From NCBI GenBank assembly GCA_010671905.1, contig JAAHII010000001.1, positions 496,001 to 560,000 on the forward strand: a stretch of DNA of 64,000 bases, in the 5' to 3' direction. Below, piece by piece: positions 1 through 64,000 of this stretch. A program made the translations under genes and the position numbers. The first letter of the stretch is position 1, and every line of letters begins with the position of its first letter. The notes beneath the pieces are model-generated. The model had not been told where the DNA came from and searched no databases. It saw only the letters and a list, made by a program, of their open reading frames with translations. The stretch is from Leptolyngbya sp. SIOISBB. GTDB taxonomy: Bacteria; Cyanobacteriota; Cyanobacteriia; Phormidesmidales; Phormidesmidaceae.

Positions 1-180
1 CGAAGGCAGCTGATAGCACAAAGACTTACCGCCACCAGTCGGCATTACCACCAAGCAATCTTGATGACGCAAGAGGGTTTCAATCACCGCTCTTTGATCA
101 AGCCGAAACTCGTCGTAGCCAAAAAAATGCTTGAGGGCCGACTCTAAAGATGGAAACTGGGTCGAGGCAGGGGCAGACAT
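1..180 (-). CDS. recQ: ATP-dependent DNA helicase RecQ, N-terminal part (runs off the left edge)
   Basis: Only the first 60 codons lie in the window; the start ATG is at 178-180 on the minus strand. The translation has the RecQ N-terminal pattern: a phenylalanine/glycine-rich stretch with FGYDEFRLDQ, the position of the RecQ Q-like motif that contacts ATP, followed by the Walker A motif MPTGGGKSLCYQLP. RecQ is a 3'-5' superfamily 2 helicase that acts in recombination and replication-fork repair. The rest of the helicase core, the zinc-binding domain and any HRDC domain lie outside the window, so RecQ versus a shorter RecQ-like helicase cannot be settled. Confidence 0.9.
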   Translation of the reverse strand, partial: MSAPASTQFPSLESALKHFFGYDEFRLDQRAVIETLLRHQDCLVVMPTGGGKSLCYQLPS

Positions 181-282
181 GTCAAACTGCTCGCAGCTAA
201 TCAGGCCCTAGTTTAACCATATGTCGAAGCGGCGGCAGCTGAAAATTAGGTCACTGCGATTAACTAAGACTAGATGCTGGGT

Positions 283-714
283 TTAGCAGCCATTTTTGAG
301 CGATTGCCAGCGACGATACCAAGGCTTCTTCGCTGCTGTGGTCGCCGTTTGATCAGATTCACCAGACGCTTTGGCATAACAAGCATAGGCTTCGTCGTAT
401 CGATTTAGCCGATGCAAGGCTACTCCCTTAAATAACCAGGCTTGTGGATGATCCGCAGCAAGACTGAGCACGCGATCGCAAACCTGTAGAGCCGTTTCGG
501 GCTGGTTGAGGTGTAATAGGCAAACAGCTTGGTTAACCCAATCATCTAACGAGCGATCGCTCTCGGGCACCTGCCGGAAAACCTGAAGAGCTTGATGATA
601 ATTACCCGCTTCAAGCAGTGGCAGAGCTAGCTTGGCGGTGGATGTTTTCAGCATTGTCAAAGGGGGCAGTTGTGACATTACCAATGGAAGGCTAGGGGCA
701 CAGCGAGTCAGCAA
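283..714 (-). CDS. TPR-repeat protein
   Basis: 143 residues if the first ATG is used; ATGs at residues 13 and 21 are alternatives and no strong ribosome binding site separates them. From about residue 30 to 118 the sequence reads as two to three tetratricopeptide repeats, with the usual small/large alternation (AGNYHQALQVF, NQPETALQVCDRVL, NRYDEAYACYAKA). The C-terminus is basic. TPR proteins are protein-protein scaffolds, and nothing here identifies the partner. It is transcribed in the same direction as recQ, with a gap of about 100 bp. A short stand-alone TPR protein is common in cyanobacteria; the specific role is unknown. Confidence 0.7.
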   Translation of the reverse strand: MLTRCAPSLPLVMSQLPPLTMLKTSTAKLALPLLEAGNYHQALQVFRQVPESDRSLDDWVNQAVCLLHLNQPETALQVCDRVLSLAADHPQAWLFKGVALHRLNRYDEAYACYAKASGESDQTATTAAKKPWYRRWQSLKNGC

Positions 715-1255
715 ACACCATTAAAGATATTGATGGACCCTCAAGGTACCCAAGGCCAACATAAAGTCGACATCAATAAAGCTTAGAACAAGTTCTCCTA
801 CATCGCTGAGAACTTTCTGATCACGTCCAAGCAAATTTTTCTTAATTAACCGAAACTTTGTCATTGATGAGGGACCACTTCAGAGCTGGGCACCCATACT
901 TATACAAAAAAAATTAATCAACCAGCAAAGATCTACCTAAAATTGCCGCCCGCTAGTGCAATTTTAACCCAATACCTCAAAGCCCAGGTGATTTTGCTGA
1001 CATGAGCTGTGAGTCTTCGATATTGCCATTGAGTCTTTAGATTTAGACACCAACCTTAACGTAGCAATCCCCAATGACTGCCGACCAATTACGTTTGATT
1101 GCAAAAAGCAACAGACTATAGCTCTCCTGTCACACTGTTAGCATCAGCCACTAAAAGCCCTTTCAGACAAGGGACACAAGCTTCCAAAATAGTTATGCAG
1201 ACAACTTTTTGTGTTGCGGAGTGTAAACAAAATGACGTCATGCTGGCTTGCTGGC
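715..1255. other. Intergenic region without a supported gene
   Basis: About 540 bases, fairly AT-rich, with no reading frame that looks like a protein. A 65-codon frame on the plus strand near 1100-1296 has no RBS and no recognisable composition. The region must carry the promoters of the leftward TPR gene and, at its right end, of the rightward RHH/Ycf46 group. Confidence 0.5.
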
Positions 1256-1285
1256 TTGACAGTACTTGTAGATACTCGCTAACTT
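1256..1285 (+). promoter_or_regulatory. Predicted sigma70-type promoter with overlapping NtcA-like box
   Basis: A perfect -35 hexamer TTGACA (1256-1261) is followed, after 18 bases, by a weak -10 candidate TAACTT (1280-1285). The spacer holds GTACTTGTAGATAC (1262-1275), which fits the NtcA consensus GTA-N8-TAC. An NtcA site between -35 and -10 would suit repression rather than activation. The box is short and occurs by chance, so this is a prediction only. Confidence 0.4.
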
Positions 1286-1325
1286 GTCATCCATAACCCG
1301 GGTCACATCAAACTTGGAACGCGAC

Positions 1326-1676
1326 ATGGAAGACCAGCAGAAAGCTACGAAGGTTACGCTCTACCTCACATCGGATTTGCATCGTCAATTAAAAATTCGT
1401 TCGGCTGTTGATGGTGAGCCAATGTCTGGACTTGCGGAAAAGGCCCTCCAGTTTTACCTGTCCCATTCCGATGTCGTTGAGGAGTATTCAAGTCACGGCA
1501 GCACTCATCGCATCTATAACTGCCCGAGTTGCTCTGATGCGGTCGTGGTGAGAAATGGCGAACTGCTATCCGTCGGTGAAGTTGCTGGCGCGGCGACTGA
1601 TGAGTTATCCGTTGGTGTCTCTGGTGTGATATCAGAAGGCTCACGCCCAGAAGAAGGGCAATTGGTTCATTGCTAG
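1326..1676 (+). CDS. Small ribbon-helix-helix (CopG/Arc-like) protein upstream of ycf46
   Basis: 116 residues from the ATG at 1326; the frame is open upstream to 1284, but that start would lie inside the promoter. Residues about 8-46 (KVTLYLTSDLHRQLKIRSAV, then a turn, then MSGLAEKALQFYL) read as a beta strand followed by two helices, the DNA-binding RHH fold. The C-terminal half is different: a CPSC pair (a possible half metal site), then a glycine/valine/serine-rich tail. RHH proteins normally dimerise and bind operators, so this one may control the downstream Ycf46-Ycf35-radical SAM genes, or may belong to the same machine. No toxin gene lies next to it, so a toxin-antitoxin role is not supported. 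Confidence 0.7.
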   Translation: MEDQQKATKVTLYLTSDLHRQLKIRSAVDGEPMSGLAEKALQFYLSHSDVVEEYSSHGSTHRIYNCPSCSDAVVVRNGELLSVGEVAGAATDELSVGVSGVISEGSRPEEGQLVHC

Positions 1677-1763
1677 GGTGAAGCGTTCTGCTTTCTAATT
1701 TGGTAAGAAGTTTGCGCTTTGTGTTGATGTTTCGTCTTTAGTTAGGCGAGTGTAGTACCAGGA

Positions 1764-3287
1764 ATGATACCCATGAGAGAAGATCTCAACATACTTGTAC
1801 AGGCGCAGTATCCCCTGGTCTATTTAGTGACTTTTGAGGAGGAGCGAGCCGAGCAAGCAGTTTCAAGCGTCGCTCAGCAACTGCGTCCTCAGAGGCGGAT
1901 TTATACGTGGACGATGACCCACGGCATTGTGGAATACGGACAGCCTCGTAATGTGACTCAGCACAACAGCACTGTATCGCCTGAGGCCGCAGTGGAGTGG
2001 GTGATTCGCCAGCGTGAGCCTGGCATCTATATCTTCAAAGACCTGCACCCCTTTAAAGATTCACCTGCCGTAACTCGCTGCCTGCGAGATGCGATTGCGA
2101 GTTTCAAGGAGGCTCAGAAAACCATCATTCTGATGTCGCCCGTGCAAGAAATTCCGGTGGAATTGGAGAAGGAAGTTGTCGTTCTAGACTTCCCGCCACC
2201 CACGATGGCTGAGTTAAATACCGTTCTCAGTAGCGAGTTGGATATCGCTAAATCTACCCGCATCACGACAGATGTTCGGGAGAAGCTACTCAAAGCCGCT
2301 CTGGGCCTGACGCGAGATGAAGCTGAAAAGGTGTATCGCAAAGCTCGTGTCTCAGCTGGCAAGCTAACAGAAAGTGAAGTTGATATTGTCCTGACGGAGA
2401 AGAAGCAACTCATTCGGCGGAACGGTATTCTGGAATTTATGGAGGTCGATGAGACGATCGACTCCGTGGGGGGGCTAGACGAGCTCAAGCACTGGCTGAC
2501 TCAGCGCTCTGATGCGTTTACTGAGCGAGCGCGAGAATACGGACTACCTCAACCCAAAGGGATGATGATTTTGGGCGTACCAGGCTGTGGTAAGTCGCTG
2601 ATTGCAAAAACAACTTCGCGGCTTTGGGGCTTGCCACTATTACGCTTAGATTTGGGGCGGGTTTATGACGGCTCAACGGTGGGGCGTTCCGAAGCCAATC
2701 TCCGCAATGCCCTTCGTACCGCCGAGTCCATCTCTCCCGCAATCTTGTTTATTGACGAGATTGATAAGGCCTTTGCTGGTAGCTCTGGCTCTTCGGACTC
2801 TGATGGTGGCACTTCTAGTCGGATCTTTGGGACTTTCTTAACCTGGATGCAGGAGAAGACGTCACCGGTTTTTGTGATGGCTACTGCGAACCGAGTCGAG
2901 CGGTTGCCGGGTGAGTTTTTGCGAAAGGGCCGGTTTGATGAAATCTTCTTTGTCGATCTGCCCAACGAAGAAGAGCGTCAGGAGATTTTCAAGATTCACC
3001 TACAGAAGCGCCGCCGCGACATTGAGCGGTTTGATTTACCACAGTTAGTCAAAGTTTGTGATGGGTTTTCGGGTGCGGAAATTGAGCAAGGGATCATCTC
3101 AGCGATGTATGAAGCCTTTGCCCAAGATCGCGAGTTCACCCAACTCGACATTATTGCTGCGATTCGGTCGACGATGCCCTTGTCGAAGACGATGAATGAA
3201 CAAGTGACGGCCCTGCGCGATTGGGCACGTCAACGGGCACGGCCTGCCGCAGCCTCCGTCGCTGAATACCAGCGAATGGAGTTTTAA
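1764..3287 (+). CDS. ycf46: AAA+ ATPase, Ycf46 family
   Basis: 507 residues. The N-terminal domain (about 1-220) begins with LNILVQAQYPLVYLVTFEEE, the hallmark opening of Ycf46 proteins of cyanobacteria and red-algal plastids. The C-terminal AAA+ module (about 230-470) has Walker A GVPGCGKS (271-278), Walker B ILFIDEID (327-334) and the second-region arginines near LRKGRFDE. A second ATG at 1773 is better spaced from the upstream AGGA than the ATG at 1764. Ycf46 has been linked to inorganic-carbon use in Synechocystis, but its biochemical substrate is not established. It lies between the RHH gene and ycf35 on the same strand, which suggests one functional group. The family call is firm; the function is open. 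Confidence 0.92.
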   Translation: MIPMREDLNILVQAQYPLVYLVTFEEERAEQAVSSVAQQLRPQRRIYTWTMTHGIVEYGQPRNVTQHNSTVSPEAAVEWVIRQREPGIYIFKDLHPFKDSPAVTRCLRDAIASFKEAQKTIILMSPVQEIPVELEKEVVVLDFPPPTMAELNTVLSSELDIAKSTRITTDVREKLLKAALGLTRDEAEKVYRKARVSAGKLTESEVDIVLTEKKQLIRRNGILEFMEVDETIDSVGGLDELKHWLTQRSDAFTERAREYGLPQPKGMMILGVPGCGKSLIAKTTSRLWGLPLLRLDLGRVYDGSTVGRSEANLRNALRTAESISPAILFIDEIDKAFAGSSGSSDSDGGTSSRIFGTFLTWMQEKTSPVFVMATANRVERLPGEFLRKGRFDEIFFVDLPNEEERQEIFKIHLQKRRRDIERFDLPQLVKVCDGFSGAEIEQGIISAMYEAFAQDREFTQLDIIAAIRSTMPLSKTMNEQVTALRDWARQRARPAAASVAEYQRMEF

Positions 3288-3292
3288 GGCTT

Positions 3293-3314
3293 TTTCTCTG
3301 ATACGTCAGAGAAA
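3293..3314 (+). promoter_or_regulatory. Perfect hairpin between ycf46 and ycf35
   Basis: TTTCTCTGA, loop TACG, TCAGAGAAA: a perfect 9-bp stem starting 5 bases after the ycf46 stop. No T-run follows on the plus strand, so it looks more like an mRNA-processing or stabilising hairpin, or a weak attenuator, than a full terminator. It may let ycf35 be expressed at a different level from ycf46. Confidence 0.45.
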
Positions 3315-3431
3315 GGGGCTAGCCATGCGCTAGCAGTTTACCTCGAAGGTTGATAAGGGATTTAACCCTGTCCGTCTTCATCTCTCTTAAACCTCGTTGT
3401 CTCTCTCAAGTTCTCTCCAGGAGGAAACACC

Positions 3432-3782
3432 ATGTCTCACTTCAGCACCTTGCGCACGAAAGTGACTGATGCTGCAGTTCTTAAGCAGTCTCTCTGCGAC
3501 CTTGGCATTTCGGTTAAGACCGAAGCTGATGTTCGCGGCTACAACGGTCAGCGCGTTCGTGCCGACATCGTTGCTGTTCTCGAGGGCGAGTACGATTTGG
3601 GCTGGTCTCGCAATGCCGATGGCAGCTTTGATCTCATCGCTGACCTCTGGGGTGTGGCTAAAAAGCACAACCAGACTGAGTTGATCAATTCGATCAACCA
3701 GAAGTACGCGGTTAACAAGACCTTGGCTGAAGTCAAGCGTCCTGGCTTGCAAAACGCTAACGTCAAGTTGGTGCTTCAGTAG
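3432..3782 (+). CDS. ycf35: Ycf35 / DUF1257 protein
   Basis: 116 residues, the usual length. It opens MSHFSTLRTKVTDAAVLKQSL and contains ADIVAVLEGEYDLGWSRNADGSFDLIADLW, both diagnostic of the DUF1257/Ycf35 family of cyanobacteria and some plastids. A very good ribosome binding site (AGGAGG at 3418-3423) and a terminator immediately downstream suggest strong expression. The molecular function is unknown. Its recurring neighbours, the Ycf46 AAA+ ATPase and here a radical SAM enzyme, raise the possibility that the small protein is a client of one or both. A DUF2997 partner seen in some cyanobacterial loci is absent here. Confidence 0.9.
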   Translation: MSHFSTLRTKVTDAAVLKQSLCDLGISVKTEADVRGYNGQRVRADIVAVLEGEYDLGWSRNADGSFDLIADLWGVAKKHNQTELINSINQKYAVNKTLAEVKRPGLQNANVKLVLQ

Positions 3783-3807
3783 GCTCAATTGCGTTCCCAG
3801 ATATTAT

Positions 3808-3842
3808 GGGCTGTTCTGCGTTGTGCAGAGCGGCCCTTTTTT
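3808..3842 (+). terminator. Rho-independent terminator after ycf35
   Basis: GGGCTGTTCTGC pairs with GCAGAGCGGCCC (10 of 12 positions) around a short loop, followed directly by six T. It ends the ycf35 transcript. It also argues that the radical SAM gene starts after it, at 3861, and not at the in-frame codon at 3789. Confidence 0.8.
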
Positions 3843-3860
3843 ATGGATAAGAGAAGAAAA

Positions 3861-4499
3861 ATGGCTTTATCTAATCCTTCGGTTCATCCGTATTTGTCTC
3901 GCCATCTCATCCCGCCAGGTCATTTGAATCTGATGGGGACAATTAAGAAGTCGGAGGTCAACGGCCCTGGCTGTCGGGCAGTCGTCTGGGTGCAGGGCTG
4001 TTCACGAGCTTGCGGTAGCTGTTTTAATCCCGCCTCTTGGGAGTTTGAAATTAATCAGCTCGTTTCCATTGATCAAATTGTGGAGTTGATCCTCAGTGAG
4101 CCCAGTCACGAGGGAGTAACGTTTTCCGGCGGGGAACCCTTTTGGCAGGCGTCAGCACTAGCGGAGGTGGCTCGTCAGGTGAAGTTGCAGGGGCTCAATG
4201 TCATGTCTTTTAGCGGCTTCACGTTGGCAGAATTGCAGAGCGATCGCGCGCCTGCAGGGGCTCACGAATTGCTACAAGAACTCGATCTCTTAGTGGATGG
4301 CCCTTACTTAGAATCCCAGGCGATCAATGACCCGACTTCTCTGGTGTCATCACGCAACCAGAGGGTTCGCGTGTTTAACGAAGCCATGCGCGATCGCTTG
4401 AATTGGGCCAGTGATCAAATCGAAATTCACATTTTGCCGGATGGCAGTCGTATCGTGACGGGCTACCTGGGAGGCCTGAATCCCTTGGCTGCTGAGTAG
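3861..4499 (+). CDS. Small radical SAM protein (NrdG-like 4Fe-4S activase fold)
   Basis: 212 residues from the ATG at 3861, which has a purine-rich RBS; an in-frame ATG at 3843 is also possible but sits on the terminator tail. The cluster motif CSRACGSC (CX3CX2C) binds the 4Fe-4S centre that cleaves S-adenosylmethionine, and TFSGGEPFWQ supplies the GGE motif contacting SAM. The size and the sequence VQGCSRACGSCFNPASWEF match the single-domain activase family that includes the anaerobic ribonucleotide reductase activator NrdG. No nrdD lies nearby, and the neighbour is Ycf35/Ycf46, so the target is probably something other than ribonucleotide reductase. It has no SPASM or auxiliary-cluster extension. 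Confidence 0.85.
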   Translation: MALSNPSVHPYLSRHLIPPGHLNLMGTIKKSEVNGPGCRAVVWVQGCSRACGSCFNPASWEFEINQLVSIDQIVELILSEPSHEGVTFSGGEPFWQASALAEVARQVKLQGLNVMSFSGFTLAELQSDRAPAGAHELLQELDLLVDGPYLESQAINDPTSLVSSRNQRVRVFNEAMRDRLNWASDQIEIHILPDGSRIVTGYLGGLNPLAAE

Positions 4500-4626
4500 A
4501 GAGCCTCTGCGCAACAGGCATTAACAAAAATCTAAGAGCAATCTTAAATTCCGGGCCCGATCGTGGTCTCCATAGAAAGCTGTATGGAAGCATCTTAAAT
4601 TTGTCAGCAAGTTACTCCTAAAACCT

Positions 4627-6135
4627 ATGTCAGCCAGCTATATCATGGCCCTCGATTTGGGCACGACCGGCAACCGCGCTATCCTTTTCGATCAAGACGG
4701 GCAAGTGGTTGCGCAGTCTTATAAAGAACTGACTCAGTATTACCCAGAGCCTGGCTGGCTAGAGCATGACCCGAGAGAGATCTGGGATGATATTTCCTGG
4801 GCTGCCAAAGGGGTGTTGGAGAAGGCCAAGATTCCCGCGACGGCTGTCGCTGCCATTGGTCTGACCGTCCAACGAGAGACTTGCCTACTGTGGGACAAAG
4901 AAACCGGACGCCCCCACCACAATGCGATCGTCTGGCAGGATCGGCGCACGGCGCCACTCTGTAATGAGCTGCGGGCGGCCGGTAAAGCGGCTGAAATTTA
5001 TGACCGCACTGGTTTGGTCCTGGATGCCTACTTTTCCGCCACTAAACTGGCCTGGTTGCTTGATCACATCAAACAGTACACCGATCCCCCTCTATATATT
5101 GAAAAAACTTTGGCAGGCACTGTGGATACCTGGGTGTTGTGGAATATGACTGGCGGCAAAGTCCATGCCACCGATCACAGTAACGCCAGCCGCACCATGC
5201 TGCTCAACCTGCAAGGGCATGACTGGGATCCACACCTGCTAGAGATGTTCGACATTCCCCGCAGTATCATGCCGGAGGTGAAACCTAGTCTCGGATTATT
5301 TGGCTATACCGATCCGAGTTTCCTAGGAGCTGAGATTCCGATCATGTCAGTGTTAGGTGACCAGCAAGCGGCATTATTTGGGCACGGCTGTGACCGCCCT
5401 GGAGCTTTGAAATGCACCTACGGTACTGGCGCCTTTTTGGTGGCTCATACCGGCAATGAAATTGTGCGGACTAATCACGAGTTGCTATCGACCGTGGCCT
5501 GGTCGGTGGCCAACGATGGTCAGCCGCAGGTAGGTTATGCCGTCGAAGGCGCCATGTTTACCGCTGGAGCCTGTATCCAATGGTTGAGAGATGGTCTTCG
5601 GATCATCAGCCATGCCGCCGATACCGAACCGTTAGCGAAACGTATTGGCACCAATGGCGGTGTGTATTTCGTCCCAGCGTTAAGCGGACTAGGGGCGCCA
5701 CACTGGGATATGAATGCGCGCGGCTCGTTTATGGGCATTACAGGGGGTGTGCGTCGCGAGCATCTCATTCGAGCGGTATTGGAAGCGATCGCCTATGAGG
5801 TCAAAGAAGTCGTTGACAGTGTCAACGCGGGAGCACCCACACCGATTAAAGAACTCAAGGTTGACGGCGGTGCCTGTCAGAATGATTTCTTGATGCAGTT
5901 CCAAGCGGATGTCTTGGGCATCCCCATTGAACGGCCTGCCATGCTTGATACAACCGCCCAAGGGGCGGCCTTTGCCGCCGGACTTGCCAGCGGCTACTGG
6001 CAAGATTATCGGGGCTTGGTGGCAGCTAGGGGCATTGAAAAGGTCTTTGAACCCGATGCGGGAGCAACTGAGGCACAAGACAATTTTGCCCTGTGGAAAA
6101 AGGCAGTTGAGCGTTCTAAAAACTGGTGTGAGTAG
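4627..6135 (+). CDS. glpK: Glycerol kinase
   Basis: 502 residues, full length. It opens with the FGGY-kinase phosphate loop MALDLGTTGNRAILFD and has WLEHDP and IVWQDRRTAP in the glycerol-binding region, GDQQAALFG and the C-terminal DGGACQND and TTAQGAAFAAGLASGYW segments. It phosphorylates glycerol with ATP to glycerol-3-phosphate in the cytoplasm. In a glucosylglycerol-making cyanobacterium this recovers glycerol released when the osmolyte is hydrolysed. The partner genes gghA, ggpS, glpD and gpsA are about 30 kb away in this window. It starts 127 bp after the radical SAM gene; no operon is evident. Confidence 0.95.
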   Translation: MSASYIMALDLGTTGNRAILFDQDGQVVAQSYKELTQYYPEPGWLEHDPREIWDDISWAAKGVLEKAKIPATAVAAIGLTVQRETCLLWDKETGRPHHNAIVWQDRRTAPLCNELRAAGKAAEIYDRTGLVLDAYFSATKLAWLLDHIKQYTDPPLYIEKTLAGTVDTWVLWNMTGGKVHATDHSNASRTMLLNLQGHDWDPHLLEMFDIPRSIMPEVKPSLGLFGYTDPSFLGAEIPIMSVLGDQQAALFGHGCDRPGALKCTYGTGAFLVAHTGNEIVRTNHELLSTVAWSVANDGQPQVGYAVEGAMFTAGACIQWLRDGLRIISHAADTEPLAKRIGTNGGVYFVPALSGLGAPHWDMNARGSFMGITGGVRREHLIRAVLEAIAYEVKEVVDSVNAGAPTPIKELKVDGGACQNDFLMQFQADVLGIPIERPAMLDTTAQGAAFAAGLASGYWQDYRGLVAARGIEKVFEPDAGATEAQDNFALWKKAVERSKNWCE

Positions 6136-6148
6136 TTCTGAGCCTACT

Positions 6149-6173
6149 TAGATGAAGCCCTGATGGGCATCTA
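6149..6173 (+). terminator. Possible terminator hairpin after glpK
   Basis: TAGAT...GCCC TGAT GGGC ATCTA forms a two-part stem (4 bp plus 5 bp with a small bulge) shortly after the glpK stop, followed by a GC-rich stretch and four T. It is a weak intrinsic terminator candidate. Confidence 0.4.
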
Positions 6174-6179
6174 GTGCGG

Positions 6180-6943
6180 GCCTTTTCACCAGCCATTTAG
6201 CGGTATTTCTAGATCGGTATTCACGGATTTTCTTGAGCTATGAAAGTAGGGCGAAAGTTCACCCATCATTTAGATGTCTAGACATGTGCATCAAAGGTTT
6301 GAGCAATCGTGTCAAAGCAATTTTTGGCCTGTTCAAAACGGCTTTTACATGCCATGATTTACAACTATCGAAATCTGCGAGTAGATCAGAACAATTCAGC
6401 TCGTTGAAACCTCTATTCAATCAGGCTTGCATTACTGAATTCTGCTCTTTGTGGTAACAGCCAAATGAGTCACTAAGAGAAATTCCGTATTTCTCTCTAG
6501 TCCACTCTATTTAAAAGAAATGTGCATACCGTGAAAGTACTTAAATGGTTTTCTGTAGGCAAGTTTGTGTTCCTTGTTTTTAGTGATGTCGGAGGCTAGA
6601 AACATTAATTTTCAGGAGTTTTGTCCATTGAGTTGGATTTTATGAAAAGTCTGTAATGTCTTGGTTACTAAGCGATTGATGGCGCCAAATGTGCTGCGAT
6701 CGGCCAAGGTGTATGCTGAGATCAGCCGCTGATTGTAAGCTTGGATGATTTTTCTGAGAGTCTGGATGACGCTTTGGCTAATACCTCAAGGTTGTGTTTG
6801 TTTTTGAACGTAAATAGAGAACAATATTGCTATCACTATGATTTGAGCATGTTTGTCTCATGATGTTTAGTTAATAATTGCCCGTAACTTCCGCGCTATT
6901 CTGTCCCAGCAACTATTTTCGGCTCTCTGCTTACGCGACGCTA
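6180..6943. other. Long AT-rich intergenic region before the PAS-GGDEF gene
   Basis: About 760 bases without a convincing coding frame. A 74-codon plus-strand frame (6233-6457) has no RBS and unlikely composition. No tRNA-like or strong repeat structure was seen. It probably holds the promoter of the downstream sensor gene. Confidence 0.45.
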
Positions 6944-9911
6944 ATGGGTATTTCATTACAACCAACGTTGGCTACGATCCAAGCGTTAGCGGGTGCTTTA
7001 GAACCTGAAACGTTGTGTTTGCAGTGGTTGTTTGATGCTTTTCCGATTGGCATTGCGATTCATACTGCCGGGGGGGCAATTGATTACCTGAACGACTCAG
7101 CGAAAACGCTTTTGGGCATTGAAGATATTGCCTTTGAACAGCTTGATATATCTAGTTTGGTTGGCTACTGCGGCTTTTGTCGATGGCATACTGGTGAGCC
7201 CTATCCAATGGAGGATTTGCCAGCATTCCAAGCTTTACTAGGCAACACCACCACAGTCGAAGATATCGAGATTGTGAGTACTGATCATTGTTTGGTGCTG
7301 TTATCTAAAAGCCTTTCCAGTGCGACAGGCAGAGGGCGGCATTGCTGGAGCCGTAGTGGCTTATCAAGATATCACTGCCCAAGTGCAATGCGCCAACATT
7401 GTCGAGCAATATACTGAGGTGCTGGGAGAGCAATTACAGCAGCAGACGACAGCATTAGAACAAGAAACGCTCATCCGCCAATGGCTGGAACAAGAGCTGC
7501 ATCACAATCAATTAAGGTTGCAGCGATTTGCTGAGACAGTGCCTGGTGTCATGTATTCGCTGCGGGTTAACCCTGATCGGTCAATTGCTTGTGAATATGT
7601 CAATGAACGGGTAGAAACCTTTTTTGAGGCGACTCATCGAGAGATCCGACAACATCCGGAGCATTATTTCCTTGACCAAATCCGCCCTTGCGATCGCTGG
7701 GGGCTACTGATGGGAGCGGCCCGTAGTGCGACGAGGCAGACCGTCTTTGCTTATGAGTGGCAAAGTATTACCCCGTCGGGTCAAGTTCGTTGGCTGAAAA
7801 CTCGGGCGCAAGCCGAACTCCGGGAAAATGGAGCAGTTTGTTGGCACGGTATCTTGTTGGATGTTAGCGATCGCAAGCAAGCCGAACTCGACTTTCGTGA
7901 ACAGGCCGCTCAGAGTGCCGCTGTGTTGCAATCTATTCCTGATTTGATTATGCGGGTCGATCGCGACGGTTATTATCTCAATCGCATTCGCAGTAACCCA
8001 GCGATTGACATTCTGCCCCATGACCTGGATATTCAGGGACATCATCTTGCTGACTACTTACCCCCTACGGTAGCTGAGCAGCAACTCACAATGATTCGCC
8101 AAGCCCTCGCTACCGGCGAAATCCAAGTTGCTGAACAGGTTCTAGCCATTCATGGCAAACATCAGTATGAAGAAGTGCGGACAGTGCCCTGTGGGCCACA
8201 AGATGCACTATTGATCGTGCGCGATATCCATGATCGCCATGTTGCTGAACGGGCTCGACAAGGACTTGAGGCCAAACACCGTCGCATTATCATGGCTCTG
8301 CCGGATTTGATGTTTCGGGTGAGTCGTGCTGGTTACTGGTTAGGCTATGTCCACACAAATGCAGTCATTGATTATTTGCCCGATGACTATGACCCCAGTG
8401 GTCATCACATTACCGACCATATGCCCCCGGCGATCGCCCAGCAACAGTTGCAAAAAATTGAACAGGCGATTGTTACCGGCCAAATGCAAGTATTTGAGCA
8501 AACGTTGACTCTAGAGCAACGAGTTCAGCATGAAGAGGTCCGCATCGTTCCTCAGGGTCCTGATGAAGTGCTGTTTATCGTGCGGGATATTACTAATCGC
8601 AAGACCGCAGAACTTGCTCTGAAAAAGAGTGAAGCCGAAAATCGCGCCATTCTTGCCGCGATTCCTGATTTGATGGTGCGCCTGCATCGAGATGGTACCT
8701 ACCTCGGCTACTTTAGAACTGAGAATGCAGTCGACCTGTTAGCAGATGTTAGTGACATCGTGGGCCGCAACATTTTTGAATTTGCCCACAACGATTTTCA
8801 CCGTGAGCATGTTGAGGCTCATATGCAGGCCGTTCGCCAGGTCTTAGACGGTGGGGAAATGGCAATTTTTGAGCAAAAAATTCCGACTGAGTCGGGCTGG
8901 CAGTATGAAGAAGTGAGAATCGTCTCGACTGGCGAAGACGAAGTGCTGTTGATTGTCCAGAACATTAGCGATCGCAAACAAACCCAACTCGCTTTGCAAC
9001 AGAGTGAGGCCCAAAAACAGGCAATTCTGACGGCCATTCCTGACCTCATGTTCCACTTGCGAGCGGATGGGTTGATTCTCGACTATATGGAGACCTCTGA
9101 TTTTGCTGACCTACTAGACAATAGTGGCTGCCGTATTGGCCAAAACCTCTTAGATTTTGGGGTCACCGATGCTCTAGCGAGACACTTTCAGAAAGAAATG
9201 CAGGCAATGCGGCAGGCTCTAGCCACTGGGCAGATGCAAATTTACGAGCAGGAAACTCATATTGGTGACATTACCCAGCAAGAGGAAGTCCGTGTTGTGC
9301 CCGTAACTGAAGACGAGGTACTGGTCATGATTCGTGATATTAGCGATCGCAAACGCATTGAGGCAGAACTGCGGTCCGCTAATGAGCGCCTTGCCAAACT
9401 GTCGCTCACCGACTCGCTCACGATGCTGGCCAATCGTCGTCGCCTCGATGCATACCTAGAGCAGGAATGGCAGCGATCGTATCGACGACAAGAACCACTA
9501 TCTTTTATCTTGTTTGACCTTGATTTCTTTAAACGGTTTAACGATACTTACGGCCATCAACGAGGGGATGAGTGTTTATATGAGGTGGCGCAAGCGGTTT
9601 CAACTGTCGTTCATCGGTCATCCGATCTCGTGGCTCGGTATGGCGGTGAAGAATTTGCCATCGTGTTATCAAATACGGATCTCAAAGGCGCTTTCACCAT
9701 GGCTCAGCGCATTTGTAAGACGATTCGCGCCCTCAACATTCCCCACTGCTCTTCCGAAGTGGAGCAGATTGTTACTGCTAGCCTCGGCGTTAGTGCCATG
9801 GTTCCCACCTCAGAGCAGCGCCCCAATGCCCTGATTCGTCAAGCTGATCAGGCGTTATATGCAGCCAAACAAGCGGGGCGCGATAACTGCCAATGCTTTA
9901 TAAGTCGCTAA
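6944..9911 (+). CDS. Multi-PAS diguanylate cyclase, split by a +1 frameshift
   Basis: Read with one correction this is about 988 residues: an N-terminal PAS domain, a second PAS domain of different type, four tandem PAS domains very like one another (each opening with IPDLMxRL and closing with EEVR-V-P then a VRDISDRK-type PAC end), then a C-terminal GGDEF domain with DLDFFKRFND and an intact GGEEF active site. It should make cyclic di-GMP in response to ligands or redox state. The frame breaks at AAAA (7307-7310): three A would give LSKAFPVRQAEGG, the normal end of the first PAS domain. As read, the first frame stops at 7417 and the rest starts again near GTG 7320. Start ATG 6944 is preferred over TTG 6878. 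No membrane segment is seen, so it is cytosolic. Confidence 0.85.
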
Positions 9912-9998
9912 GCTCAGGGGTCACTTGACCAGGTGTCCTTGCATCTGGCGCATCACGCCCGACGTCGCTAGTATGGAACCCTGGTTTGTGGGGGCTAT

Positions 9999-10379
9999 AT
10001 GAAACTATTAATTACCGCGATCGCAACAACCATTGCCCTATCGTCATCGGTATATGCTGAGTCCGCCAAAGACGACGTAACGCGCAAAATTCGCTTTGAT
10101 CTTGATCAGCTGGATGAATATGGGCTGTATGGGCCTGAAGATGGTCGACGATCGCTCAGTTATGAGTTTTGCATCCCCAATGATTTGCAAGCGATCGAAA
10201 CGGTACAGGCGATTGATCCCACGCTGATGATTTATCTTCAATCACCGGGACGGGTGGGCTGTGACAACATGGAAGTGCTCGCGATCGGCGAAACCCATCA
10301 GCCCCACTACCGCGATGTGTTGATCAATTTAGCGAACTTAGACACCATTGATCGTATCGAACAGTTTTTGGGAGAGTAG
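9999..10379 (+). CDS. Small secreted protein of unknown function
   Basis: 126 residues. The first 20 form a standard Sec signal peptide (MKLL, hydrophobic core, VYA cleavage site). The mature part of about 106 residues has two cysteines (in EFCIPN and VGCDN) that could form a disulfide, and contains DPTLMIYLQSPGRVGC. I do not recognise the family. It starts 88 bp after the PAS-GGDEF gene on the same strand. Confidence 0.65.
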   Translation: MKLLITAIATTIALSSSVYAESAKDDVTRKIRFDLDQLDEYGLYGPEDGRRSLSYEFCIPNDLQAIETVQAIDPTLMIYLQSPGRVGCDNMEVLAIGETHQPHYRDVLINLANLDTIDRIEQFLGE

Positions 10380-10762
10380 TTGGGGCGATCGTTGGCAGAC
10401 TGTAAGATGCGGCCATGAAGGCTGATTGGCCAAGGCATCTAACGGTCTGAATGATGTTTGCTGATTGACGACTGGCCAGAGCTGCAACTGTCTTCAGATA
10501 CTACCAATGTTGTGGGGGCATGCTGCCTGGAGCGATCGCGAAACGAGTCATTTCGGCTGACAAAGTTGACTCGAATGCTTTAACTATCCAGCAGTTTTTA
10601 CCATGTTGGGAGCAAGCTACAGAATGACAAAACTACGTCGTCCTTTTGATGACCATGCCTCCCTTAACCGTAGTTGCGATTACATCTAGAATCGGGTCGC
10701 AGCATCTATGATTTTTTAGGGTGTTGGTTGTAGATGCCCGCTGCAGGAGATGAGTTTCCAGG
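10380..10762. other. Intergenic region upstream of the desaturase gene
   Basis: About 380 bases without a supported gene. It carries two HIP1-like GATCGC sites and presumably the promoter of the desaturase/MetX-like pair. No clear terminator or operator was seen. Confidence 0.4.
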
Positions 10763-11689
10763 ATGACAACATCAGAAATCGGAACAGACCCGCGTCAACT
10801 TTTAGCCGCAGATGATTTGAAATGCCTGAATGAACGCTCCAACTGGCGGGGCTTTGGGCAGCTAGCGACCCACTTAACTGTCATGGGTATCAGCGGTGGG
10901 CTCTGGGCAACTCAAGGGGGGCACTGGGCGATCGCGCTACCCGCTTTAATCATTTACGGTTTCAGTTTGGCTTCGATGTTTGCGGCGGTCCATGAATGCG
11001 GCCACCGCTCTGCCTTTGCCAGCAATCGCGTCAATGACGTCGTGGGTTGGTTGGCCGGTCTACTGTCTGGCTACAACAGCACGTTTTACCGTCGTTATCA
11101 TAAGTGGCACCACCGCTTCACCAAAGTCTCCGGTAAGGATCCTGAGCTCGAAGATTTGATTCCCTCTACTTGGGCGGAGTATCTGTGGGTCATGACCGGG
11201 ATCCCCTGGTGGCTGGGCAAGATTCGAGGTCACTGGCAAGTGGCGCGAGGCAACTTTGCGGGCATGCCCTACATACCCGAAACCGCTTATCGCGAAGTGC
11301 AGTGGTCCACTTGGTTGCAATTGAGCGTTTATGGTGGAGCGATCGCTCTTTCCGTGATCTTCTGGCAGCCGTGGTTCTTGCTGTACTGGGTATTGCCTTT
11401 AGCCGTAGGACAACCGATTCTGCGATTTATCCTGATTGCCGAGCATACAGGCTGTCCCGATGGTGATAATCCGCTGACGAATACTCGCACCACTCTCACC
11501 CTGTGGCCCCTCAAACTGATGATGTGGAACATGCCTTTCCACGCCGAACATCATTTGTATCCGTCCATTCCTTTTCATCAATTAGCCGCCGCTCACACCA
11601 TCTTGGCTCCCCACTTTGCTTACGTTGAGCCGGGCTACGTACAAGTCAATCGCTCAGTGATGGCAAATCTGGGGCAGTCGGCAGCATGA
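10763..11689 (+). CDS. Membrane fatty acid desaturase-family protein
   Basis: 308 residues. It has the three histidine boxes that bind the di-iron centre: HECGH (77-81), HKWHH (113-117) and HAEHH (260-264). Hydrophobic stretches between boxes one and two, and again before box three (about 185-235), fit a four-helix desaturase/hydroxylase. These enzymes insert a double bond or hydroxyl into a lipid or carotenoid using O2 and ferredoxin. The box spacing and the HECGHRSAF form differ from the usual cyanobacterial acyl-lipid DesA/DesB/DesC enzymes as I know them, so the substrate is uncertain. The stop codon overlaps the start of the next gene (ATGA), so the two are translationally coupled. Confidence 0.8.
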   Translation: MTTSEIGTDPRQLLAADDLKCLNERSNWRGFGQLATHLTVMGISGGLWATQGGHWAIALPALIIYGFSLASMFAAVHECGHRSAFASNRVNDVVGWLAGLLSGYNSTFYRRYHKWHHRFTKVSGKDPELEDLIPSTWAEYLWVMTGIPWWLGKIRGHWQVARGNFAGMPYIPETAYREVQWSTWLQLSVYGGAIALSVIFWQPWFLLYWVLPLAVGQPILRFILIAEHTGCPDGDNPLTNTRTTLTLWPLKLMMWNMPFHAEHHLYPSIPFHQLAAAHTILAPHFAYVEPGYVQVNRSVMANLGQSAA

Positions 11690-12702
11690 GCCCAGATGCC
11701 CACACCTTTGTGCTCAGAGATTTTGCGCTGCAGTGTGGCGTCACCTTGCCAGAAGCTCGCCTGGTTTACCAAACCTACGGCAACCTGCGGGACGATCGCA
11801 CAAATGTCATCCTGTATCCCACCTCTTACGGGGCGCAGCACAACGATATTGATTGGCTAATTGGGCGCGATCGCATTCTCGATCCGACGCGCTATTTCAT
11901 CATCATTGCGAATCAATTTGGCAATGGCCTTTCCACGTCGCCCAGCAACAATGAGTGCTGCGATTTGGCAGAAAACGGCTTTTGGTTTACCCATTACGAC
12001 AATATTCGCGCCCAGTCACAGATGTTGAGCCAGATCTTTGGTATCGAGAATCTAGCGCTGGTGTACGGTTGGTCGATGGGGGCGCAGCAAGCCTATTACT
12101 GGGGTTGTCATTATCCCGATCGGGTGGCCCGAATTGCGGCCCTCTGTGGCACTGCGAAAACCACCGATCACAACAAAGTCTTTTTGTGGAGTTTGCGATC
12201 GGCCCTGACGGCTGATCCGGCGTGGAATGGTCACCGTTTCGTCGATGTGCCCGATCGCGGTTATCAAGCCTATGCTCGGATCTACGCGAGTTGGGCAGCT
12301 TCCCAAGCCTACTATCGAGAACAGCCTTATCTACGGTTTGGCTACGAATCCCTAGAAGATTACTTGCTGCGGGGCTGGGAAGCCAACTATCGCAAACGCG
12401 ATCCGCACGATTTGATTGCCATGATTGACACCTGGCTGCGCTGCGATGTGGGGAATACGCCGATTTTTCAGGGAGATTACGCGAGAGCAATCAGTACGAT
12501 CCAAGCCAAAACCCTCGTGATGCCTGCGACGACCGACCTGTATTTCACCCCCGATGACTGTGCTGCTGAAGCGGCCATGATTGCAGGGGCTACATACACT
12601 CCGATTCCCTCGATTTGGGGACATCGCGCTGGGAATCCTTATCAAAATCCTGACGACGAGACCTTCATTCGTGAAGCCGTGCATGAACTGTTGCAGTCTT
12701 GA
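11686..12702 (+). CDS. Alpha/beta-hydrolase, homoserine O-acetyltransferase (MetX)-like
   Basis: 338 residues. It has the MetX-family layout: YQTYGNL near the start, a nucleophile elbow GWSMGAQQ (serine at about 130), a helical lid in the middle, the acid in TTDLYF and the histidine in WGHRAGNP. True homoserine acetyltransferases transfer an acetyl group to homoserine. Many cyanobacterial relatives are general acyl hydrolases or transferases of unknown substrate, and several residues here differ from true MetX. The ATG lies inside the desaturase stop (ATGA overlap), which suggests that the pair acts on the same lipid or acyl compound. Confidence 0.75.
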   Translation: MSPDAHTFVLRDFALQCGVTLPEARLVYQTYGNLRDDRTNVILYPTSYGAQHNDIDWLIGRDRILDPTRYFIIIANQFGNGLSTSPSNNECCDLAENGFWFTHYDNIRAQSQMLSQIFGIENLALVYGWSMGAQQAYYWGCHYPDRVARIAALCGTAKTTDHNKVFLWSLRSALTADPAWNGHRFVDVPDRGYQAYARIYASWAASQAYYREQPYLRFGYESLEDYLLRGWEANYRKRDPHDLIAMIDTWLRCDVGNTPIFQGDYARAISTIQAKTLVMPATTDLYFTPDDCAAEAAMIAGATYTPIPSIWGHRAGNPYQNPDDETFIREAVHELLQS

Positions 12703-12732
12703 GATCGAGACGTCACATTCGCAATTCGCACA

Positions 12733-13510
12733 TTAGGGAAATTGGCGCGATCGCACCTCATCACAAAATTGCTTCACTGCCTGAATGCCTTGGTCGCGCA
12801 AATCGGCGTAGCGTTTGGCAAAGGGCGGTTGCCAGTCCGAGAGGCCCAGCACATCGGCAGTCACCAGCACCTGACCATCGCAAAACTGACCGGCACCAAT
12901 ACCAATTGTGGCGATGCTCAGGGTTTCCGTAATGGTCCTCGCGAGTTGGCTAGGAATATGTTCCAACACGATCGCAAAGGCCCCGGCTTTCTCGATCGCG
13001 ATCGCTTCTTGCAGGATGCGATCAGCCGCTTCAGGAGACTTGCCTTGCTTTTTGAAAGCCCCCAACTTGGTTGACTGATTGCGGGGTCAACCCAACATGG
13101 CCCACAACGGGAATACCCGATTCCACTAAATAATGAATCGTTTCAGCCATCCGCGCATAGCCTCCTTCGAGCTTCACGGCCTGTGCACCAGCCTCTTTCA
13201 ACATGCGACCCGCTGAGCAGATGGCGTCAGTTTTTGCCGTTTGATAACTCAAAAAGGGTAAATCAGCGACCAGCAGGGCATTTTTGACGCCGCGCCGGGT
13301 GGCTTTAGCATGATGCAGCATTTCATCGAGGGTCAGCGGCAGCGTATTTTCATACCCCAAAGCGACCATCGCCAAAGAGTCACCGACTAAAACCATGTCT
13401 GCCCCAGCTTGATCAGCCATTTGCCCAGACATGTAATCCCACGCGGTCAACACTGCTACAGGCTGACCTTGCTGCTTCCACTCTGCAAATTGATTGACCC
13501 TAACTGCCAT
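12733..13510 (-). CDS. panB: 3-methyl-2-oxobutanoate hydroxymethyltransferase, split by a +1 frameshift
   Basis: With one base removed this is 258 residues, the normal PanB length. The first part (start ATG 13510) has [34 protein letters not shown] (the metal/substrate Asp region), the VKLEGG segment and [18 protein letters not shown]. The second part continues [17 protein letters not shown] and ends with the IGIGAG and DVLG motifs. PanB adds a hydroxymethyl group from methylene-tetrahydrofolate to 2-oxoisovalerate in pantothenate and CoA synthesis. The break is at a run of five A on the coding strand (13049-13053); four would restore frame. Since the pathway is essential without external pantothenate, a sequencing error or a functional second copy should be considered. 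Confidence 0.88.
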
Positions 13511-13587
13511 TTCGATGTCATCTCCTGGAAACTCGGTTGTTAGACTACTAAACCGATTATCTCTATCATCGCTGACAGCAGGTTTTT

Positions 13588-13647
13588 GGGGGAGTGGGAG
13601 TGGAGGGTGTGAGAGTAGGTGGGTGTGAGGGGTGAGGGGTTTGGGGC
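13588..13647 (+). repeat. G-rich low-complexity tract
   Basis: About 60 bases made almost only of GGGAG, GGTG and GAGGGG units, upstream of panB. Similar tracts occur at 15718-15755, 22850-22950 and, inside a coding region, 23690-23735. They look like one class of dispersed simple repeat, which could form G-quadruplex structures. Confidence 0.6.
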
Positions 13648-13751
13648 TTAGCCAACACCTTTAGATTGAGCCTTCCACTTCAGCTCTTGTAGCCAGTACC
13701 TTGCACCCAGCACCTGACACTTAACTCCTTATTGACTAGCTTCATTACCCT

Positions 13752-14246
13752 TTACGAATTGCCGTTGTCGCGGAGCCAGCCTTGATAGCTGGGGGGATAG
13801 CCTTGCACGTTGTCGTAACCCCAGAGATGGAGCGCCATGACACCGAGCCCGGTGCGGTAGCCGGTGGAGCAGTAAAGGACAACGGGGCGATCGCTAGGAA
13901 TGTCGTCAAGATGATCGCCCAGTGATCGCAGTGGAATATTGACGGCGCTAGGAATGTGACCCTGCAAAAACTCCCTGGGTTCTCGCACGTCCACCAATAG
14001 CGGATTTTCAGCGGCCATTTTGGCTTTAAGCTGGTCGGTTTTGAGAATGCCGTAAAAGCCGGGGGGAATTTCCTTGAGAGTTTGGTCAATCAGGGTGCCA
14101 TCAACGGCAGCGGTGGATTCCATCTGGGCATCACAGACCGGAGGCGCTGGAGCGGCGATCGCTGCTGGGAAATTGTCCCCACTGCCCCAAAAACAAACGG
14201 TCAAACCAATCACTACGATAATCTTGAGCCATCTAGCTATTCGCAT
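13752..14246 (-). CDS. Exported rhodanese-domain protein
   Basis: 164 residues from the ATG at 14246, which begins a basic then hydrophobic signal/anchor segment; the longer frame start at 14303 would put this inside the protein. The rhodanese domain (about 70-160) has the entry DVREPREFLQGHIPSAVNIP and the active-site loop YCSTGYRTG with the catalytic cysteine. Such proteins carry sulfane sulfur as a persulfide or sense thiols. The signal sequence puts it in the periplasm or thylakoid lumen. The gene stands alone between panB and the propeller gene; the sulfur acceptor is unknown. Confidence 0.82.
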   Translation of the reverse strand: MRIARWLKIIVVIGLTVCFWGSGDNFPAAIAAPAPPVCDAQMESTAAVDGTLIDQTLKEIPPGFYGILKTDQLKAKMAAENPLLVDVREPREFLQGHIPSAVNIPLRSLGDHLDDIPSDRPVVLYCSTGYRTGLGVMALHLWGYDNVQGYPPSYQGWLRDNGNS

Positions 14247-14352
14247 CACAACGCTCCCGATATCCGATACCCGAGGCCCATGCTCATCCGACCTCGCGAC
14301 CAACTTTACCCACTCACTTAATTATCACCTAGGCGCTAAAATCCAGTTCGCT

Positions 14353-14481
14353 TAGGGCGCGTCATCAATTAAAACCAAAACGCTTTCGGTATAGACATTA
14401 CCGCGCCCGCTCCATAAACCTAGCTAGGGGCTGAACCGCCTTCAGCATAAAGATTTAACCACTAATTGATGACAGCCCCTA
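14353..14481. mobile_element. MITE-like element, copy 1
   Basis: A 129-bp unit bounded by TA on both sides. The ends are imperfect inverted repeats (TAGGGCGCGTCATCAATTA at the left against TAGGGGCTGTCATCAATTA read inward from the right, 16 of 19 identical). Each end also has an internal reverse copy (CGCGCCC and CTAGGGGCTG), so each end can fold into a hairpin. It matches the element at 42374-42503 and a remnant near 54680. It encodes nothing. The TA borders suggest a Tc1/IS630-type transposase mobilised it. Its right end supplies the TAG stop of the propeller gene. Confidence 0.65.
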
Positions 14482-15543
14482 GAGTGATCCAGGATTGGTA
14501 AAGCCTGTATGCGGCACCCCTCTACCGGTCGTGGTGCTGACCCAGCCCAATCCTTCGCGGGTGCCGACCCAGACTTTATTGCCCGTATCGGGAGAGATTG
14601 CTAGCGTCTGCCGACCAGGGAGTCCTAAGATGTCACCAAAGATTGCGCCATTGTAAGGATTGAGGGTCGACAGTCCTGATTCAGTCCCGACCCATAGTGC
14701 CTGGTTGGGGTCAAAAGCTAGGGAAAGCACGTTTTGCCCCACCATCGTTCCGACACGACGCACGAGTTGACCATCCTCAGGGGTGACGACAAACAACCCT
14801 GCAGGCGTGCCGACCCAGAGGTTTCCCTGAGCGTCGAGCGCCAGTGCCTGTACATTACTGCCAGGAATGTTGCGGACGACTCGGATCTCGGCCCCGCTGG
14901 CGGTGTTGACCTGGGTCAGGCCATTCAGGGTGCCGACCCAGAGATGTCCATTATTGTCCAGTTCCATGACGTTGGCGCTAACCCCAGACAGGCCTCTTAG
15001 GGTCGTCATGAGCAGCCCCTGGTCAGGACTCACCATGGCTAATCCTTGATCGGTACCCACCCACAAAAATCCTCGTGTGTCGATCAGTAGGGATAAAACC
15101 TGGCTCGACGGCAGCGAAAAGTTGGCAGCGGTGACCTGATTACTGCGGGGGTCAACGCGGACGAGCCCCGAATACGTCCCAGCCCAAATGCGCCCCACTC
15201 GATCTTGGGCTAAAGCTTGTATCGTGCGATCAGGCATCGCGATCTGAGCCTGTACCGCTCCGGTTTCTGGATTGATGCGAGCCAGTTGGCCGCGCCAGGT
15301 GCCAAGCCACAAACTGCCAGTAAAGTCCTTTTGCAAGGCCGGAATGCGGTAGTCAGCGCCACTTTGACTAATGAGTGAGGGTGCTGCTGGCAAAGCCGTC
15401 GGCGCAGGGGCGAGGTCAGTAGGCACTGGCGATCGCTGAGTGGCAATTGCGCTCATCCCATTCATGACCTGTGCGATCGCCCCAGTTTGGATCGTCAACG
15501 CCACCATTCCACTCATTAGTAGGCCAGTCTTCACCCATTTCAT
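14479..15543 (-). CDS. Secreted beta-propeller protein (two-component-regulator-propeller repeats)
   Basis: 354 residues from the ATG at 15543, which begins a signal peptide (MKWVKTGLLMSGMVALT, cleavage after AIAQ). The frame is open a further 72 codons upstream, but that part is encoded by low-complexity and intergenic-like DNA. The mature protein has about eight repeats of roughly 40 residues, each with a core LWVGT-GL (for example LWVGTLNGLTQVN, LWVGTPAGLFVV, LWVGTESGLSTLN). These are Reg_prop blades, normally found as the sensor half of hybrid histidine kinases. Here no kinase part follows, so it is a free periplasmic propeller. The stop codon lies in the right end of the MITE-like element. 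Confidence 0.75.
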   Translation of the reverse strand: MKWVKTGLLMSGMVALTIQTGAIAQVMNGMSAIATQRSPVPTDLAPAPTALPAAPSLISQSGADYRIPALQKDFTGSLWLGTWRGQLARINPETGAVQAQIAMPDRTIQALAQDRVGRIWAGTYSGLVRVDPRSNQVTAANFSLPSSQVLSLLIDTRGFLWVGTDQGLAMVSPDQGLLMTTLRGLSGVSANVMELDNNGHLWVGTLNGLTQVNTASGAEIRVVRNIPGSNVQALALDAQGNLWVGTPAGLFVVTPEDGQLVRRVGTMVGQNVLSLAFDPNQALWVGTESGLSTLNPYNGAIFGDILGLPGRQTLAISPDTGNKVWVGTREGLGWVSTTTGRGVPHTGFTNPGSL

Positions 15544-15717
15544 GTCCGTCACCTTTGCTGAACCACCCGATTCTTGAGCACCCATTCTGTTAGCTCGTGG
15601 ATCGCCTATCCGGCTAAAGGGTACAGCAGTTTCGGCGAAACGGAACTGCCAATCAGGGGAAATGCAATGGGACTTACGACTTGGCGGGAAAGTGACATCC
15701 TGGTGTAGGTAGTGGAT

Positions 15718-15755
15718 GGGGAGTGGGGGAGAGGGAGAGTGGGGGAGAGGGGAGC
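15718..15755 (+). repeat. G/A-rich low-complexity tract
   Basis: GGGGAGTGGGGGAGAGGGAG-type sequence upstream of the propeller gene, the same class as the tract at 13588-13647. In the reverse direction it encodes the proline/serine-rich start of the over-long propeller frame, which argues against that longer start. Confidence 0.6.
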
Positions 15756-15907
15756 GCATCCCAGATTTGTGAATCCATCCATGCGTTTAGGGCGGGCATC
15801 TTGCCAGCAAATAGGACTAGAACACAAAAGTGGGATGCACTCAGGAGGTAGGAAGTGGAGGTGTTTCAAGTTGGCTGGAGGTTACATCTTCATTTCGAGC
15901 ACGTCCC

Positions 15908-16516
15908 TTAGCCTTGGGCGGGTTCTGGAGTGTTTTCACTAGCCTCAAGGGGAGCCGCAGCTTCAGCTAGCTCACGTTCTTTATCTAGGCGGCGCTTGCG
16001 AGCATAGAACTGAATTGTGACTGCCATGAAGAGGACCAGTCCGGCAATCAGCCAAGTGGTAGCATCCGTCGGCAATTGATTTTTAAAGATCACCAACATG
16101 ACAATGACGACGAGCAGTAATGTCGGCGCTTCATTCAACGCTCGCAATTGTTTACTGCCCCATTTGCACTCGCCCCGCCAGAGCTGTTTCATAATCCGGG
16201 CGCAATAGTGGTGATAAAACAGCAAGACCGCCACAAAGCCTAGTTTGGCGTGCATCCACCCCTGCTTGAGCCATTCGGGATTCGTCCATAACAGACCGAT
16301 CGCCATCGCCACGGTCACAATCATCCCGGGCGTGGTGATGATGCGATACAGGCGCTTTTCCATAATTTCGTACTGGCTCTTGAGAATGCTGGCGGCAGGC
16401 TCGGGCTCGGCGTCAGCTTCTACGTGATAAATGAACAGGCGAACCAGGTAAAAGAGGCCAGCGAACCAGACGACAACGCCGATGATGTGAAACGCTTTGA
16501 ACCAGTAATAGGGCAT
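15908..16516 (-). CDS. hemJ: Protoporphyrinogen IX oxidase HemJ
   Basis: 202 residues. It opens MPYYWFKAFHIIGVVVWFAGLFYLVRLFIYHVEA, the diagnostic N-terminus of HemJ (UPF0093), with the conserved histidine of helix one. Four transmembrane helices follow, with MHAKLGFVAVLLFYHH and a conserved LRALNEAPTLLLV before the last pair. HemJ oxidises protoporphyrinogen IX to protoporphyrin IX, the step before heme and chlorophyll split, and is the usual form of this enzyme in cyanobacteria. The charged alanine/glutamate-rich C-terminal tail (from about 170) is an extension of no known role. It is transcribed alone and divergent from the Lrp-type regulator. Confidence 0.92.
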   Translation of the reverse strand: MPYYWFKAFHIIGVVVWFAGLFYLVRLFIYHVEADAEPEPAASILKSQYEIMEKRLYRIITTPGMIVTVAMAIGLLWTNPEWLKQGWMHAKLGFVAVLLFYHHYCARIMKQLWRGECKWGSKQLRALNEAPTLLLVVIVMLVIFKNQLPTDATTWLIAGLVLFMAVTIQFYARKRRLDKERELAEAAAPLEASENTPEPAQG

Positions 16517-16743
16517 AGGACTTTATTTCGGTATCTCGTTCAACAGCGCCTTAATCATGAAACGAAATCTTGCAAAACGTTAAGGCACCGAAATCTATTG
16601 TGAGACAGGCGATCGCGATTTTGGCGCGAACCCCGGTGCATCTTAACGATTTGAGAAAATCACCCCAGAACGCGACGCCCTCACAACCTCCCGATCTATT
16701 TGTCAATCAAAGCAAAAGGTAATTTTCGCTTTGTATTTAAAGC

Positions 16744-16759
16744 CGAATAGAATTATTCG
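16744..16759 (+). promoter_or_regulatory. Inverted repeat upstream of the Lrp-type regulator
   Basis: CGAATA, 4 bases, TATTCG: a perfect 6-bp inverted repeat in an AT-rich stretch 68 bases before the regulator start. The size and AT-rich centre fit an Lrp/AsnC operator used for self-control, but there is only one copy, so this is tentative. Confidence 0.35.
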
Positions 16760-16827
16760 CTTCATAAACGTAAATTTCTTCGAGTTTTCATGTAATAATT
16801 AGCTATTAAGTCTTTTTAGCTTCGAAT

Positions 16828-17307
16828 ATGAACTCAATATCCCTTGGCGCCTTGGATTTAAAGGTACTGACGCAGCTCAGTCGTCAAGCCCGAATGACGT
16901 GGTCAGAATTGGCTGGGCAGCTTGGAGTTTCGCCCCCAGCCGCCGCCGATCGCGTCCGCAAACTTGAAGAGGCAGGTGTGATTCAGGGCTACGTCACTCA
17001 GATCGATGCCCACAGCCTTGGTTATGACCTGACTGCCTTTATCGCCGTGACGTTGGATCATTCCCGCGATCGCGACGGTTTCTTAGCCGAAGTCCTCACA
17101 ACACCGGCCATTCAGGAGTGTCATCACATTGCGGGTGACGGTGACTACCTGCTCAAGGTGCGATGTCAAGGCACCCGAGGTCTCGAACGGCTCATTACTC
17201 ATCAGCTCAAAGAAATTCCTGGCGTGGCCCAAACCCGCACTACCATCGTGCTCTCCACTGTGAAGGAAACGATCGCGGTTCCTATCACCGACTCATCAAC
17301 GCTGTAA
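16828..17307 (+). CDS. Lrp/AsnC family transcriptional regulator
   Basis: 159 residues, the normal size. N-terminal winged helix-turn-helix (LGALDLKVLTQLSRQARMTWSELAGQLGVSPPAAADRVRKLEEAGVIQGY), then the RAM ligand-binding domain with the HHIAGDGDYLLKVRC core. Family members bind amino acids and form octamers that wrap DNA. The next gene on the same strand is a LysE-type amino acid exporter 125 bp away. This pairing is typical of amino-acid-responsive export control (as LysG/LysE and Lrp/BrnFE in other bacteria), so the exporter is the likely target. The effector amino acid cannot be told from sequence. Confidence 0.9.
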   Translation: MNSISLGALDLKVLTQLSRQARMTWSELAGQLGVSPPAAADRVRKLEEAGVIQGYVTQIDAHSLGYDLTAFIAVTLDHSRDRDGFLAEVLTTPAIQECHHIAGDGDYLLKVRCQGTRGLERLITHQLKEIPGVAQTRTTIVLSTVKETIAVPITDSSTL

Positions 17308-17432
17308 AGGAATTCTCCATTACCCACGCAGCTAGCGGGCGAGGCATGACCGAACCCTCGTTTTTAGTGAATCGAGGTGCTATCTGCGGTCATGCCTCCC
17401 CCCTACGTCACCTATCCACCCTCATACCCACC

Positions 17433-18098
17433 ATGCTCTCCATCTTTTTTACTGGTTTCATCTTCGGGCTTTCGATCGCGGCTCCGGTTGGCCCCATCGG
17501 CATTCTCTGCATTCGACGGACGTTGGTCTTGGGGCAATGGGTCGGGCTGGTGTCGGGGTTAGGGGCAGCGACTGCCGATGGGCTCTATGGCTGCATTGCG
17601 GGATTCGGCCTAACCGCGATCGCGGACTTTCTCACCGATCAATCCACTTGGCTACGCATTTTCGGCGGCCTGTTTCTCTGCTATCTGGGCATCACCACGT
17701 TTTTATCGAAACCGCCTGTAGAGTCCGGCAACTTGGTCACGACGGTAACGCCAACTGATTCCAAACCATCTGCAGAAACGGCGGCGATGCCGCGATCTCT
17801 GCTCTCGGCGTATGGTTCGACCCTGGCGCTGACGTTGACTAATCCCACCACCATTCTTTCATTTGCAGCGGTCTTTACGGGATTCGGCATTGTTGAGTTA
17901 GGGACAGATTTTGCGAGTTCTGGAATTCTGGTGCTAGGGGTGTTTCTCGGTTCGGCGCTGTGGTGGTTTTTCCTCAGTGGGGCCGTTAGCCTGCTGCGTC
18001 ATCGCTTCACGCCCGCTGGTATGCGCTGGCTTAATCGCCTATCAGGCACGATTTTGCTAGCTTTTGGCATCATTGCCCTAACTGTTTGGAATCGCTAA
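17433..18098 (+). CDS. LysE/RhtB family amino acid exporter
   Basis: 221 residues from the ATG at 17433; the frame is open to 17163 inside the regulator gene, but only this start begins with a membrane helix. The opening FGLSIAAPVGPIGILCIRRTL carries the conserved PVGP motif of the LysE superfamily. Six hydrophobic segments are visible, with a hydrophilic loop at about 95-120, and TLTNPTTILSFAAVFTGFG is the second conserved region. It should export an amino acid or related metabolite by proton antiport across the plasma membrane. It is probably controlled by the Lrp-type regulator just upstream. Confidence 0.88.
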   Translation: MLSIFFTGFIFGLSIAAPVGPIGILCIRRTLVLGQWVGLVSGLGAATADGLYGCIAGFGLTAIADFLTDQSTWLRIFGGLFLCYLGITTFLSKPPVESGNLVTTVTPTDSKPSAETAAMPRSLLSAYGSTLALTLTNPTTILSFAAVFTGFGIVELGTDFASSGILVLGVFLGSALWWFFLSGAVSLLRHRFTPAGMRWLNRLSGTILLAFGIIALTVWNR

Positions 18099-18124
18099 AG
18101 AGCGACATAAACTTTAGCGGCAAT

Positions 18125-18766
18125 TTATTGATCTGGTGATTCGTGCGCTTGCAGATTTTGCTGCATCTCTAGGCCGACAGCCTGAATCGTGGGATCGGAA
18201 TTCTGCTGTAACGAGTCCGCGACATTTTTTTGATCGGCTTGACTGCGATTTTGGCTGAGCTTGAACTTGCCCTCTAACCGCGTCACCGGCATCTCAAATC
18301 CGATGATGCCGTTCATCATTTGGCTGCGATACCGCTCTGATAAGCTGTCCCACTGCTGCTGATAGGTGGCTTCGTAGGCGTTCACCATGTCGTCAATCAT
18401 GGCAGCCATGCGTTCCGGAGCTTCGTTCAGGGTAAGTGACTGGGGACGACCGTAGGCGTGGACAGCAATATAGTTCCACGTGGGCACGTTTTCGCGTTTT
18501 TCGTACAGCTGGGGCGAAATGTAAGCATGGGGGCCGGTGAAGATCGCCAGTGATTCTGCCTGGTCAAATGCCTGCCACTGCGGATTTTGTTTAGCCAGGT
18601 GCCCGGTCAGTTTGACGACATCGCCTTCTACACTGGCCACTAGGGGAATGTGGGAAGCACAGGGTTGTCCATCAGCGACGGAAACCAGGGTGGCAAAGCT
18701 GTTAGCCTGCATAAAATCCACTAGTTTGTTCACATCGTCTTCCCGAAATATTGTGGGTCGATACAT
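18125..18766 (-). CDS. PaiB-like FMN-binding split-barrel protein
   Basis: 213 residues from the ATG at 18766 (MYRPTIFREDDVNKLVDFM, the usual family start); an upstream in-frame start at 18856 would overlap dusA. Conserved segments are FATLVSVADGQPCASHIPLV, GHLAKQNPQW, VPTWNYIAVHAYGRP and IIGFEMPVTRLEGKFKLSQNR, all typical of the PaiB/FMN-binding family. In Bacillus PaiB affects sporulation and protease genes, but most homologs are probably flavin- or heme-binding enzymes of unknown substrate. It lies tail-to-tail with lysE and head-to-head with dusA, with 76 bp for both promoters. Confidence 0.85.
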   Translation of the reverse strand: MYRPTIFREDDVNKLVDFMQANSFATLVSVADGQPCASHIPLVASVEGDVVKLTGHLAKQNPQWQAFDQAESLAIFTGPHAYISPQLYEKRENVPTWNYIAVHAYGRPQSLTLNEAPERMAAMIDDMVNAYEATYQQQWDSLSERYRSQMMNGIIGFEMPVTRLEGKFKLSQNRSQADQKNVADSLQQNSDPTIQAVGLEMQQNLQAHESPDQ

Positions 18767-18842
18767 GGCATGCCATCTCCCTAAAGTCATTCGCAAACCC
18801 ATGACTTTAGGGTAAGTTGAAAGACCGGTCTGTCGGTGTCTT

Positions 18843-19883
18843 ATGACTGCTTCCATGGCTCAGTCTGAATTAATCCGGTCATCTCCCGTTGTGGGCTATC
18901 CCATCAGCATTGCGCCCATGATGGATCGGACCGATCGCCATTATCGGTATTTCATGCGGCAGCTCACGCAGCGGACCCTGCTCTATACCGAGATGGTGAC
19001 GGCACAGGCGATCAAACATGGCGATCGCGACCATTTACTCGGCTTCTCTCCTGAGGAAAAACCGCTGGTGTTGCAGGTGGGAGGCGATGATCCGCAACTG
19101 CTGGCCGCGTGTGCTCGCAGCGCGACCGACTTTGGCTATGACGAAATCAATTTGAATGTCGGGTGCCCGAGCGATCGCGTCCAAAGCGGTAACTTTGGGG
19201 CCTGCCTGATGTCACAGCCGGAACTCGTGGCGGACTGCATCGCCGCGATGATGGCTTCGAGCAAAATTCCCGTCAGCGTCAAACATCGCATTGGGGTGGA
19301 CGAGCTTGATAGCTACGACCATATGGCCAAGTTTGTGGATACAGTTGCCTCAACGGGCTGTCAGCGCTTTTCTGTACATGCTCGCAAGGCCTGGCTCCAA
19401 GGATTGAGCCCGAAGGAAAATCGCGACGTTCCTCCCCTTCGCTATGAGGACGTGTATCGACTCAAGCGCGACTTTCCCCAACTGTGGATTGAGATTAATG
19501 GCGGCATCAAAACGCTGCCGCAAACTCAGGCTCATTTAGAACAGGTGGATGCCGTGATGATTGGTCGCGCCGCTTACGACACGCCTTACTTGTTTGCTGA
19601 GGTCGATCGCCAATTCTTTGGGGACAACCGAGAGGTGAAGACGCGATCGCAGGTCGTCCACGCCATGCTGCCCTACGTGGATCATTGGACGGGGCAGGGA
19701 CTCAAACTCAACAGCATTACTCGTCATATGCTGATGCTGTTTCATGGACAACCGGGCAGTCGTACCTGGCGACGCGTGATTACTGAAAACGCTTGTTTGC
19801 CTGGTGCCGGTAGCGAAGTTTTACAGGAAGCTCTGGCCGAGGTGGAAAAAGCTGCCGCTACCGTAGCCTCTCTGGCTCGGTAA
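18843..19883 (+). CDS. dusA: tRNA-dihydrouridine(20/20a) synthase
   Basis: 346 residues. It has the Dus TIM barrel with SIAPMMDRTDRHYRYFMR at the FMN site, EINLNVGCPSDRV with the catalytic cysteine in the GCPS loop, SVHARKAWLQGLSPKENR (the DusA-specific HARKAWLxGLSPKENR signature) and INGGIK. It reduces uridines in the tRNA D-loop using NADPH. A second ATG four codons in (18855) is possible. The C-terminal third (about 270-346) is the tRNA-binding helical domain with RHMLMLFHGQPGSRTWRR. Confidence 0.93.
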   Translation: MTASMAQSELIRSSPVVGYPISIAPMMDRTDRHYRYFMRQLTQRTLLYTEMVTAQAIKHGDRDHLLGFSPEEKPLVLQVGGDDPQLLAACARSATDFGYDEINLNVGCPSDRVQSGNFGACLMSQPELVADCIAAMMASSKIPVSVKHRIGVDELDSYDHMAKFVDTVASTGCQRFSVHARKAWLQGLSPKENRDVPPLRYEDVYRLKRDFPQLWIEINGGIKTLPQTQAHLEQVDAVMIGRAAYDTPYLFAEVDRQFFGDNREVKTRSQVVHAMLPYVDHWTGQGLKLNSITRHMLMLFHGQPGSRTWRRVITENACLPGAGSEVLQEALAEVEKAAATVASLAR

Positions 19884-19958
19884 TCTAAATCCAGATTGAT
19901 TGCCTCACCCACTGATTCCAGGAAATTCCAGGGTTTCTCAACCAAGGGAATTGCCGAT

Positions 19959-22847
19959 TCAAGCCATTTGACGTTTGATGAGTTGACCAAAGAGGCCGCC
20001 TTCAGCAGCGAGTTCATCAAAACTGCCTTGTTGCACAACGTGACCGGCTTCAACCACATAGATGCGATCGGCATGGCGAATTGTACTCAAGCGATGGGCG
20101 ATGACGACACGGGTGACGTTGAGGCGATCGAGGCTTTCGGTCACGATCGCCTGCGTGCGGTTATCTAACGCACTAGTCGCCTCGTCCATCAGCATGATTT
20201 TAGGTTTCACCGCTAGGGCGCGCGCAATCAGTAAGCGCTGGCGCTGTCCGCCAGAGAGGTTGGTGCCCCCTTCGCTAACGATGGTGTGCATCTGCATGGG
20301 CATGGCTTGCAGGTCATCGGCGAGACCGGCTTTTTCGGCGGCATCCCAAGCATCTTCTAGCGTAATGAGGGCACCGCCCGCCAGATTCTCAAAGATCGAT
20401 CCGGCGCTGAGGCGACTGGTTTGCAGTACCACCCCAAACTGCCGCCGCACAGCGACGACATCCAGGCCCGACAGGTCTTGTCCGTCGTAGTAGACGTTGC
20501 CCTTTTCAGCCGTGTCGAACCCGAGCAGCAGGCGCATGGCCGTGGATTTACCAGAACCTGAGGGGCCGACGAGGGCGATAAACTCGCCCGGCTGGGCCTC
20601 AAAACTCACATTGTCCAAAATCAGCGGACCGTCGGGTTTGTAGCGAAAGCTGACGCGATCGACCTTCAAGGCTCCAGAGAGTTGGCCCGGGTCAGCTTTG
20701 GTGAGGTTGACCTCTGGTTCAGCTTGCAGAATGGGTTGGGCGCGTTGCCAGAGGGGCACCACATCCAGCAGATCGACGAGGGTATTGCTGAGGCTGGTCG
20801 CACCGGAAATGAAGGTGCCAAACGCGACGGAGAAGGCCAGAAAGGTGCCCGTGGAAAGCCCACCACCACCGGTGTTGTCGATAAATTGGCTAGCGAGCCA
20901 AAACAAAATCAACGTGGTGAAAATGGGCAGAATGCGATTGAAAACATCCACTGCATCTTCCAGTTGTTGGGTGCTGAGGGTGAGCCGCAATTGTTGACCA
21001 TAGCGTTGTCCCCAGGTAGCAAAGGCCCGTTCTTCAGCCCCCGCGATACGCAATTTCGAAACCCCATTGATCAGCTGCACGACCAGACCGTACAACTTGC
21101 CCTGAATTTCTAGTAAGGGGCGGTACTTGCGCACGAGGACCAGACCCGAGGCGACGGTAACGGCCATAATTACTAGAGCTACCAACAGGGCAATCAGTGC
21201 CAAAGGGGGACTGTAGTAAAACAGCAGCCCGAGATTGAGCAGTGAGAACACGCCAGAAAAGATGCCTTGTAGCGCCGACCCGCTGAGCTTGCGACGAATG
21301 GCGGTAATGCTGGAAACACGGGAATTTAAGTCACCCGTGGCGTAATCGCGATAAAAGGACGTGCGGAGTTTGAGCAGGCGATCCCACACGGCGGCCTGCA
21401 GGTGAGTATCGGACCCGGTTTCCACTCGCATGGTGGCGATCGCCTGCGCCAGGCGAAAGCACGATGCCCCAAACGCGGCGGCCAATAAGCCCAACCCGAT
21501 TTGGACGAGGAGGGCGCGATCGCCATAGGGCACCACCGTATCGACCAAGGCTGCCGTGGCTTGGGGCACCAACATGCCAATCAGCGTGGCCGCGACCCCT
21601 GTTAACAAGATGGCGAGCCAGTCTTGCCCCTGGCCGCGAAACGTAAATTTCAGCAACGACAGCGCATTCAGATCCGTTGTGGGCAGCGGGCGATAAAACA
21701 CGAAGGCGACCGGATCGAGCGTGTTGGCAACCGCTTGAGTGATGGGAGTGTGCGCGGCGGCGGCCCCTTCATTCAACGCTACGGGGTTAAACAGTTCGTA
21801 TTGACTACCGCTCGTGGGCAACAGTGCGACGGGATGACGATCTTCCCGCGTGTAGGCGACGAGGGGGCCGCTGTCTTGCTGCCACCATTGCCCCCGCAGC
21901 AGCACCCGTCGTAACCGCAGTTGGGAGGCGCGGGCGATCGCTTCCAGCGGTTCCTTCGTGCGGGCGGTATTTTCAGAACGGGCGGGCGGTTCGATGGTGA
22001 CCCCCAAGGCTTTGCCGACGGCCCCGGCGGCGGCGAGAAGGGGCGAGTCAATTTCCTGAAAGTCATCCTGTTCGAGCACCCCTGACAGCGTGCGCACCAC
22101 TTTTTGCGTCACATCCTGGTTCAGCCGTTGGCGTTGCTGAAACCGTCTTAGACTTAACCGTTGACTGCGCGCTTCAATTTGCTGCATCTCGGTAAAGAAG
22201 TAGATGTGCAGCTGCTTGATGCCGCGAATAATAATTTTGCGATTTTTGACTTCTGCCGTGGGCCGAATGAAAAATTCAATATGGTCTTGGGCCTGCATGA
22301 ACATGCAGTGTCCTAAGGGAAAACAGCCAAGTTCTGCTTCCAAGGGAAACGACGGGTGCCCCATCCAAACCGCTTTACCCTGTTGCATACGGACCCAAGA
22401 CACCTTGTCCTCGGGGGAACGACAGATTTGTCCTGCGGTCAGCGAAATATAGTGAACGTCAGGGACGACCCCTCGGCGGGACGTCACAGGCATGCCTTCG
22501 ACCTGACCTAAATGGTGAATCCAAGGGTCGGCCAACTGTTTGAGGCGATCGAGCGGCAGAATCGTGTCGTCTGCTTCGCTCACGGGTAAAGCCACCACTT
22601 CAGACGGCTCTACGGCGACGGCCAACAACCCTAACGTGGTGCTGGGGCAAATGTCAGCACTGAATAGGGCTTCTCCAGCTGCCACGGTGAAGAGATACCG
22701 CCGGGTGCCCACGGGCTGGCCATCTGCAAAAGCAACCACGAAAACCGCCATTTTGCCCGATTTGAGCTGCCAGAGTTGCGAGGGGTCGGTGAGCAGCAGC
22801 GGTTCGTTGGCGGTGATGGTGCGGGGTGGGGTGGCGGTGGCGATCAT
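19959..22847 (-). CDS. NHLM-type bacteriocin export ABC transporter (ATP-binding/permease)
   Basis: 962 residues. The N-terminal 400 or so are the large soluble region seen in NHLM (nitrile-hydratase-leader microcin) transporters, followed by six membrane helices (about 420-690) and a nucleotide-binding domain with Walker A GPSGSGKST (about 761), signature LSGGQRQR (about 864) and Walker B IMLMDEATSALD. There is no C39 peptidase domain. It lies 106 bp downstream of the C39-peptidase ABC protein; the two presumably form a heterodimeric peptide exporter. It is the last gene of a leftward group that starts with the cyclic-nucleotide-binding protein at 27060. Confidence 0.9.
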   Translation of the reverse strand: MIATATPPRTITANEPLLLTDPSQLWQLKSGKMAVFVVAFADGQPVGTRRYLFTVAAGEALFSADICPSTTLGLLAVAVEPSEVVALPVSEADDTILPLDRLKQLADPWIHHLGQVEGMPVTSRRGVVPDVHYISLTAGQICRSPEDKVSWVRMQQGKAVWMGHPSFPLEAELGCFPLGHCMFMQAQDHIEFFIRPTAEVKNRKIIIRGIKQLHIYFFTEMQQIEARSQRLSLRRFQQRQRLNQDVTQKVVRTLSGVLEQDDFQEIDSPLLAAAGAVGKALGVTIEPPARSENTARTKEPLEAIARASQLRLRRVLLRGQWWQQDSGPLVAYTREDRHPVALLPTSGSQYELFNPVALNEGAAAAHTPITQAVANTLDPVAFVFYRPLPTTDLNALSLLKFTFRGQGQDWLAILLTGVAATLIGMLVPQATAALVDTVVPYGDRALLVQIGLGLLAAAFGASCFRLAQAIATMRVETGSDTHLQAAVWDRLLKLRTSFYRDYATGDLNSRVSSITAIRRKLSGSALQGIFSGVFSLLNLGLLFYYSPPLALIALLVALVIMAVTVASGLVLVRKYRPLLEIQGKLYGLVVQLINGVSKLRIAGAEERAFATWGQRYGQQLRLTLSTQQLEDAVDVFNRILPIFTTLILFWLASQFIDNTGGGGLSTGTFLAFSVAFGTFISGATSLSNTLVDLLDVVPLWQRAQPILQAEPEVNLTKADPGQLSGALKVDRVSFRYKPDGPLILDNVSFEAQPGEFIALVGPSGSGKSTAMRLLLGFDTAEKGNVYYDGQDLSGLDVVAVRRQFGVVLQTSRLSAGSIFENLAGGALITLEDAWDAAEKAGLADDLQAMPMQMHTIVSEGGTNLSGGQRQRLLIARALAVKPKIMLMDEATSALDNRTQAIVTESLDRLNVTRVVIAHRLSTIRHADRIYVVEAGHVVQQGSFDELAAEGGLFGQLIKRQMA

Positions 22848-22849
22848 GG

Positions 22850-22950
22850 GGTGGGAGGGGAGAGGAGGTTAGGGGGAGGGGGAGCGTAGGGAGAATTTTG
22901 GGGGATTGGGGGCGAGGGGGCAGCAGGGGCGAGGGGGGACAGGGGTGAGG
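22850..22950 (+). repeat. G-rich low-complexity tract between the two ABC transporter genes
   Basis: GGGTGGGAGGGGAGAGGAGG-type sequence, then GGGGGAGGGGGAGC and GGGGCGAGGGGG runs. It fills nearly the whole gap between the C39 ABC gene and the second ABC gene and belongs to the class at 13588 and 15718. Confidence 0.6.
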
Positions 22951-22953
22951 GTT

Positions 22954-25248
<2,295 letters not shown>

Positions 25249-25252
25249 GGTT

Positions 25253-25447
25253 TCAATCAACTAAAAACATTGCGGGGAGGGGGGAAGAGGGCAGTTCATT
25301 GCGGCGGCGTTGGCGATCGCGATTATCAAGGAATGGATCTGCCTGGTCCCCGGCATTTTCAAGGCGAGGGGCGGCATTCCTTAAAAAGTGATTTTGCGAA
25401 TGTCTGACCCTGAGCGGATATGAGCGATCGCCCAACCGGCCCATCAC
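25253..25447 (-). CDS. Possible small ORF bridging the HlyD and ABC genes
   Basis: A 63-64 codon frame starting at GTG 25447 or ATG 25444, overlapping the stop of the HlyD-like gene, and ending inside the first codons of the C39 ABC gene. The double overlap suggests translational coupling. The protein is basic and arginine-rich, contains two HIP1-derived GDRS/DRDRQ stretches, and is like nothing I know. It may be only leader sequence that couples translation through the 180-bp gap. Confidence 0.25.
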   Translation of the reverse strand: MMGRLGDRSYPLRVRHSQNHFLRNAAPRLENAGDQADPFLDNRDRQRRRNELPSSPLPAMFLVD

Positions 25448-26022
25448 CGATCTAAAAACGGCAAGACAAACGTAATGGGCGCTTTTTCTTCCAAAGTGAT
25501 GCGTCCCTGCACGATCACCCCGGCGACTACGGTATTGGGTGGCATCGCGGCATCCATCGGCGACAGTTGCGCCAGCACATCTAAACTGCCTTCTGGGAGT
25601 TCCGTATCCGCATTGATATCGTCTTCTAGAGCCTGGCCTAGGGTGAGTGCCGGAGGTTCTAGCACTTCCACAATTTCGGCTTTCAGCCCCGGTTCGTTAT
25701 AAATCAACAGCGTTTCAGGGGTGAGGACCACTGGCATACCCGGCTCAAACTGGCCACGATAACGATTATCAAAGTGGAGTAGCGCCACCAACTCTCCCCC
25801 CGACTGATCGTTTTGAACGAGATGGCCTCGCCCGCTCGTCGTGACTGGAATGCGCCCGACCAAGCTCCAGATCAACCCCAAGCCCAGCAGCACGCCAATG
25901 GTGCCCAACGGTAGCCAAGTCTTGAGATTGACGATGGTCATCAACTCATCTAACCGCTCTGGAGAAGAGAGCCGCTCCAGCGATTCTTTGCGAAAGAGAT
26001 CTTGGGTCTTTTCCTCAGCCAT
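25444..26022 (-). CDS. Short HlyD-like membrane-fusion protein of the NHLM system
   Basis: 192 residues, far shorter than classic HlyD adaptors (about 400). It has a cytoplasmic N-terminus (FRKESLERLSSPERLDEL, the typical opening of these adaptors), one membrane helix (about 36-56) and a small beta-rich domain ending in VIVQGRITLEEKAPITFVLPFLDR. No long coiled-coil is present. NHLM secretion proteins of this reduced form accompany the paired ABC transporters. The ATG follows the stop of the cyclic-nucleotide-binding gene with no gap, so the genes are co-transcribed. Confidence 0.85.
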   Translation of the reverse strand: MAEEKTQDLFRKESLERLSSPERLDELMTIVNLKTWLPLGTIGVLLGLGLIWSLVGRIPVTTSGRGHLVQNDQSGGELVALLHFDNRYRGQFEPGMPVVLTPETLLIYNEPGLKAEIVEVLEPPALTLGQALEDDINADTELPEGSLDVLAQLSPMDAAMPPNTVVAGVIVQGRITLEEKAPITFVLPFLDR

Positions 26023-27060
26023 TTACGCTACCCCCAATTGCGACAGCATCCAGTTGAATTTTTTGGCCCCCTCTGACATTTGCTGCAGGTCAGCCATATC
26101 GAGTTCCTCATCCAGCAGGTCTTCGTCTGCAGAGGCCGCAGCCCCCTGATTCACCAGTCGCGATCGCACCGCGTACAGCAATTCCAAAATCTCGATGGCA
26201 ATCACTCGATAGAACCGTGACGCAAAACTGTGATCCACCTGCAGCTTGGTCACCAGGGTTTGGCGGGGCACGGCAAACACGAGGGAATCGCGAGTGGCGC
26301 GAATGGTGACCGGCAGGGGGCGAAAATCCAAAAAGGAAATGATGCCCGGCATCCCCCCCTTAGAGATGGTCGTAAAAGCCTTTTGCTCACGGGTGCTGTT
26401 CTCCAGACCCGAAAAACAGAGGTAGAGCGGATTAAAACTCCCTTCCTGAGGCGCCGAAATCGCCATCTGACCATCCAGCAAAACGTAGAGCGCATCGACC
26501 GGGCGGGCTGCTTGGAGCAAGACCTTATCGGCTGGAACGGTTTGGGTTTCACCAAAGGAGACTAGCCAATCAATATCGCTGTCTCGCAGTTCGCCAAAAA
26601 TGGATAGCACCTCTTTAGCAGATCGTTCTCCCCAATGCTGAATGCGGCCGGGCTGCTCAAAAATCCGCCGCAATCGACTGGAAAGCATAATGGCGATAGC
26701 CCGATAAAAATGGGCTGCAAAGGCGATGTCTTCTTCTAACTTGGCTTGGAGGTTGTCAAGGGACAGCGACATCACCATCGAGGGTTCCAAAAGTTGGACG
26801 CTGCACATCTCAGGCAAGCCGAACAGCGCGCCCAACCCCACGATTTCGCCTTGTCCCAACTCATCGACTAGGGCGTCATTCGACGGAGTTTCATGCCCCA
26901 CCATGAGGCCCAATTTACCCTCGATCAACACGTACAAGACGTCAGAATTGATTTGACCAGGGAGTAACTGCTGCCCCTCTGAAAGCCGCGATCGCTCACC
27001 CTGCGTGATCATCCAGTCCAAATCGGTATTACTCAGCTCGCGCAATAAGGTGTCTGCCAT
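26023..27060 (-). CDS. Protein with two cyclic-nucleotide-binding domains, first gene of the export operon
   Basis: 345 residues. Two CNB-type beta barrels, roughly 15-135 and 155-290, can be aligned with each other: both have an ISFLDF/IVGLGALF-type segment, an LYVLL/LYVLI-DGQ/EGK strand pair and a closing stretch ending ASRFYRVIAIEILELL or AAHFYRAIAIMLSSRL. The phosphate-binding cassette arginine seen in true cAMP receptors is not obvious, so the nucleotide may not be cAMP. There is no DNA-binding helix-turn-helix, and the C-terminus (about 300-345) is acidic. It is directly joined to the HlyD-like gene, so it most likely gates or assembles the exporter. It could bind the leader peptide instead of a nucleotide. 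Confidence 0.85.
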   Translation of the reverse strand: MADTLLRELSNTDLDWMITQGERSRLSEGQQLLPGQINSDVLYVLIEGKLGLMVGHETPSNDALVDELGQGEIVGLGALFGLPEMCSVQLLEPSMVMSLSLDNLQAKLEEDIAFAAHFYRAIAIMLSSRLRRIFEQPGRIQHWGERSAKEVLSIFGELRDSDIDWLVSFGETQTVPADKVLLQAARPVDALYVLLDGQMAISAPQEGSFNPLYLCFSGLENSTREQKAFTTISKGGMPGIISFLDFRPLPVTIRATRDSLVFAVPRQTLVTKLQVDHSFASRFYRVIAIEILELLYAVRSRLVNQGAAASADEDLLDEELDMADLQQMSEGAKKFNWMLSQLGVA

Positions 27061-27136
27061 AGAAGGTTTTGATGCGACCTCTCAATGCTACGAGCATTCA
27101 AAACTCAACCTCTAAGTCGTAGAAGAAGAGCAGATC

Positions 27137-27268
27137 ATATCCAACAAATGCAAACAAGAAACTTAACTTTTAGAGACATTACTCTTTGATAGTTAAAAAG
27201 GCTAAAGATTAAAATTTAATTCGCAAAAGAAGATTCGACCATATCCAACAAATACAGACCAGAAACTT
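27137..27268. repeat. 28-bp direct repeat pair in the divergent bacteriocin control region
   Basis: ATATCCAACAAATGCAAACA (then AGAAACTT) at 27137-27164 recurs at 27241-27268 with three mismatches in 28 bases, 104 bp apart. Both lie in the AT-rich 398-bp region between the leftward exporter operon (start 27060) and the rightward peptide gene (27459). The spacing is close to ten helical turns. They are candidate operator sites for a shared regulator. Confidence 0.55.
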
Positions 27269-27458
27269 GATTTGTGAGAACTCCCTGAGGGCAAGGTTAA
27301 TTCTCATTTAAAGGATGATGAGTAAAGAATAAGTATATGCAGAATCCTAAAGTTGAAAATGATTTTTAAGGATGATTTCACTTGCGACTTTTTCAGGCAT
27401 ACAATCCAGGATTAAATTTCTAGAGTGTTCATGCAACTGATTGAAGGAGCTATTTTTA

Positions 27459-27737
27459 ATGGCTGAAAACACGAACAAAGAAACCCTGTCTGACGATCAG
27501 CTTAAAGATGTGAGTGGTGGTGCTGATTTTGATCAACTGCGTCGTGAGAACTTGGACAAAGATGCGGTGAATTTTGATGAGCTACGCCGCGAAAACCTTG
27601 ATAAGGATGCTGTCTCTGACGCTGCGCTAGAAGGCGTTGCTGGGGGCGCTAACTTTGACCAACTCCGCCGCGAGAACTTGGACAAAGATGCTTCTAATCT
27701 CGATGAAATTCGTCGGGAGAACTTAGACAAAGACTAA
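27459..27737 (+). CDS. Repeat-containing double-glycine precursor peptide, candidate RiPP or bacteriocin
   Basis: 92 residues from the ATG at 27459, with AAGGAG at 27444-27449. Structure: a leader ending LSDDQLKDVSGGA (double glycine at 20-21), two copies of a 12-residue unit of type FDQLRRENLDKD, a second leader-like motif VSDAALEGVAGGA, then two more units (the last IRRENLDKD at the C-terminus). So the gene looks like a duplicated leader-plus-two-cores block. The C39 peptidase of the neighbouring exporter cuts after GG, which would release one or two peptides of about 27-29 residues, each with two charged repeats. There is no Cys, Ser or Thr in the repeats, so lanthionine or azoline chemistry is excluded; crosslinks between Arg/Lys and Asp/Glu/Asn remain possible. 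Confidence 0.8.
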   Translation: MAENTNKETLSDDQLKDVSGGADFDQLRRENLDKDAVNFDELRRENLDKDAVSDAALEGVAGGANFDQLRRENLDKDASNLDEIRRENLDKD

Positions 27738-27774
27738 TTGCTGTTGTCTAGTTGTTTAGTCACACCAATTGCTA

Positions 27775-27809
27775 CAGGCTCTCTGTATTTCATGGGGAGC
27801 CTGCTTTTT
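27775..27809 (+). terminator. Terminator after the precursor peptide gene
   Basis: CAGGCTCT pairs with GGAGCCTG (7 of 8) around a 13-base loop, followed by CTTTTT. It lies 37 bases after the stop of the peptide gene. Confidence 0.65.
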
Positions 27810-27912
27810 AGGGTTTTACTTCAATTCATCATTATTGATGTGGGTGTAAGGATAGTGGAACAGTTGAGCCTCAGAACGCCGATGTGCGCTCTGAGTTGTA
27901 TTGATTTGATCT

Positions 27913-28050
27913 ATGCAAAATCTCCTGACTGAGTTGAAGGAGCGATCGCAACGGTTTCTAATAATTCCGCTCACCAAGATTGGTGTGTTGAGCTCCTTTA
28001 GTTCAGTCATCTACACACCAAGGCTCCAGTCTTATCAAGGCTGGAGCTTT
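27913..28050 (+). ncRNA. Structured intergenic RNA candidate with mutually exclusive stems
   Basis: Several stems share sequence. TTGGTGTGT (27980-27988) can pair with ACACACCAA (28013-28021, 9 bp perfect), while its first half can also pair with CACCAA (27972-27977). A long stem, 27927-27943 with 27992-28008, pairs at 14 of 17 positions. A terminator hairpin GCTCCAG/CTGGAGC (28023-28047) with a T-rich tail closes the region. This looks like a small RNA or an attenuator. A 59-codon frame from ATG 27913 runs through it, but the structure is the stronger signal. Confidence 0.35.
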
Positions 28051-28091
28051 CTTCTGCGTTGCGATAGAAGGTTTGCTGACGTTGCTGAATA

Positions 28092-28244
28092 AAAGTATGA
28101 TTTCGCCCCCCCTAGCCCCCAATTCTGATCCCGCTGGCGAAATCATACTTTGGGGGAGCAAGGGTCGGAAGCCCCCCGACTTCGGGGGATTTCGGGGGCA
28201 GATGAGGCGTGGGCAAGTTTACGCAATATTTCGCCAGCGGGATC
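28092..28244. repeat. Nested inverted repeats
   Basis: AAAGTATGATTTCGCC (28092-28107) and its exact reverse complement at 28136-28151 form a 16-bp stem. The segment GATCCCGCTGGCGAAAT (28127-28143), which overlaps the second arm, has its own exact 17-bp reverse complement at 28228-28244. Between them lies the short hairpin CCCCCG/CGGGGG. The two large stems exclude each other. The unit looks like a small palindromic mobile repeat and ends 39 bp from the stop of the next leftward gene. Confidence 0.55.
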
Positions 28245-28282
28245 AAGGGTTGGAGGGTTCCCGGCAGGTCTAAACTGAGCGC

Positions 28283-28693
28283 TTAGACTTTACTCTCTCG
28301 CACCATTTGAATCCCGTGAATGGGGCAGTTTGGCACCTCTGCTGCCGCGTCGCGACGGTACCAAGTTTGATGACAACTCGCCACGGGACAAACATAGCGG
28401 GGACTTTCCACGGTGCCCGCTTTGCCGGGTAGGGGTTGATACGTGCGAATGAGGCTGAGAATTTCGGCGGCTGGTTTCTGCTCTTCTAGATACAACCGCA
28501 ACCATTCGCGTGTCGGCTCAGCCACTGACAATACGCGACGAATTTCTGCTTGTTGAGTGGTCGAGTTGGCTGTAGCGCTCAAAGCTAACTCCAGGCGCTG
28601 CCTCATCGCATCCGCATCAGGAAGCTCTAGTAACTCTGCTAAATAAGGCCGAATGGCCTGTGCCGCTTGCAATACATCTGGAGAAGAAGTCAT
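28283..28693 (-). CDS. Hypothetical protein with a C-terminal zinc-like Cys/His motif
   Basis: 136 residues. The N-terminal 85 are helical (a run of leucine-rich helices ending in LRLYLEEQKPAAEILSLIRTYQPLPG). The last 45 contain YVCPVASCHQTWYRRDAAAEVPNCPIHG, a C-x4-CH ... C-x2-H arrangement that could bind one zinc ion. Short proteins of this shape occur in cyanobacteria and are annotated as hypothetical. There is no operon partner: the upstream gene is divergent and the downstream side is a repeat region. Confidence 0.65.
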   Translation of the reverse strand: MTSSPDVLQAAQAIRPYLAELLELPDADAMRQRLELALSATANSTTQQAEIRRVLSVAEPTREWLRLYLEEQKPAAEILSLIRTYQPLPGKAGTVESPRYVCPVASCHQTWYRRDAAAEVPNCPIHGIQMVRESKV

Positions 28694-29001
28694 GATCTAA
28701 GCTCACCCTCACGGGCAAGAAACCAAATCCACAACTGTATTATTGGTCACTTTAGCGGTGATCAGGCAAAGGTGTCACACAGCTTATACCGATATTGGCA
28801 GGGGGCACCATCGTCTGGGCATTACGCGATCGCGTCCACCTTGCCAGGGTCGTAGTCTTCAGCCTCCAGCCCTGTTGGCACCCTCAACCGTTGCAAGAAA
28901 GTCACATTTACCTTCAACCTCATTCCGAATATTCAATGATTCAGTACTGTTGTGTAAGGCTTTCGACTCCTGACTGTTTCTCGCTAAAGGGTGGGTACGG
29001 C

Positions 29002-30738
29002 ATGAATTTTTTGCGCGGTAGACTCGGATCTGGACGGCACCGCTGGGGAACCTGGGTGCTGTTGTTGATCACAGTCGTCATCTTTATCGTGGTGCCCCCG
29101 GCTTGGGGCCAAGATGAGGCCCCCGATACGAGCCTTGATGCGCCCTTGACGAGTGAAGTTGAAACCAGCATCAGTAACGAAGTCGATGGCTATCCAGTGA
29201 TGCTGGATGACAAAGTGATTTTTCAGGTTCGTGAGGGAGTCGGGGGGGTCGCCACGGCTGAAGAACGGGCCAGAATTATTGAGCAGCGCATCCGGGCAAT
29301 TACCAGAAACCCGGAAGTGACGGCTGACGCTATTCGGACTGAGGTTGAAGATCGACAAAGCATTGTCTTGGCTGGTGACACTGTGTTGCTCACCATTAGT
29401 GAAACCGATGCCGAGGCCTATGGTGGAGCCCATCCGGAACTGGCCCGTACAGCAGCAGACATCATCCGTACAGAGTTAACAGAATATCGAGAAGAGCGCA
29501 GCGTTCGGAACTTGATCATCAGGATTGTGGCCACCGCGATCAGCACGATCGTGCTGATTCTGTTTTTGCGGGGCTTATTCTTGCTGGCCTCGAAGCTACT
29601 CATCCAGATTAAAGCACGGCGCGAAGCTGAAACCCTGGGGTTACATATTCGCTCTTTTCCCCTAATGGGGGCCGGTGCCACCAGTTATCTGCTCAGTAAC
29701 CTGGTGCGCATTGTCAGGACAGTCTTGATTTTGGTGGCCTTGTATTTGTACGTGCCGTTTGTGCTGAGTCTATTTCCGGCGACCGAAGCCCTAGGCGATA
29801 GCCTTTTGCAAGATATTGCCTTTCGCGTCAATGCTTTAGTCCAAGCCTTTGTGGCTTACTTGCCGAACCTCGCCATGCTGGCGGTGATCGCGGTGATCGC
29901 CTATTACGTGGTGAAATTTGCCCAACAGGTGATTGCCGAACTCGGACGCCCCGGTGCGTATCCTTGGTTTTATGAAGAGTGGATACAGCCCACTAATCGC
30001 TTAGCCATGTTTTTGATTGTGGCGATCGCTCTGGTGATGGCTGGCCCCTACATGCCAGGGTTTGGGTCACCCGCTTTTCAGGGGGTTTCCATCTTTGTGG
30101 GTGCTCTGCTGACGCTGGGTTCGTCTTCGGCGGTGTCAAATGCCCTGGCAGGCTTGATTTTGATTTACACCCGAGCCTTCCAACTGGGAGATTTTATTCG
30201 CATTGACGACACCGTTGGCAACGTGCAAGACAAATCGTTGTTTGTCACCCGCGTGGTCACGCCCAAACAAGAAACGGTCACCATTCCGAACGCTTCAGTA
30301 CTGAACAATAATGTGATCAACTACAGCGCCATCTGCCGCGAATGCAATGGTCAACTGCTGCTGTACACGACCATTACGCTGGGCTATGACGTGCCCTGGC
30401 GCAAAGTTCACGAGGTGCTGATTGAGGCGGCCAAAGCCACGACTCACATTGAGGCAGAGCCTACCCCCTTTGTCTTACAAACCGACCTGAACGATTTCAA
30501 TGTCAGTTATCAGCTCAATGCCTACACCGCCATTCCTGAAAAGATGCCGCGCATTTACTCAGAGCTGCATCAAAATATTCAGGATAAGTGTAACGAAGCC
30601 GATATCGAAATTCTCTCCCCCCACTTTTCCGCTCTGCGCGACGGCAATCATTCCACCCTGCCCGCCAAATATCTGCCCGACGATTACACCTCGCCGGGAT
30701 TTGTCATGCAAGCCCCCAATCATCAATCCAAAGTTTAG
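29002..30738 (+). CDS. MscS-family mechanosensitive ion channel
   Basis: 578 residues from the ATG at 29002; the frame is open 69 codons upstream, but that part is not protein-like. A signal peptide (about 1-36, ending AWGQ) is followed by a periplasmic domain of about 130 residues, then five or so membrane helices (about 170-400). The MscS core has the pore-lining helix GSSSAVSNALAGLILIYTRAF, then the cytoplasmic beta domain with LGDFIRIDDTVGNVQDKSLFVTRV and IPNASVLNNNVINYS. It releases solutes on hypo-osmotic shock, which fits an organism that accumulates glucosylglycerol. It is longer than E. coli MscS (286 residues) because of the extra N-terminal domain. Confidence 0.9.
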   Translation: MNFLRGRLGSGRHRWGTWVLLLITVVIFIVVPPAWGQDEAPDTSLDAPLTSEVETSISNEVDGYPVMLDDKVIFQVREGVGGVATAEERARIIEQRIRAITRNPEVTADAIRTEVEDRQSIVLAGDTVLLTISETDAEAYGGAHPELARTAADIIRTELTEYREERSVRNLIIRIVATAISTIVLILFLRGLFLLASKLLIQIKARREAETLGLHIRSFPLMGAGATSYLLSNLVRIVRTVLILVALYLYVPFVLSLFPATEALGDSLLQDIAFRVNALVQAFVAYLPNLAMLAVIAVIAYYVVKFAQQVIAELGRPGAYPWFYEEWIQPTNRLAMFLIVAIALVMAGPYMPGFGSPAFQGVSIFVGALLTLGSSSAVSNALAGLILIYTRAFQLGDFIRIDDTVGNVQDKSLFVTRVVTPKQETVTIPNASVLNNNVINYSAICRECNGQLLLYTTITLGYDVPWRKVHEVLIEAAKATTHIEAEPTPFVLQTDLNDFNVSYQLNAYTAIPEKMPRIYSELHQNIQDKCNEADIEILSPHFSALRDGNHSTLPAKYLPDDYTSPGFVMQAPNHQSKV

Positions 30739-30780
30739 GCCGCTTGATTGCCGATCGCGGCCTGTTCAAACTCTGATGGC

Positions 30781-30836
30781 GCGGAATGCGGAATGCGGAG
30801 GCCGGAATGCGGAGGTCGGAATGCGGAATGCGGAAC
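30781..30836 (+). repeat. Heptanucleotide tandem repeat
   Basis: Exactly eight 7-base units of the form GCGGAAT (variants GCGGAGG, CCGGAAT, TCGGAAT, GCGGAAC) directly after the mscS-like gene. Heptanucleotide tandem repeats of this kind are known in cyanobacterial intergenic DNA and vary in copy number between strains. Confidence 0.75.
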
Positions 30837-30945
30837 GAAAGGCCTGCCAAAATGTGGTTTCAACAATCTAAGGCGACCTAATCAAACTGTGGCTTGCTAT
30901 GCACGAGGGTGAAGCCCGCAGCCTGTCAGATTCAACTGCCCTCGC

Positions 30946-31752
30946 TCATCGGCTCGACATCTCATTCAACCGTCCGGCCAGGTGGTTGAGGTTATCTTCC
31001 AAATGGCTGCAGGTGGCGACGATCCGCTCCCAACCGCTGGGAATGATGGCCTGAACGTGAGCCAGGTTATTGCGCAAGGTTTCCATTTCTTTGATGGCCC
31101 GACGAGCTTCCTTCCGCGTTTTCCACCCGATCGCCTGGCGAACGCCCTCATCGTAAGACAGGATTTGGCCTTTATCGCCGTACTGCAGACAGTCCACCAG
31201 ATCAGGCTTTTGCCCCCGTCGGAGCCGCTCTTGCTGTAGGTTTTGGGCTTTGGCTAGGCGCGGCTCAGACAACAGACTGTGCCAACTATCGTCGGGATAG
31301 CGGCGGCGAATCAGGTTGGTTAATACCATTTCGCTCAGCGTAATCAGGCCAAACAAGAACATTCGCATCGGTGGTTTTTCCAGATCTTCTAGGGCCACGA
31401 TCGCGACCACTTCGTTCAGGGTGGTCACGAAACATTGTTGATTAATCGACAGCGATTTCACCACGTCGATCAGGCTAGCCGTGTCTGTTACCAAATCATC
31501 TGCAGGGGTGAAAGGATGCAAGTATTCACCACAGGTGCCCTCCCCTAATTTCTCTCGTCGCACATACCCCCGTACCAGCCCATCGACACGAATGCCGACC
31601 TGGTCAAAATCTTGGTCAGCCATGAAAGCCTTGACTTTGCCCGCAGGGGCATCCGCGTCAAAAGACACTAAGGGCTCGGCAATATCCATCGCCGTGAATC
31701 CCTCAAAAAACATGCGGCGCAGGCGAGAGGTTTGGAGCGGTTGTGGGTGCAT
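30946..31752 (-). CDS. CBS-like protein with a C-terminal HEPN-like motif
   Basis: 268 residues. The first 130 resemble a pair of degenerate CBS modules (MDIAEPLVSFDADAPAGKVKAFMADQDFDQVGI, then VDVVKSL/INQQCFVTTLNEVVAIVALEDLEKPP). The rest is helical: LITLSEMVLTNLIRRRYPDDSW, then ARRAIKEMETLRNNLAHVQAIIP. The segment RNNLAH (227-232) fits the Rx4-6H motif of HEPN domains, many of which are metal-independent RNases in defence and toxin systems. An adenine-nucleotide-sensing module joined to a possible RNase would be notable. It stands alone, with no partner nucleotidyltransferase nearby. The assignment is from motif only. Confidence 0.55.
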   Translation of the reverse strand: MHPQPLQTSRLRRMFFEGFTAMDIAEPLVSFDADAPAGKVKAFMADQDFDQVGIRVDGLVRGYVRREKLGEGTCGEYLHPFTPADDLVTDTASLIDVVKSLSINQQCFVTTLNEVVAIVALEDLEKPPMRMFLFGLITLSEMVLTNLIRRRYPDDSWHSLLSEPRLAKAQNLQQERLRRGQKPDLVDCLQYGDKGQILSYDEGVRQAIGWKTRKEARRAIKEMETLRNNLAHVQAIIPSGWERIVATCSHLEDNLNHLAGRLNEMSSR

Positions 31753-32040
31753 AACAAATTGTCTTTCTACGCTAGGGCCATAAGCGCCGAGGCGTCGTCA
31801 TGAGCTTTCTAAGGATACTGTTTGCGCTCACCCACGATCACTACAGCCATAAAGACAATTTCGTCATGCAGCCATACCGATAGCGCTGGAACACAGTACC
31901 AAGACCAAAAGCTCCCCTACTGAGCGATCGGAATTTTTGAGTTTACTCAAGCGCGCAGGCAGCTCAAAATAGGCGATCGCGATCGTCTGAATCCCAGGGT
32001 GGAGTGGCCAACTGCCTTAATGACCGTGGTGTCAGCCCAC

Positions 32041-33471
32041 CTATTGCAGCGGTGCCATGAGCCGCGCCGCCCGCACCGCCAATCGAAATTTCAGGGGACG
32101 ACGGGGATACTCATCGAGATCCACCAGATCCGAATTTTGCAGATCGGTCAGCAACATGGTTTCTACTTGGGACAACAATTGTCCCTTTAAGACAAAGGCC
32201 ATGACTTCAAAATTTAGGTGAAATGAACGATTGTCTAAATTCACCGTGCCCACCCCCGCGATCAGGTCATCGACCAAGACAATTTTTTGGTGCATAAAGC
32301 CCTTGCGAAAGCGATAGAGCTTGATGCCCGCCTTTTTCAGTTCGGTGTAATAGGAAAAAGAACAGAGATACACAATCTGGTGATCGGGATTGGCTGGCAA
32401 AATGATGCGGACATCGACTCCCCTGAGAGCGGCCATTTTGAGCGTTGCCAGAGTCGCTTCGTCAGGCACAAAATAAGGACTGGCGATCCACAATCGCTGC
32501 TGAGCCAAGTTAAAGACGCTATTAAAAAACAACGTACAGGTTTGATAATCATCAGCCGGACCAGACGGCAAAATTAGCACGGATTCAGCGGCTTCCGGGT
32601 CTGGAGGCACCTGCCAATTGGTTGGGTACGTGCTGCCCATTGCCCAATACCAGTCTTTTTGAAAAGACAACTGCAGCCCCTTCACGGCGGGTCCCTGAAT
32701 GCGCAGATGGGTGTCGCGCCACTCGCCGAACCGGCGATCGCGCCCGAGATATTCATCCCCAACATTGAGGCCTCCGACGAACGCCACGGCGCCATCCACC
32801 ACCAAAATTTTGCGATGATTCCGAAAGTTCAGCTGAAAACTATTGCGCACCCCCTTGGTGCTCTTAAAAGCCGTCACGTTAATGCCACTGCGCTGAAGCT
32901 GACGCAGAGTCGCCCGCCCCAACTGATGGGAGCCAATCTCGTCATAGCTAAAGCAGACCCGGACCCCTTGCTGCGCCTTGGCCATCAAAGCGGCCATGAC
33001 CGCTTGACCAATGGCGTCATCTTTGACGATGTAAAACTGAAACAAAATATAGTCTTGAGCGGCGTGGATCGCCTGCAGCATGGCCTCGAAAGTTGCCTCT
33101 CCATCCACCAGCAGCGTGACGCGATTATTCGAGGTAAAGGGCAATTCACTTAAGGTGTGGACCAGGTCTTCCAGCGGTTTAACATCTGCTGGCAACGGCT
33201 GGATGTACGGCTTGAGATTCTCGATCACCACGGGTGCCCGAGCTTGGTACCGAGCATAGGCCTGACGAATCGCTTCTGGATAGCCTTTAAACCGGGTCCG
33301 GCCTAGGGTCCAGTACAGGGGAATCGCTATCCAAGGAAAGGCAATGAGGGCCAGACTCCAAGCGATCGCACTCTGAGACGATCTCACATTCATAACGGCA
33401 TGTGCCGCATTGAAGCATCCCAGCAGTTGAACGAAGAGGATAATGAGACTAATGAGCGGGGCAAGTGACAT
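32041..33471 (-). CDS. cls: Cardiolipin synthase (phospholipase D superfamily)
   Basis: 476 residues from the ATG at 33471, which begins the first membrane helix; a TTG 21 codons upstream is less likely. Two N-terminal membrane helices are followed by two PLD catalytic motifs, NHRKILVVDGAVAFVGGLN and MHQKIVLVDDLIAGVGTVNLD, each with the HxK(x)4D pattern. The enzyme joins two phosphatidylglycerol molecules, or transfers a phosphatidyl group, at the membrane. Length and domain order match bacterial ClsA. It is transcribed alone, leftward. Confidence 0.9.
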   Translation of the reverse strand: MSLAPLISLIILFVQLLGCFNAAHAVMNVRSSQSAIAWSLALIAFPWIAIPLYWTLGRTRFKGYPEAIRQAYARYQARAPVVIENLKPYIQPLPADVKPLEDLVHTLSELPFTSNNRVTLLVDGEATFEAMLQAIHAAQDYILFQFYIVKDDAIGQAVMAALMAKAQQGVRVCFSYDEIGSHQLGRATLRQLQRSGINVTAFKSTKGVRNSFQLNFRNHRKILVVDGAVAFVGGLNVGDEYLGRDRRFGEWRDTHLRIQGPAVKGLQLSFQKDWYWAMGSTYPTNWQVPPDPEAAESVLILPSGPADDYQTCTLFFNSVFNLAQQRLWIASPYFVPDEATLATLKMAALRGVDVRIILPANPDHQIVYLCSFSYYTELKKAGIKLYRFRKGFMHQKIVLVDDLIAGVGTVNLDNRSFHLNFEVMAFVLKGQLLSQVETMLLTDLQNSDLVDLDEYPRRPLKFRLAVRAARLMAPLQ

Positions 33472-33546
33472 AGGCGCGGCAATCAGAACAGTGACAACAC
33501 AAGACGATGTTCTACCTGAATAATCCTCTAGCAAGCTTATGGAGTC

Positions 33547-34484
33547 GAGCGATCACCTTTGTGTACTCGCGATAGCAATCCGCGGATAGGTTCGTACAGG
33601 TGACAAAGGCCTGGTCAACGACTTGGCAAACCAGTTGGCTAGATTGAATCTGTTTTCGCATCCGGTTCTTCAAAACGAACCCCTGATGTACCCTTTGGGA
33701 AGGCTTCGCCTACAATCGGATTCAAATCGGGTGAGTCAGGCAGCAAATATAACAAGTCGCACCCCGCTTGTTGAATCAAAGCTTCTATCCGCCCACCTTT
33801 GTGAAACGGGTCATTGTCACAGATGATGACACTGCCGTAAGGCAGGGCAGGCAAAAGTTGCTCTTCTAACCACGTTTCAAAGACCAGACGATTACAGTAG
33901 CCCCCATATGTGAGCGGGGCAATGGGGTGAGGTTAATGCCAGGCGGTCATAAAACTCACTCGCTCAGTATGGTGACCGCAGCGTTCGGCGGTGAAGCCCT
34001 TGCCTTTGAGGCACCAGCCATAACCATAGTCTTCCGGATCGTTGAGCCCGGCTGCGTCGAGGTACACCCATTGATGGACCTCGAATGGGGCTAACCCGAC
34101 TGAGTCCTCCTGGCGTTTTTCCGGGTCCCATTCTGGGTCGGCATCGCTCTTTTTTTCGAGTGAAGCCAATGCGTTTTACGGCACGCCCCATCATATCTGC
34201 ACTGATGGCTTCGGGCCATAACTGCGCCATCTCCGCTTGGGGCTGGTCTCCGTACCGAGTGGCAAACACACGAAACTTCTCCCAGTCGGTATTTTTTTAT
34301 GACTATGTCCCTGCTGGTAACCTGGCTTAGCCGCCACTTCACTACCGGCACGATATCGGTTATGTCACTCGGTCAAAGTGGTCTGACCAATACCCATCAA
34401 TCGACTAACAGACGCTTTGGCGTGCCCCGCATTGATGGCCGCGATCGCTTTCTGACGAAGGTCGAGACGATAGGGGTCAGGCAT
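33547..34484 (-). pseudogene. Decayed IS630-family transposase
   Basis: Read from ATG 34484 leftward, the fragments join into one IS630-type transposase: MPDPYRLDLRQKAIAAINAG and the helix-turn-helix SVSRLMGIGQTTL, then HNRYRAGSEVAAKPGYQQGH, FATRYGDQPQAEMAQLWPEA, a central QWVYLDAAGLNDPEDYGYGW, then VIICDNDPFHKG and LLYLLPDSPDLNPI with the DDE acidic residues. Lesions: TGA where tryptophan is expected after GQTTLTE, frame changes in the A-runs near 34287 and 34165, an in-frame TAA after MTAWH, and about 37 bases of repeat DNA (GTAGGCGAAGCCTTCCCAAA and following) replacing the segment after DLNPI near 33700. It is certainly inactive. Confidence 0.85.
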
Positions 34485-34507
34485 CGGTCGGGCGCCAAAC
34501 TCCCGTC

Positions 34508-34546
34508 CGCTATAGCCATCCGTCCAAAGGTCGGATGGCTATAGCG
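34508..34546. repeat. 15-bp perfect inverted repeat next to the IS630 remnant
   Basis: CGCTATAGCCATCCG, 9 bases, CGGATGGCTATAGCG. It sits just outside the transposase start and is probably part of the right end of the decayed IS630 element, or a promoter-proximal hairpin that limits its read-through. Confidence 0.6.
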
Positions 34547-34606
34547 GCTATAACAGAGTTGTCAAAACGCTTAGGGATCTGCGGGGAAATAGCGTACCCC
34601 TTGGAG

Positions 34607-34626
34607 GGGCGCAAGGCCTTGCGCCC
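34607..34626. repeat. 20-bp perfect palindrome
   Basis: GGGCGCAAGGCCTTGCGCCC, a perfect palindrome flanked by GGAG and TTAC. Short GC-rich palindromes of this type are dispersed repeats in many cyanobacterial genomes. It lies between the IS remnant and the gghA stop. Confidence 0.65.
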
Positions 34627-34750
34627 TTACAGTCAATGTTCTTGCTGGTAGGGATGTTATTAAATCGCAAGCCCCTTAGTCAGGACACCCCTGCGGGTCA
34701 ATAGTCTGTTCAGGATTCTAAGTTCGAATTTGGAACGGTGAAGGCTCAAT

Positions 34751-37327
34751 TCAAGCTTTTTGCTTCGGCACCAGCAATACGCCTTCACTATCGCTGAGCT
34801 CAAACGATCGCAGGTCTTTCAGATCATCCTTGAGGTTGATGCCAGGGGTAGCCAGTACCACCTGCCAATCGGCCATGTCGAGTTGTAGCCAGTCGCCAGG
34901 ATTCACCACCATCGGGTCACCGCCCATATGAGTCAAGAACACGACTTCACTGGCGGGGGTAACTTCGGGATGCGGTTCCTTGCGATAGCCATAAAAAATC
35001 GTGCGCTGGTCATCACTAATGCGGTTGAAGCGATCGCGACCGGTCAGGTTTTCGCGCAGCCAAGGATGACGCAGGCGAAAGTGTCGCAGAGCCCAACTAA
35101 AGTGAGTGAGACTGCCATTGAGATCTTCCAAATAGCGCCCAACGTTGCACATATCATGCCCGTCTTCCATGAAAGCCATGGCAAAAACTTTGAGTTTAGG
35201 CACGTCCAGCGTGGCTAAAAATCGTGGTAGGTGATCGTCCTGCAGTTCCTCCAGAGAGGGGACAGTACAAACGGTACGGTCGTCGCCATCTAAGCATTTT
35301 TGACAGACTTGGGCGACTGCCTGCAGGTCATAATCGGTTTCGATCATGGCGTCGCGCAGGGCATAAGCAAAGTCGCGCAGCTGCTCATATTCTTTAAACC
35401 CTAAAGCCTTGAGTTGTGGAAAAGCATCCGCATCCGCATACATTTCGGGTTCAATTTCCCAATCGAGGAAACCGACCTCTTCCGAAACCACTTTGACGCC
35501 ATAACGATCATCCGTATTGCGGAAAAACCCCCATGGCGTTTCCACCGTAGCGTTCAGGAAGTCCATCGGTAGACCCGGAGAAAACCCATGCACCCACAAC
35601 AGCGTGGCCGGATTGTTGTAAGCCCGGTGCAGCACTTGGGGTAAGGTTTTGCCCAAATTCCAGTTAATCTCTGCATCGGCATCAATCTGATTGCCCCGAC
35701 GCACGGTGTCATGATTACCGCAACCCGTGATCCAATGGTCACCCTGAAAAATCACTTCACACACTCGCCGCCATTTGCGATCCCAAAACCCTTTAACGGT
35801 CGGAGTATTGTGGGCAAAAATCAGGGGCCCCCATTGAAACGAACCCGGCTTCATGTCGACGAGTTCGCGGTAAGTTGACTTTTCTTCCCAGCCTTCCTCT
35901 GGCCAGGGACGACCATCCTCAAAGATGGTGAACATGAGGCGGCGATATCCTTGAATGTCTTGGACGACATCACTCATGGCCAATAGGTAAGCATCATCCT
36001 GCTCCACCCGCCCCGACAAAGGATTGAAGAAACGAAAATCTTGCCCCCCATCCACCCGAATGCCATCGGCTCCGGTGTTGATTTTACGCCGCTGCATTTC
36101 CAGCAAAATGGCCCGCACCTGCGGCAGTTGGTGGTTCAAATCTTGCCCATACATGTTGGGGCCTTTGAAGAACTGCTGGGTCAGCAGTTCTAGCCCCTGG
36201 TTATCAGCGTGACCATAGACCAAGTCATAAATCAGGCCGATAGAACCGCCCGCAAAGTTGTGCAGTGCGGCCACAAAGTCAATCACCTCGTCTGGACGCA
36301 GACTGCCCAAGACGGCGGGATTCGTGGAGGAAGATGACAAAATCGGTACGTCATAGCCCCAGTTTTGAGTGTCGGGCTTGCGCAGCGTCACGATCACCGT
36401 GCCCTCAGCCAATACATCTTCAGCGATCGCGGCCACCTCAGAATCCGCTGCCGGTTCGCTGGTGCCGTCTAACTCATCGGGGGCGTCAATCAGGGGAGAT
36501 ACCCCAATAGCAAAACACTCGTGCTCGACGTTCGTATCTTCGCGGCGATATTCAATCGTCGGCTCAACGGGTAAAAGCTGCACGCTGTCGTAACCGCAAT
36601 ACACCTCTTCAGCTGGGGTCAGGAGTTCCCCGGCGGCGATGCGATCCGAGATGCGATTGAAGACATGGGTCAACCCCTCCAACGTGCCCTCGGGGGAGGC
36701 GGTTTTGACATGAATCTGCAGAATATTGGTCGGGGTCGGGACGCGGGGAATCTCGGCATCGGGAATCCCTTTTGGTGCCGCTGTACGGCGAAAGTAGCTG
36801 AGATCCGCTCGCCGCCGCTGCAAACGCCGCATGTCATACACTTCCGCTGGGGCAAACACGCCGTAGGGAGTCGAGTAAGCCAAAGGATCGCGAATGATGT
36901 GTACCCGCTGCTCAGCATCAACATAGCGCAGCCAATAGAACGAACCGGCGGTATTGCGGTTCCCGGCTTTAACACCGGTAACCACGGCCCAGAGAAACTC
37001 GCCCTGCTGCCGGAGGGGCACTAAATCGCGCTGAAACTCGATGACTTGCAAGGGGTCACGGAAGTTAACCGGCTTCAAGGGAGTGAAAATTTCGAGTTCT
37101 AGCAATCGCTCAGACTGAATCACGTCCGCCGTCAGTTCCGGAGTCCAAAAGCCAAATTCGGTCAGACCATCCCGCCGATAGTGGGCTCCCAAGCGTTTGG
37201 CGAGTCGCTGCCCCCGGCCAAAATAGGTGTCATCAGACGCCATCACCGAAGCGGCCCACTGCAATAGGGTTTGGGTCTCATCGTCAACGAGGCAAAGGTT
37301 GGAAGTAGCAGGACTCTTGACTGGCAC
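34751..37327 (-). CDS. gghA: Glucosylglycerol hydrolase
   Basis: 858 residues, starting at a GTG codon. It is a glycoside hydrolase of the amylase clan, matching the cyanobacterial GghA family (slr1670 type). Features include TGADGIRVDGGQDFRFFNP with the nucleophile aspartate, MFTIFEDGRPWPEEGWE with the likely acid/base glutamate, GCGNHDTVRRG with the third catalytic Asp, and a C-terminal region ending in a beta domain. It splits glucosylglycerol into glucose and glycerol when external salt drops. The divergent neighbour is ggpS, which makes the osmolyte, with glpD and gpsA beyond, so synthesis and breakdown sit together. The released glycerol can be captured by glpK at 4.6 kb. Confidence 0.9.
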   Translation of the reverse strand: MPVKSPATSNLCLVDDETQTLLQWAASVMASDDTYFGRGQRLAKRLGAHYRRDGLTEFGFWTPELTADVIQSERLLELEIFTPLKPVNFRDPLQVIEFQRDLVPLRQQGEFLWAVVTGVKAGNRNTAGSFYWLRYVDAEQRVHIIRDPLAYSTPYGVFAPAEVYDMRRLQRRRADLSYFRRTAAPKGIPDAEIPRVPTPTNILQIHVKTASPEGTLEGLTHVFNRISDRIAAGELLTPAEEVYCGYDSVQLLPVEPTIEYRREDTNVEHECFAIGVSPLIDAPDELDGTSEPAADSEVAAIAEDVLAEGTVIVTLRKPDTQNWGYDVPILSSSSTNPAVLGSLRPDEVIDFVAALHNFAGGSIGLIYDLVYGHADNQGLELLTQQFFKGPNMYGQDLNHQLPQVRAILLEMQRRKINTGADGIRVDGGQDFRFFNPLSGRVEQDDAYLLAMSDVVQDIQGYRRLMFTIFEDGRPWPEEGWEEKSTYRELVDMKPGSFQWGPLIFAHNTPTVKGFWDRKWRRVCEVIFQGDHWITGCGNHDTVRRGNQIDADAEINWNLGKTLPQVLHRAYNNPATLLWVHGFSPGLPMDFLNATVETPWGFFRNTDDRYGVKVVSEEVGFLDWEIEPEMYADADAFPQLKALGFKEYEQLRDFAYALRDAMIETDYDLQAVAQVCQKCLDGDDRTVCTVPSLEELQDDHLPRFLATLDVPKLKVFAMAFMEDGHDMCNVGRYLEDLNGSLTHFSWALRHFRLRHPWLRENLTGRDRFNRISDDQRTIFYGYRKEPHPEVTPASEVVFLTHMGGDPMVVNPGDWLQLDMADWQVVLATPGINLKDDLKDLRSFELSDSEGVLLVPKQKA

Positions 37328-37588
37328 AGTATCGATTCTCTTCTGAGGTGGGTGGCGGTTTCAGATAATGGCGGTGCAGCGATCGTCGCCAAAAGTCTGG
37401 AGTCAGTATGCCCCAAAGCTCAACCGATGATGACGGCGCAGCTACAAACGTCATGACTTTTGAGCCACATGGGCACTGAGCCAACCCGCAGACAGAAATC
37501 AGTGCTCCCGTTGCGGACTGTTAGTGCGATCGCTCCTTAATTAGGCTACTTCAATCGCCCAGTTCTGTGACCTCCTGAATCTCAGTCG

Positions 37589-37906
37589 TTGGTATCAAAA
37601 TTATCTTATGGGTCATGGCGGGTCTCAGCCCTGGAAAAGTCATATCAATCGGCGGTCATCGACCTCTATAGCGCGAGGGCAGGAGAGATGAGCTGGAGAG
37701 TGTTTGATAGATATCGAGGCGGTTGTCCCAAATCGCTGATTTCAGACACCGCAAAGAGTGATGAAATTACCCTTCTGAGCTTTTTAGAATCCTTGCTCTT
37801 ACGGATTACGAGATCGAATCATGTCAGTATGGCAGACATAAGCGAACCTAATTTGACCGATACGCTCAGCGGCGATTGGCTCGCTATTTTTCCTAACCAA
37901 ACGTAG
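37589..37906 (+). CDS. Possible small ORF just upstream of ggpS
   Basis: A 105-codon frame with TTG start, ending 15 bp before the ggpS start. The C-terminal segment DISEPNLTDTLSGDWLAIFPNQT looks more protein-like than the rest, and an internal ATG at 37829 would encode a 25-residue peptide. In Synechocystis a small protein gene directly upstream of ggpS (ggpR, ssl3076) controls salt induction of ggpS. The position matches, but I cannot claim sequence similarity. The region also has to carry the ggpS promoter. Confidence 0.3.
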   Translation: MVSKLSYGSWRVSALEKSYQSAVIDLYSARAGEMSWRVFDRYRGGCPKSLISDTAKSDEITLLSFLESLLLRITRSNHVSMADISEPNLTDTLSGDWLAIFPNQT

Positions 37907-37921
37907 TCAGGAGACCCTGAT

Positions 37922-39421
37922 ATGAAATCCTCTCTGGTCATCCTTTATCATCGCGAACCCTATGACGAGGTAGTGGTTGACGGTAAGACGGTCTACCGCG
38001 ATAAGAAAAGCCCTAACGGTATCGTCCCTACCCTCAAAACGTTTTTTGCCAATGCCGAGAGCAGTACCTGGATTGCTTGGAAGCAGATGACCGCCAAGCA
38101 GCAGACTAACTTTGAGGAGCGAGTCGTCATGGAAGGCGGCAACGAAAGCTGCCAAGTCAGACGCATTCCCCTCTCGGCCCAACAGGTCAAAGAGTTCTAC
38201 TACATCACGGCGAAAGAAGCCTTCTGGCCCATCTTGCACTCTTTTCCCGAGCATTTCACCTACGAAAGCTCCGACTGGGAAAACTTTAAGGCCATCAACC
38301 AGCTCTTTGCCGATGCGGCTTGTGAAGATGCCGCTGATGACGCTCTCATCTGGATTCACGATTACAACTTGTGGCTAACGCCGTACTTCATTCGGCAAAA
38401 GATGCCCAATGTGAAGATTGCCTTCTTCCATCACACGCCCTTTCCGGCAGCCGATGTGTTCAATATCTTGCACTGGCGAGAAGCGATCGTCGATAGCCTG
38501 CTCTGCTGCGATCTATGCGGTTTCCACATTCCTCGTTATGTCGAAAATTTTGTGGGAGTCGCCCGCAGTCTGCGTGACGTCAAGATTGTCGAGAAAGGCC
38601 CCGTCCGCGATGCCTTTACCCCCCACGGAGTCGCACTCTCCGAACCCGACATGACCACTAAGTTGAGCTATCAGGGGCGCACCATCAACCTCGATGCGTT
38701 TCCAGTCGGCACCCACCCGCAGTACATTGCGGATGTCATCAACTCCTCAGAGGTGCAGGCTAGCATTAAAAAAATCCGCGATGACATCGGCGACAATCAG
38801 CTGATCGTTTCGGCGGGTCGGGTTGACTACGTTAAGGGCGCGAAAGAAATGCTGCTCTGTTACGAGCGGTTGCTCGCTCGCCGACCCGAACTCCAGGGTA
38901 AGGTCAACTTAGTGATGACAGCTGTCAAAGCAGCGGCTGGCATGCGAGTTTACAAAACCGCTCAGAGCCAGATTGAGCAACTAGTTGGCAAGATCAATGG
39001 TCGCTTTTCGAAGCTGAACTGGACACCGATTTTGCTCTTTACGGAGCCCGTTCCCTATCACGAGTTGATGGCCTTCTACGGCACGGCTAATATTGCTTGG
39101 ATTCCCCCACTGCGCGATGGCCTCAATCTCGTAGCTAAAGAATATATCGCAGCTCATCAAGGACGAGATGGGGTATTGATTCTCTCGGAGTTCACAGGGT
39201 CAGCGGTAGAGCTACCCGATGCGTTATTGACTAATCCTTACTCTGACAAGCATATGGATGAGTCGATCGAGCAAGCGCTAGCGATGAGTCCCGAAGAGCA
39301 AAAAGAGCGGATGGAGCGCCTACACAAGGTGGTGCTGCAGTACGACGTGAAGGAATGGGCCAACCATATGTTCCGAGAAGCAAATGCGACTGCGGTTCCT
39401 GGGGAACCTGCGCTAGTCTAA
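37922..39421 (+). CDS. ggpS: Glucosylglycerol-phosphate synthase
   Basis: 499 residues, the normal length. It is a GT20 (OtsA-like) glycosyltransferase opening MKSSLVILYHREPYDEVV. Donor/acceptor motifs seen include IWIHDYNLWLTPYFIRQKMP, AFFHHTPFPAADVFNILHWR, VSAGRVDYVKGAKEMLLCYE and PPLRDGLNLVAKEYIAA. It joins ADP-glucose to glycerol-3-phosphate to give glucosylglycerol-phosphate, the precursor of the main compatible solute of moderately salt-tolerant cyanobacteria. The phosphatase gene (ggpP/stpA) is not in the window. Glycerol-3-phosphate is supplied by gpsA two genes downstream and drained by glpD between them. Confidence 0.95.
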   Translation: MKSSLVILYHREPYDEVVVDGKTVYRDKKSPNGIVPTLKTFFANAESSTWIAWKQMTAKQQTNFEERVVMEGGNESCQVRRIPLSAQQVKEFYYITAKEAFWPILHSFPEHFTYESSDWENFKAINQLFADAACEDAADDALIWIHDYNLWLTPYFIRQKMPNVKIAFFHHTPFPAADVFNILHWREAIVDSLLCCDLCGFHIPRYVENFVGVARSLRDVKIVEKGPVRDAFTPHGVALSEPDMTTKLSYQGRTINLDAFPVGTHPQYIADVINSSEVQASIKKIRDDIGDNQLIVSAGRVDYVKGAKEMLLCYERLLARRPELQGKVNLVMTAVKAAAGMRVYKTAQSQIEQLVGKINGRFSKLNWTPILLFTEPVPYHELMAFYGTANIAWIPPLRDGLNLVAKEYIAAHQGRDGVLILSEFTGSAVELPDALLTNPYSDKHMDESIEQALAMSPEEQKERMERLHKVVLQYDVKEWANHMFREANATAVPGEPALV

Positions 39422-39447
39422 GGGCAAATTATGGCAGGGTGACCAGG

Positions 39448-39526
39448 GCATGGGCGGCGATCGTCCTCTTTAAGTGACCGCCAGACTGTCCAGGAAACGG
39501 GGTCTGGGGGCGATCGCCGCCCATGC
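39448..39526 (+). terminator. Large stem-loop after ggpS
   Basis: GCATGGGCGGCGATCG (39448-39463) is exactly complementary to 39511-39526, a 16-bp stem. The 47-base loop contains a second hairpin CCAGAC/GTCTGG (39481-39507). No long T-run follows (CTTAATCC), so it is a strong mRNA-end or stabilising structure rather than a classic terminator. It is 27 bp after the ggpS stop and 81 bp before glpD. Confidence 0.6.
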
Positions 39527-39606
39527 TTAATCCGTATTGGTCGACCGCAAAAGTTGCGCCCTAAGCGCTACTCGTGATCTATTTGCAGCATTCAAGGAAT
39601 TATTAA

Positions 39607-41301
39607 ATGAGAGATCTCCAAGCAATTCAGCGTCGAGATTATGATGTGGTCGTGATTGGCGGTGGTGTCAACGGAGCAGCGACTGCCAGGGATGCGGCCC
39701 TGCGGGGATTATCAGTACTCTTAGTCGAAAAAAATGATTTTGCTGGCGGCACCACTAGTTGGTCAACCCGTCTAGTTCACGGTGGCTTACGCTATTTAGA
39801 ATATTTTGAATTTCATCTGGTCCGAGAGTCGCTGCGCGAGCGCGAGATTCTGCTAAAAACAGCCCCCCACCTGGTGCAGCCGATTCAGATGACGATTCCG
39901 ATTTATGGCGGTGGCACCCGCAGCTATTGGGAAATTCAAGCGGGCATGATTTTGTATGACGTACTCAGTTACGACAAAACGTTGCCCAACCACCGGATGC
40001 TCTCGAAGGCAAAAATGCAGCAGCTTTTTCGGGCGGTCGATCGCGACCAACTGAAAGGCGCCGCTCAATATTATGACGGGCAAGCCGAACATGCCGAACG
40101 CCTCTGTTTGGAAATTTTGCTAGATGCCCAGGCCGCTGGGGCTGACGTGCTGAACTATACCACCGTCACCGGTTTACAGCGCCAAGGCGATCGCCTGACT
40201 GGTCTTACTGCCTACGATCAAATCGCTGAAGCCGAATTTACCGTCTCGCTGCCAGCGCAGGCAGTGGTTATCAATACGTCTGGGCCGTGGGTCGATCGGG
40301 TATTGGGGCTGGGGCAGCGTGATGGCCAGACTGTACCGATCAGCGACCAGCGAAAAATTGGCGGCACTAAAGGCAGTCACATTATTGTTAACCACTTCCC
40401 AGGGGCGCCGAATACGGCATTGTACGTCGAGGCGAAGTCAGACGGGCGACCCTTTTTCATCGTGCCTTGGTGCGGTCAATACCTGATCGGCACCACTGAT
40501 TTGAAATACACTGGCGATTTGGATCGCGTTAAAGCCGATGACGATGAGGTGGATTATCTCATCAAAGAAACCAACCAAGTTGTCCCCACGGCACGGCTGT
40601 CTCGTCAAGACGTGAAATTCACTTACTCGGGCGTTCGGCCTCTCCCCTATGCCGAGGGTAAAAAAGCCGGTAGCATCTCCCGGGCTCACATTCTCAATGA
40701 CCATACCGAAGATGGGGTCAGCAACTTGGTATCGCTGATTGGGGGCAAGTTGACCACCCATCGCCAAGTGGGTGAAGAAATGACCAATTGGGCCTTCAAA
40801 AAAATGGGCAAAAAAGTGCCCCCTTCACCAACCCGCAAGCGGCCGCTGCCGGGCTGCATTTTGCCTGACGACGAACGCATTGAGACGGCTTATCAACGCT
40901 ATCGCGATCGCGTTCACATCAACACCCTGGAGTACCTGTTTAACGTATACGGTGCTCGGGCTACGAGTGTTCTCGAACTCATTGACGATCGCCCTGACCT
41001 GGCAGAACGCCTGATCGAGACCCATCCTCACATTCGCGCCGAGGTCGTGTTTGCCATGGAACAAGAAATGGCCCATACCGTTTTGGATTTCACCCGACGG
41101 CGAACCGTCTTGGCCATGCAGACAAACTACGGCTACGACGTGCTGGAACCGATTCTTGATACGCTGCGTCGGCACTGCGGTTGGGATGACGCGAAGTGCC
41201 AACAGGCAGCGGCGGCTTACCAGCAGTTTATGGAAGAGAACTGCATTCCTGACTATGTCTTGGCAACGGCGATGGCAGGGCGATCACTGCAAGCAGTGTA
41301 G
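39607..41301 (+). CDS. glpD: Aerobic glycerol-3-phosphate dehydrogenase (FAD)
   Basis: 564 residues. FAD-binding Rossmann motif VVVIGGGVNGAATARDAALRG (start), then the family signature FAGGTTSWSTRLVHGGLRYLEYFE, and the C-terminal DAO_C domain (about 400-550). It oxidises glycerol-3-phosphate to dihydroxyacetone phosphate and passes electrons to membrane quinone. It lies between ggpS and gpsA on the same strand. In a glucosylglycerol producer it limits the glycerol-3-phosphate pool and burns glycerol recovered by GghA and GlpK. Confidence 0.95.
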   Translation: MRDLQAIQRRDYDVVVIGGGVNGAATARDAALRGLSVLLVEKNDFAGGTTSWSTRLVHGGLRYLEYFEFHLVRESLREREILLKTAPHLVQPIQMTIPIYGGGTRSYWEIQAGMILYDVLSYDKTLPNHRMLSKAKMQQLFRAVDRDQLKGAAQYYDGQAEHAERLCLEILLDAQAAGADVLNYTTVTGLQRQGDRLTGLTAYDQIAEAEFTVSLPAQAVVINTSGPWVDRVLGLGQRDGQTVPISDQRKIGGTKGSHIIVNHFPGAPNTALYVEAKSDGRPFFIVPWCGQYLIGTTDLKYTGDLDRVKADDDEVDYLIKETNQVVPTARLSRQDVKFTYSGVRPLPYAEGKKAGSISRAHILNDHTEDGVSNLVSLIGGKLTTHRQVGEEMTNWAFKKMGKKVPPSPTRKRPLPGCILPDDERIETAYQRYRDRVHINTLEYLFNVYGARATSVLELIDDRPDLAERLIETHPHIRAEVVFAMEQEMAHTVLDFTRRRTVLAMQTNYGYDVLEPILDTLRRHCGWDDAKCQQAAAAYQQFMEENCIPDYVLATAMAGRSLQAV

Positions 41302-41392
41302 CGGTTGAGACCACTCTGGACTTTGCTTGGCAGGGGGGAACCGTGCCCCCTATGATCAGATCTGTTTTCTATTGTTACCAATTGCTGACCTT

Positions 41393-42376
41393 ATGGATGC
41401 CAACGTCACGTCTCCGATTTCCATCGATGCCGAACAGGCCCAAAAAGAGTCGGCAGAACTCACGATTTTAGGCGCCGGAGCCTGGGGCAGTGCCCTGGCC
41501 ACCCTAGTCGAAAAAAACGATCACACCGTCTGTCTCTGGTCGCGGCGTGGCGAGCTTTCTCTGGCGGAGGCCGTCAAAGATGCTCACGTCATTTTGTCGG
41601 CGGTATCGATGAAGGGGGTGCCCGCAGTCGCGGCTCAGCTCAAGGAACTCAACATTCCCCCAGAGACGATCTTGGTGACGGCAACGAAGGGACTGGATCC
41701 GGAGACTACCTGTACCCCCTCACAAATCCTCCACGACACGTTTCCCAACAATCCAGTCGTGGTGTTATCAGGTCCCAACCTCTCTAAAGAGATTGAGCAG
41801 GGGTTACCCGCTGCCACGGTCGCCGCGAGCTTCCATCCGGAAGCGGCAGAAGCGGTGCAGTATCTCTTTTCTTCCGATATTTTTCGGGTCTATAGCAGCC
41901 CTGATCCACTCGGGGCAGAACTGGGCGGAACGTTGAAAAACGTGGTGGCGATCGCCGTCGGTATTTGTGAGGGTCTAAATTTAGGCTCCAACGCGCGATC
42001 GGCGCTAATGACTCGCGCGTTGCCGGAAATGATGCGGATTGGCACGCATCTCGGTGGACAAGCCGAAACTTTTGTTGGCCTGTCAGGATTAGGAGACATG
42101 CTGGCCACTTGCACCAGTGCCCTGAGCCGGAACTACCGGGTCGGTTATGGCTTAGCTCAAGGCAAATCATTAGAGCAAATTCTGGAAGAATTGGGGAGCA
42201 CAGCAGAGGGCGTCAACACCACGAATGTGCTGATCCAAATTGCTAACCGCGAAGGCATTCCCGCCCCGATTTCTCGGCAGGTATATCGCTTGCTGAACGG
42301 TAAAATCACCCCTCAAGAAGCGGTCGAAGCCCTGATGGAAAGAGACCTGAAAGCCGAAGCCTGCTTACTCACTTAG
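41393..42376 (+). CDS. gpsA: Glycerol-3-phosphate dehydrogenase [NAD(P)+]
   Basis: 327 residues from the ATG at 41393; the frame is open to 41327, but the upstream part is not conserved. The NAD(P) motif is ILGAGAWGSALATLV, with the substrate region VVVLSGPNLSKEIEQGLPAATVAA, the catalytic lysine in GGTLKNVVAIAVGICEGL, and FVGLSGLGDMLATCTSALSRN. It reduces dihydroxyacetone phosphate to glycerol-3-phosphate for phospholipids and, here, for glucosylglycerol. It follows glpD by 91 bp. Its TAG stop is formed at the left end of the MITE-like element copy 2. Confidence 0.94.
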   Translation: MDANVTSPISIDAEQAQKESAELTILGAGAWGSALATLVEKNDHTVCLWSRRGELSLAEAVKDAHVILSAVSMKGVPAVAAQLKELNIPPETILVTATKGLDPETTCTPSQILHDTFPNNPVVVLSGPNLSKEIEQGLPAATVAASFHPEAAEAVQYLFSSDIFRVYSSPDPLGAELGGTLKNVVAIAVGICEGLNLGSNARSALMTRALPEMMRIGTHLGGQAETFVGLSGLGDMLATCTSALSRNYRVGYGLAQGKSLEQILEELGSTAEGVNTTNVLIQIANREGIPAPISRQVYRLLNGKITPQEAVEALMERDLKAEACLLT

Positions 42377-42503
42377 GGCGCGTCATCAATTAATCTCAGA
42401 AACCTTTAGGGCTAGGCATTACCGCGCCCGCATTCACTCGGCAGGCTAGGGGCTGTTGCCCTTTTGCTGAAAGGATTTGACCGCGACCGGATGACAGCCC
42501 CTA
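42374..42503. mobile_element. MITE-like element, copy 2
   Basis: 130 bp, the same layout as 14353-14481: TA border, TAGGGCGCGTCATCAATTA at the left, internal CGCGCCC and CTAGGGGCTG, and GATGACAGCCCCTAG at the right. The outer inverted repeat has decayed at the right (only GATGAC of the long arm is kept), while the two local hairpins are intact in both copies. The left end provides the gpsA stop codon. Confidence 0.65.
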
Positions 42504-42809
42504 GCACCATACGACGTCAATTTGCCAACCCTGGATGATGCGCTCGGAGGGCAGTGAAAAAAGCGAGAAAGAAAACAGTGCTCGGATTAGCTCCGACCAC
42601 CGATTAGAAGTCCTGATTAGCAAGCATTGTGCCAGTTTGACATCCGTAGACTTGCGGAGGACGGAACGAAATTCACTGGGTCACGTCTCATGTTCCAGGT
42701 GTGGCCGAGCTGCAGCGTCAGCTGGCAAAACTTGTGGCGAATGCGATCGCGCCGGTCAACATCTTCCCTTAAGATTAGGGGCTGTGTGTGTTGTCGAGTG
42801 AATTGAAAG
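42504..42809. other. Intergenic region after the MITE-like element
   Basis: About 300 bases. An 88-codon plus-strand frame (42535-42801) has no RBS and an improbable composition, so I leave it out. The region probably holds the promoter for the secreted protein at 42810. Confidence 0.4.
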
Positions 42810-43448
42810 ATGAGATTTTCAACCTTTGTCGTCAGTCTGTGTGCGGTTTTCAGTAGTCTGGGCGTAGGGCTAGCGGCACCCGCATCAGCAGAACCAAAGT
42901 TAACGATTTTCTTGCCCTCAGCCGTCGCTCAGGCCCTGCAAAACCAGGAAAATCTTAAAGACGATACCCTAACCCTCTTACGATTCGAGACCGATGATTA
43001 TCTCGTGCGGGTTTATCGTCAAGAGGGGCTGACGTATCTCAACATTTACAACAAAGAAACGGGTTACACCGATCAAAACGGCGTGTTGGCTTACCTCGTA
43101 AATCCCGACAATGAGGATGAACCCTGGCGCGTCTATGCCAATCAGCAAGGGGATTTAGAGTATCGGGCGATGGTTAATCCCCAAGGCGATACGGCGCTAG
43201 AAATTCGTTTACCCGATGGCCCCCCGGCCCCGCGAGATTATGGCTTCAACATCACCTATAGCTTTCCCCATCTCTATTTAGGCAGCAACTTAGAAACCAC
43301 CCTCAGCGAACTGACGGAATCCGGCTGGATTGTAGAGTCTAGTTCTGCAGACACCGTGAAACTAACCCGCAATCAATTAGCCCTAGACCTGAAATTTGAC
43401 CCCGCGAGCAACATCATTACGTACACTCACTTGATAGATTTGACCTAG
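42810..43448 (+). CDS. Secreted protein of unknown function
   Basis: 212 residues with a clear signal peptide (about 1-27, ending ASA). The mature protein is acidic and beta-rich (for example YLVRVYRQEGLTYLNIYNKETGY and LEYRAMVNPQGDTALEIRLPDG) and has no cysteine. I do not recognise a named family. It is probably periplasmic. The gene stands alone ahead of rsmE. Confidence 0.7.
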   Translation: MRFSTFVVSLCAVFSSLGVGLAAPASAEPKLTIFLPSAVAQALQNQENLKDDTLTLLRFETDDYLVRVYRQEGLTYLNIYNKETGYTDQNGVLAYLVNPDNEDEPWRVYANQQGDLEYRAMVNPQGDTALEIRLPDGPPAPRDYGFNITYSFPHLYLGSNLETTLSELTESGWIVESSSADTVKLTRNQLALDLKFDPASNIITYTHLIDLT

Positions 43449-43560
43449 TGAAGTGTGGCCATCATTTCCCCACCCCTGGCCCAGGATTGCTGGCCGGGTG
43501 CAGGCTGCAGCCGTCTGGTTAGGGCACAGGGCTCACAACATGCATTAAAGAGGTTCCCCG

Positions 43561-44307
43561 TTGCAGAGAATCGTTGTTGATCCGGCGCAAATCACGGCTG
43601 ATCAACTCACCTTAACCGCCGAGCAGCAACATTATCTACAGCGAGTGCTGCGGCTGAAGGCCGGCGATCGCTTCTTGGCGCTTGATGGCCAAGGCAACTT
43701 GTGGGCAGCCGTTTTACACGCCGACAGACCACTGGCAACTCTTGAGAATATTTCTCAAGATCGACCACCAAAAACTTCATTGCAGACTAGAATAACGCTC
43801 ACGGCATGTATCCCCAAGCAGGGCTTTGATGAGGTCGTGCGGCAAGTGACAGAGTTGGGCGTTGATGAAATTGTCCCAATCTTGAGCGATCGCACCTTAC
43901 CGCGTCCGAGCACCAACAAGCTTCAGCGGTGGCGACGCATTGCAACAGAAGCTGGGGAACAATGCGAACGTTTGACCGTCCCTCTCATCAGGGAACCCCT
44001 AGCCTGGTCCAGTTGGCTAGCCCAAGAGTCACAGGATTCTCGATTAATTTGCGTCGCCCGACAATCTGTCCCGTCCTTGCTATCGGTGAGTCTCTCCTAC
44101 CCGTTCACGACGGTAGAAATCGCCATTGGTCCCGAAGGGGGGTGGACAGCAGCCGAAGTCACCGAAGCCTTAAATCACGGCTATCAGCCGGTTTCATTGG
44201 GGCGCTCAATCTTGCGAGCCGTGACTGCGTCGGTAACCGCGATCGGGATACTCCAAGCTGGAATTGAATTCGCTACTATAAAGTCATCAAGCGATATATC
44301 CCTATGA
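43561..44307 (+). CDS. rsmE: 16S rRNA (uracil(1498)-N(3))-methyltransferase
   Basis: 248 residues, starting at TTG 43561. N-terminal PUA-like domain (LTAEQQHYLQRVLRLKAGDRFLALDGQG), then the SPOUT fold with LTACIPKQGFDEVVRQVTELGVDEIVPILSDRT, IAIGPEGGWTAAEV and LGRSILRAVTASV forming the SAM-binding trefoil knot. It methylates U1498 of 16S rRNA. Its stop overlaps the start of the arsR-like gene (ATGA), so the two are translated together. Confidence 0.92.
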   Translation: MQRIVVDPAQITADQLTLTAEQQHYLQRVLRLKAGDRFLALDGQGNLWAAVLHADRPLATLENISQDRPPKTSLQTRITLTACIPKQGFDEVVRQVTELGVDEIVPILSDRTLPRPSTNKLQRWRRIATEAGEQCERLTVPLIREPLAWSSWLAQESQDSRLICVARQSVPSLLSVSLSYPFTTVEIAIGPEGGWTAAEVTEALNHGYQPVSLGRSILRAVTASVTAIGILQAGIEFATIKSSSDISL

Positions 44308-44639
44308 ATACCGTCAAAACTGTAGAAACCAATACGGAAAACTGTCTGTCCGGCTTTCATGCCCTATCTGATCCGCTGCGCATGCACGTGATTGAGCGCC
44401 TGCGCGCCCAAGAGATGTGCGTCTGTGACCTCTGCGACGAATTAGAAGTCAGCCAATCCAAACTGTCCTTTCATTTACGCGTGCTGAAAGATGCCGGCTT
44501 GGTCAAAGCGCGTCCTCAGGGCCGGTGGACTTACTACAGCCTAGATTTAGCGCGATTTGTCGCCCTCGAACAATACTTGGGAGACTACCGCCGCTATAGT
44601 CCCATCATTCCAAGTCGGCTATGTGAAGCCTCTGCTTAA
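44304..44639 (+). CDS. ArsR-family transcriptional regulator
   Basis: 111 residues. Winged helix-turn-helix with ALSDPLRMHVIERLRAQEMCVCDLCDELEVSQSKLSFHLRVL. The CVCDLC motif in the recognition region matches the arsenic/antimony site (ELCVCDLC) of ArsR proteins, so arsenite is the likely effector. No arsenic resistance gene (arsB, acr3, arsC) is visible in the window, so the target must be elsewhere. The overlap with rsmE is unusual company for an ArsR gene. Confidence 0.88.
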   Translation: MNTVKTVETNTENCLSGFHALSDPLRMHVIERLRAQEMCVCDLCDELEVSQSKLSFHLRVLKDAGLVKARPQGRWTYYSLDLARFVALEQYLGDYRRYSPIIPSRLCEASA

Positions 44640-44725
44640 AGGTCTCTTGGCCCACCCTTAACCAGCAAAATGGTAAGGTTCACTCACTTTCATTGAGTGA
44701 ACTTTTAGAGGGAGTCCAATCCGGT

Positions 44726-45274
44726 ATGACTACAGGCAACGCTGCACTCAGCGAGGTTACAGCGGCCCTTCAGTTTGCAGCCCGCAAGCATCGACAGCAG
44801 CGGCGTAAAGATCCGGAGCAGACTCCCTACATCAATCACCCCATTGAGTTGCTGCATATCTTGACCAATGAAGCCCAGGTCGATGATGTCATCGTTCTGA
44901 TCAGCGCTCTCTTGCACGACACAGTGGAAGATACAGACACCACCCTGGCCGAAATTGCAACCCTATTTGGCCAGGAAGTCGCGACTGTCATCGCTCAGGT
45001 TACCGACGACAAATCACTCCCCCAAGCGACCCGCAAGCAATTGCAGGTGGAACATGCCGCCAGCGTGAGCGATCGCGCCAAACTGGTCAAACTTGCCGAC
45101 AAAATTGCCAACATCAGAGATCTGGCGATCGCGCCCCCACTGGCTTGGTCCCTAGAACGACAACGAGAATATTGTGAATGGGGCAAGCGCGTCGTCGATC
45201 GCATGCGCGGCACCCATGCAGTGTTAGAAACGTTGTTTGACCAAGCCTATGCGGCCGCAGTTCGAAAAAATTGA
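44726..45274 (+). CDS. MESH1-like small alarmone (ppGpp) hydrolase, HD domain
   Basis: 182 residues from the ATG at 44726 (a TTG at 44693 is possible). It is a single HD domain without synthetase or TGS/ACT parts. Motifs are YINHPIELLHILT, ALLHDTVEDTDTTLAEI (the HD metal pair and the ED/TDTT catalytic segment), VTDDKSLPQATRKQLQVEH and KLVKLADKIANIRDL. The order and wording match small alarmone hydrolases of the MESH1 type, which remove pyrophosphate from ppGpp and can act on NADPH. No paired small alarmone synthetase is seen nearby, so it probably backs up or tunes the long RelA/SpoT enzyme elsewhere. Confidence 0.85.
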   Translation: MTTGNAALSEVTAALQFAARKHRQQRRKDPEQTPYINHPIELLHILTNEAQVDDVIVLISALLHDTVEDTDTTLAEIATLFGQEVATVIAQVTDDKSLPQATRKQLQVEHAASVSDRAKLVKLADKIANIRDLAIAPPLAWSLERQREYCEWGKRVVDRMRGTHAVLETLFDQAYAAAVRKN

Positions 45275-45557
45275 GTAGAGTCAGCCTCTAACCGGCAAAG
45301 CAAACCGTCCGTTAAACGCTGAAAAGTTTGTGAGTCAGACTAAGCCTTAACACCGACGGCTAGAGACTTACAAAGCGGCTGAGAGGAGCTCTCTGAGCCC
45401 TGCCAGTAAACCCATCACCCATCAGATTTGCGCTCAATTCGTCCTCTGTTTCCTGACCGGCACATCCCACTGTCAACAACCTCTGAGGTCGCGATCTAAG
45501 CCCTGATCAATGGGCTAGTATATTCATCTGGAATCATTTTGGCAGGATGAGCAGACT

Positions 45558-46961
45558 ATGAGTCGCGGCACGCTGTTTGATAAGGTTTGGGATTTACACA
45601 CGGTCGGCACCTTACCCTCTGGTCAAACTCAGCTATTTATCGGCCTGCACCTCATCCATGAGGTTACCAGTCCTCAGGCTTTTGCGATGCTGCGTGAGCG
45701 ACAGTTATCGGTCATGTTTCCAGAGCGGACAATCGCCACAGTGGATCATATCGTCCCGACTGAAAGCCAAGTTCGCCCCTTTGTCGATATCCTGGCAGAG
45801 GAAATGATCATGGCCCTAGAGCAAAATTGCCGCGACCATAACATCACCTTTTACAACATTGGCTCTGGCAATCAGGGTATCGTCCACGTAATTGCCCCTG
45901 AACAGGGCTTGACGCAACCAGGGATGACGATCGCCTGTGGTGATAGCCACACGTCTACCCATGGGGCCTTTGGCGCGATCGCCTTTGGCATTGGTACCAG
46001 CCAAGTGCGGGATGTGTTGGCCTCTCAAACACTCGCGCTATCAAAGCTGAAAGTCCGCCGGATTGAGGTAAATGGTGAATTGTCGCCTGGCGTCTTTGCC
46101 AAAGACGTCACGCTGCATATCATCCGTAAATTGGGAGTCAAAGGCGGCGTGGGTTATGCCTACGAGTATGCTGGCAACACCATTGAAGCCATGTCGATGG
46201 AAGAACGCATGACCCTATGTAACATGTCCATCGAAGGGGGAGCCCGCTGCGGCTATGTGAATCCAGATGCGGTGACCTATGACTATTTGCAGGGCCGGGA
46301 GTTTGCCCCCAGTGCGGCGCAGTGGGATGAGTCGGTCGCCTGGTGGGAAAGCATTCGCAGCGATGCCGATGCCGAGTATGACGATGTCATCGTGATTGAT
46401 GCCGCCGAAATTGCCCCGACCGTCACCTGGGGCATTACGCCGGGTCAAGGGATCGGCGTGAATGAGCACATTCCCACGGTTGAGGACCTGCCTGAAGGCG
46501 ATCGCCCAATCGCCCAAGAAGCCTATCAGTATATGAACTTGCAACCGGGAACCCCGATTCAGGGCACCCCAGTAGACGTTTGCTTTATCGGCAGTTGCAC
46601 CAATGGTCGCCTGAGTGACTTGCGAGAAGCCGCCAAAGTGGTCCAGGGTAAAAAAGCGGCACCAACAGTCAAAGCCTTTGTGGTACCGGGTTCTGAGCGG
46701 GTCAAACAAGCGGCCGAAGCCGAAGGCTTGGATACCATTTTTGAAGCTGCTGGCCTGGAATGGCGTGAGGCAGGCTGTTCTATGTGCTTGGCGATGAATC
46801 CTGACAAGCTACAGGGCAATCAAATCAGTGCCTCTTCCTCTAACCGCAACTTTAAGGGGCGTCAAGGCTCTGCTTCTGGACGGACGCTGCTCATGAGCCC
46901 AGCGATGGTGGCCGCGGCGGCGATCGCGGGTCAGGTTACAGACGTGCGCGACCTTCTCTAA
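45558..46961 (+). CDS. leuC: 3-isopropylmalate dehydratase large subunit
   Basis: 467 residues. The [4Fe-4S] ligands are [10 protein letters not shown] and [13 protein letters not shown], in the aconitase-family positions. The substrate region is [31 protein letters not shown]. With LeuD it isomerises 2-isopropylmalate to 3-isopropylmalate in leucine synthesis. LeuD is not adjacent: the next gene downstream is on the other strand. The 283-bp upstream region has no gene and no obvious leucine leader peptide. Confidence 0.95.
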
Positions 46962-47017
46962 CAATGTTCACCGGCTTGGTCAGCCACTTGAGCCCACCCT
47001 GAGTCTTCTATACGGCC

Positions 47018-47182
47018 CTACTCTTGAGCGGTACCTTGTTGACGCTCCATGGTGTCGATCGCGGCATTTAATGCGGCCAACCGGGTTTCTAAAGAATCGC
47101 GCATGGCCTTAAGCATGCTGAGTTTATGAGCACGATACTGATTGCGGGTCTCTTCATCGGGAAAAAAGCAGCTAAAAAACAT
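47018..47182 (-). CDS. Small 54-residue protein, uncharacterised
   Basis: Reads MFFSCFFPDEETRNQYRAHK, then a helical stretch rich in Leu/Ala/Glu/Arg (SMLKAMRDSLETRLAALNAA) ending in TAQE. The ATG at 47180-47182 is preceded by GGAGGA with 7-base spacing; the ATG two codons upstream is too close to it. The C-terminal 35 residues form a likely amphipathic or coiled-coil helix. I do not recognise a family. Codon use and RBS look real, and it fills the otherwise empty gap after leuC. Confidence 0.55.
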   Translation of the reverse strand: MFFSCFFPDEETRNQYRAHKLSMLKAMRDSLETRLAALNAAIDTMERQQGTAQE

Positions 47183-47497
47183 CAGCATTCCTCCAGTAGT
47201 CTCATGATGTCGCTCTGAGCTTACAAGTTGTGCGCGATCACTGCTGTGTTGTATTGCACTTGCCGAGATCTGTCCGGCTATATGGAGCGCAGCAAATTAG
47301 GGTTGCGGGCTAGGCATTTAATCTGCGTCTGCAGTGTGAGATGTTGGCATTTAATTCGTCAATATCAAGCGAGTCGACTCGTGGCTGGCAAGCGGCCACT
47401 CGAGATCGCACCTTCGTATCATGGTGGGGGAATCGCTGTTTTCAATGCACTCTACTAACATCTAACTGCATCGTATTGGTCCCCCACCCCAACCAAC

Positions 47498-49402
47498 ATG
47501 GATGATCTGCTGCTCAGTCGCCGAGCGTTTGTTACCACCACCCTCATCGCCGCCCCCACCGCTATGTTTTCTTTCCGTCATTTAGCCGCCCTAGCGGCTA
47601 CCTCTGGCAAACAGCTATTTTCCATTCTCCATACCAACGATATGCACTCTAACGTCGTTGGTGTGGGTCCTTTGAGAGACTACAGTCCTTTGACGCTAGG
47701 GGACGATCAAACCAAGGGGGGCTATGCTCGCTTGGGGGCATTAATTGCTCAGCGAAAAGCCGAACTAGAACAATTAGGTCCCGTGTTGGTGTTGGATGCT
47801 GGCGACTACAGTATGGGCACTGCCGTAGCCGCAGCCTGCCGTGAACTGGGAGCCGAGCTACAACTCATGCAGCAAATGGGCTATGACGCCACAACCTTTG
47901 GCAATCACGAATTTGACTTAGGACCCGATAGTTTAGGGCAGGCGATTAAGCAAGCCGCTAATGCCGGTGATGTGCCCGCTGTCATCATTACCAACAGTGA
48001 TGTCAGCGCTGAGAGCGATCGCCTAAACGACCTACAAGAGATGGCTCAACGTAAAGTGCTCAAGCCGAATCTGATCATTGAACGGGGCGGCCTGCGATTT
48101 GGATTGGTGGGCATCATTGGCTATGACGCCTTTAAATATGCCGCTGATCCTGGCGCCGTGACGTTTAGCGACCCAATTGAAACCGCGAAAGCGGCGATCC
48201 AGAAGCTGAAACAAGAAGACCAAGTGGATGTCGCGATCGCCCTCAGCCACGGCGGCGTCATCAAAGGTCCGAATGGTCAATTCGACCAAGGAGAGGATCT
48301 GAATCTATTAGAAGCCATTCCGGACTTAGATATCGTCATTGGCGGTCATACCCATACGGAGCTCACCGCCCCGCTGTTTTCTGGTAGCCGTCCGGCGGTG
48401 CAAACGGGTAAATACGGCGAAAACCTGGGCGAGTTGGTTTTGAGTGTTGCCAATGGACAAGTCAAAGTCGAGTCCTATCGACTGATTCCCATTGATGACC
48501 AAATCCCAGGAGACCCCGAGATTCAAGCGCGGGTAGAAGACTTTTTGCAGCGATCGGGCGACGCCGTCTTCGCTTCCCGTGGCTATCAGACCACCCAGCC
48601 GCTGGTCGCGATTTCAGAAGACTGGCCGATGAACTACGCGGATATCGTATCGGGTACGCCTCTGGCTAACGTGGTCACGGATGCCCTACGGCTAGCGACC
48701 GGCAGTCAAGTGGCGCTCACCGCTAACGGCATCATTCGCGCAGGGCTAGACAAAGGCAATCACGGCATCCAAACGGTTTACGACATTTTTGCTTTAGCGC
48801 CCCTCGGCAGCGGCATTGTTGATCCCATCGCGGGCAGCGCTCTAGTACAGAGTTATTTCACCGCTGCTGAACTCAAAAACATCCTGGAATTTCTGCTCAT
48901 TGATGACCCGAACCACCCAGGGGAGTTTTTCCCTAGGGTCTCGGGGCTGCGATTCTACTACGACCCCAGGCGTCCTCGGTTTGATCAAGTTATCGCCTTA
49001 GAACTGGGTAATCTCAAAGACGGCTACGCAGCCATTGAGCTTCAGGGTTCCACGCTCTATAGTTTTGCGACTAGCCTCTATCTCGGCTCGATTATTGTGG
49101 CGATTCCGCAGATCACCAAAGGGGCGTTATCGCTCCAACCCAAACAGGCTGATGGAAGTCCGTTAACCAATCGCACTGAGGCGATCGCTGATCCGCGCGA
49201 TTCCACCAGTCCTTATGTGTTGCCAGCGGGGACAGATTTGGACACGGCGATCGCGGCTACCGACAACGCTCAACAGGAAATTAAAGAATGGCAGGCCATT
49301 ATGGACTACTTAGCCCATCTACCTACTAAAACTCCAGACGGCATTTCAGTGTTAGAGAAAGACCCAGCGACGCAAGAAGTCAGGGCGATTTCGATACAGT
49401 AA
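47498..49402 (+). CDS. 5'-nucleotidase / UshA-like metallophosphatase, exported
   Basis: 634 residues. N-terminal twin-arginine-like signal (SRRAFVTTTLIAAP), then the calcineurin-like metallophosphatase domain with LHTNDMHSN, LDAGDYSMGT, TFGNHEFDLG, LSHGG and IGGHTHTEL as metal ligands, and the C-terminal 5'-nucleotidase domain (about 370-560). Such enzymes remove phosphate from nucleotides, or act on cyclic nucleotides and UDP-sugars, outside the cytoplasm, giving phosphate and nucleoside. The twin-arginine motif suggests export of the folded protein with metals bound. There is no phosphate-regulon partner nearby. Confidence 0.88.
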   Translation: MDDLLLSRRAFVTTTLIAAPTAMFSFRHLAALAATSGKQLFSILHTNDMHSNVVGVGPLRDYSPLTLGDDQTKGGYARLGALIAQRKAELEQLGPVLVLDAGDYSMGTAVAAACRELGAELQLMQQMGYDATTFGNHEFDLGPDSLGQAIKQAANAGDVPAVIITNSDVSAESDRLNDLQEMAQRKVLKPNLIIERGGLRFGLVGIIGYDAFKYAADPGAVTFSDPIETAKAAIQKLKQEDQVDVAIALSHGGVIKGPNGQFDQGEDLNLLEAIPDLDIVIGGHTHTELTAPLFSGSRPAVQTGKYGENLGELVLSVANGQVKVESYRLIPIDDQIPGDPEIQARVEDFLQRSGDAVFASRGYQTTQPLVAISEDWPMNYADIVSGTPLANVVTDALRLATGSQVALTANGIIRAGLDKGNHGIQTVYDIFALAPLGSGIVDPIAGSALVQSYFTAAELKNILEFLLIDDPNHPGEFFPRVSGLRFYYDPRRPRFDQVIALELGNLKDGYAAIELQGSTLYSFATSLYLGSIIVAIPQITKGALSLQPKQADGSPLTNRTEAIADPRDSTSPYVLPAGTDLDTAIAATDNAQQEIKEWQAIMDYLAHLPTKTPDGISVLEKDPATQEVRAISIQ

Positions 49403-49516
49403 TGCTCGGACCGCGATCGTTAAGGCAACTGCTTTAAAGATGGCCTTTGGAGGTGACTCAATGCTGGGGTGCACTGAATTTCAGCAACAGAATTGAGCCT
49501 AAATTATCCAGGTTAC

Positions 49517-52085
49517 TCATTTCTGATCAGCAACTCCCTTGCTTGCCGCAATATCGCGATGCCACAAGCCTGCGTGATCGAAATGCCTTGGCGAGGCAAT
49601 CATTGCGGTTGCGGCTTGAGGCAATAGCGGCTTAGCCAAAAAATATCCCTGGCAAAAGTCGCATCCTAAATCAAGCAACTGTCTTAATTGTTCGACATTT
49701 TCAACGCCTTCCGCGACCGCTTGCATCCCTAAGTTATGGGATAAATTGATCACGGCTTGCACAATGGAATTTTCACCTTGCCCAAGTTCAGCGATAAATG
49801 AACGATCAATTTTGAGGTGGTCCACCGGAAAGTCTTGAAGATAGCTCAGGGATGAATACCCCGTCCCAAAATCATCCAAACTAATCAGAATACCCAATGA
49901 CTTAAGGGTATCAAAACAATCGGAAACGGCTGCCACACTAGCGATCAAGACACTTTCTGTCACTTCTAGCCTCAGAGAGCTCGGCGGTAATTGAGACTGA
50001 TTTAACAAGGACTCAATCTTTGATGCCCAGTTAGGCTGCAAAAATTGTTTGCCTGAAACATTGATGCTGATCGTTAAGTCTTCTGCCTGAGGATAAGCCA
50101 AACGCCACTCTTGCAATTGTCTACAGGCGGTTTCTAACACCCAATCACCCAGTGGCAAGATTAATCCTGTTTCTTCTAAAACCGCAATAAAATCATCTGG
50201 CAAGACGTTTCCTTTTTGGCTATGGGCCCAGCGCAATAAGACCTCAAAACCAGTTAGTTCTCCTGTTTCCAGAGCCACAATCGGTTGATATGTCAAAAAG
50301 AAGGAAGATCTTGTTCCCTGTAGTAAAGCCTCAATGTCACGCCTGAGTTCAACCTCGAGCTGCAACCGATTGCGGGCTGCCGTATGCATATATTCATCAA
50401 AGAAAACATATCCCCCACCTTGATATTGAGTCTTAGCCTCATACATGGCTGTATCAGCATCTCGCAATAACTCTTGGGGAGATTGATACTGTCCTTCAGC
50501 ATGCACGATACCAATACTGGCAGTCACAAAAACTTCAGTAGCTTCTATCTGAATCGGATTATTTAAACTATCCAGTAGCTGAGTAGCAAGATCTTCTATA
50601 TGGCCTTGGTCAGGGGGACTAGCCAAAAATATGGCAAATTCATCTCCCCCCAAACGAGCAAAAAACATCTTCTGACTTCAGATAAGGAAGTACACGCTTA
50701 GTAAAGGCAATCAGCAACTGGTCGCCAACCATGTGTCCTAGGCTATCATTAACCAATTTGAAGCGATCTAAATCCAGAAATAGCAAAGCAAAAGACTTCC
50801 TTTTACTTTTTAAAAAATTATCCTCGAAATCATGTTTATATTCTAATTGAGAAGCAAGAAAGTCTGTAAAAAAGGAACGATTAACTAAATCCGTCAAGTC
50901 ATCATATAGAGCAAGTCGAGTAAGCTTTTGGGTAGATTGAAATCTTTCTGTCGCGATACTGGCTAAGTGAGTTGCAGTTTCCATGATCTTCAAGTGTCTG
51001 GTAGTGGGCTGACATGGAATTTCAAAAGACAATGCAAACGTTCCCAAAACGTTGCCAGACTGTGAAAGAAAGGGCATTGACCAACAAGCTCGAATACCGT
51101 GAGACAGAGCTAAATCACGGTATTCAGCCCAGAGCGGATCGGTTGAAATGTCATGCACAAAGATGGGTTCGCCTCGAAAAGCAGCAGTGCCACAGGAGCC
51201 AGCACAATCGCCAATCACCAGACCATTGAGAGCTGCCGCATAAGCCTGAGGCAAACTAGGCGCGATGCCCGACTCTAGTTTTTGTTTTGCAGTATCTAAA
51301 AATAAAACTGAGCAATAAGCTCCTGGATTTTGTTGTTCTAAAAGTTGACAGAGAAAAAACAGTGTTCGCTGTAAGTTGGAGCCAGAAGCGATCGCCTGTA
51401 AGACATTCGTTTGAGTCAGCAACAACATTTCTGCCCGTTTTCGCTCTAGGGCGCTGGCCAAAATACTCGTCACGTCTTGCAAAAGATCCACGTCTTTTTG
51501 CCCCATAACTCCCTGAAAGGGGTAAGTAAAAATCACCAATCCCGCGGGATAAGATTTTCCTGGGATGATGAGTCCGTATCGCTGAGACTCCAAGCTTAGT
51601 AACTGAGTGTGTTGGTCTTTCGAAGGCGACAGAACCTCATGACAAACTTGAGACTCTTGCAATATTTGTTTCAGCGATCGCTTATCAAATCCAAATCGGG
51701 GACAGACTGAAATATCCACTGAGGTTGTATAGTCAACCAGATTCAGGGTATCTTGATCCGTCAAGATTTCCCAAAATTCACAACTCATCAATTTGAGTTC
51801 TTGAACTAAAAGTTGACCAGCATTTTGATACAGATCTGATAATTGAGTTCCTTCTAAAGCCAGCTTTCCTAAATGACTGACTAATCGATGATAGGAATCC
51901 AAACATACCTTAGAAGCTTCATCCGGACGGGTTAGAGCCGAACGTTTATCTTGAATCTCTTGACTGACAGATATAGAACTGTGACAAAAATCTGCAGATG
52001 GCAGCGAATAACGCTCTTCTAAAGCATCAAAAACGATTTCAGAATTATTGGTCAAGAGATGATGAAACTGTTCTTTGAATGGCAT
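49517..52085 (-). CDS. GAF-GGDEF-EAL cyclic-di-GMP protein, split by a +1 frameshift
   Basis: With one base corrected it is 855 residues: an N-terminal region of about 220 residues, partly GAF-like; a GAF domain (about 225-370) with AYCSVLFLDTAKQKLESGIAPSLPQ; a GGDEF domain with FLDLDRFKLVNDSLGH and intact GGDEF; and a C-terminal EAL domain. The EAL signature is EVL (GFEVLLRW) with the glutamate kept, DDFGTGYSSL is present, and the rest looks active. It could both make and degrade cyclic di-GMP. The break lies at six A (50660-50665, plus strand); five would give EDVFARLGGDEF. As read, the first part stops just inside the GGDEF motif, which would destroy the cyclase. Confidence 0.87.
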
Positions 52086-52487
52086 CGACTTAAAAAATAT
52101 GCTCTATATCAAGATAAAAATGCTTGACCTTGCCGCCCATGCAGAAGGTAGGCACGCTTCTCTAAACTGAAACATGCAAATGTGACAAATCTGTGGCGAA
52201 TGCCCTCAGTTCCTTTTGGCGACTACTCTTGCTAGGACGCGAACGGTACGAGTGGCTAGCCAAATAACGAGAGTGACATCACCGATGAACAGCAGCCTTA
52301 ACAGGGCAATTCATTAGTCCAACAGTGAGCCAGAGCTCGGGGAACAGAGGACTGGCAATGCACCATAACTGCCTTCAAACGGGCTTGTCTTGTTTATAGA
52401 CGAAGATGACTCGGAAGTTCAGATTTTATTTTGTATTCTCTGATACGTAAACCGATTATTATGGTTATGTATTCAGCGGAGTCTGCT
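52086..52487. other. Intergenic region, divergent promoters
   Basis: About 400 bases between the leftward GGDEF-EAL gene and the rightward pentapeptide-repeat gene. No coding frame, tRNA or strong repeat was seen. It must contain both promoters. Confidence 0.4.
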
Positions 52488-53411
52488 ATGGCGCAATTGA
52501 CCGTTTCCCATGTTTTGGCCAGCTTGCAGTCTGGAGAATCGTTGTCTCAAGCCGAACTCAGTCACCTCGATCTGAGTCAGAGTTGTTTAGATGGCGGTGA
52601 CTTCTCTGGGGCGTATTTGCGGCGAGCCAAATTGCAGGGGGCTTCTTGCCGAGCGGTTGATTTTTCTCAGGCGACGCTAGTACTAGCCGATTTGGCTGGC
52701 ATTATTTTGACATCGGCCCAGCTTTCCGAAGCTATTTTGACTCAAGCGAAGCTGCAGCAAGGGCAACTAGAGCGCGCGAGCGCGCGATCGGCGCAGTTGT
52801 TCGGGGCTGATCTTGAACAGGTCAATGCCCGTGGAGCCTGTTTTGACAAAGCCGACCTCCGCAGCGTACATGCACCTCAAAGCCGTTTTGAAGGCGCGAG
52901 TTTGGTGGCGGCAAATCTCGACGATGCGAACTTCAGCCAATCCAGTTTTGCCGCAGCCCATCTGAGGAATTCCACTTGGCGGCAAGCGACCCTCGTTGGC
53001 GTGTCTTTTGCTGGGGCCGAATTGACCCAAGCTCAATTACCCAACGCCTTGTTGATAGGGGCAAACTTTTCCGAAGCCGACTTGCTGAGCTGCGAATTGC
53101 CAGAGGCTGACCTGACGGGAGCTGTGCTACAAGCCGCGCAAATGGATTGGGCAGATTTGTGGAATGTTGTGCTGGTCGGGGCTGATCTGCGTCAGGCATC
53201 GCTCTACGGCGCGACGCTAGAGTACGCCAACTTGAGTCGCGCTAACTTTACCGGTGCAGATTTGCGAGAAGCCAATTTGGAAAAAGCCCAACTCATTGGC
53301 ACTCGATTTGACCAGGCCATGGTGCGAGGAGCGCTCTTTACCGATGCCTCAGGGTTAACTGATGAGCAAAAGCAGTGGCTGCGCCGTCATGGGGCCTTGA
53401 ATGTGGGGTGA
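52488..53411 (+). CDS. Pentapeptide-repeat protein
   Basis: 307 residues from the ATG at 52488, which has AGCGGAG six bases upstream. After about 30 residues it is made almost wholly of A(D/N)LxX-type pentapeptides (for example ANLDDANFSQSSF, ADLREANLEKAQL), giving a right-handed quadrilateral beta helix of some 50 repeats. The end GLTDEQKQWLRRHGAL is a common C-terminal cap. Cyanobacteria have many such proteins, most of unknown role; a few are DNA mimics that inhibit gyrase. There is no signal peptide, so it is probably cytosolic. Confidence 0.88.
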   Translation: MAQLTVSHVLASLQSGESLSQAELSHLDLSQSCLDGGDFSGAYLRRAKLQGASCRAVDFSQATLVLADLAGIILTSAQLSEAILTQAKLQQGQLERASARSAQLFGADLEQVNARGACFDKADLRSVHAPQSRFEGASLVAANLDDANFSQSSFAAAHLRNSTWRQATLVGVSFAGAELTQAQLPNALLIGANFSEADLLSCELPEADLTGAVLQAAQMDWADLWNVVLVGADLRQASLYGATLEYANLSRANFTGADLREANLEKAQLIGTRFDQAMVRGALFTDASGLTDEQKQWLRRHGALNVG

Positions 53412-53640
53412 TCCAAGAGTGTGAGAGTAGCAGGGTAGGCGAGGCGATGAGCGGGTGAACGATTCCTGCGTGCGGCGTCATGATTCCCGTGCTACAAAGC
53501 CATTGCGGGTTCCTGAGCAGGCAATCGTGGGCAACCTCGTCATGGAGAATTCATATTAGGAAGGTTGAGTTTCGCTAGCTCAACTGCGGCGATGCGCGAT
53601 CGCACTAAAGGGCAATTATTCGAGGTGCCCTTTAGATTGC

Positions 53641-54093
53641 TTATGGGAAAGTATTATCTTTTTCAGAAACCACCTCAATTTGCCCTTCCAAGAGAGCCTC
53701 GTATACTCTTTGTTTTGAATTCCCAGATTCCAGAGCTGCGCTTATTTTTTCTATTGAAAATTTCAGAGTCTTGTCACACGAGGTTGCCGAATAGATTTCT
53801 GTCTCCAATTCCAAAAGTCTACCACCCTGATTTACAAGCTCTAGAAAATCATCATCAGAAAAAGAGGATTGGCCTGTCCTCTCTAGGCACCATTCAAGAT
53901 CTCGACTCGAATTTTTGACCTGAAGTAAAGTAGCTTGTTCAACAGGAAGGCCACGAACTGGAAGCCATGCAGTACGGACTTCTCGCGGTTTGAAAATATT
54001 TTTAGTGCCACCTCCCAACAAGAAGAATCCCAGTAAGAAGAATCCTGAAAGTGGGATGGCTAAAAAAAGAAGTATCGTGCTTTTATCCCACAT
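53641..54093 (-). CDS. Small membrane-anchored protein, uncharacterised
   Basis: 150 residues. A single strongly hydrophobic N-terminal segment (about 7-28, LLFLAIPLSGFFLLGFFLLGG) is followed by an acidic soluble domain of about 120 residues with two cysteines (EWCLERTG and SATSCDKT). It is preferred over the overlapping plus-strand frame because of its membrane-protein start and balanced composition. I do not recognise the family. AT content is higher than in neighbouring genes, which may hint at transfer. Confidence 0.5.
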   Translation of the reverse strand: MWDKSTILLFLAIPLSGFFLLGFFLLGGGTKNIFKPREVRTAWLPVRGLPVEQATLLQVKNSSRDLEWCLERTGQSSFSDDDFLELVNQGGRLLELETEIYSATSCDKTLKFSIEKISAALESGNSKQRVYEALLEGQIEVVSEKDNTFP

Positions 54094-54757
54094 TTCGCAG
54101 GTTGATGGACAGAAAAAGGCATTTTATCGGATACTCTGAAACGCTTGCCTTACAAGTATTTTACCATTTTTCCGGTGGCGCATCCTGAATCGCTAAAAAC
54201 CTGACTTACATTGGCTCGGAGCTGCCGACATCAACACCCGTGACGCTGACTTTGCAGTCTGACTAGCCGACAGCGATCGCTGCTAGAAAACCACGTCATT
54301 GTTCACGCAAGTAGCCAAATCGATACAGAATGAATCGCAACCAAGATCATTTAAATTCAGTCTCTATCCTTATTCCCCACTTTCCGCACTTTGAAGTGTC
54401 ACACTCAGGTATTAAGGCTGGAACCCTTGAATAACAAGACCTGTATGGTATGAAGTCATTTGAATCACTAGCAACCAATTCTCAATAAGATCCCCCTGTT
54501 GAGATTTATTCCTGATTAGTGTCTCTGAAAACCTCATTGCCTCGTTTAAATATCGAATGTGCCAGTTGTAAGTGCGGAATGTCGGTTATTCAGTCCCTAT
54601 CCTTGAAAGCCTTGTCTTACAAAGCTTTCAAAATCCTTCAATTTCTTGAGGGAACCTGCGAAATGTCGGTTTCAGGACAAGGATTTGAGCGATAAATGAT
54701 GGCAACCCCTAGCAGCGGTGGAGCGATTTTTGAGACATCCTCAGTTTGCACTCCGCC
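54094..54757. other. Intergenic region with a partial MITE-like remnant
   Basis: About 660 bases without a supported gene. The segment around 54678-54712 (AAGGATTTGAGCGATAAATG, then ATGGCAACCCCTAG) matches the right end of the MITE-like elements at 14353 and 42374, with the rest of the element absent. Nearby, TGCGGAATGTCGGTT (about 54572) and TGCGAAATGTCGGTT (about 54657) form a short direct repeat. Confidence 0.5.
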
Positions 54758-55636
54758 CTAATCGCTGTACCAAAAGACATCGGCGATCACGCCCCCCTCT
54801 TCCTCAAAAAATTCGATGGGGTTAAGAAGCACAATTTGCTGAGTCAGGTCTTCGCCTAGACGGCGTGCGACGCGATCAGGGATCCCGTGGCCGTAGATCA
54901 CATGACCGTTGCCAGCCAATACCACGACCTGAGTCTCAGGATTCGCGGTTTTGAAATCAGCGATCGTCATCGCCATCGTTTCATCCCACATTACTTGAGC
55001 CGCGAAGAAGTTATCGAAATTGAAGTTGCCGTGGCTGCCGTGGGCACCAAAGGCCGCCGCGACAAATTCTCGATAGTCGTTATTGCTCGTATCGATTTCC
55101 GCTAGGGGAGGAATGTAGCGAAGGTCATCGCCCTCTAGGCTGTCTAAACCTTCGCGGGCAATTTGCCGGGTAATTTCAGCGGGGGCATTCAGCGCGAGGA
55201 CGGGCAATTCATGCTCTTGGGCGAATTGTAGAAAAGGGGCGTAAAACTCCCAGGGAAATCCCCAGCGTTCTAAATACTCGGTTTGAATGACCAGCTCTTC
55301 TTCCGAAATTTCGCCTGCAAGATAGCGATCAATCACCGGTTGAAACGGGCGCTGAAACATTTCCAGACCGATCGCCAGATCCGGGTTCTCGGCATATAGA
55401 CCCTCGATGATTTCTAGCTGGGCGGCATGATCCGCAGTGCTGTCGTGGCGCTCTCCCAAGTACACGACGTCCGCCGATTGGAGGATTTGAAAACCGTCAT
55501 CTTCGACACTTGAAATGGGAGTGGGTGAAGCGTTTGGGGCGATCGCTTCTTCTGCAGAACAGGCTAAAGGGGTGGTGATCACCACAGCGCCCAGGATTGC
55601 CCAACCGAGGCCCCATTGTCGCAATCGTAAGGTCAT
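54758..55636 (-). CDS. ChaN-family (DUF399) lipoprotein, putative heme binder
   Basis: 292 residues. Signal peptide with lipobox PLACS (cysteine at about 26), so probably a lipoprotein. The ChaN fold motifs are VVYLGERHDSTADH near the start, IGLEMFQRPFQPVIDRYLAG, and GNGHVIYGHGIPDRVARRL near the end. ChaN of Campylobacter jejuni binds two stacked hemes between monomers and aids iron uptake. The position at the end of a long run of heme-protein genes strengthens a heme-related role: heme delivery to, or scavenging from, the cytochromes. It is the last gene of the leftward group that starts at 61530. Confidence 0.88.
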   Translation of the reverse strand: MTLRLRQWGLGWAILGAVVITTPLACSAEEAIAPNASPTPISSVEDDGFQILQSADVVYLGERHDSTADHAAQLEIIEGLYAENPDLAIGLEMFQRPFQPVIDRYLAGEISEEELVIQTEYLERWGFPWEFYAPFLQFAQEHELPVLALNAPAEITRQIAREGLDSLEGDDLRYIPPLAEIDTSNNDYREFVAAAFGAHGSHGNFNFDNFFAAQVMWDETMAMTIADFKTANPETQVVVLAGNGHVIYGHGIPDRVARRLGEDLTQQIVLLNPIEFFEEEGGVIADVFWYSD

Positions 55637-55645
55637 GGTGAGGGT

Positions 55646-55864
55646 CTAATCCGTAGGCCGATTGGCGGTGCAATATAAGGTTAACGCAGCGGTGCTCGCC
55701 AAAACGGCAGCATCAGTCACGTCGCATCCCATCAAAGCAAAGGCTTGATAGCTCAGTAAACAAAAGATCACGGTAGTTCCGACGGGGGTCGTCAAAAAAT
55801 CACTAAAATCCGCCAGATCTTCGAGCAGCTTTAAGAAATTCAGAAATCGAGCCAGAATTGCCAT
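55646..55864 (-). CDS. Small membrane protein in the heme locus
   Basis: 72 residues from the ATG at 55864. Amphipathic start (FLNFLKLLEDLADFSDFL) followed by one to two hydrophobic segments, TTVIFCLLSYQAFALMG and AAVLASTAALTLYC, with two cysteines. It starts 6 bases after the preceding small gene stops and ends 9 bases before the ChaN gene starts, so it is probably co-transcribed. I do not recognise the family. Confidence 0.5.
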   Translation of the reverse strand: MAILARFLNFLKLLEDLADFSDFLTTPVGTTVIFCLLSYQAFALMGCDVTDAAVLASTAALTLYCTANRPTD

Positions 55865-55869
55865 GATGA

Positions 55870-56103
55870 TCAAGCCTCTTGCATCGAAAATAGCGCTGAC
55901 AGATATCGAGAATTTTGCGTCTCATCGTGAATGAGCCCCAACCTTTCTGGTGGTTGAGTATCGGTCTGAGATGCTTGGAGCATATGCCGATGGAGGTCAG
56001 AAACGTAGTTGCCAATGTAACTTTTGGGCACCCAAGAAGCGGTATCAGGAGCGAGGCTGGCAACGGTTGCCAGAGAGGGTTGAGACATAGCGAAAAACCT
56101 CAT
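55870..56103 (-). CDS. Small protein of unknown function in the heme locus
   Basis: 77 residues (an ATG five codons in, at 56088, is possible). No membrane segment. The C-terminal half, NYVSDLHRHMLQASQTDTQPPERLGLIHDETQNSRYLSA, is polar and contains three histidines. It lies between the thioredoxin gene (43 bp) and the small membrane protein gene, and looks like an orphan specific to this operon. Confidence 0.45.
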   Translation of the reverse strand: MRFFAMSQPSLATVASLAPDTASWVPKSYIGNYVSDLHRHMLQASQTDTQPPERLGLIHDETQNSRYLSALFSMQEA

Positions 56104-56146
56104 TTCACGATGAGCGTAATCCCCAAACGGGGGAATCTCGGGATGA

Positions 56147-56626
56147 CTAAAGCAGGTACTGAAGACTCTCAGTCAGGATTGATTTGGGCACTTTGCCGAC
56201 GAATGTTTCGGCGACGGTGCCATCGCCCGCTTGTAAGACCAAATGAGGCACCCCAGTCACTTGAAACTGCTGTACTTGGTCGCGCCACTGCGGATCATCA
56301 ATGTTCAGCATGACGAAATTGATCGATGGGTCAAACTCTTGATGCAGCGCCAATAAGCTAGCCGCCATGCCCTGGCAAGTGGTACACCAGTCGGCATAAA
56401 ACTCAATTAGTGTCGGTTTGCCATTCGCGATCGCAGTCATGTAAGGCATCGCGTCTTGGGCACTGGCTTTCAGCGTCATCAACCCAGTGACGGGAGATAG
56501 AATGGCCCCACCGGTCACGGGTCGAGTCAGCCCCAAGGCCGCGATCGCGAAGAGGACAATCAGAGCGATCGCCCATAGCCCCCGCTGATTGACTTCGTTT
56601 TTTTTCGCCATCGGCTTCACCATCAT
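56147..56626 (-). CDS. Membrane-anchored thioredoxin-like protein
   Basis: 159 residues. Lysine-rich start, one membrane helix (about 17-35), then a thioredoxin fold with the active site FYADWCTTCQGM (Cys81, Cys84) and the cis-proline in VTGVPHLVL. The anchor places it outside the cytoplasm. This form (TxlA/HCF164/CcmG type) reduces the cysteines of apocytochromes c so that heme can be attached. With several multiheme cytochromes in the same operon and ResB next door, a cytochrome c maturation role is the best guess. Confidence 0.87.
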   Translation of the reverse strand: MMVKPMAKKNEVNQRGLWAIALIVLFAIAALGLTRPVTGGAILSPVTGLMTLKASAQDAMPYMTAIANGKPTLIEFYADWCTTCQGMAASLLALHQEFDPSINFVMLNIDDPQWRDQVQQFQVTGVPHLVLQAGDGTVAETFVGKVPKSILTESLQYLL

Positions 56627-56643
56627 CGCGTCACCTCCTGGGC

Positions 56644-57174
56644 TTAGTCTTGCGTGCCATATTTAAAGTGCGTGGTGGATTCGACCAACTTGTGGAGAGT
56701 GGGGCTAGATTCCCCATAGAGATCCAACCATTCATAAAAGGTGAGCTCGCCCTCTAACAAGTCGCTGGGATGCTCGGCCCCCGCCAGCATAATGTCGCTG
56801 ATCGTGTGATAAGCCCCTTTCCAAGCATCAGCCACCGCTGGCGTCCACTCATCACCCAAAAATTCAGCAAAGGCCTGTAGTAAAGCTTGCCCAACATAGG
56901 GATAATGCTCAGCCATCGTCCCTTTGGTTACGTGGTAAGCCCCCAACCCTTGTAACGCATGGGCCAGCGCATCCGGGTTGTGGAGATTTTCGACGATCAA
57001 AGCTAGCGAAGCGACCAGTTTCTTTTCCATCAGCTCGATGCTGAGCGCTTCAAACATCGGTTCCACTTCGGGATGATCGGTGAAGAGGTGGCGATGAAAG
57101 CAACTCGAAAATGCCAGGGCATTGAGCTTGACTTTGTCAAAGCTCTCTTCGAGTAAGCGAATCTGATTCGTCAT
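56644..57174 (-). CDS. Single-domain globin with an altered distal pocket
   Basis: 176 residues. The globin fold aligns with the two domains of the tandem globin at 60505: LLEESFDKVK, LFTDHPEVEPMF, LGAYHVTKGTMAEHYPYVGQALL. The proximal F8 histidine is kept (His81). The B10 position is His27 (CFHRHLF) instead of tyrosine, and the E7 position is a methionine (LMEKK) instead of glutamine. This is unusual for the flavohemoglobin-like globins it resembles and suggests a six-coordinate heme or a different ligand. There is no reductase domain. A C-terminal extension of about 35 residues (ELTFYEWLDLYGESSPTLHK) is also unusual. It lies 17 bp upstream of the thioredoxin gene on the same strand. Confidence 0.85.
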   Translation of the reverse strand: MTNQIRLLEESFDKVKLNALAFSSCFHRHLFTDHPEVEPMFEALSIELMEKKLVASLALIVENLHNPDALAHALQGLGAYHVTKGTMAEHYPYVGQALLQAFAEFLGDEWTPAVADAWKGAYHTISDIMLAGAEHPSDLLEGELTFYEWLDLYGESSPTLHKLVESTTHFKYGTQD

Positions 57175-57214
57175 GGCACGTTACCCGTAATAGACCAGCA
57201 GAATTTGCGATACC

Positions 57215-57231
57215 CACCGCTCAAGGCGGTG
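57215..57231 (-). promoter_or_regulatory. Small hairpin between the cytochrome b-like and globin genes
   Basis: CACCGC with GCGGTG around a 5-base loop, in the 89-bp gap between the cytochrome b-like gene and the globin gene. It may mark processing or partial attenuation within the operon. No T-run follows. Confidence 0.35.
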
Positions 57232-57263
57232 TCCTAATCACTGCGAAATGTTGCCCCTGCCAT

Positions 57264-58001
57264 CTACTGGTAGTAGTAAGCCAGCGCGATGTGAAACACG
57301 AGCATGACGCCAAATACGGATACAAAAAAGATATGGCTAGTGAGCCAGAGCGCCCGCATCCCCCGAATTAAGGGGCCTTTGGTCAACACCGCGCCCGACC
57401 CCGGCAGCTTGCCGAAATAGCTACGAGTGGATTCTAAAATCCCCGTTTCAGCGACTACACCCATGAGTGCAGTCAGCGTCGTGGCAAAGAAGACCCAAAG
57501 AAACACCGCATTAAAATTCAGGCCATTAGCTCCCAGCGTATGGATGAGCACGGCACCCACCAAGGCGACCCCCAGAAAAATGTGAGTACTGCGCCAAAAC
57601 ATCATGGAACCTGGCAGTTTGATGCTGGCAATCCACCCACGCCCCCGCTTGCGCACTGTCAGCAACATCTCAATCACCACAAACGCGAGAGCGGCATAGC
57701 CAGTCCCTTGCTTATAGAGTTCGCCACGAATGAAATGATGCAGTTCAACAGAGCGCTCTCGCAGTGCATCTAAATAGATCTCACTCAGCGCAAATGGCGT
57801 CAGCAACAAGGCCGTCAACAGCGTCAGTCCAATCAGCACCTTAAAGCCAGGGGTAATCCCTTTGGGTCGTTTGGGCTGCCGTCGCTGAGCAGCGATCGCC
57901 GATGCCGCTTGAGTGGCCATGGCATCTCCCGCATTAGAGTTAGTGGCTGAGGCCAGATGCTGGGTTTCAAGAATGTTGTGCGGACGGGAAGGCTTACTCA
58001 T
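57264..58001 (-). CDS. Four-helix membrane cytochrome b-like protein (diheme)
   Basis: 245 residues. A polar, alanine-rich cytoplasmic start of about 50 residues is followed by five hydrophobic segments. Two of them each hold a histidine pair 14 residues apart: His140/His154 (THIFLGVALVGAVLIHT) and His223/His237 (SHIFFVSVFGVMLVFHIAL). The HX13H pattern on two helices is the bis-histidine ligation of two b hemes in quinol-linked cytochromes. So it probably passes electrons between the quinone pool and the periplasmic cytochromes c of the same operon. It resembles ferric-reductase-like or DUF4079-type proteins, but I cannot name the family with certainty. Confidence 0.72.
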   Translation of the reverse strand: MSKPSRPHNILETQHLASATNSNAGDAMATQAASAIAAQRRQPKRPKGITPGFKVLIGLTLLTALLLTPFALSEIYLDALRERSVELHHFIRGELYKQGTGYAALAFVVIEMLLTVRKRGRGWIASIKLPGSMMFWRSTHIFLGVALVGAVLIHTLGANGLNFNAVFLWVFFATTLTALMGVVAETGILESTRSYFGKLPGSGAVLTKGPLIRGMRALWLTSHIFFVSVFGVMLVFHIALAYYYQ

Positions 58002-58255
58002 GAATCATCAGGAAGGGCAAAAACGGCATATTCGTAGGATGCGATCGCAGCGGTCAAACCATGAAGACTGCTATTGATAGCAGTCCGCAAACTATCTTAA
58101 TAAAGTTGAGTATTTGAGAAAGTGGTCAAGCAAACCGTATCCGATCACTCAAATTGGGCAACGATACGTAAGGTCGACTGGAAAAGGGAGGTACACTCCC
58201 CTCTCCAGCTGGCTTCACTAGGAGATGTGAAGGGCTAGTGACCGAGGTACTAGCG

Positions 58256-58912
58256 TTAGGCTCCCGCTAGGGGAATGTTGATCACAACGCCACCCATGAC
58301 GTCATCCACAACAAACTGCTTGTCGGGATAACGCTCTAGGTGAACGGGATGAGTGTTATGACAAGAAGCACACGCTTCAGCGACAGCAATATCGGGATAC
58401 AGCGCCGAGAAGAACTGCTGGTCGCCCACTTCTTGATAATCCTTGTAAGGCTCGCCGGATTCAATGACGGAATCCATTGCCGTTTGCTCAAAGTCATTCT
58501 TAGGAGCATGGCTGTCATTGATGTACCAGGGAGAAATCAAGTTGTAGGTGAAATACCCTTTCTCGTTAGCAATCTCAGAACCTAGGCGGAACATTTGGGC
58601 CGGGAGGGGAATGCCTGAGCCCTGCTGCCAAGCTTCTGTGGCCTCGACGGGGACAACCCCATCCGGATTTTCCTTCCCTTCTAATACGTCAACGCGGCTG
58701 ACCACGTGACGAGTGTAGGCAGTACGGTCAGCTTCCATGACCGTGTGAATGTAGTCAGCAACCAGTTCAGGCGAAATGCCGGGGGCAGCAGTTGCGGTTG
58801 TGCTACCACCGCCGCCACAAGCAACCGCGGTTACCGCGACGGCCATAATAATGGCGATGAAAGCCACTGTGCGCATGCGCAGTGTATCCATCCACCGTTG
58901 TACAAGTGCCAT
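58256..58912 (-). CDS. DUF3365 (Tll0287-like) monoheme cytochrome c, membrane-anchored
   Basis: 218 residues. The N-terminal hydrophobic segment ends AVTAVAC, a possible lipobox, so it is a lipoprotein or anchored protein. The DUF3365 domain covers most of the rest, with EWQQGSG/IPLPAQMFRL and IANEKGYFTYNLISPWYINDSHAP, and one heme site CASCH (181-185) followed by NTHP. Tll0287 of Thermosynechococcus is a PAS-like c-type heme protein thought to sense redox state. It is separated from the hexaheme gene by 111 bp and from the cytochrome b-like gene by 255 bp, the largest gaps in the group. Confidence 0.87.
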   Translation of the reverse strand: MALVQRWMDTLRMRTVAFIAIIMAVAVTAVACGGGGSTTATAAPGISPELVADYIHTVMEADRTAYTRHVVSRVDVLEGKENPDGVVPVEATEAWQQGSGIPLPAQMFRLGSEIANEKGYFTYNLISPWYINDSHAPKNDFEQTAMDSVIESGEPYKDYQEVGDQQFFSALYPDIAVAEACASCHNTHPVHLERYPDKQFVVDDVMGGVVINIPLAGA

Positions 58913-59023
58913 TTAACTTGTCTCCTCTTGTTAGAAATCGTCAAACGTAGACTGTGTGCAGGTCCGTAACCGTGATGTGTCTGTGATTGTTCGTCGTGGC
59001 GAACGCGGGGATTGACGATCGCC

Positions 59024-59836
59024 CTAGCTATCTCCTTGACCAGTCCGCCGTTCATCGAAGGCTCGGACCATCTCAAACGTTTCTAGGGCTAAGGTGGGCG
59101 GCGCATCGAAATTCGCCTCCACCAAGTCATCGTCAAAAATGCTGTTGTAGCTGTACTCCATGCCGTGGCAGTTCATGCATACGTCTTTGACCATGCGATC
59201 GCGGGGCAGCAGCGTATAGGTATTGTTGTGGTTCACTTGGGTAAACACGTTGTCACCGCTGCCGACCTCATGGCGAGGGAGGTGACAGGTCGCACAACTC
59301 ACTGATGCCGCCGACGGTCGGGGCAGACTGCGATCAGCCGCAAACAGTGCGGCATGGCTGGAGTTCTCGTAATTCAGGGAATGGGTGTCACTGTGACAAG
59401 TGAGGCAAGAATCGACCGCAGCCTGCACCGTATTCACGGCATGCACGTCGTGACAACTGTTGCAGGTCATCTGCAAATTCATCGCGCCGGGCTGCATCGG
59501 TAGACGTGCCATCGCGGGCGTGAGGGGCGTATCGCCTTCCAACATCCGAATGCCGTGCTTACCGAGTAAGAAGGTATCGACGTCTTGCTGGTGGCAGGTT
59601 TGGCAACTCTCGCTGCCCGGACGCGCCACAAATTCATTGGTGTCTGAGGCCTCATGGCAGCTAGAGCAGTTAACTTCATTGAGCGCATGGGCACTGGTTT
59701 GCCAGAGTTGAGTTGCTTCCTGAACCTGAGCTGGGTCAAGACCATCAGCCTGGGCTGGTAAGACCCAACTGCCTAGCAGGCACAGAGGCAGCACTAGCAA
59801 AGCGATCGCCCGTTGCCAAAATTGCTGATTCATCAT
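59024..59836 (-). CDS. Secreted hexaheme cytochrome c
   Basis: 270 residues with a signal peptide (about 1-30, ending AQA). Six CXXCH sites: CSSCH (57), CQTCH (78), CNSCH (125), CLTCH (144), CATCH (181) and CMNCH (220), with many extra histidines able to serve as second ligands. The tail DVCMNCHGMEYSYNSIFDD and the HGIRM and NHNNTY segments resemble multiheme enzymes of the hydroxylamine oxidoreductase/octaheme group, but the family is not certain. The start overlaps the stop of the pentaheme gene (ATGA), so the two are made together and probably form a complex: a membrane electron donor plus a periplasmic multiheme partner or enzyme. Confidence 0.82.
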   Translation of the reverse strand: MMNQQFWQRAIALLVLPLCLLGSWVLPAQADGLDPAQVQEATQLWQTSAHALNEVNCSSCHEASDTNEFVARPGSESCQTCHQQDVDTFLLGKHGIRMLEGDTPLTPAMARLPMQPGAMNLQMTCNSCHDVHAVNTVQAAVDSCLTCHSDTHSLNYENSSHAALFAADRSLPRPSAASVSCATCHLPRHEVGSGDNVFTQVNHNNTYTLLPRDRMVKDVCMNCHGMEYSYNSIFDDDLVEANFDAPPTLALETFEMVRAFDERRTGQGDS

Positions 59837-60477
59837 GTCCCTCCCCCCAAGAATTCTTGGCTGAGGTCGGGATCAGGAGCCGTCTCGACTTTGGTTAAAA
59901 GGGTGCGATCGGGCAGCCGCTGCACCGGCAACATCGGCGGCTGATCAATGTTCTCAATCAGAAAGCCAGTTGATATGGAACGGTGATCGTGATAATTATG
60001 GCAGCCTGCCGTCCAGCAACCGTCAGCGGCAAAGCCATCGTGACTCTTGAGGTCGCCCTCAATGATGCCTTGATGGCAGTTCATACAAAGGTCAGGCTGC
60101 AAATGCACCCCGCGACCAAACATGTGCACATGCTCGTTATGACAAGTCGTGCAAGTCAGTGCCTCAATTTTGGCCAGTTCGCCCGCCCAACGAGGATCGC
60201 GAAACTTACTAGCGCCATGTTTGTCTTCGGCCATTTCGGCCTGGTGACAACGCAGGCAGGTGTCATTGCTCACCGGCTTAAAGCCCTCATGACAAGATGC
60301 ACAAGAAGTTTCAAACAAGTAATGGCCCACGGAGGTTTCCCCCGGCAGAAACACCTGCTTGTTGTCCAATGCGAAGGCGGCCCCAAACCAAGCCACCAAA
60401 ACGATGCACGCTAGGATAATGGCTGTTCTCAAGTTGAAAACAAACTGCCATCTCAATGTTCGGCCTCTCAACGCCAT
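59833..60477 (-). CDS. Membrane-anchored pentaheme cytochrome c (NapC/NirT-like)
   Basis: 214 residues. An N-terminal membrane helix (about 17-35) is followed by a periplasmic heme domain with CASCH (59), CLRCH (74), CTTCH (109) and CMNCH (131), and a fifth, wider site CWTAGCH (154-160, CX4CH). The layout (anchor plus four to five hemes) recalls NapC/NirT quinol dehydrogenases, which take electrons from membrane quinol. The CX4CH site is rare and needs attention by the heme lyase. The ATGA overlap with the hexaheme gene ties the two. It starts 27 bp after the tandem globin stop. Confidence 0.8.
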   Translation of the reverse strand: MALRGRTLRWQFVFNLRTAIILACIVLVAWFGAAFALDNKQVFLPGETSVGHYLFETSCASCHEGFKPVSNDTCLRCHQAEMAEDKHGASKFRDPRWAGELAKIEALTCTTCHNEHVHMFGRGVHLQPDLCMNCHQGIIEGDLKSHDGFAADGCWTAGCHNYHDHRSISTGFLIENIDQPPMLPVQRLPDRTLLTKVETAPDPDLSQEFLGGGT

Positions 60478-60504
60478 CGGTCTTTCTCTGTGTTCTCCTC
60501 AGCG

Positions 60505-61530
60505 TCAAACCAGCAAAAACAGCACGATCAAAGCAATCAGGCCACCACCAATCACGCCAGCAGCAGTGCCCGTGCTGATGTTGCTCTCAGGCACTTCGAC
60601 AGCGGCAGCACTATCCAACTGCACAGCGGCTTCGTCGTAGTCAGCACCTTCCAACATGACATTGGTAATGAGACCGTAGGCTTCCACCCAGGCCTGCTGA
60701 GTATCCGCCGTCCAATCGCTTCCCAAATACTGTTCAAAGGTCTTGAGCAAAGAATTGCCCACCAGCGGGTAATGCTCAGGCAGTGCCCCATATTTCACAT
60801 GTCGAGCCCCCAAACCCTTAAGAGCGCCGGTCAACTTACCGGGCTGACGCAGGTTTTCGACCACAAACACCAGCGAGTCCAGCAGCATACTTTGCTGCTT
60901 GGCCATATTGGTGTGAGCAAATAGCGGTTTAGCAGCAGGATAATCAGTGAATAGATTGTTATAAAAACTAGTCACAAACTCGCTAGCTTGAGGAGCGACC
61001 TTCCCAAAGCTTTCTTCGAGCAGCGTTATTTTGAGCCCCGTGGCCTCATCCACTTCAGGCGCTGGAGGGTCTAGCTGCACCTGCTCTTGAGAATAGTCAG
61101 CCCCTTCGAGCATCACTTCAGTAATGACTCCATAGGCATCTGCCCAAGCTTGTTGAGTCTCTGCCGTCCAGTCATCTCCCAGATACTGCTGAAAGGTTTT
61201 AATCAAACTATTACCCACTAAGGGATAGTGCTCTGGCAAAGCGCCATATTTGACGTGCCGGGCACCCAACCCTTTCAACGCCTCCGTTAACGCTCCCGGT
61301 TGGCGCAGGTTTTCGACCACAAACACGAGGGACTTCAAGAGCTTGCCACCCTGCTCTTCCATGTTCGAATGAGCGAACAGTGGTTTCGCCGCTGGGTAAT
61401 CGGTGAATAAGTTGCCGTAAAAACTGGCGACAAATTCACCGGCGCGCGGTTTCACCTTTTCAAAACTGCTCTCTAACAGTTCGACCTGTAGCGCCGTTTC
61501 CTGACTAACAGTTTGCGGATCAGCAACCAT
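60505..61530 (-). CDS. Tandem two-domain globin with C-terminal membrane tail
   Basis: 341 residues from the ATG at 61530, chosen because GGAGG lies 5 bases upstream; a TTG four codons earlier is inside the RBS. Two flavohemoglobin-type globin domains (about 14-150 and 165-300), roughly 75% identical over their F-helix halves, each keep proximal histidine (92, 245; LGARHVKYGALPEHY), B10 tyrosine (38, 190; SFY) and E7 glutamine (60, 212). These are the NO- and O2-binding pocket residues of flavohemoglobin. No FAD/NAD reductase part follows. Instead the protein ends with a single membrane helix (about 321-341), a tail anchor. It is the first gene of the leftward operon, so it probably binds O2 or NO at the membrane beside the cytochromes. 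Confidence 0.88.
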   Translation of the reverse strand: MVADPQTVSQETALQVELLESSFEKVKPRAGEFVASFYGNLFTDYPAAKPLFAHSNMEEQGGKLLKSLVFVVENLRQPGALTEALKGLGARHVKYGALPEHYPLVGNSLIKTFQQYLGDDWTAETQQAWADAYGVITEVMLEGADYSQEQVQLDPPAPEVDEATGLKITLLEESFGKVAPQASEFVTSFYNNLFTDYPAAKPLFAHTNMAKQQSMLLDSLVFVVENLRQPGKLTGALKGLGARHVKYGALPEHYPLVGNSLLKTFEQYLGSDWTADTQQAWVEAYGLITNVMLEGADYDEAAVQLDSAAAVEVPESNISTGTAAGVIGGGLIALIVLFLLV

Positions 61531-61542
61531 ATTCGCCTCCAA

Positions 61543-62199
61543 AATCCTTTTGCTTCAACACATTCGATCAGCAAAGTCTTGCCCAATAAAGCTTTCTAAA
61601 AGCAACCTGAACTTGGCATCAAAAACCTCTCAAAAATGAGAAATCAATGACACATGATTCAAGCTGATTCCCAGCAACCAAAGATGCCGCGATCGCAAAA
61701 TTGCATTGCAAATCGCGACGCTCCAGCAAAAAAACTTGTACTATGACTCCTTCAAAAGAAACGGACTTGCTGAATAGCTAGAGTCCGAAATTGTACGGAG
61801 CTGATTCGATAGCAATGACGGTAATGGAACCTGACAGAGTTTTTTTGTAACAACAACGACTAAAACAAGAAAGCTTATTTACTTTTTGCATTGATGTGAT
61901 GCAGGTTCTTCATTTTGCCTGAAATATTGAAATCCAAAGGCTTTCAAGGTGTTTATCAGCCCGCAAACGTAGCATTAGTCAAGGTTCGGTCGAGATACTG
62001 CGAGGAAGTTTTGGTGGTTTTTAGTCAGATTCAATCGACAACATTGATTTGAAAACAACATGCAGAAAATGCATTGCTCCTATTCATTAGACGCATTGCA
62101 GGATCGGCTTTTAGTGATGGTGAATACAGAAGCGATCAAGTTTCTTGGTCAGGCTAATGAGCATCTTTGATATTGGCACTGCCCTAATTATTGGTTGTC
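61543..62199. promoter_or_regulatory. Divergent control region of the heme locus
   Basis: 657 bases between the leftward tandem globin and the rightward ResB gene, AT-rich, with no coding frame. It holds both promoters. A 5-bp inverted repeat ATGCA/TGCAT occurs at about 62060-62074. I do not see a clear FNR (TTGAT-N4-ATCAA) or NtcA box. Confidence 0.5.
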
Positions 62200-64000
62200 A
62201 TGGAGTCTAAAACTGTTCGTTTTTTAGGTTCAATTCGATTAGCGGTACCGCTACTAGCCGCGATCGCGCTTATCTTGATTGGGGCGACTTTTTATGAGTC
62301 AGAAGTAGGCTCTGCAACCGTACAGCGAGAAATTTATAAGAGCGCTTGGTTCGGGGCTTTAATGTTTGCCTTGGCGGTGAATTTAGGTATTTCAACCCTC
62401 AGCCGATTTCCCTGGAAAGGGCCGCGCAAGATTGGTTTTGCGCTGACCCATTGGGGGCTGGTTGTCATCATTGCCGGATCGGCAGCGGTGATTCACTTAA
62501 GTACTGAGGGGATGCTTCTGGTCCGTACTGATAGTGGCCCAGGTAATCAGATTCGCGTGGAGGGTGACTTGTTAGAAGTTGTTGCCCCCGATCAAACGAG
62601 CCAGCAGACTGATATTTTCATCAAGCCTGATGGCTCAGTGCATCCTCAACAATTAGGAGAGCTATCGCTGTTGGGCTATAGCGATAACACGATGAAAACG
62701 GTGCAGTTTGTTGAGATGGGAGCAGTGGAAAATCTGGCCGTCAAGGTGCAGCTTCACAGCGATCGCATGGGACAAACGTTGGATCGCTGGCTAGCGATCG
62801 CCCCCGCTGGTTACAGTCAGATGGATATTGGTCCTGCCCACTTAGAACTTTTGCCCGCCCAAAATGACACAGAACTGCAGCAGCTACTGAGTCCTCCCCA
62901 AGTGGATGGGAGTCCTTTAGGGAAGGTCTTGCTTAGCGATCGCGCTGTAGATGTGGCCAGCAGCTTGGGACAGGCGATCGCCATTGATGCCGATACAAGC
63001 TTAGAAATTGCGGCAATCTGGCCTGATTTTCGACTCGGTAGTGATGGACAACCGACTTCAGCCAGTGACCAGTTTCGCAATCCGGCGGTGCAGTTATTGG
63101 TCACCCAAGGGGCGCAACAAGAGCGCTGGTTTGTCTTCAGTAATCCGAGTTTGCCGCCAGTGCGATCGGACGATGCCATTGAGTTGACACTGACCTATGC
63201 GCCACCCGTCGAAACACGCACCGATTATTTCCGGCTGGTGACGACGCCTGACCATCAGCTCTTTTATGCTGCTGCCTCTTCCCAGGGTTTCAAAACGGGT
63301 AAGTTTCTCCCCGGTGAAATGGTGACTCCGGGTTGGGCTGATTTCCAGATTTCTCTAGCAGAGCAGCTCGACCATGCTCAGGTGCAACGGCAGGTGGTCC
63401 CCATGATGCCGGTGGCTAACGGCACTTTGGCCCCAGAAGGGTCGCCCGCCCTACATGTGGCGATCGCCGACGGAGAAGACTTTTGGCTGCCCTGGGGTGA
63501 GCCCACCGACCTCGAAACAGTTGATGGCGATTACTTTGCTGCATTTACACCAAAGCTGTTGGATTTGCCCTTTTACGTGAAGCTCAATGACTTCATTGTG
63601 GAACGCAACGAGGGCAGTGAATCCGTCGCCATGTGGACGAGTGATATTACGCTCTTTGATCCACAAACCGATACCGCCGTGCAGCGTTCAGTGTGGATGA
63701 ACCACCCCACTTGGTTCCGAGGCTGGAAGCTGGCCCAAGCCTCTTGGAATCCCGGCGATTTGCAGCAATCCACTCTTCAGCTGAAGCGAGAACCTTGGTG
63801 GGTTACGGCCCTGACCTGGCTTGGTTCGATACTGGTCGTGTCGGGAATTTCGGTGATGTTCTACGGGCCAAGTGTGCTGAAAAAGTGGCGACAGTGGTCG
63901 CGCACTCGCGCCTCAGAAACGGTTCTGCCAGAGCTTGAGGAAGTCGAAGAGACGGCAGAAAAGCCCGTTGGGGCAATTCCGATTTTGGCGATATTTGGTA
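62200..64000 (+). CDS. ResB/Ccs1-like cytochrome c assembly protein (runs off the right edge)
   Basis: 600 codons are open from the ATG at 62200 to the window end. Three N-terminal membrane helices (GSIRLAVPLLAAIALILIG; AWFGALMFALAVNLG; then FALTHWGLVVIIAGSAAV with a conserved histidine), a large periplasmic region of about 420 residues, and a fourth helix (ALTWLGSILVVSGISVMFYG) match ResB/Ccs1 of the system II heme-attachment pathway. ResB with CcsA carries heme across the membrane and joins it to CXXCH cysteines. Its location, divergent from a cytochrome c operon that includes an extracytoplasmic thioredoxin, suggests a dedicated maturation system. The C-terminal end, or a fused CcsA domain, lies beyond the window. 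Confidence 0.82.
   Translation, partial: MESKTVRFLGSIRLAVPLLAAIALILIGATFYESEVGSATVQREIYKSAWFGALMFALAVNLGISTLSRFPWKGPRKIGFALTHWGLVVIIAGSAAVIHLSTEGMLLVRTDSGPGNQIRVEGDLLEVVAPDQTSQQTDIFIKPDGSVHPQQLGELSLLGYSDNTMKTVQFVEMGAVENLAVKVQLHSDRMGQTLDRWLAIAPAGYSQMDIGPAHLELLPAQNDTELQQLLSPPQVDGSPLGKVLLSDRAVDVASSLGQAIAIDADTSLEIAAIWPDFRLGSDGQPTSASDQFRNPAVQLLVTQGAQQERWFVFSNPSLPPVRSDDAIELTLTYAPPVETRTDYFRLVTTPDHQLFYAAASSQGFKTGKFLPGEMVTPGWADFQISLAEQLDHAQVQRQVVPMMPVANGTLAPEGSPALHVAIADGEDFWLPWGEPTDLETVDGDYFAAFTPKLLDLPFYVKLNDFIVERNEGSESVAMWTSDITLFDPQTDTAVQRSVWMNHPTWFRGWKLAQASWNPGDLQQSTLQLKREPWWVTALTWLGSILVVSGISVMFYGPSVLKKWRQWSRTRASETVLPELEEVEETAEKPVGAIPILAIFG

Follow-up and report, generated by a model that had tools for sequence, protein, structure and literature searches.

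A double-glycine peptide with two-unit repeat cores beside an NHLM exporter, and Sec-signal proteins of the same repeat type, in Leptolyngbya sp. SIOISBB and its relatives

Introduction

Biofilm formation in the cyanobacterium Synechococcus elongatus is reported to require four small double-glycine (GG) motif proteins, EbfG1-4, as well as the C39 cysteine of the transporter PteB, and the passages of that report drawn on here describe mature EbfG1-4 as having no homology to the proteins of other cyanobacteria (PMC4997328). In the part of a survey of 58 cyanobacterial genomes cited here, 290 predicted precursors are given, with cores that are little conserved (PMC3140520), and a cluster of three transport genes has been delimited by the models TIGR03794, TIGR03796 and TIGR03797 (PMC2887384). 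The label of bacteriocin precursor has been given to hundreds of double-glycine peptides from cyanobacteria, and by the same survey's account the products are mostly unknown (PMC3140520).

Here we describe one such peptide gene in the window, by which we mean the whole stretch of 64,000 nucleotides analysed (contig JAAHII010000001.1, positions 496,001 to 560,000). The gene lies divergent from an NHLM-type exporter operon, and its product carries a repeat shared with other proteins of the same genome, which have Sec-type signal peptides. An initial annotation had proposed that the peptide might represent a new class of RiPP with side-chain crosslinks. The comparisons below point instead to an unmodified peptide, which we would place with the Sec-signal proteins in one extracellular system.

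Results

The peptide gene and its product

The open reading frame reads as the initial annotation claimed: a leader ending in GG and two repeat units, followed by another leader-like segment, also with a terminal GG, and a further two units (Table 1). Double-glycine leaders cut by C39 peptidases follow a rule of hydrophobic residues at positions -12, -7 and -4, and both LSDDQLKDVSGG and VSDAALEGVAGG have hydrophobic residues at these positions and glycines at -2 and -1. Against the NCBIfam model bacteriocin_sig, leader 1 scores 15.3 bits, slightly below the cut-off of 15.7. The precursor was read as doubled in three genes, those of G000, G006 and G047, the latter two with counterparts of the inner leader AVSDAALEGVAGG, and core 2 resembles the single core of other genera.

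Units of the form (F/L)DxxRRENLDKD start at residues 24, 39, 66 and 81. All four had been annotated as xDxLRRENLDKD, a description that holds for their number but not for the fourth unit, LDEIRRENLDKD, in which I replaces L. Aligned to each other, the two halves of the peptide score 160, with 51 as the highest value among 2000 shuffles, which rules out a chance origin of the repeats. The cores had also been described as free of Cys, Ser and Thr, which is wrong in detail, as Ser79 lies in core 2 and Ser53 in the inner leader. Cuts after each GG would yield residues 64-92, whose 29 residues agree with the 27-29 expected by the annotation, but also residues 22-63, which at 42 residues do not. Both window cores are acidic, with net charges of -4 (core 1) and -3 (core 2); the two type-B cores (see below) for which charge was computed are at -1.

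Table 1. Coordinates of the peptide gene, its parts and the divergent exporter operon (positions in the window)
Feature	Position	Strand	Details
NHLM ABC2 permease/ATPase	19959..22847	-	TIGR03797 999.8 bits, cut-off 709.4
NHLM ABC1 (C39 peptidase, permease, ATPase)	22954..25260	-	TIGR03796 1093 bits, cut-off 853.3
Short HlyD-like secretion protein	25444..26022	-	192 aa; partial TIGR03794 match with 69.9 bits (cut-off of 156.2 not reached)
Double cyclic-nucleotide-binding 'bacteriocin-type transport-associated' protein	26023..27060	-	TIGR03896 216.3 bits, cut-off 161.05
Conserved upstream block	27389..27403	+	TTTTTCAGGCATACA; about 70 bases ahead of the peptide ATG
Double-glycine repeat peptide precursor	27459..27737	+	92 aa, doubled form
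Leader 1	27459..27521	+	residues 1-21; C-terminal end LSDDQLKDVSGG; hydrophobic at -12, -7, -4; GG at -2, -1
Core 1	27522..27608	+	residues 22-50; two repeat units
Inner leader	27609..27647	+	residues 51-63; AVSDAALEGVAGG; hydrophobic/GG spacing as in leader 1
Core 2	27648..27734	+	residues 64-92; two repeat units
Intrinsic-terminator-like hairpin followed by a T run	27775..27803	+	1 found, against 0.8 expected in shuffles

AlphaFold2 predicted helices both for the 92-residue peptide alone (mean pLDDT 68.9) and for a Sec-signal protein with nine rows (mean pLDDT 49.7), confidences too low for the models to be of use. The helical moment of core 1, at 0.17, is lower than the average of its shuffles (0.31), and the strongest signal of this core falls at 72 degrees, that is, at a five-residue period, while the strongest periodicity of core 2 falls at 122 degrees. 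An amphipathic helix or coiled coil was rejected as a description of the cores, the moment calculation having found no amphipathicity above shuffles. The initial annotation had offered an unmodified charged helix as its fallback: an unmodified charged peptide does fit better than a RiPP, and it may or may not be helical, given this result and helices of low-to-middling AlphaFold2 confidence. Database searches added little. Among the Pfam matches listed none was to pentapeptide repeats, and EF-hand and YadA-stalk matches were below their cut-offs; a search of solved structures with one Sec-signal protein as the query returned nothing convincing (best E 0.46); and PHROGs gave weak matches, all except one to families of unknown function.

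An AAGGAG sequence at 27444-27449 ends 9 bases ahead of the ATG. The block TTTTTTCAGGCAGACA, about 70 bases 5' of the ATG, is kept upstream of 15 of the 28 GG genes examined when at least 14 of 16 bases are required, with the seed having been picked from the same sequences, and it is present in 14 of the 15 exporter-linked genes of type A (the RRENLDKD type). An exact copy of the core of this block is present in 41 of 254 loci, many of which overlap one another, and in none of the Sec-gene loci L009-L034. Separately, the divergent intergenic region between the peptide gene and the cyclic-nucleotide-binding (cNMP) gene holds a direct repeat of 70 bases (27100-27169 and 27204-27273, 74% identity, 104 bases apart).

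The exporter operon and its surroundings

The divergent operon runs from the TIGR03896-type cNMP gene through the gene for the HlyD-like protein to NHLM ABC1 and ABC2. ABC1 has the Cys, His and Asp of C39 peptidases and is the only protein of the genome over the TIGR03796 cut-off, with 75 of 138 first-look candidates scored. The initial annotation placed the exporter next to the peptide gene, and it does belong to the neighbouring divergent operon, but some 2.2 kb off, behind the cNMP and HlyD-like genes. The HlyD-like protein spans less than half of the 421-position TIGR03794 model; homologs in relatives align along most of its 192 residues. Export of the peptide by the C39 exporter, as predicted from this gene anatomy, is well supported.

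Nine further flanking genes were searched against Pfam. Their matches were to LysE, FMN-binding, Dus, MscS-like, PLD, GHL5 and family 20 glycosyltransferase proteins, with one HEPN match below its cut-off and one gene, at 28283-28693 (136 aa) near the peptide gene, without any match. No RiPP-modifying enzyme was recognised among these nine genes, the one without a Pfam match included, or in the exporter operon. The proposed new RiPP class is therefore unsupported, and the occurrence of the same repeat in Sec-signal proteins also speaks against it.

Relatives, distribution and conservation

Peptides with a GG leader and repeat cores of this family were found in at least 25 of the 63 genomes of the order. 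Type-A GG genes account for at least 22 genes in at least 17 of these genomes, and 15 of the 22 adjoin a TIGR03896-type cNMP gene, as in the window (for one, in G041, the contig holds only the start of that gene). The arrangement peptide, cNMP, HlyD, ABC1, ABC2 recurs in relatives. As such, the check suggested at the outset, a search for RRENLDKD-type repeats beside C39 ABC genes, did return homologs of this kind, and the reading of the locus as a repeat-core GG precursor neighbouring a C39 exporter is supported, the arrangement being conserved in relatives. The seven other type-A genes belong to genera g5 and g8 and lie on contigs of 3.9-10.2 kb on which no close exporter homolog was found, one of them having an ATPase-domain match of 30-33%. 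Many GG genes in g5, g6 and g8 lie away from the exporter.

The named relatives (16 loci) include Halomicronema, Oscillatoria sp. CS-180, Leptolyngbya and Nodosilinea. When the type-A alignment was searched against 386 genomes sampled from the phylum, three matched, all from the family of the window's genome and one of them that genome itself; the type-B alignment gave two weak matches in the same sample, both to GG genes of this family. Since the type-B genomes were not matched, the order is thinly represented in this sample. Plasmid records gave no match, and the family looks lineage-restricted. Neither RRENLDKD nor the repeat strings of either type were found in the open-access papers searched, subscription papers and bioRxiv being outside the scope of that search.

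The peptide itself is under constraint. Comparison of the four units in the window gene gives a pooled pS of 1.0 and a pN of 0.077 (uncorrected proportions), so that synonymous sites are saturated while the protein barely differs. The units are therefore not recent copies, and slippage or gene conversion in the recent past of the gene was rejected on the same ground. Compared with the G006 ortholog, uncorrected pN/pS is 0.18 overall, and by part 0.40 in leader 1, 0.08 and 0.12 in the cores and 0.23 in the inner leader. Such low values indicate that the 92-residue protein is maintained, inner leader included.

Type-B peptides and other cargo

The slot beside the cNMP gene in G054 holds a GG peptide with a different core, KNVHKTRLEHLDNQTKSVDDVQDTRLEHLDNQTK, hereafter type B. 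A search of 13 genomes with this core, followed by a search of the 63 genomes with an alignment of type-B peptides, placed type-B GG genes in eight genomes (G012-G016, G019, G054 and G057). In G014 (genus g6) two such genes are located at 7426853 and 7961916, with the NHLM gene far off at 7739328 on the same contig. Within type-A genomes the type-B alignment gave at most three matches each (best E 1.3e-9), and those in G000 and G061, for which coordinates are listed, fall on the GG gene. Eight of 60 column shuffles scored as high as the comparison of type-A with type-B cores; homology of the two was accordingly left without support, and the two may have diverged strongly, or a new module may have been captured.

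Other cargo was observed in the course of these searches. A second GG peptide in G054 (L165, 1483-1674) has two units, RRLEQLNTHDSSK and TRLEQLDEHDSSK, that represent a third variant of the repeat, and the slot beside the cNMP gene in G026 (L182, 5261-5443) holds a GG peptide with a degenerate repeat, ending in MERFREMRRENRDK. Genus g7 has a second NHLM cluster with CTB-like GG peptides unrelated to the repeat cargo (L140, 689-976 and 1155-1430; L189, 10194-10469), one kind of which has an SGGCGCPGS motif.

Sec-signal proteins carry the matching repeat

The window's genome has nine further genes with the repeat of the window peptide, scattered singly, and their products have Sec-type signal peptides. 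These proteins start like MKRIALALTTLTAITLAIAPASYAA, which we read from the sequence as a Sec signal peptide and which would direct them along the Sec route. The signal is followed by repeats of 15 residues, of which AVNFDELRRENLDKD is an example; in the genus of the window's strain they are mostly paired between VEIQVKG-like linkers. The genomes with type-B peptides have Sec proteins with 18-residue repeats such as AVDDVQATRLEFLDNQTK (RLEHLDNQTK type).

The two kinds of protein differ in their number of units. Every one of the 37 GG cores counted has two (25 of type A and 12 of type B), a count that leaves aside the second peptide of G054, in which two units can be made out by eye, and the degenerate G026 form, which shows no clear unit pair. 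The Sec repeat proteins have 3-14 units each in a sample of 46, namely those fetched that showed at least two units.

In all 17 genomes in which both were read (nine of type A and eight of type B, from seven genera), the repeat type of the GG peptide is that of the Sec proteins. Cross-scores amount to 0.62-0.94 of the self-score within a type and 0.18-0.30 between types. No finer co-variation was found within a type: the peptides are not consistently nearest to Sec proteins encoded in the same genus, and g5 is the farthest from its own. In a tree of 21 exporters, g6, g10 and g12 form a clade (100/99), outside which type-A g5 branches at an unresolved fork, so the type may have changed just once and the 17 genomes do not count as independent cases. 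For four of the 17 type-A genomes (G031, G042, G045 and G061), the GG gene is the only repeat gene at E <= 1e-9, so these genomes may lack a Sec partner or have a diverged one; G061 has one further match at 7.6e-9.

The upstream elements of the two gene sets differ. In place of the GG block, 18 Sec genes from g1, g8 and g11 share a promoter-like region with TCAG boxes, mostly 22, 9, 33 and 11 bases apart, and the count of TCAG exceeds that in shuffles (p < 0.05) in 16 of the 18 aligned sequences. These include eight of the nine Sec genes of the window's genome; the ninth, L033, is without the region. Such an arrangement points to one regulator for the Sec repeat gene set. The region lies within the 120-150 bases upstream of the genes (L025-L032, L009, L011-L014, L016, L017, L092, L242 and L243) and also has a common CACTATAGAACTCAAGATGATT stretch. 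A promoter common to GG and Sec genes was considered and set aside: the best match to the GG block had p <= 0.04 against shuffles in five of 24 Sec upstream regions, all near -115, a result that is suggestive and inconsistent.

Discussion

The presence of one repeat in an exported peptide and in Sec-signal proteins suggests that the two act jointly outside the cell. We give roughly even odds (about 0.5) to the reading that the gene product is an unmodified, C39-cut peptide of two repeats acting in the same extracellular repeat-protein system as the Sec proteins. The C39 domain of the NHLM exporter would cut the precursor after each GG, and the exporter would release one or two short, unmodified polyampholyte peptides of two units each. 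Outside the cell or in the periplasm, these would meet the Sec proteins built from the same units and might join, cap or compete in contacts between repeats, rather than act as a free-standing antibiotic.

Genome mining files GG leaders with C39/NHLM genes as bacteriocin clusters, in the parts of the surveys considered here (PMC3140520, PMC2887384). The NCBIfam name of the neighbouring TIGR03896 protein is 'bacteriocin-type transport-associated', and the second NHLM cluster of g7 has cargo of a different, CTB-like kind, all of which would suit a class II-like unmodified bacteriocin, with the Sec repeat proteins as decoys or immunity factors that bind its target or the peptide. Typical membrane-active bacteriocins, however, are unlike the acidic and conserved cores of the window peptide (pN/pS 0.08-0.12), no immunity gene was recognised next door, where the 136-residue gene has no Pfam match, and the producer's own Sec proteins carry the repeat in abundance, so we regard a bacteriocin as unlikely. 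It is just as doubtful, in our judgement, that a GG leader captured the Sec repeat module of its lineage by recombination, with no functional link between the two. The lack of finer tracking within types and the lack of demonstrable similarity between type-A and type-B cores fit such a spread, but the saturated synonymous sites between units of conserved protein sequence and the two units in 37 of 37 cores indicate that the module came under selection after any capture. Least probable of all is a RiPP modified in trans by enzymes encoded elsewhere in the genome, with crosslinks from Asp or Glu to Lys, Arg or Asn side chains. The exporter family often accompanies RiPP precursors, according to the portion of PMC2887384 relied on here; even so, no modifying enzyme was recognised in the nine flanking genes and operon, and the Sec-signal proteins, which have the repeat too, would have to undergo this chemistry on a separate route, which makes this quite improbable.

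A role in a biofilm or matrix, with the peptide as an EbfG-like factor exported in the manner of PteB and the Sec proteins as further matrix parts, is by analogy a plausible reading, though we would not favour it outright. It overlaps with the unmodified peptide in a shared repeat-protein system and would supply a phenotype for it. EbfG and PteB are reported to be needed for biofilm formation in S. elongatus (PMC4997328), and two export signals on proteins of one repeat would suit a matrix; against this, EbfG1-4 are said, in the passages of the same report used here, to be without homology to other cyanobacterial proteins (PMC4997328).

Returning to the unmodified two-repeat peptide and its putative Sec partners, the matching of types allows a more speculative extension, which we put forward tentatively. 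The repeat could be a lineage-specific extracellular code, in which exported two-unit modules match the organism's own multi-repeat Sec proteins and regulate or complete their assembly with a clade-specific fit. If true, such a code would work like a self-recognition device. More generally, this cargo points to its own likely partners, namely Sec-signal proteins that have its repeat and whose repeat type changes in the same genera as that of the peptide, and because the repeat names the likely partners, the role of such a peptide becomes directly testable. The same comparison provides a search rule for other cargo: exporter peptides whose repeat matches that of Sec repeat proteins.

Comparison with known systems

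With the NHLP and N11P cargo of NHLM systems the window peptide shares the exporter models, a gene beside the operon and predicted C39 cleavage after GG, but its leader falls under the cut-offs of both families (12.6 against 50.9 bits for NHLP and 15.4 against 32.3 bits for Nif11). In the operon, ABC1 and ABC2 exceed the curated cut-offs, and the HlyD-like protein, a short form, does not (69.9 against 156.2 bits). Two of six Sec-type proteins scanned exceed the cut-off for MxKDx repeat proteins (TIGR02953), whereas the window protein scores 17.3 against 41 bits and the repeats, of 15 or 18 residues, are not MxKDx. For the CTB family bacteriocins (NF038167), it is the leader part that aligns: the best stretch covers residues 6-31, running from the leader into core 1, and the window protein, at 24.4 bits, remains below the cut-off of 32, which the G047 relative exceeds with 32.3 bits. 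Finally, no repeat cores are described for EbfG1-4 of S. elongatus in the passages cited here, but these are likewise small GG-motif proteins, exported in a cyanobacterium with the aid of a C39 transporter, PteB (PMC4997328).
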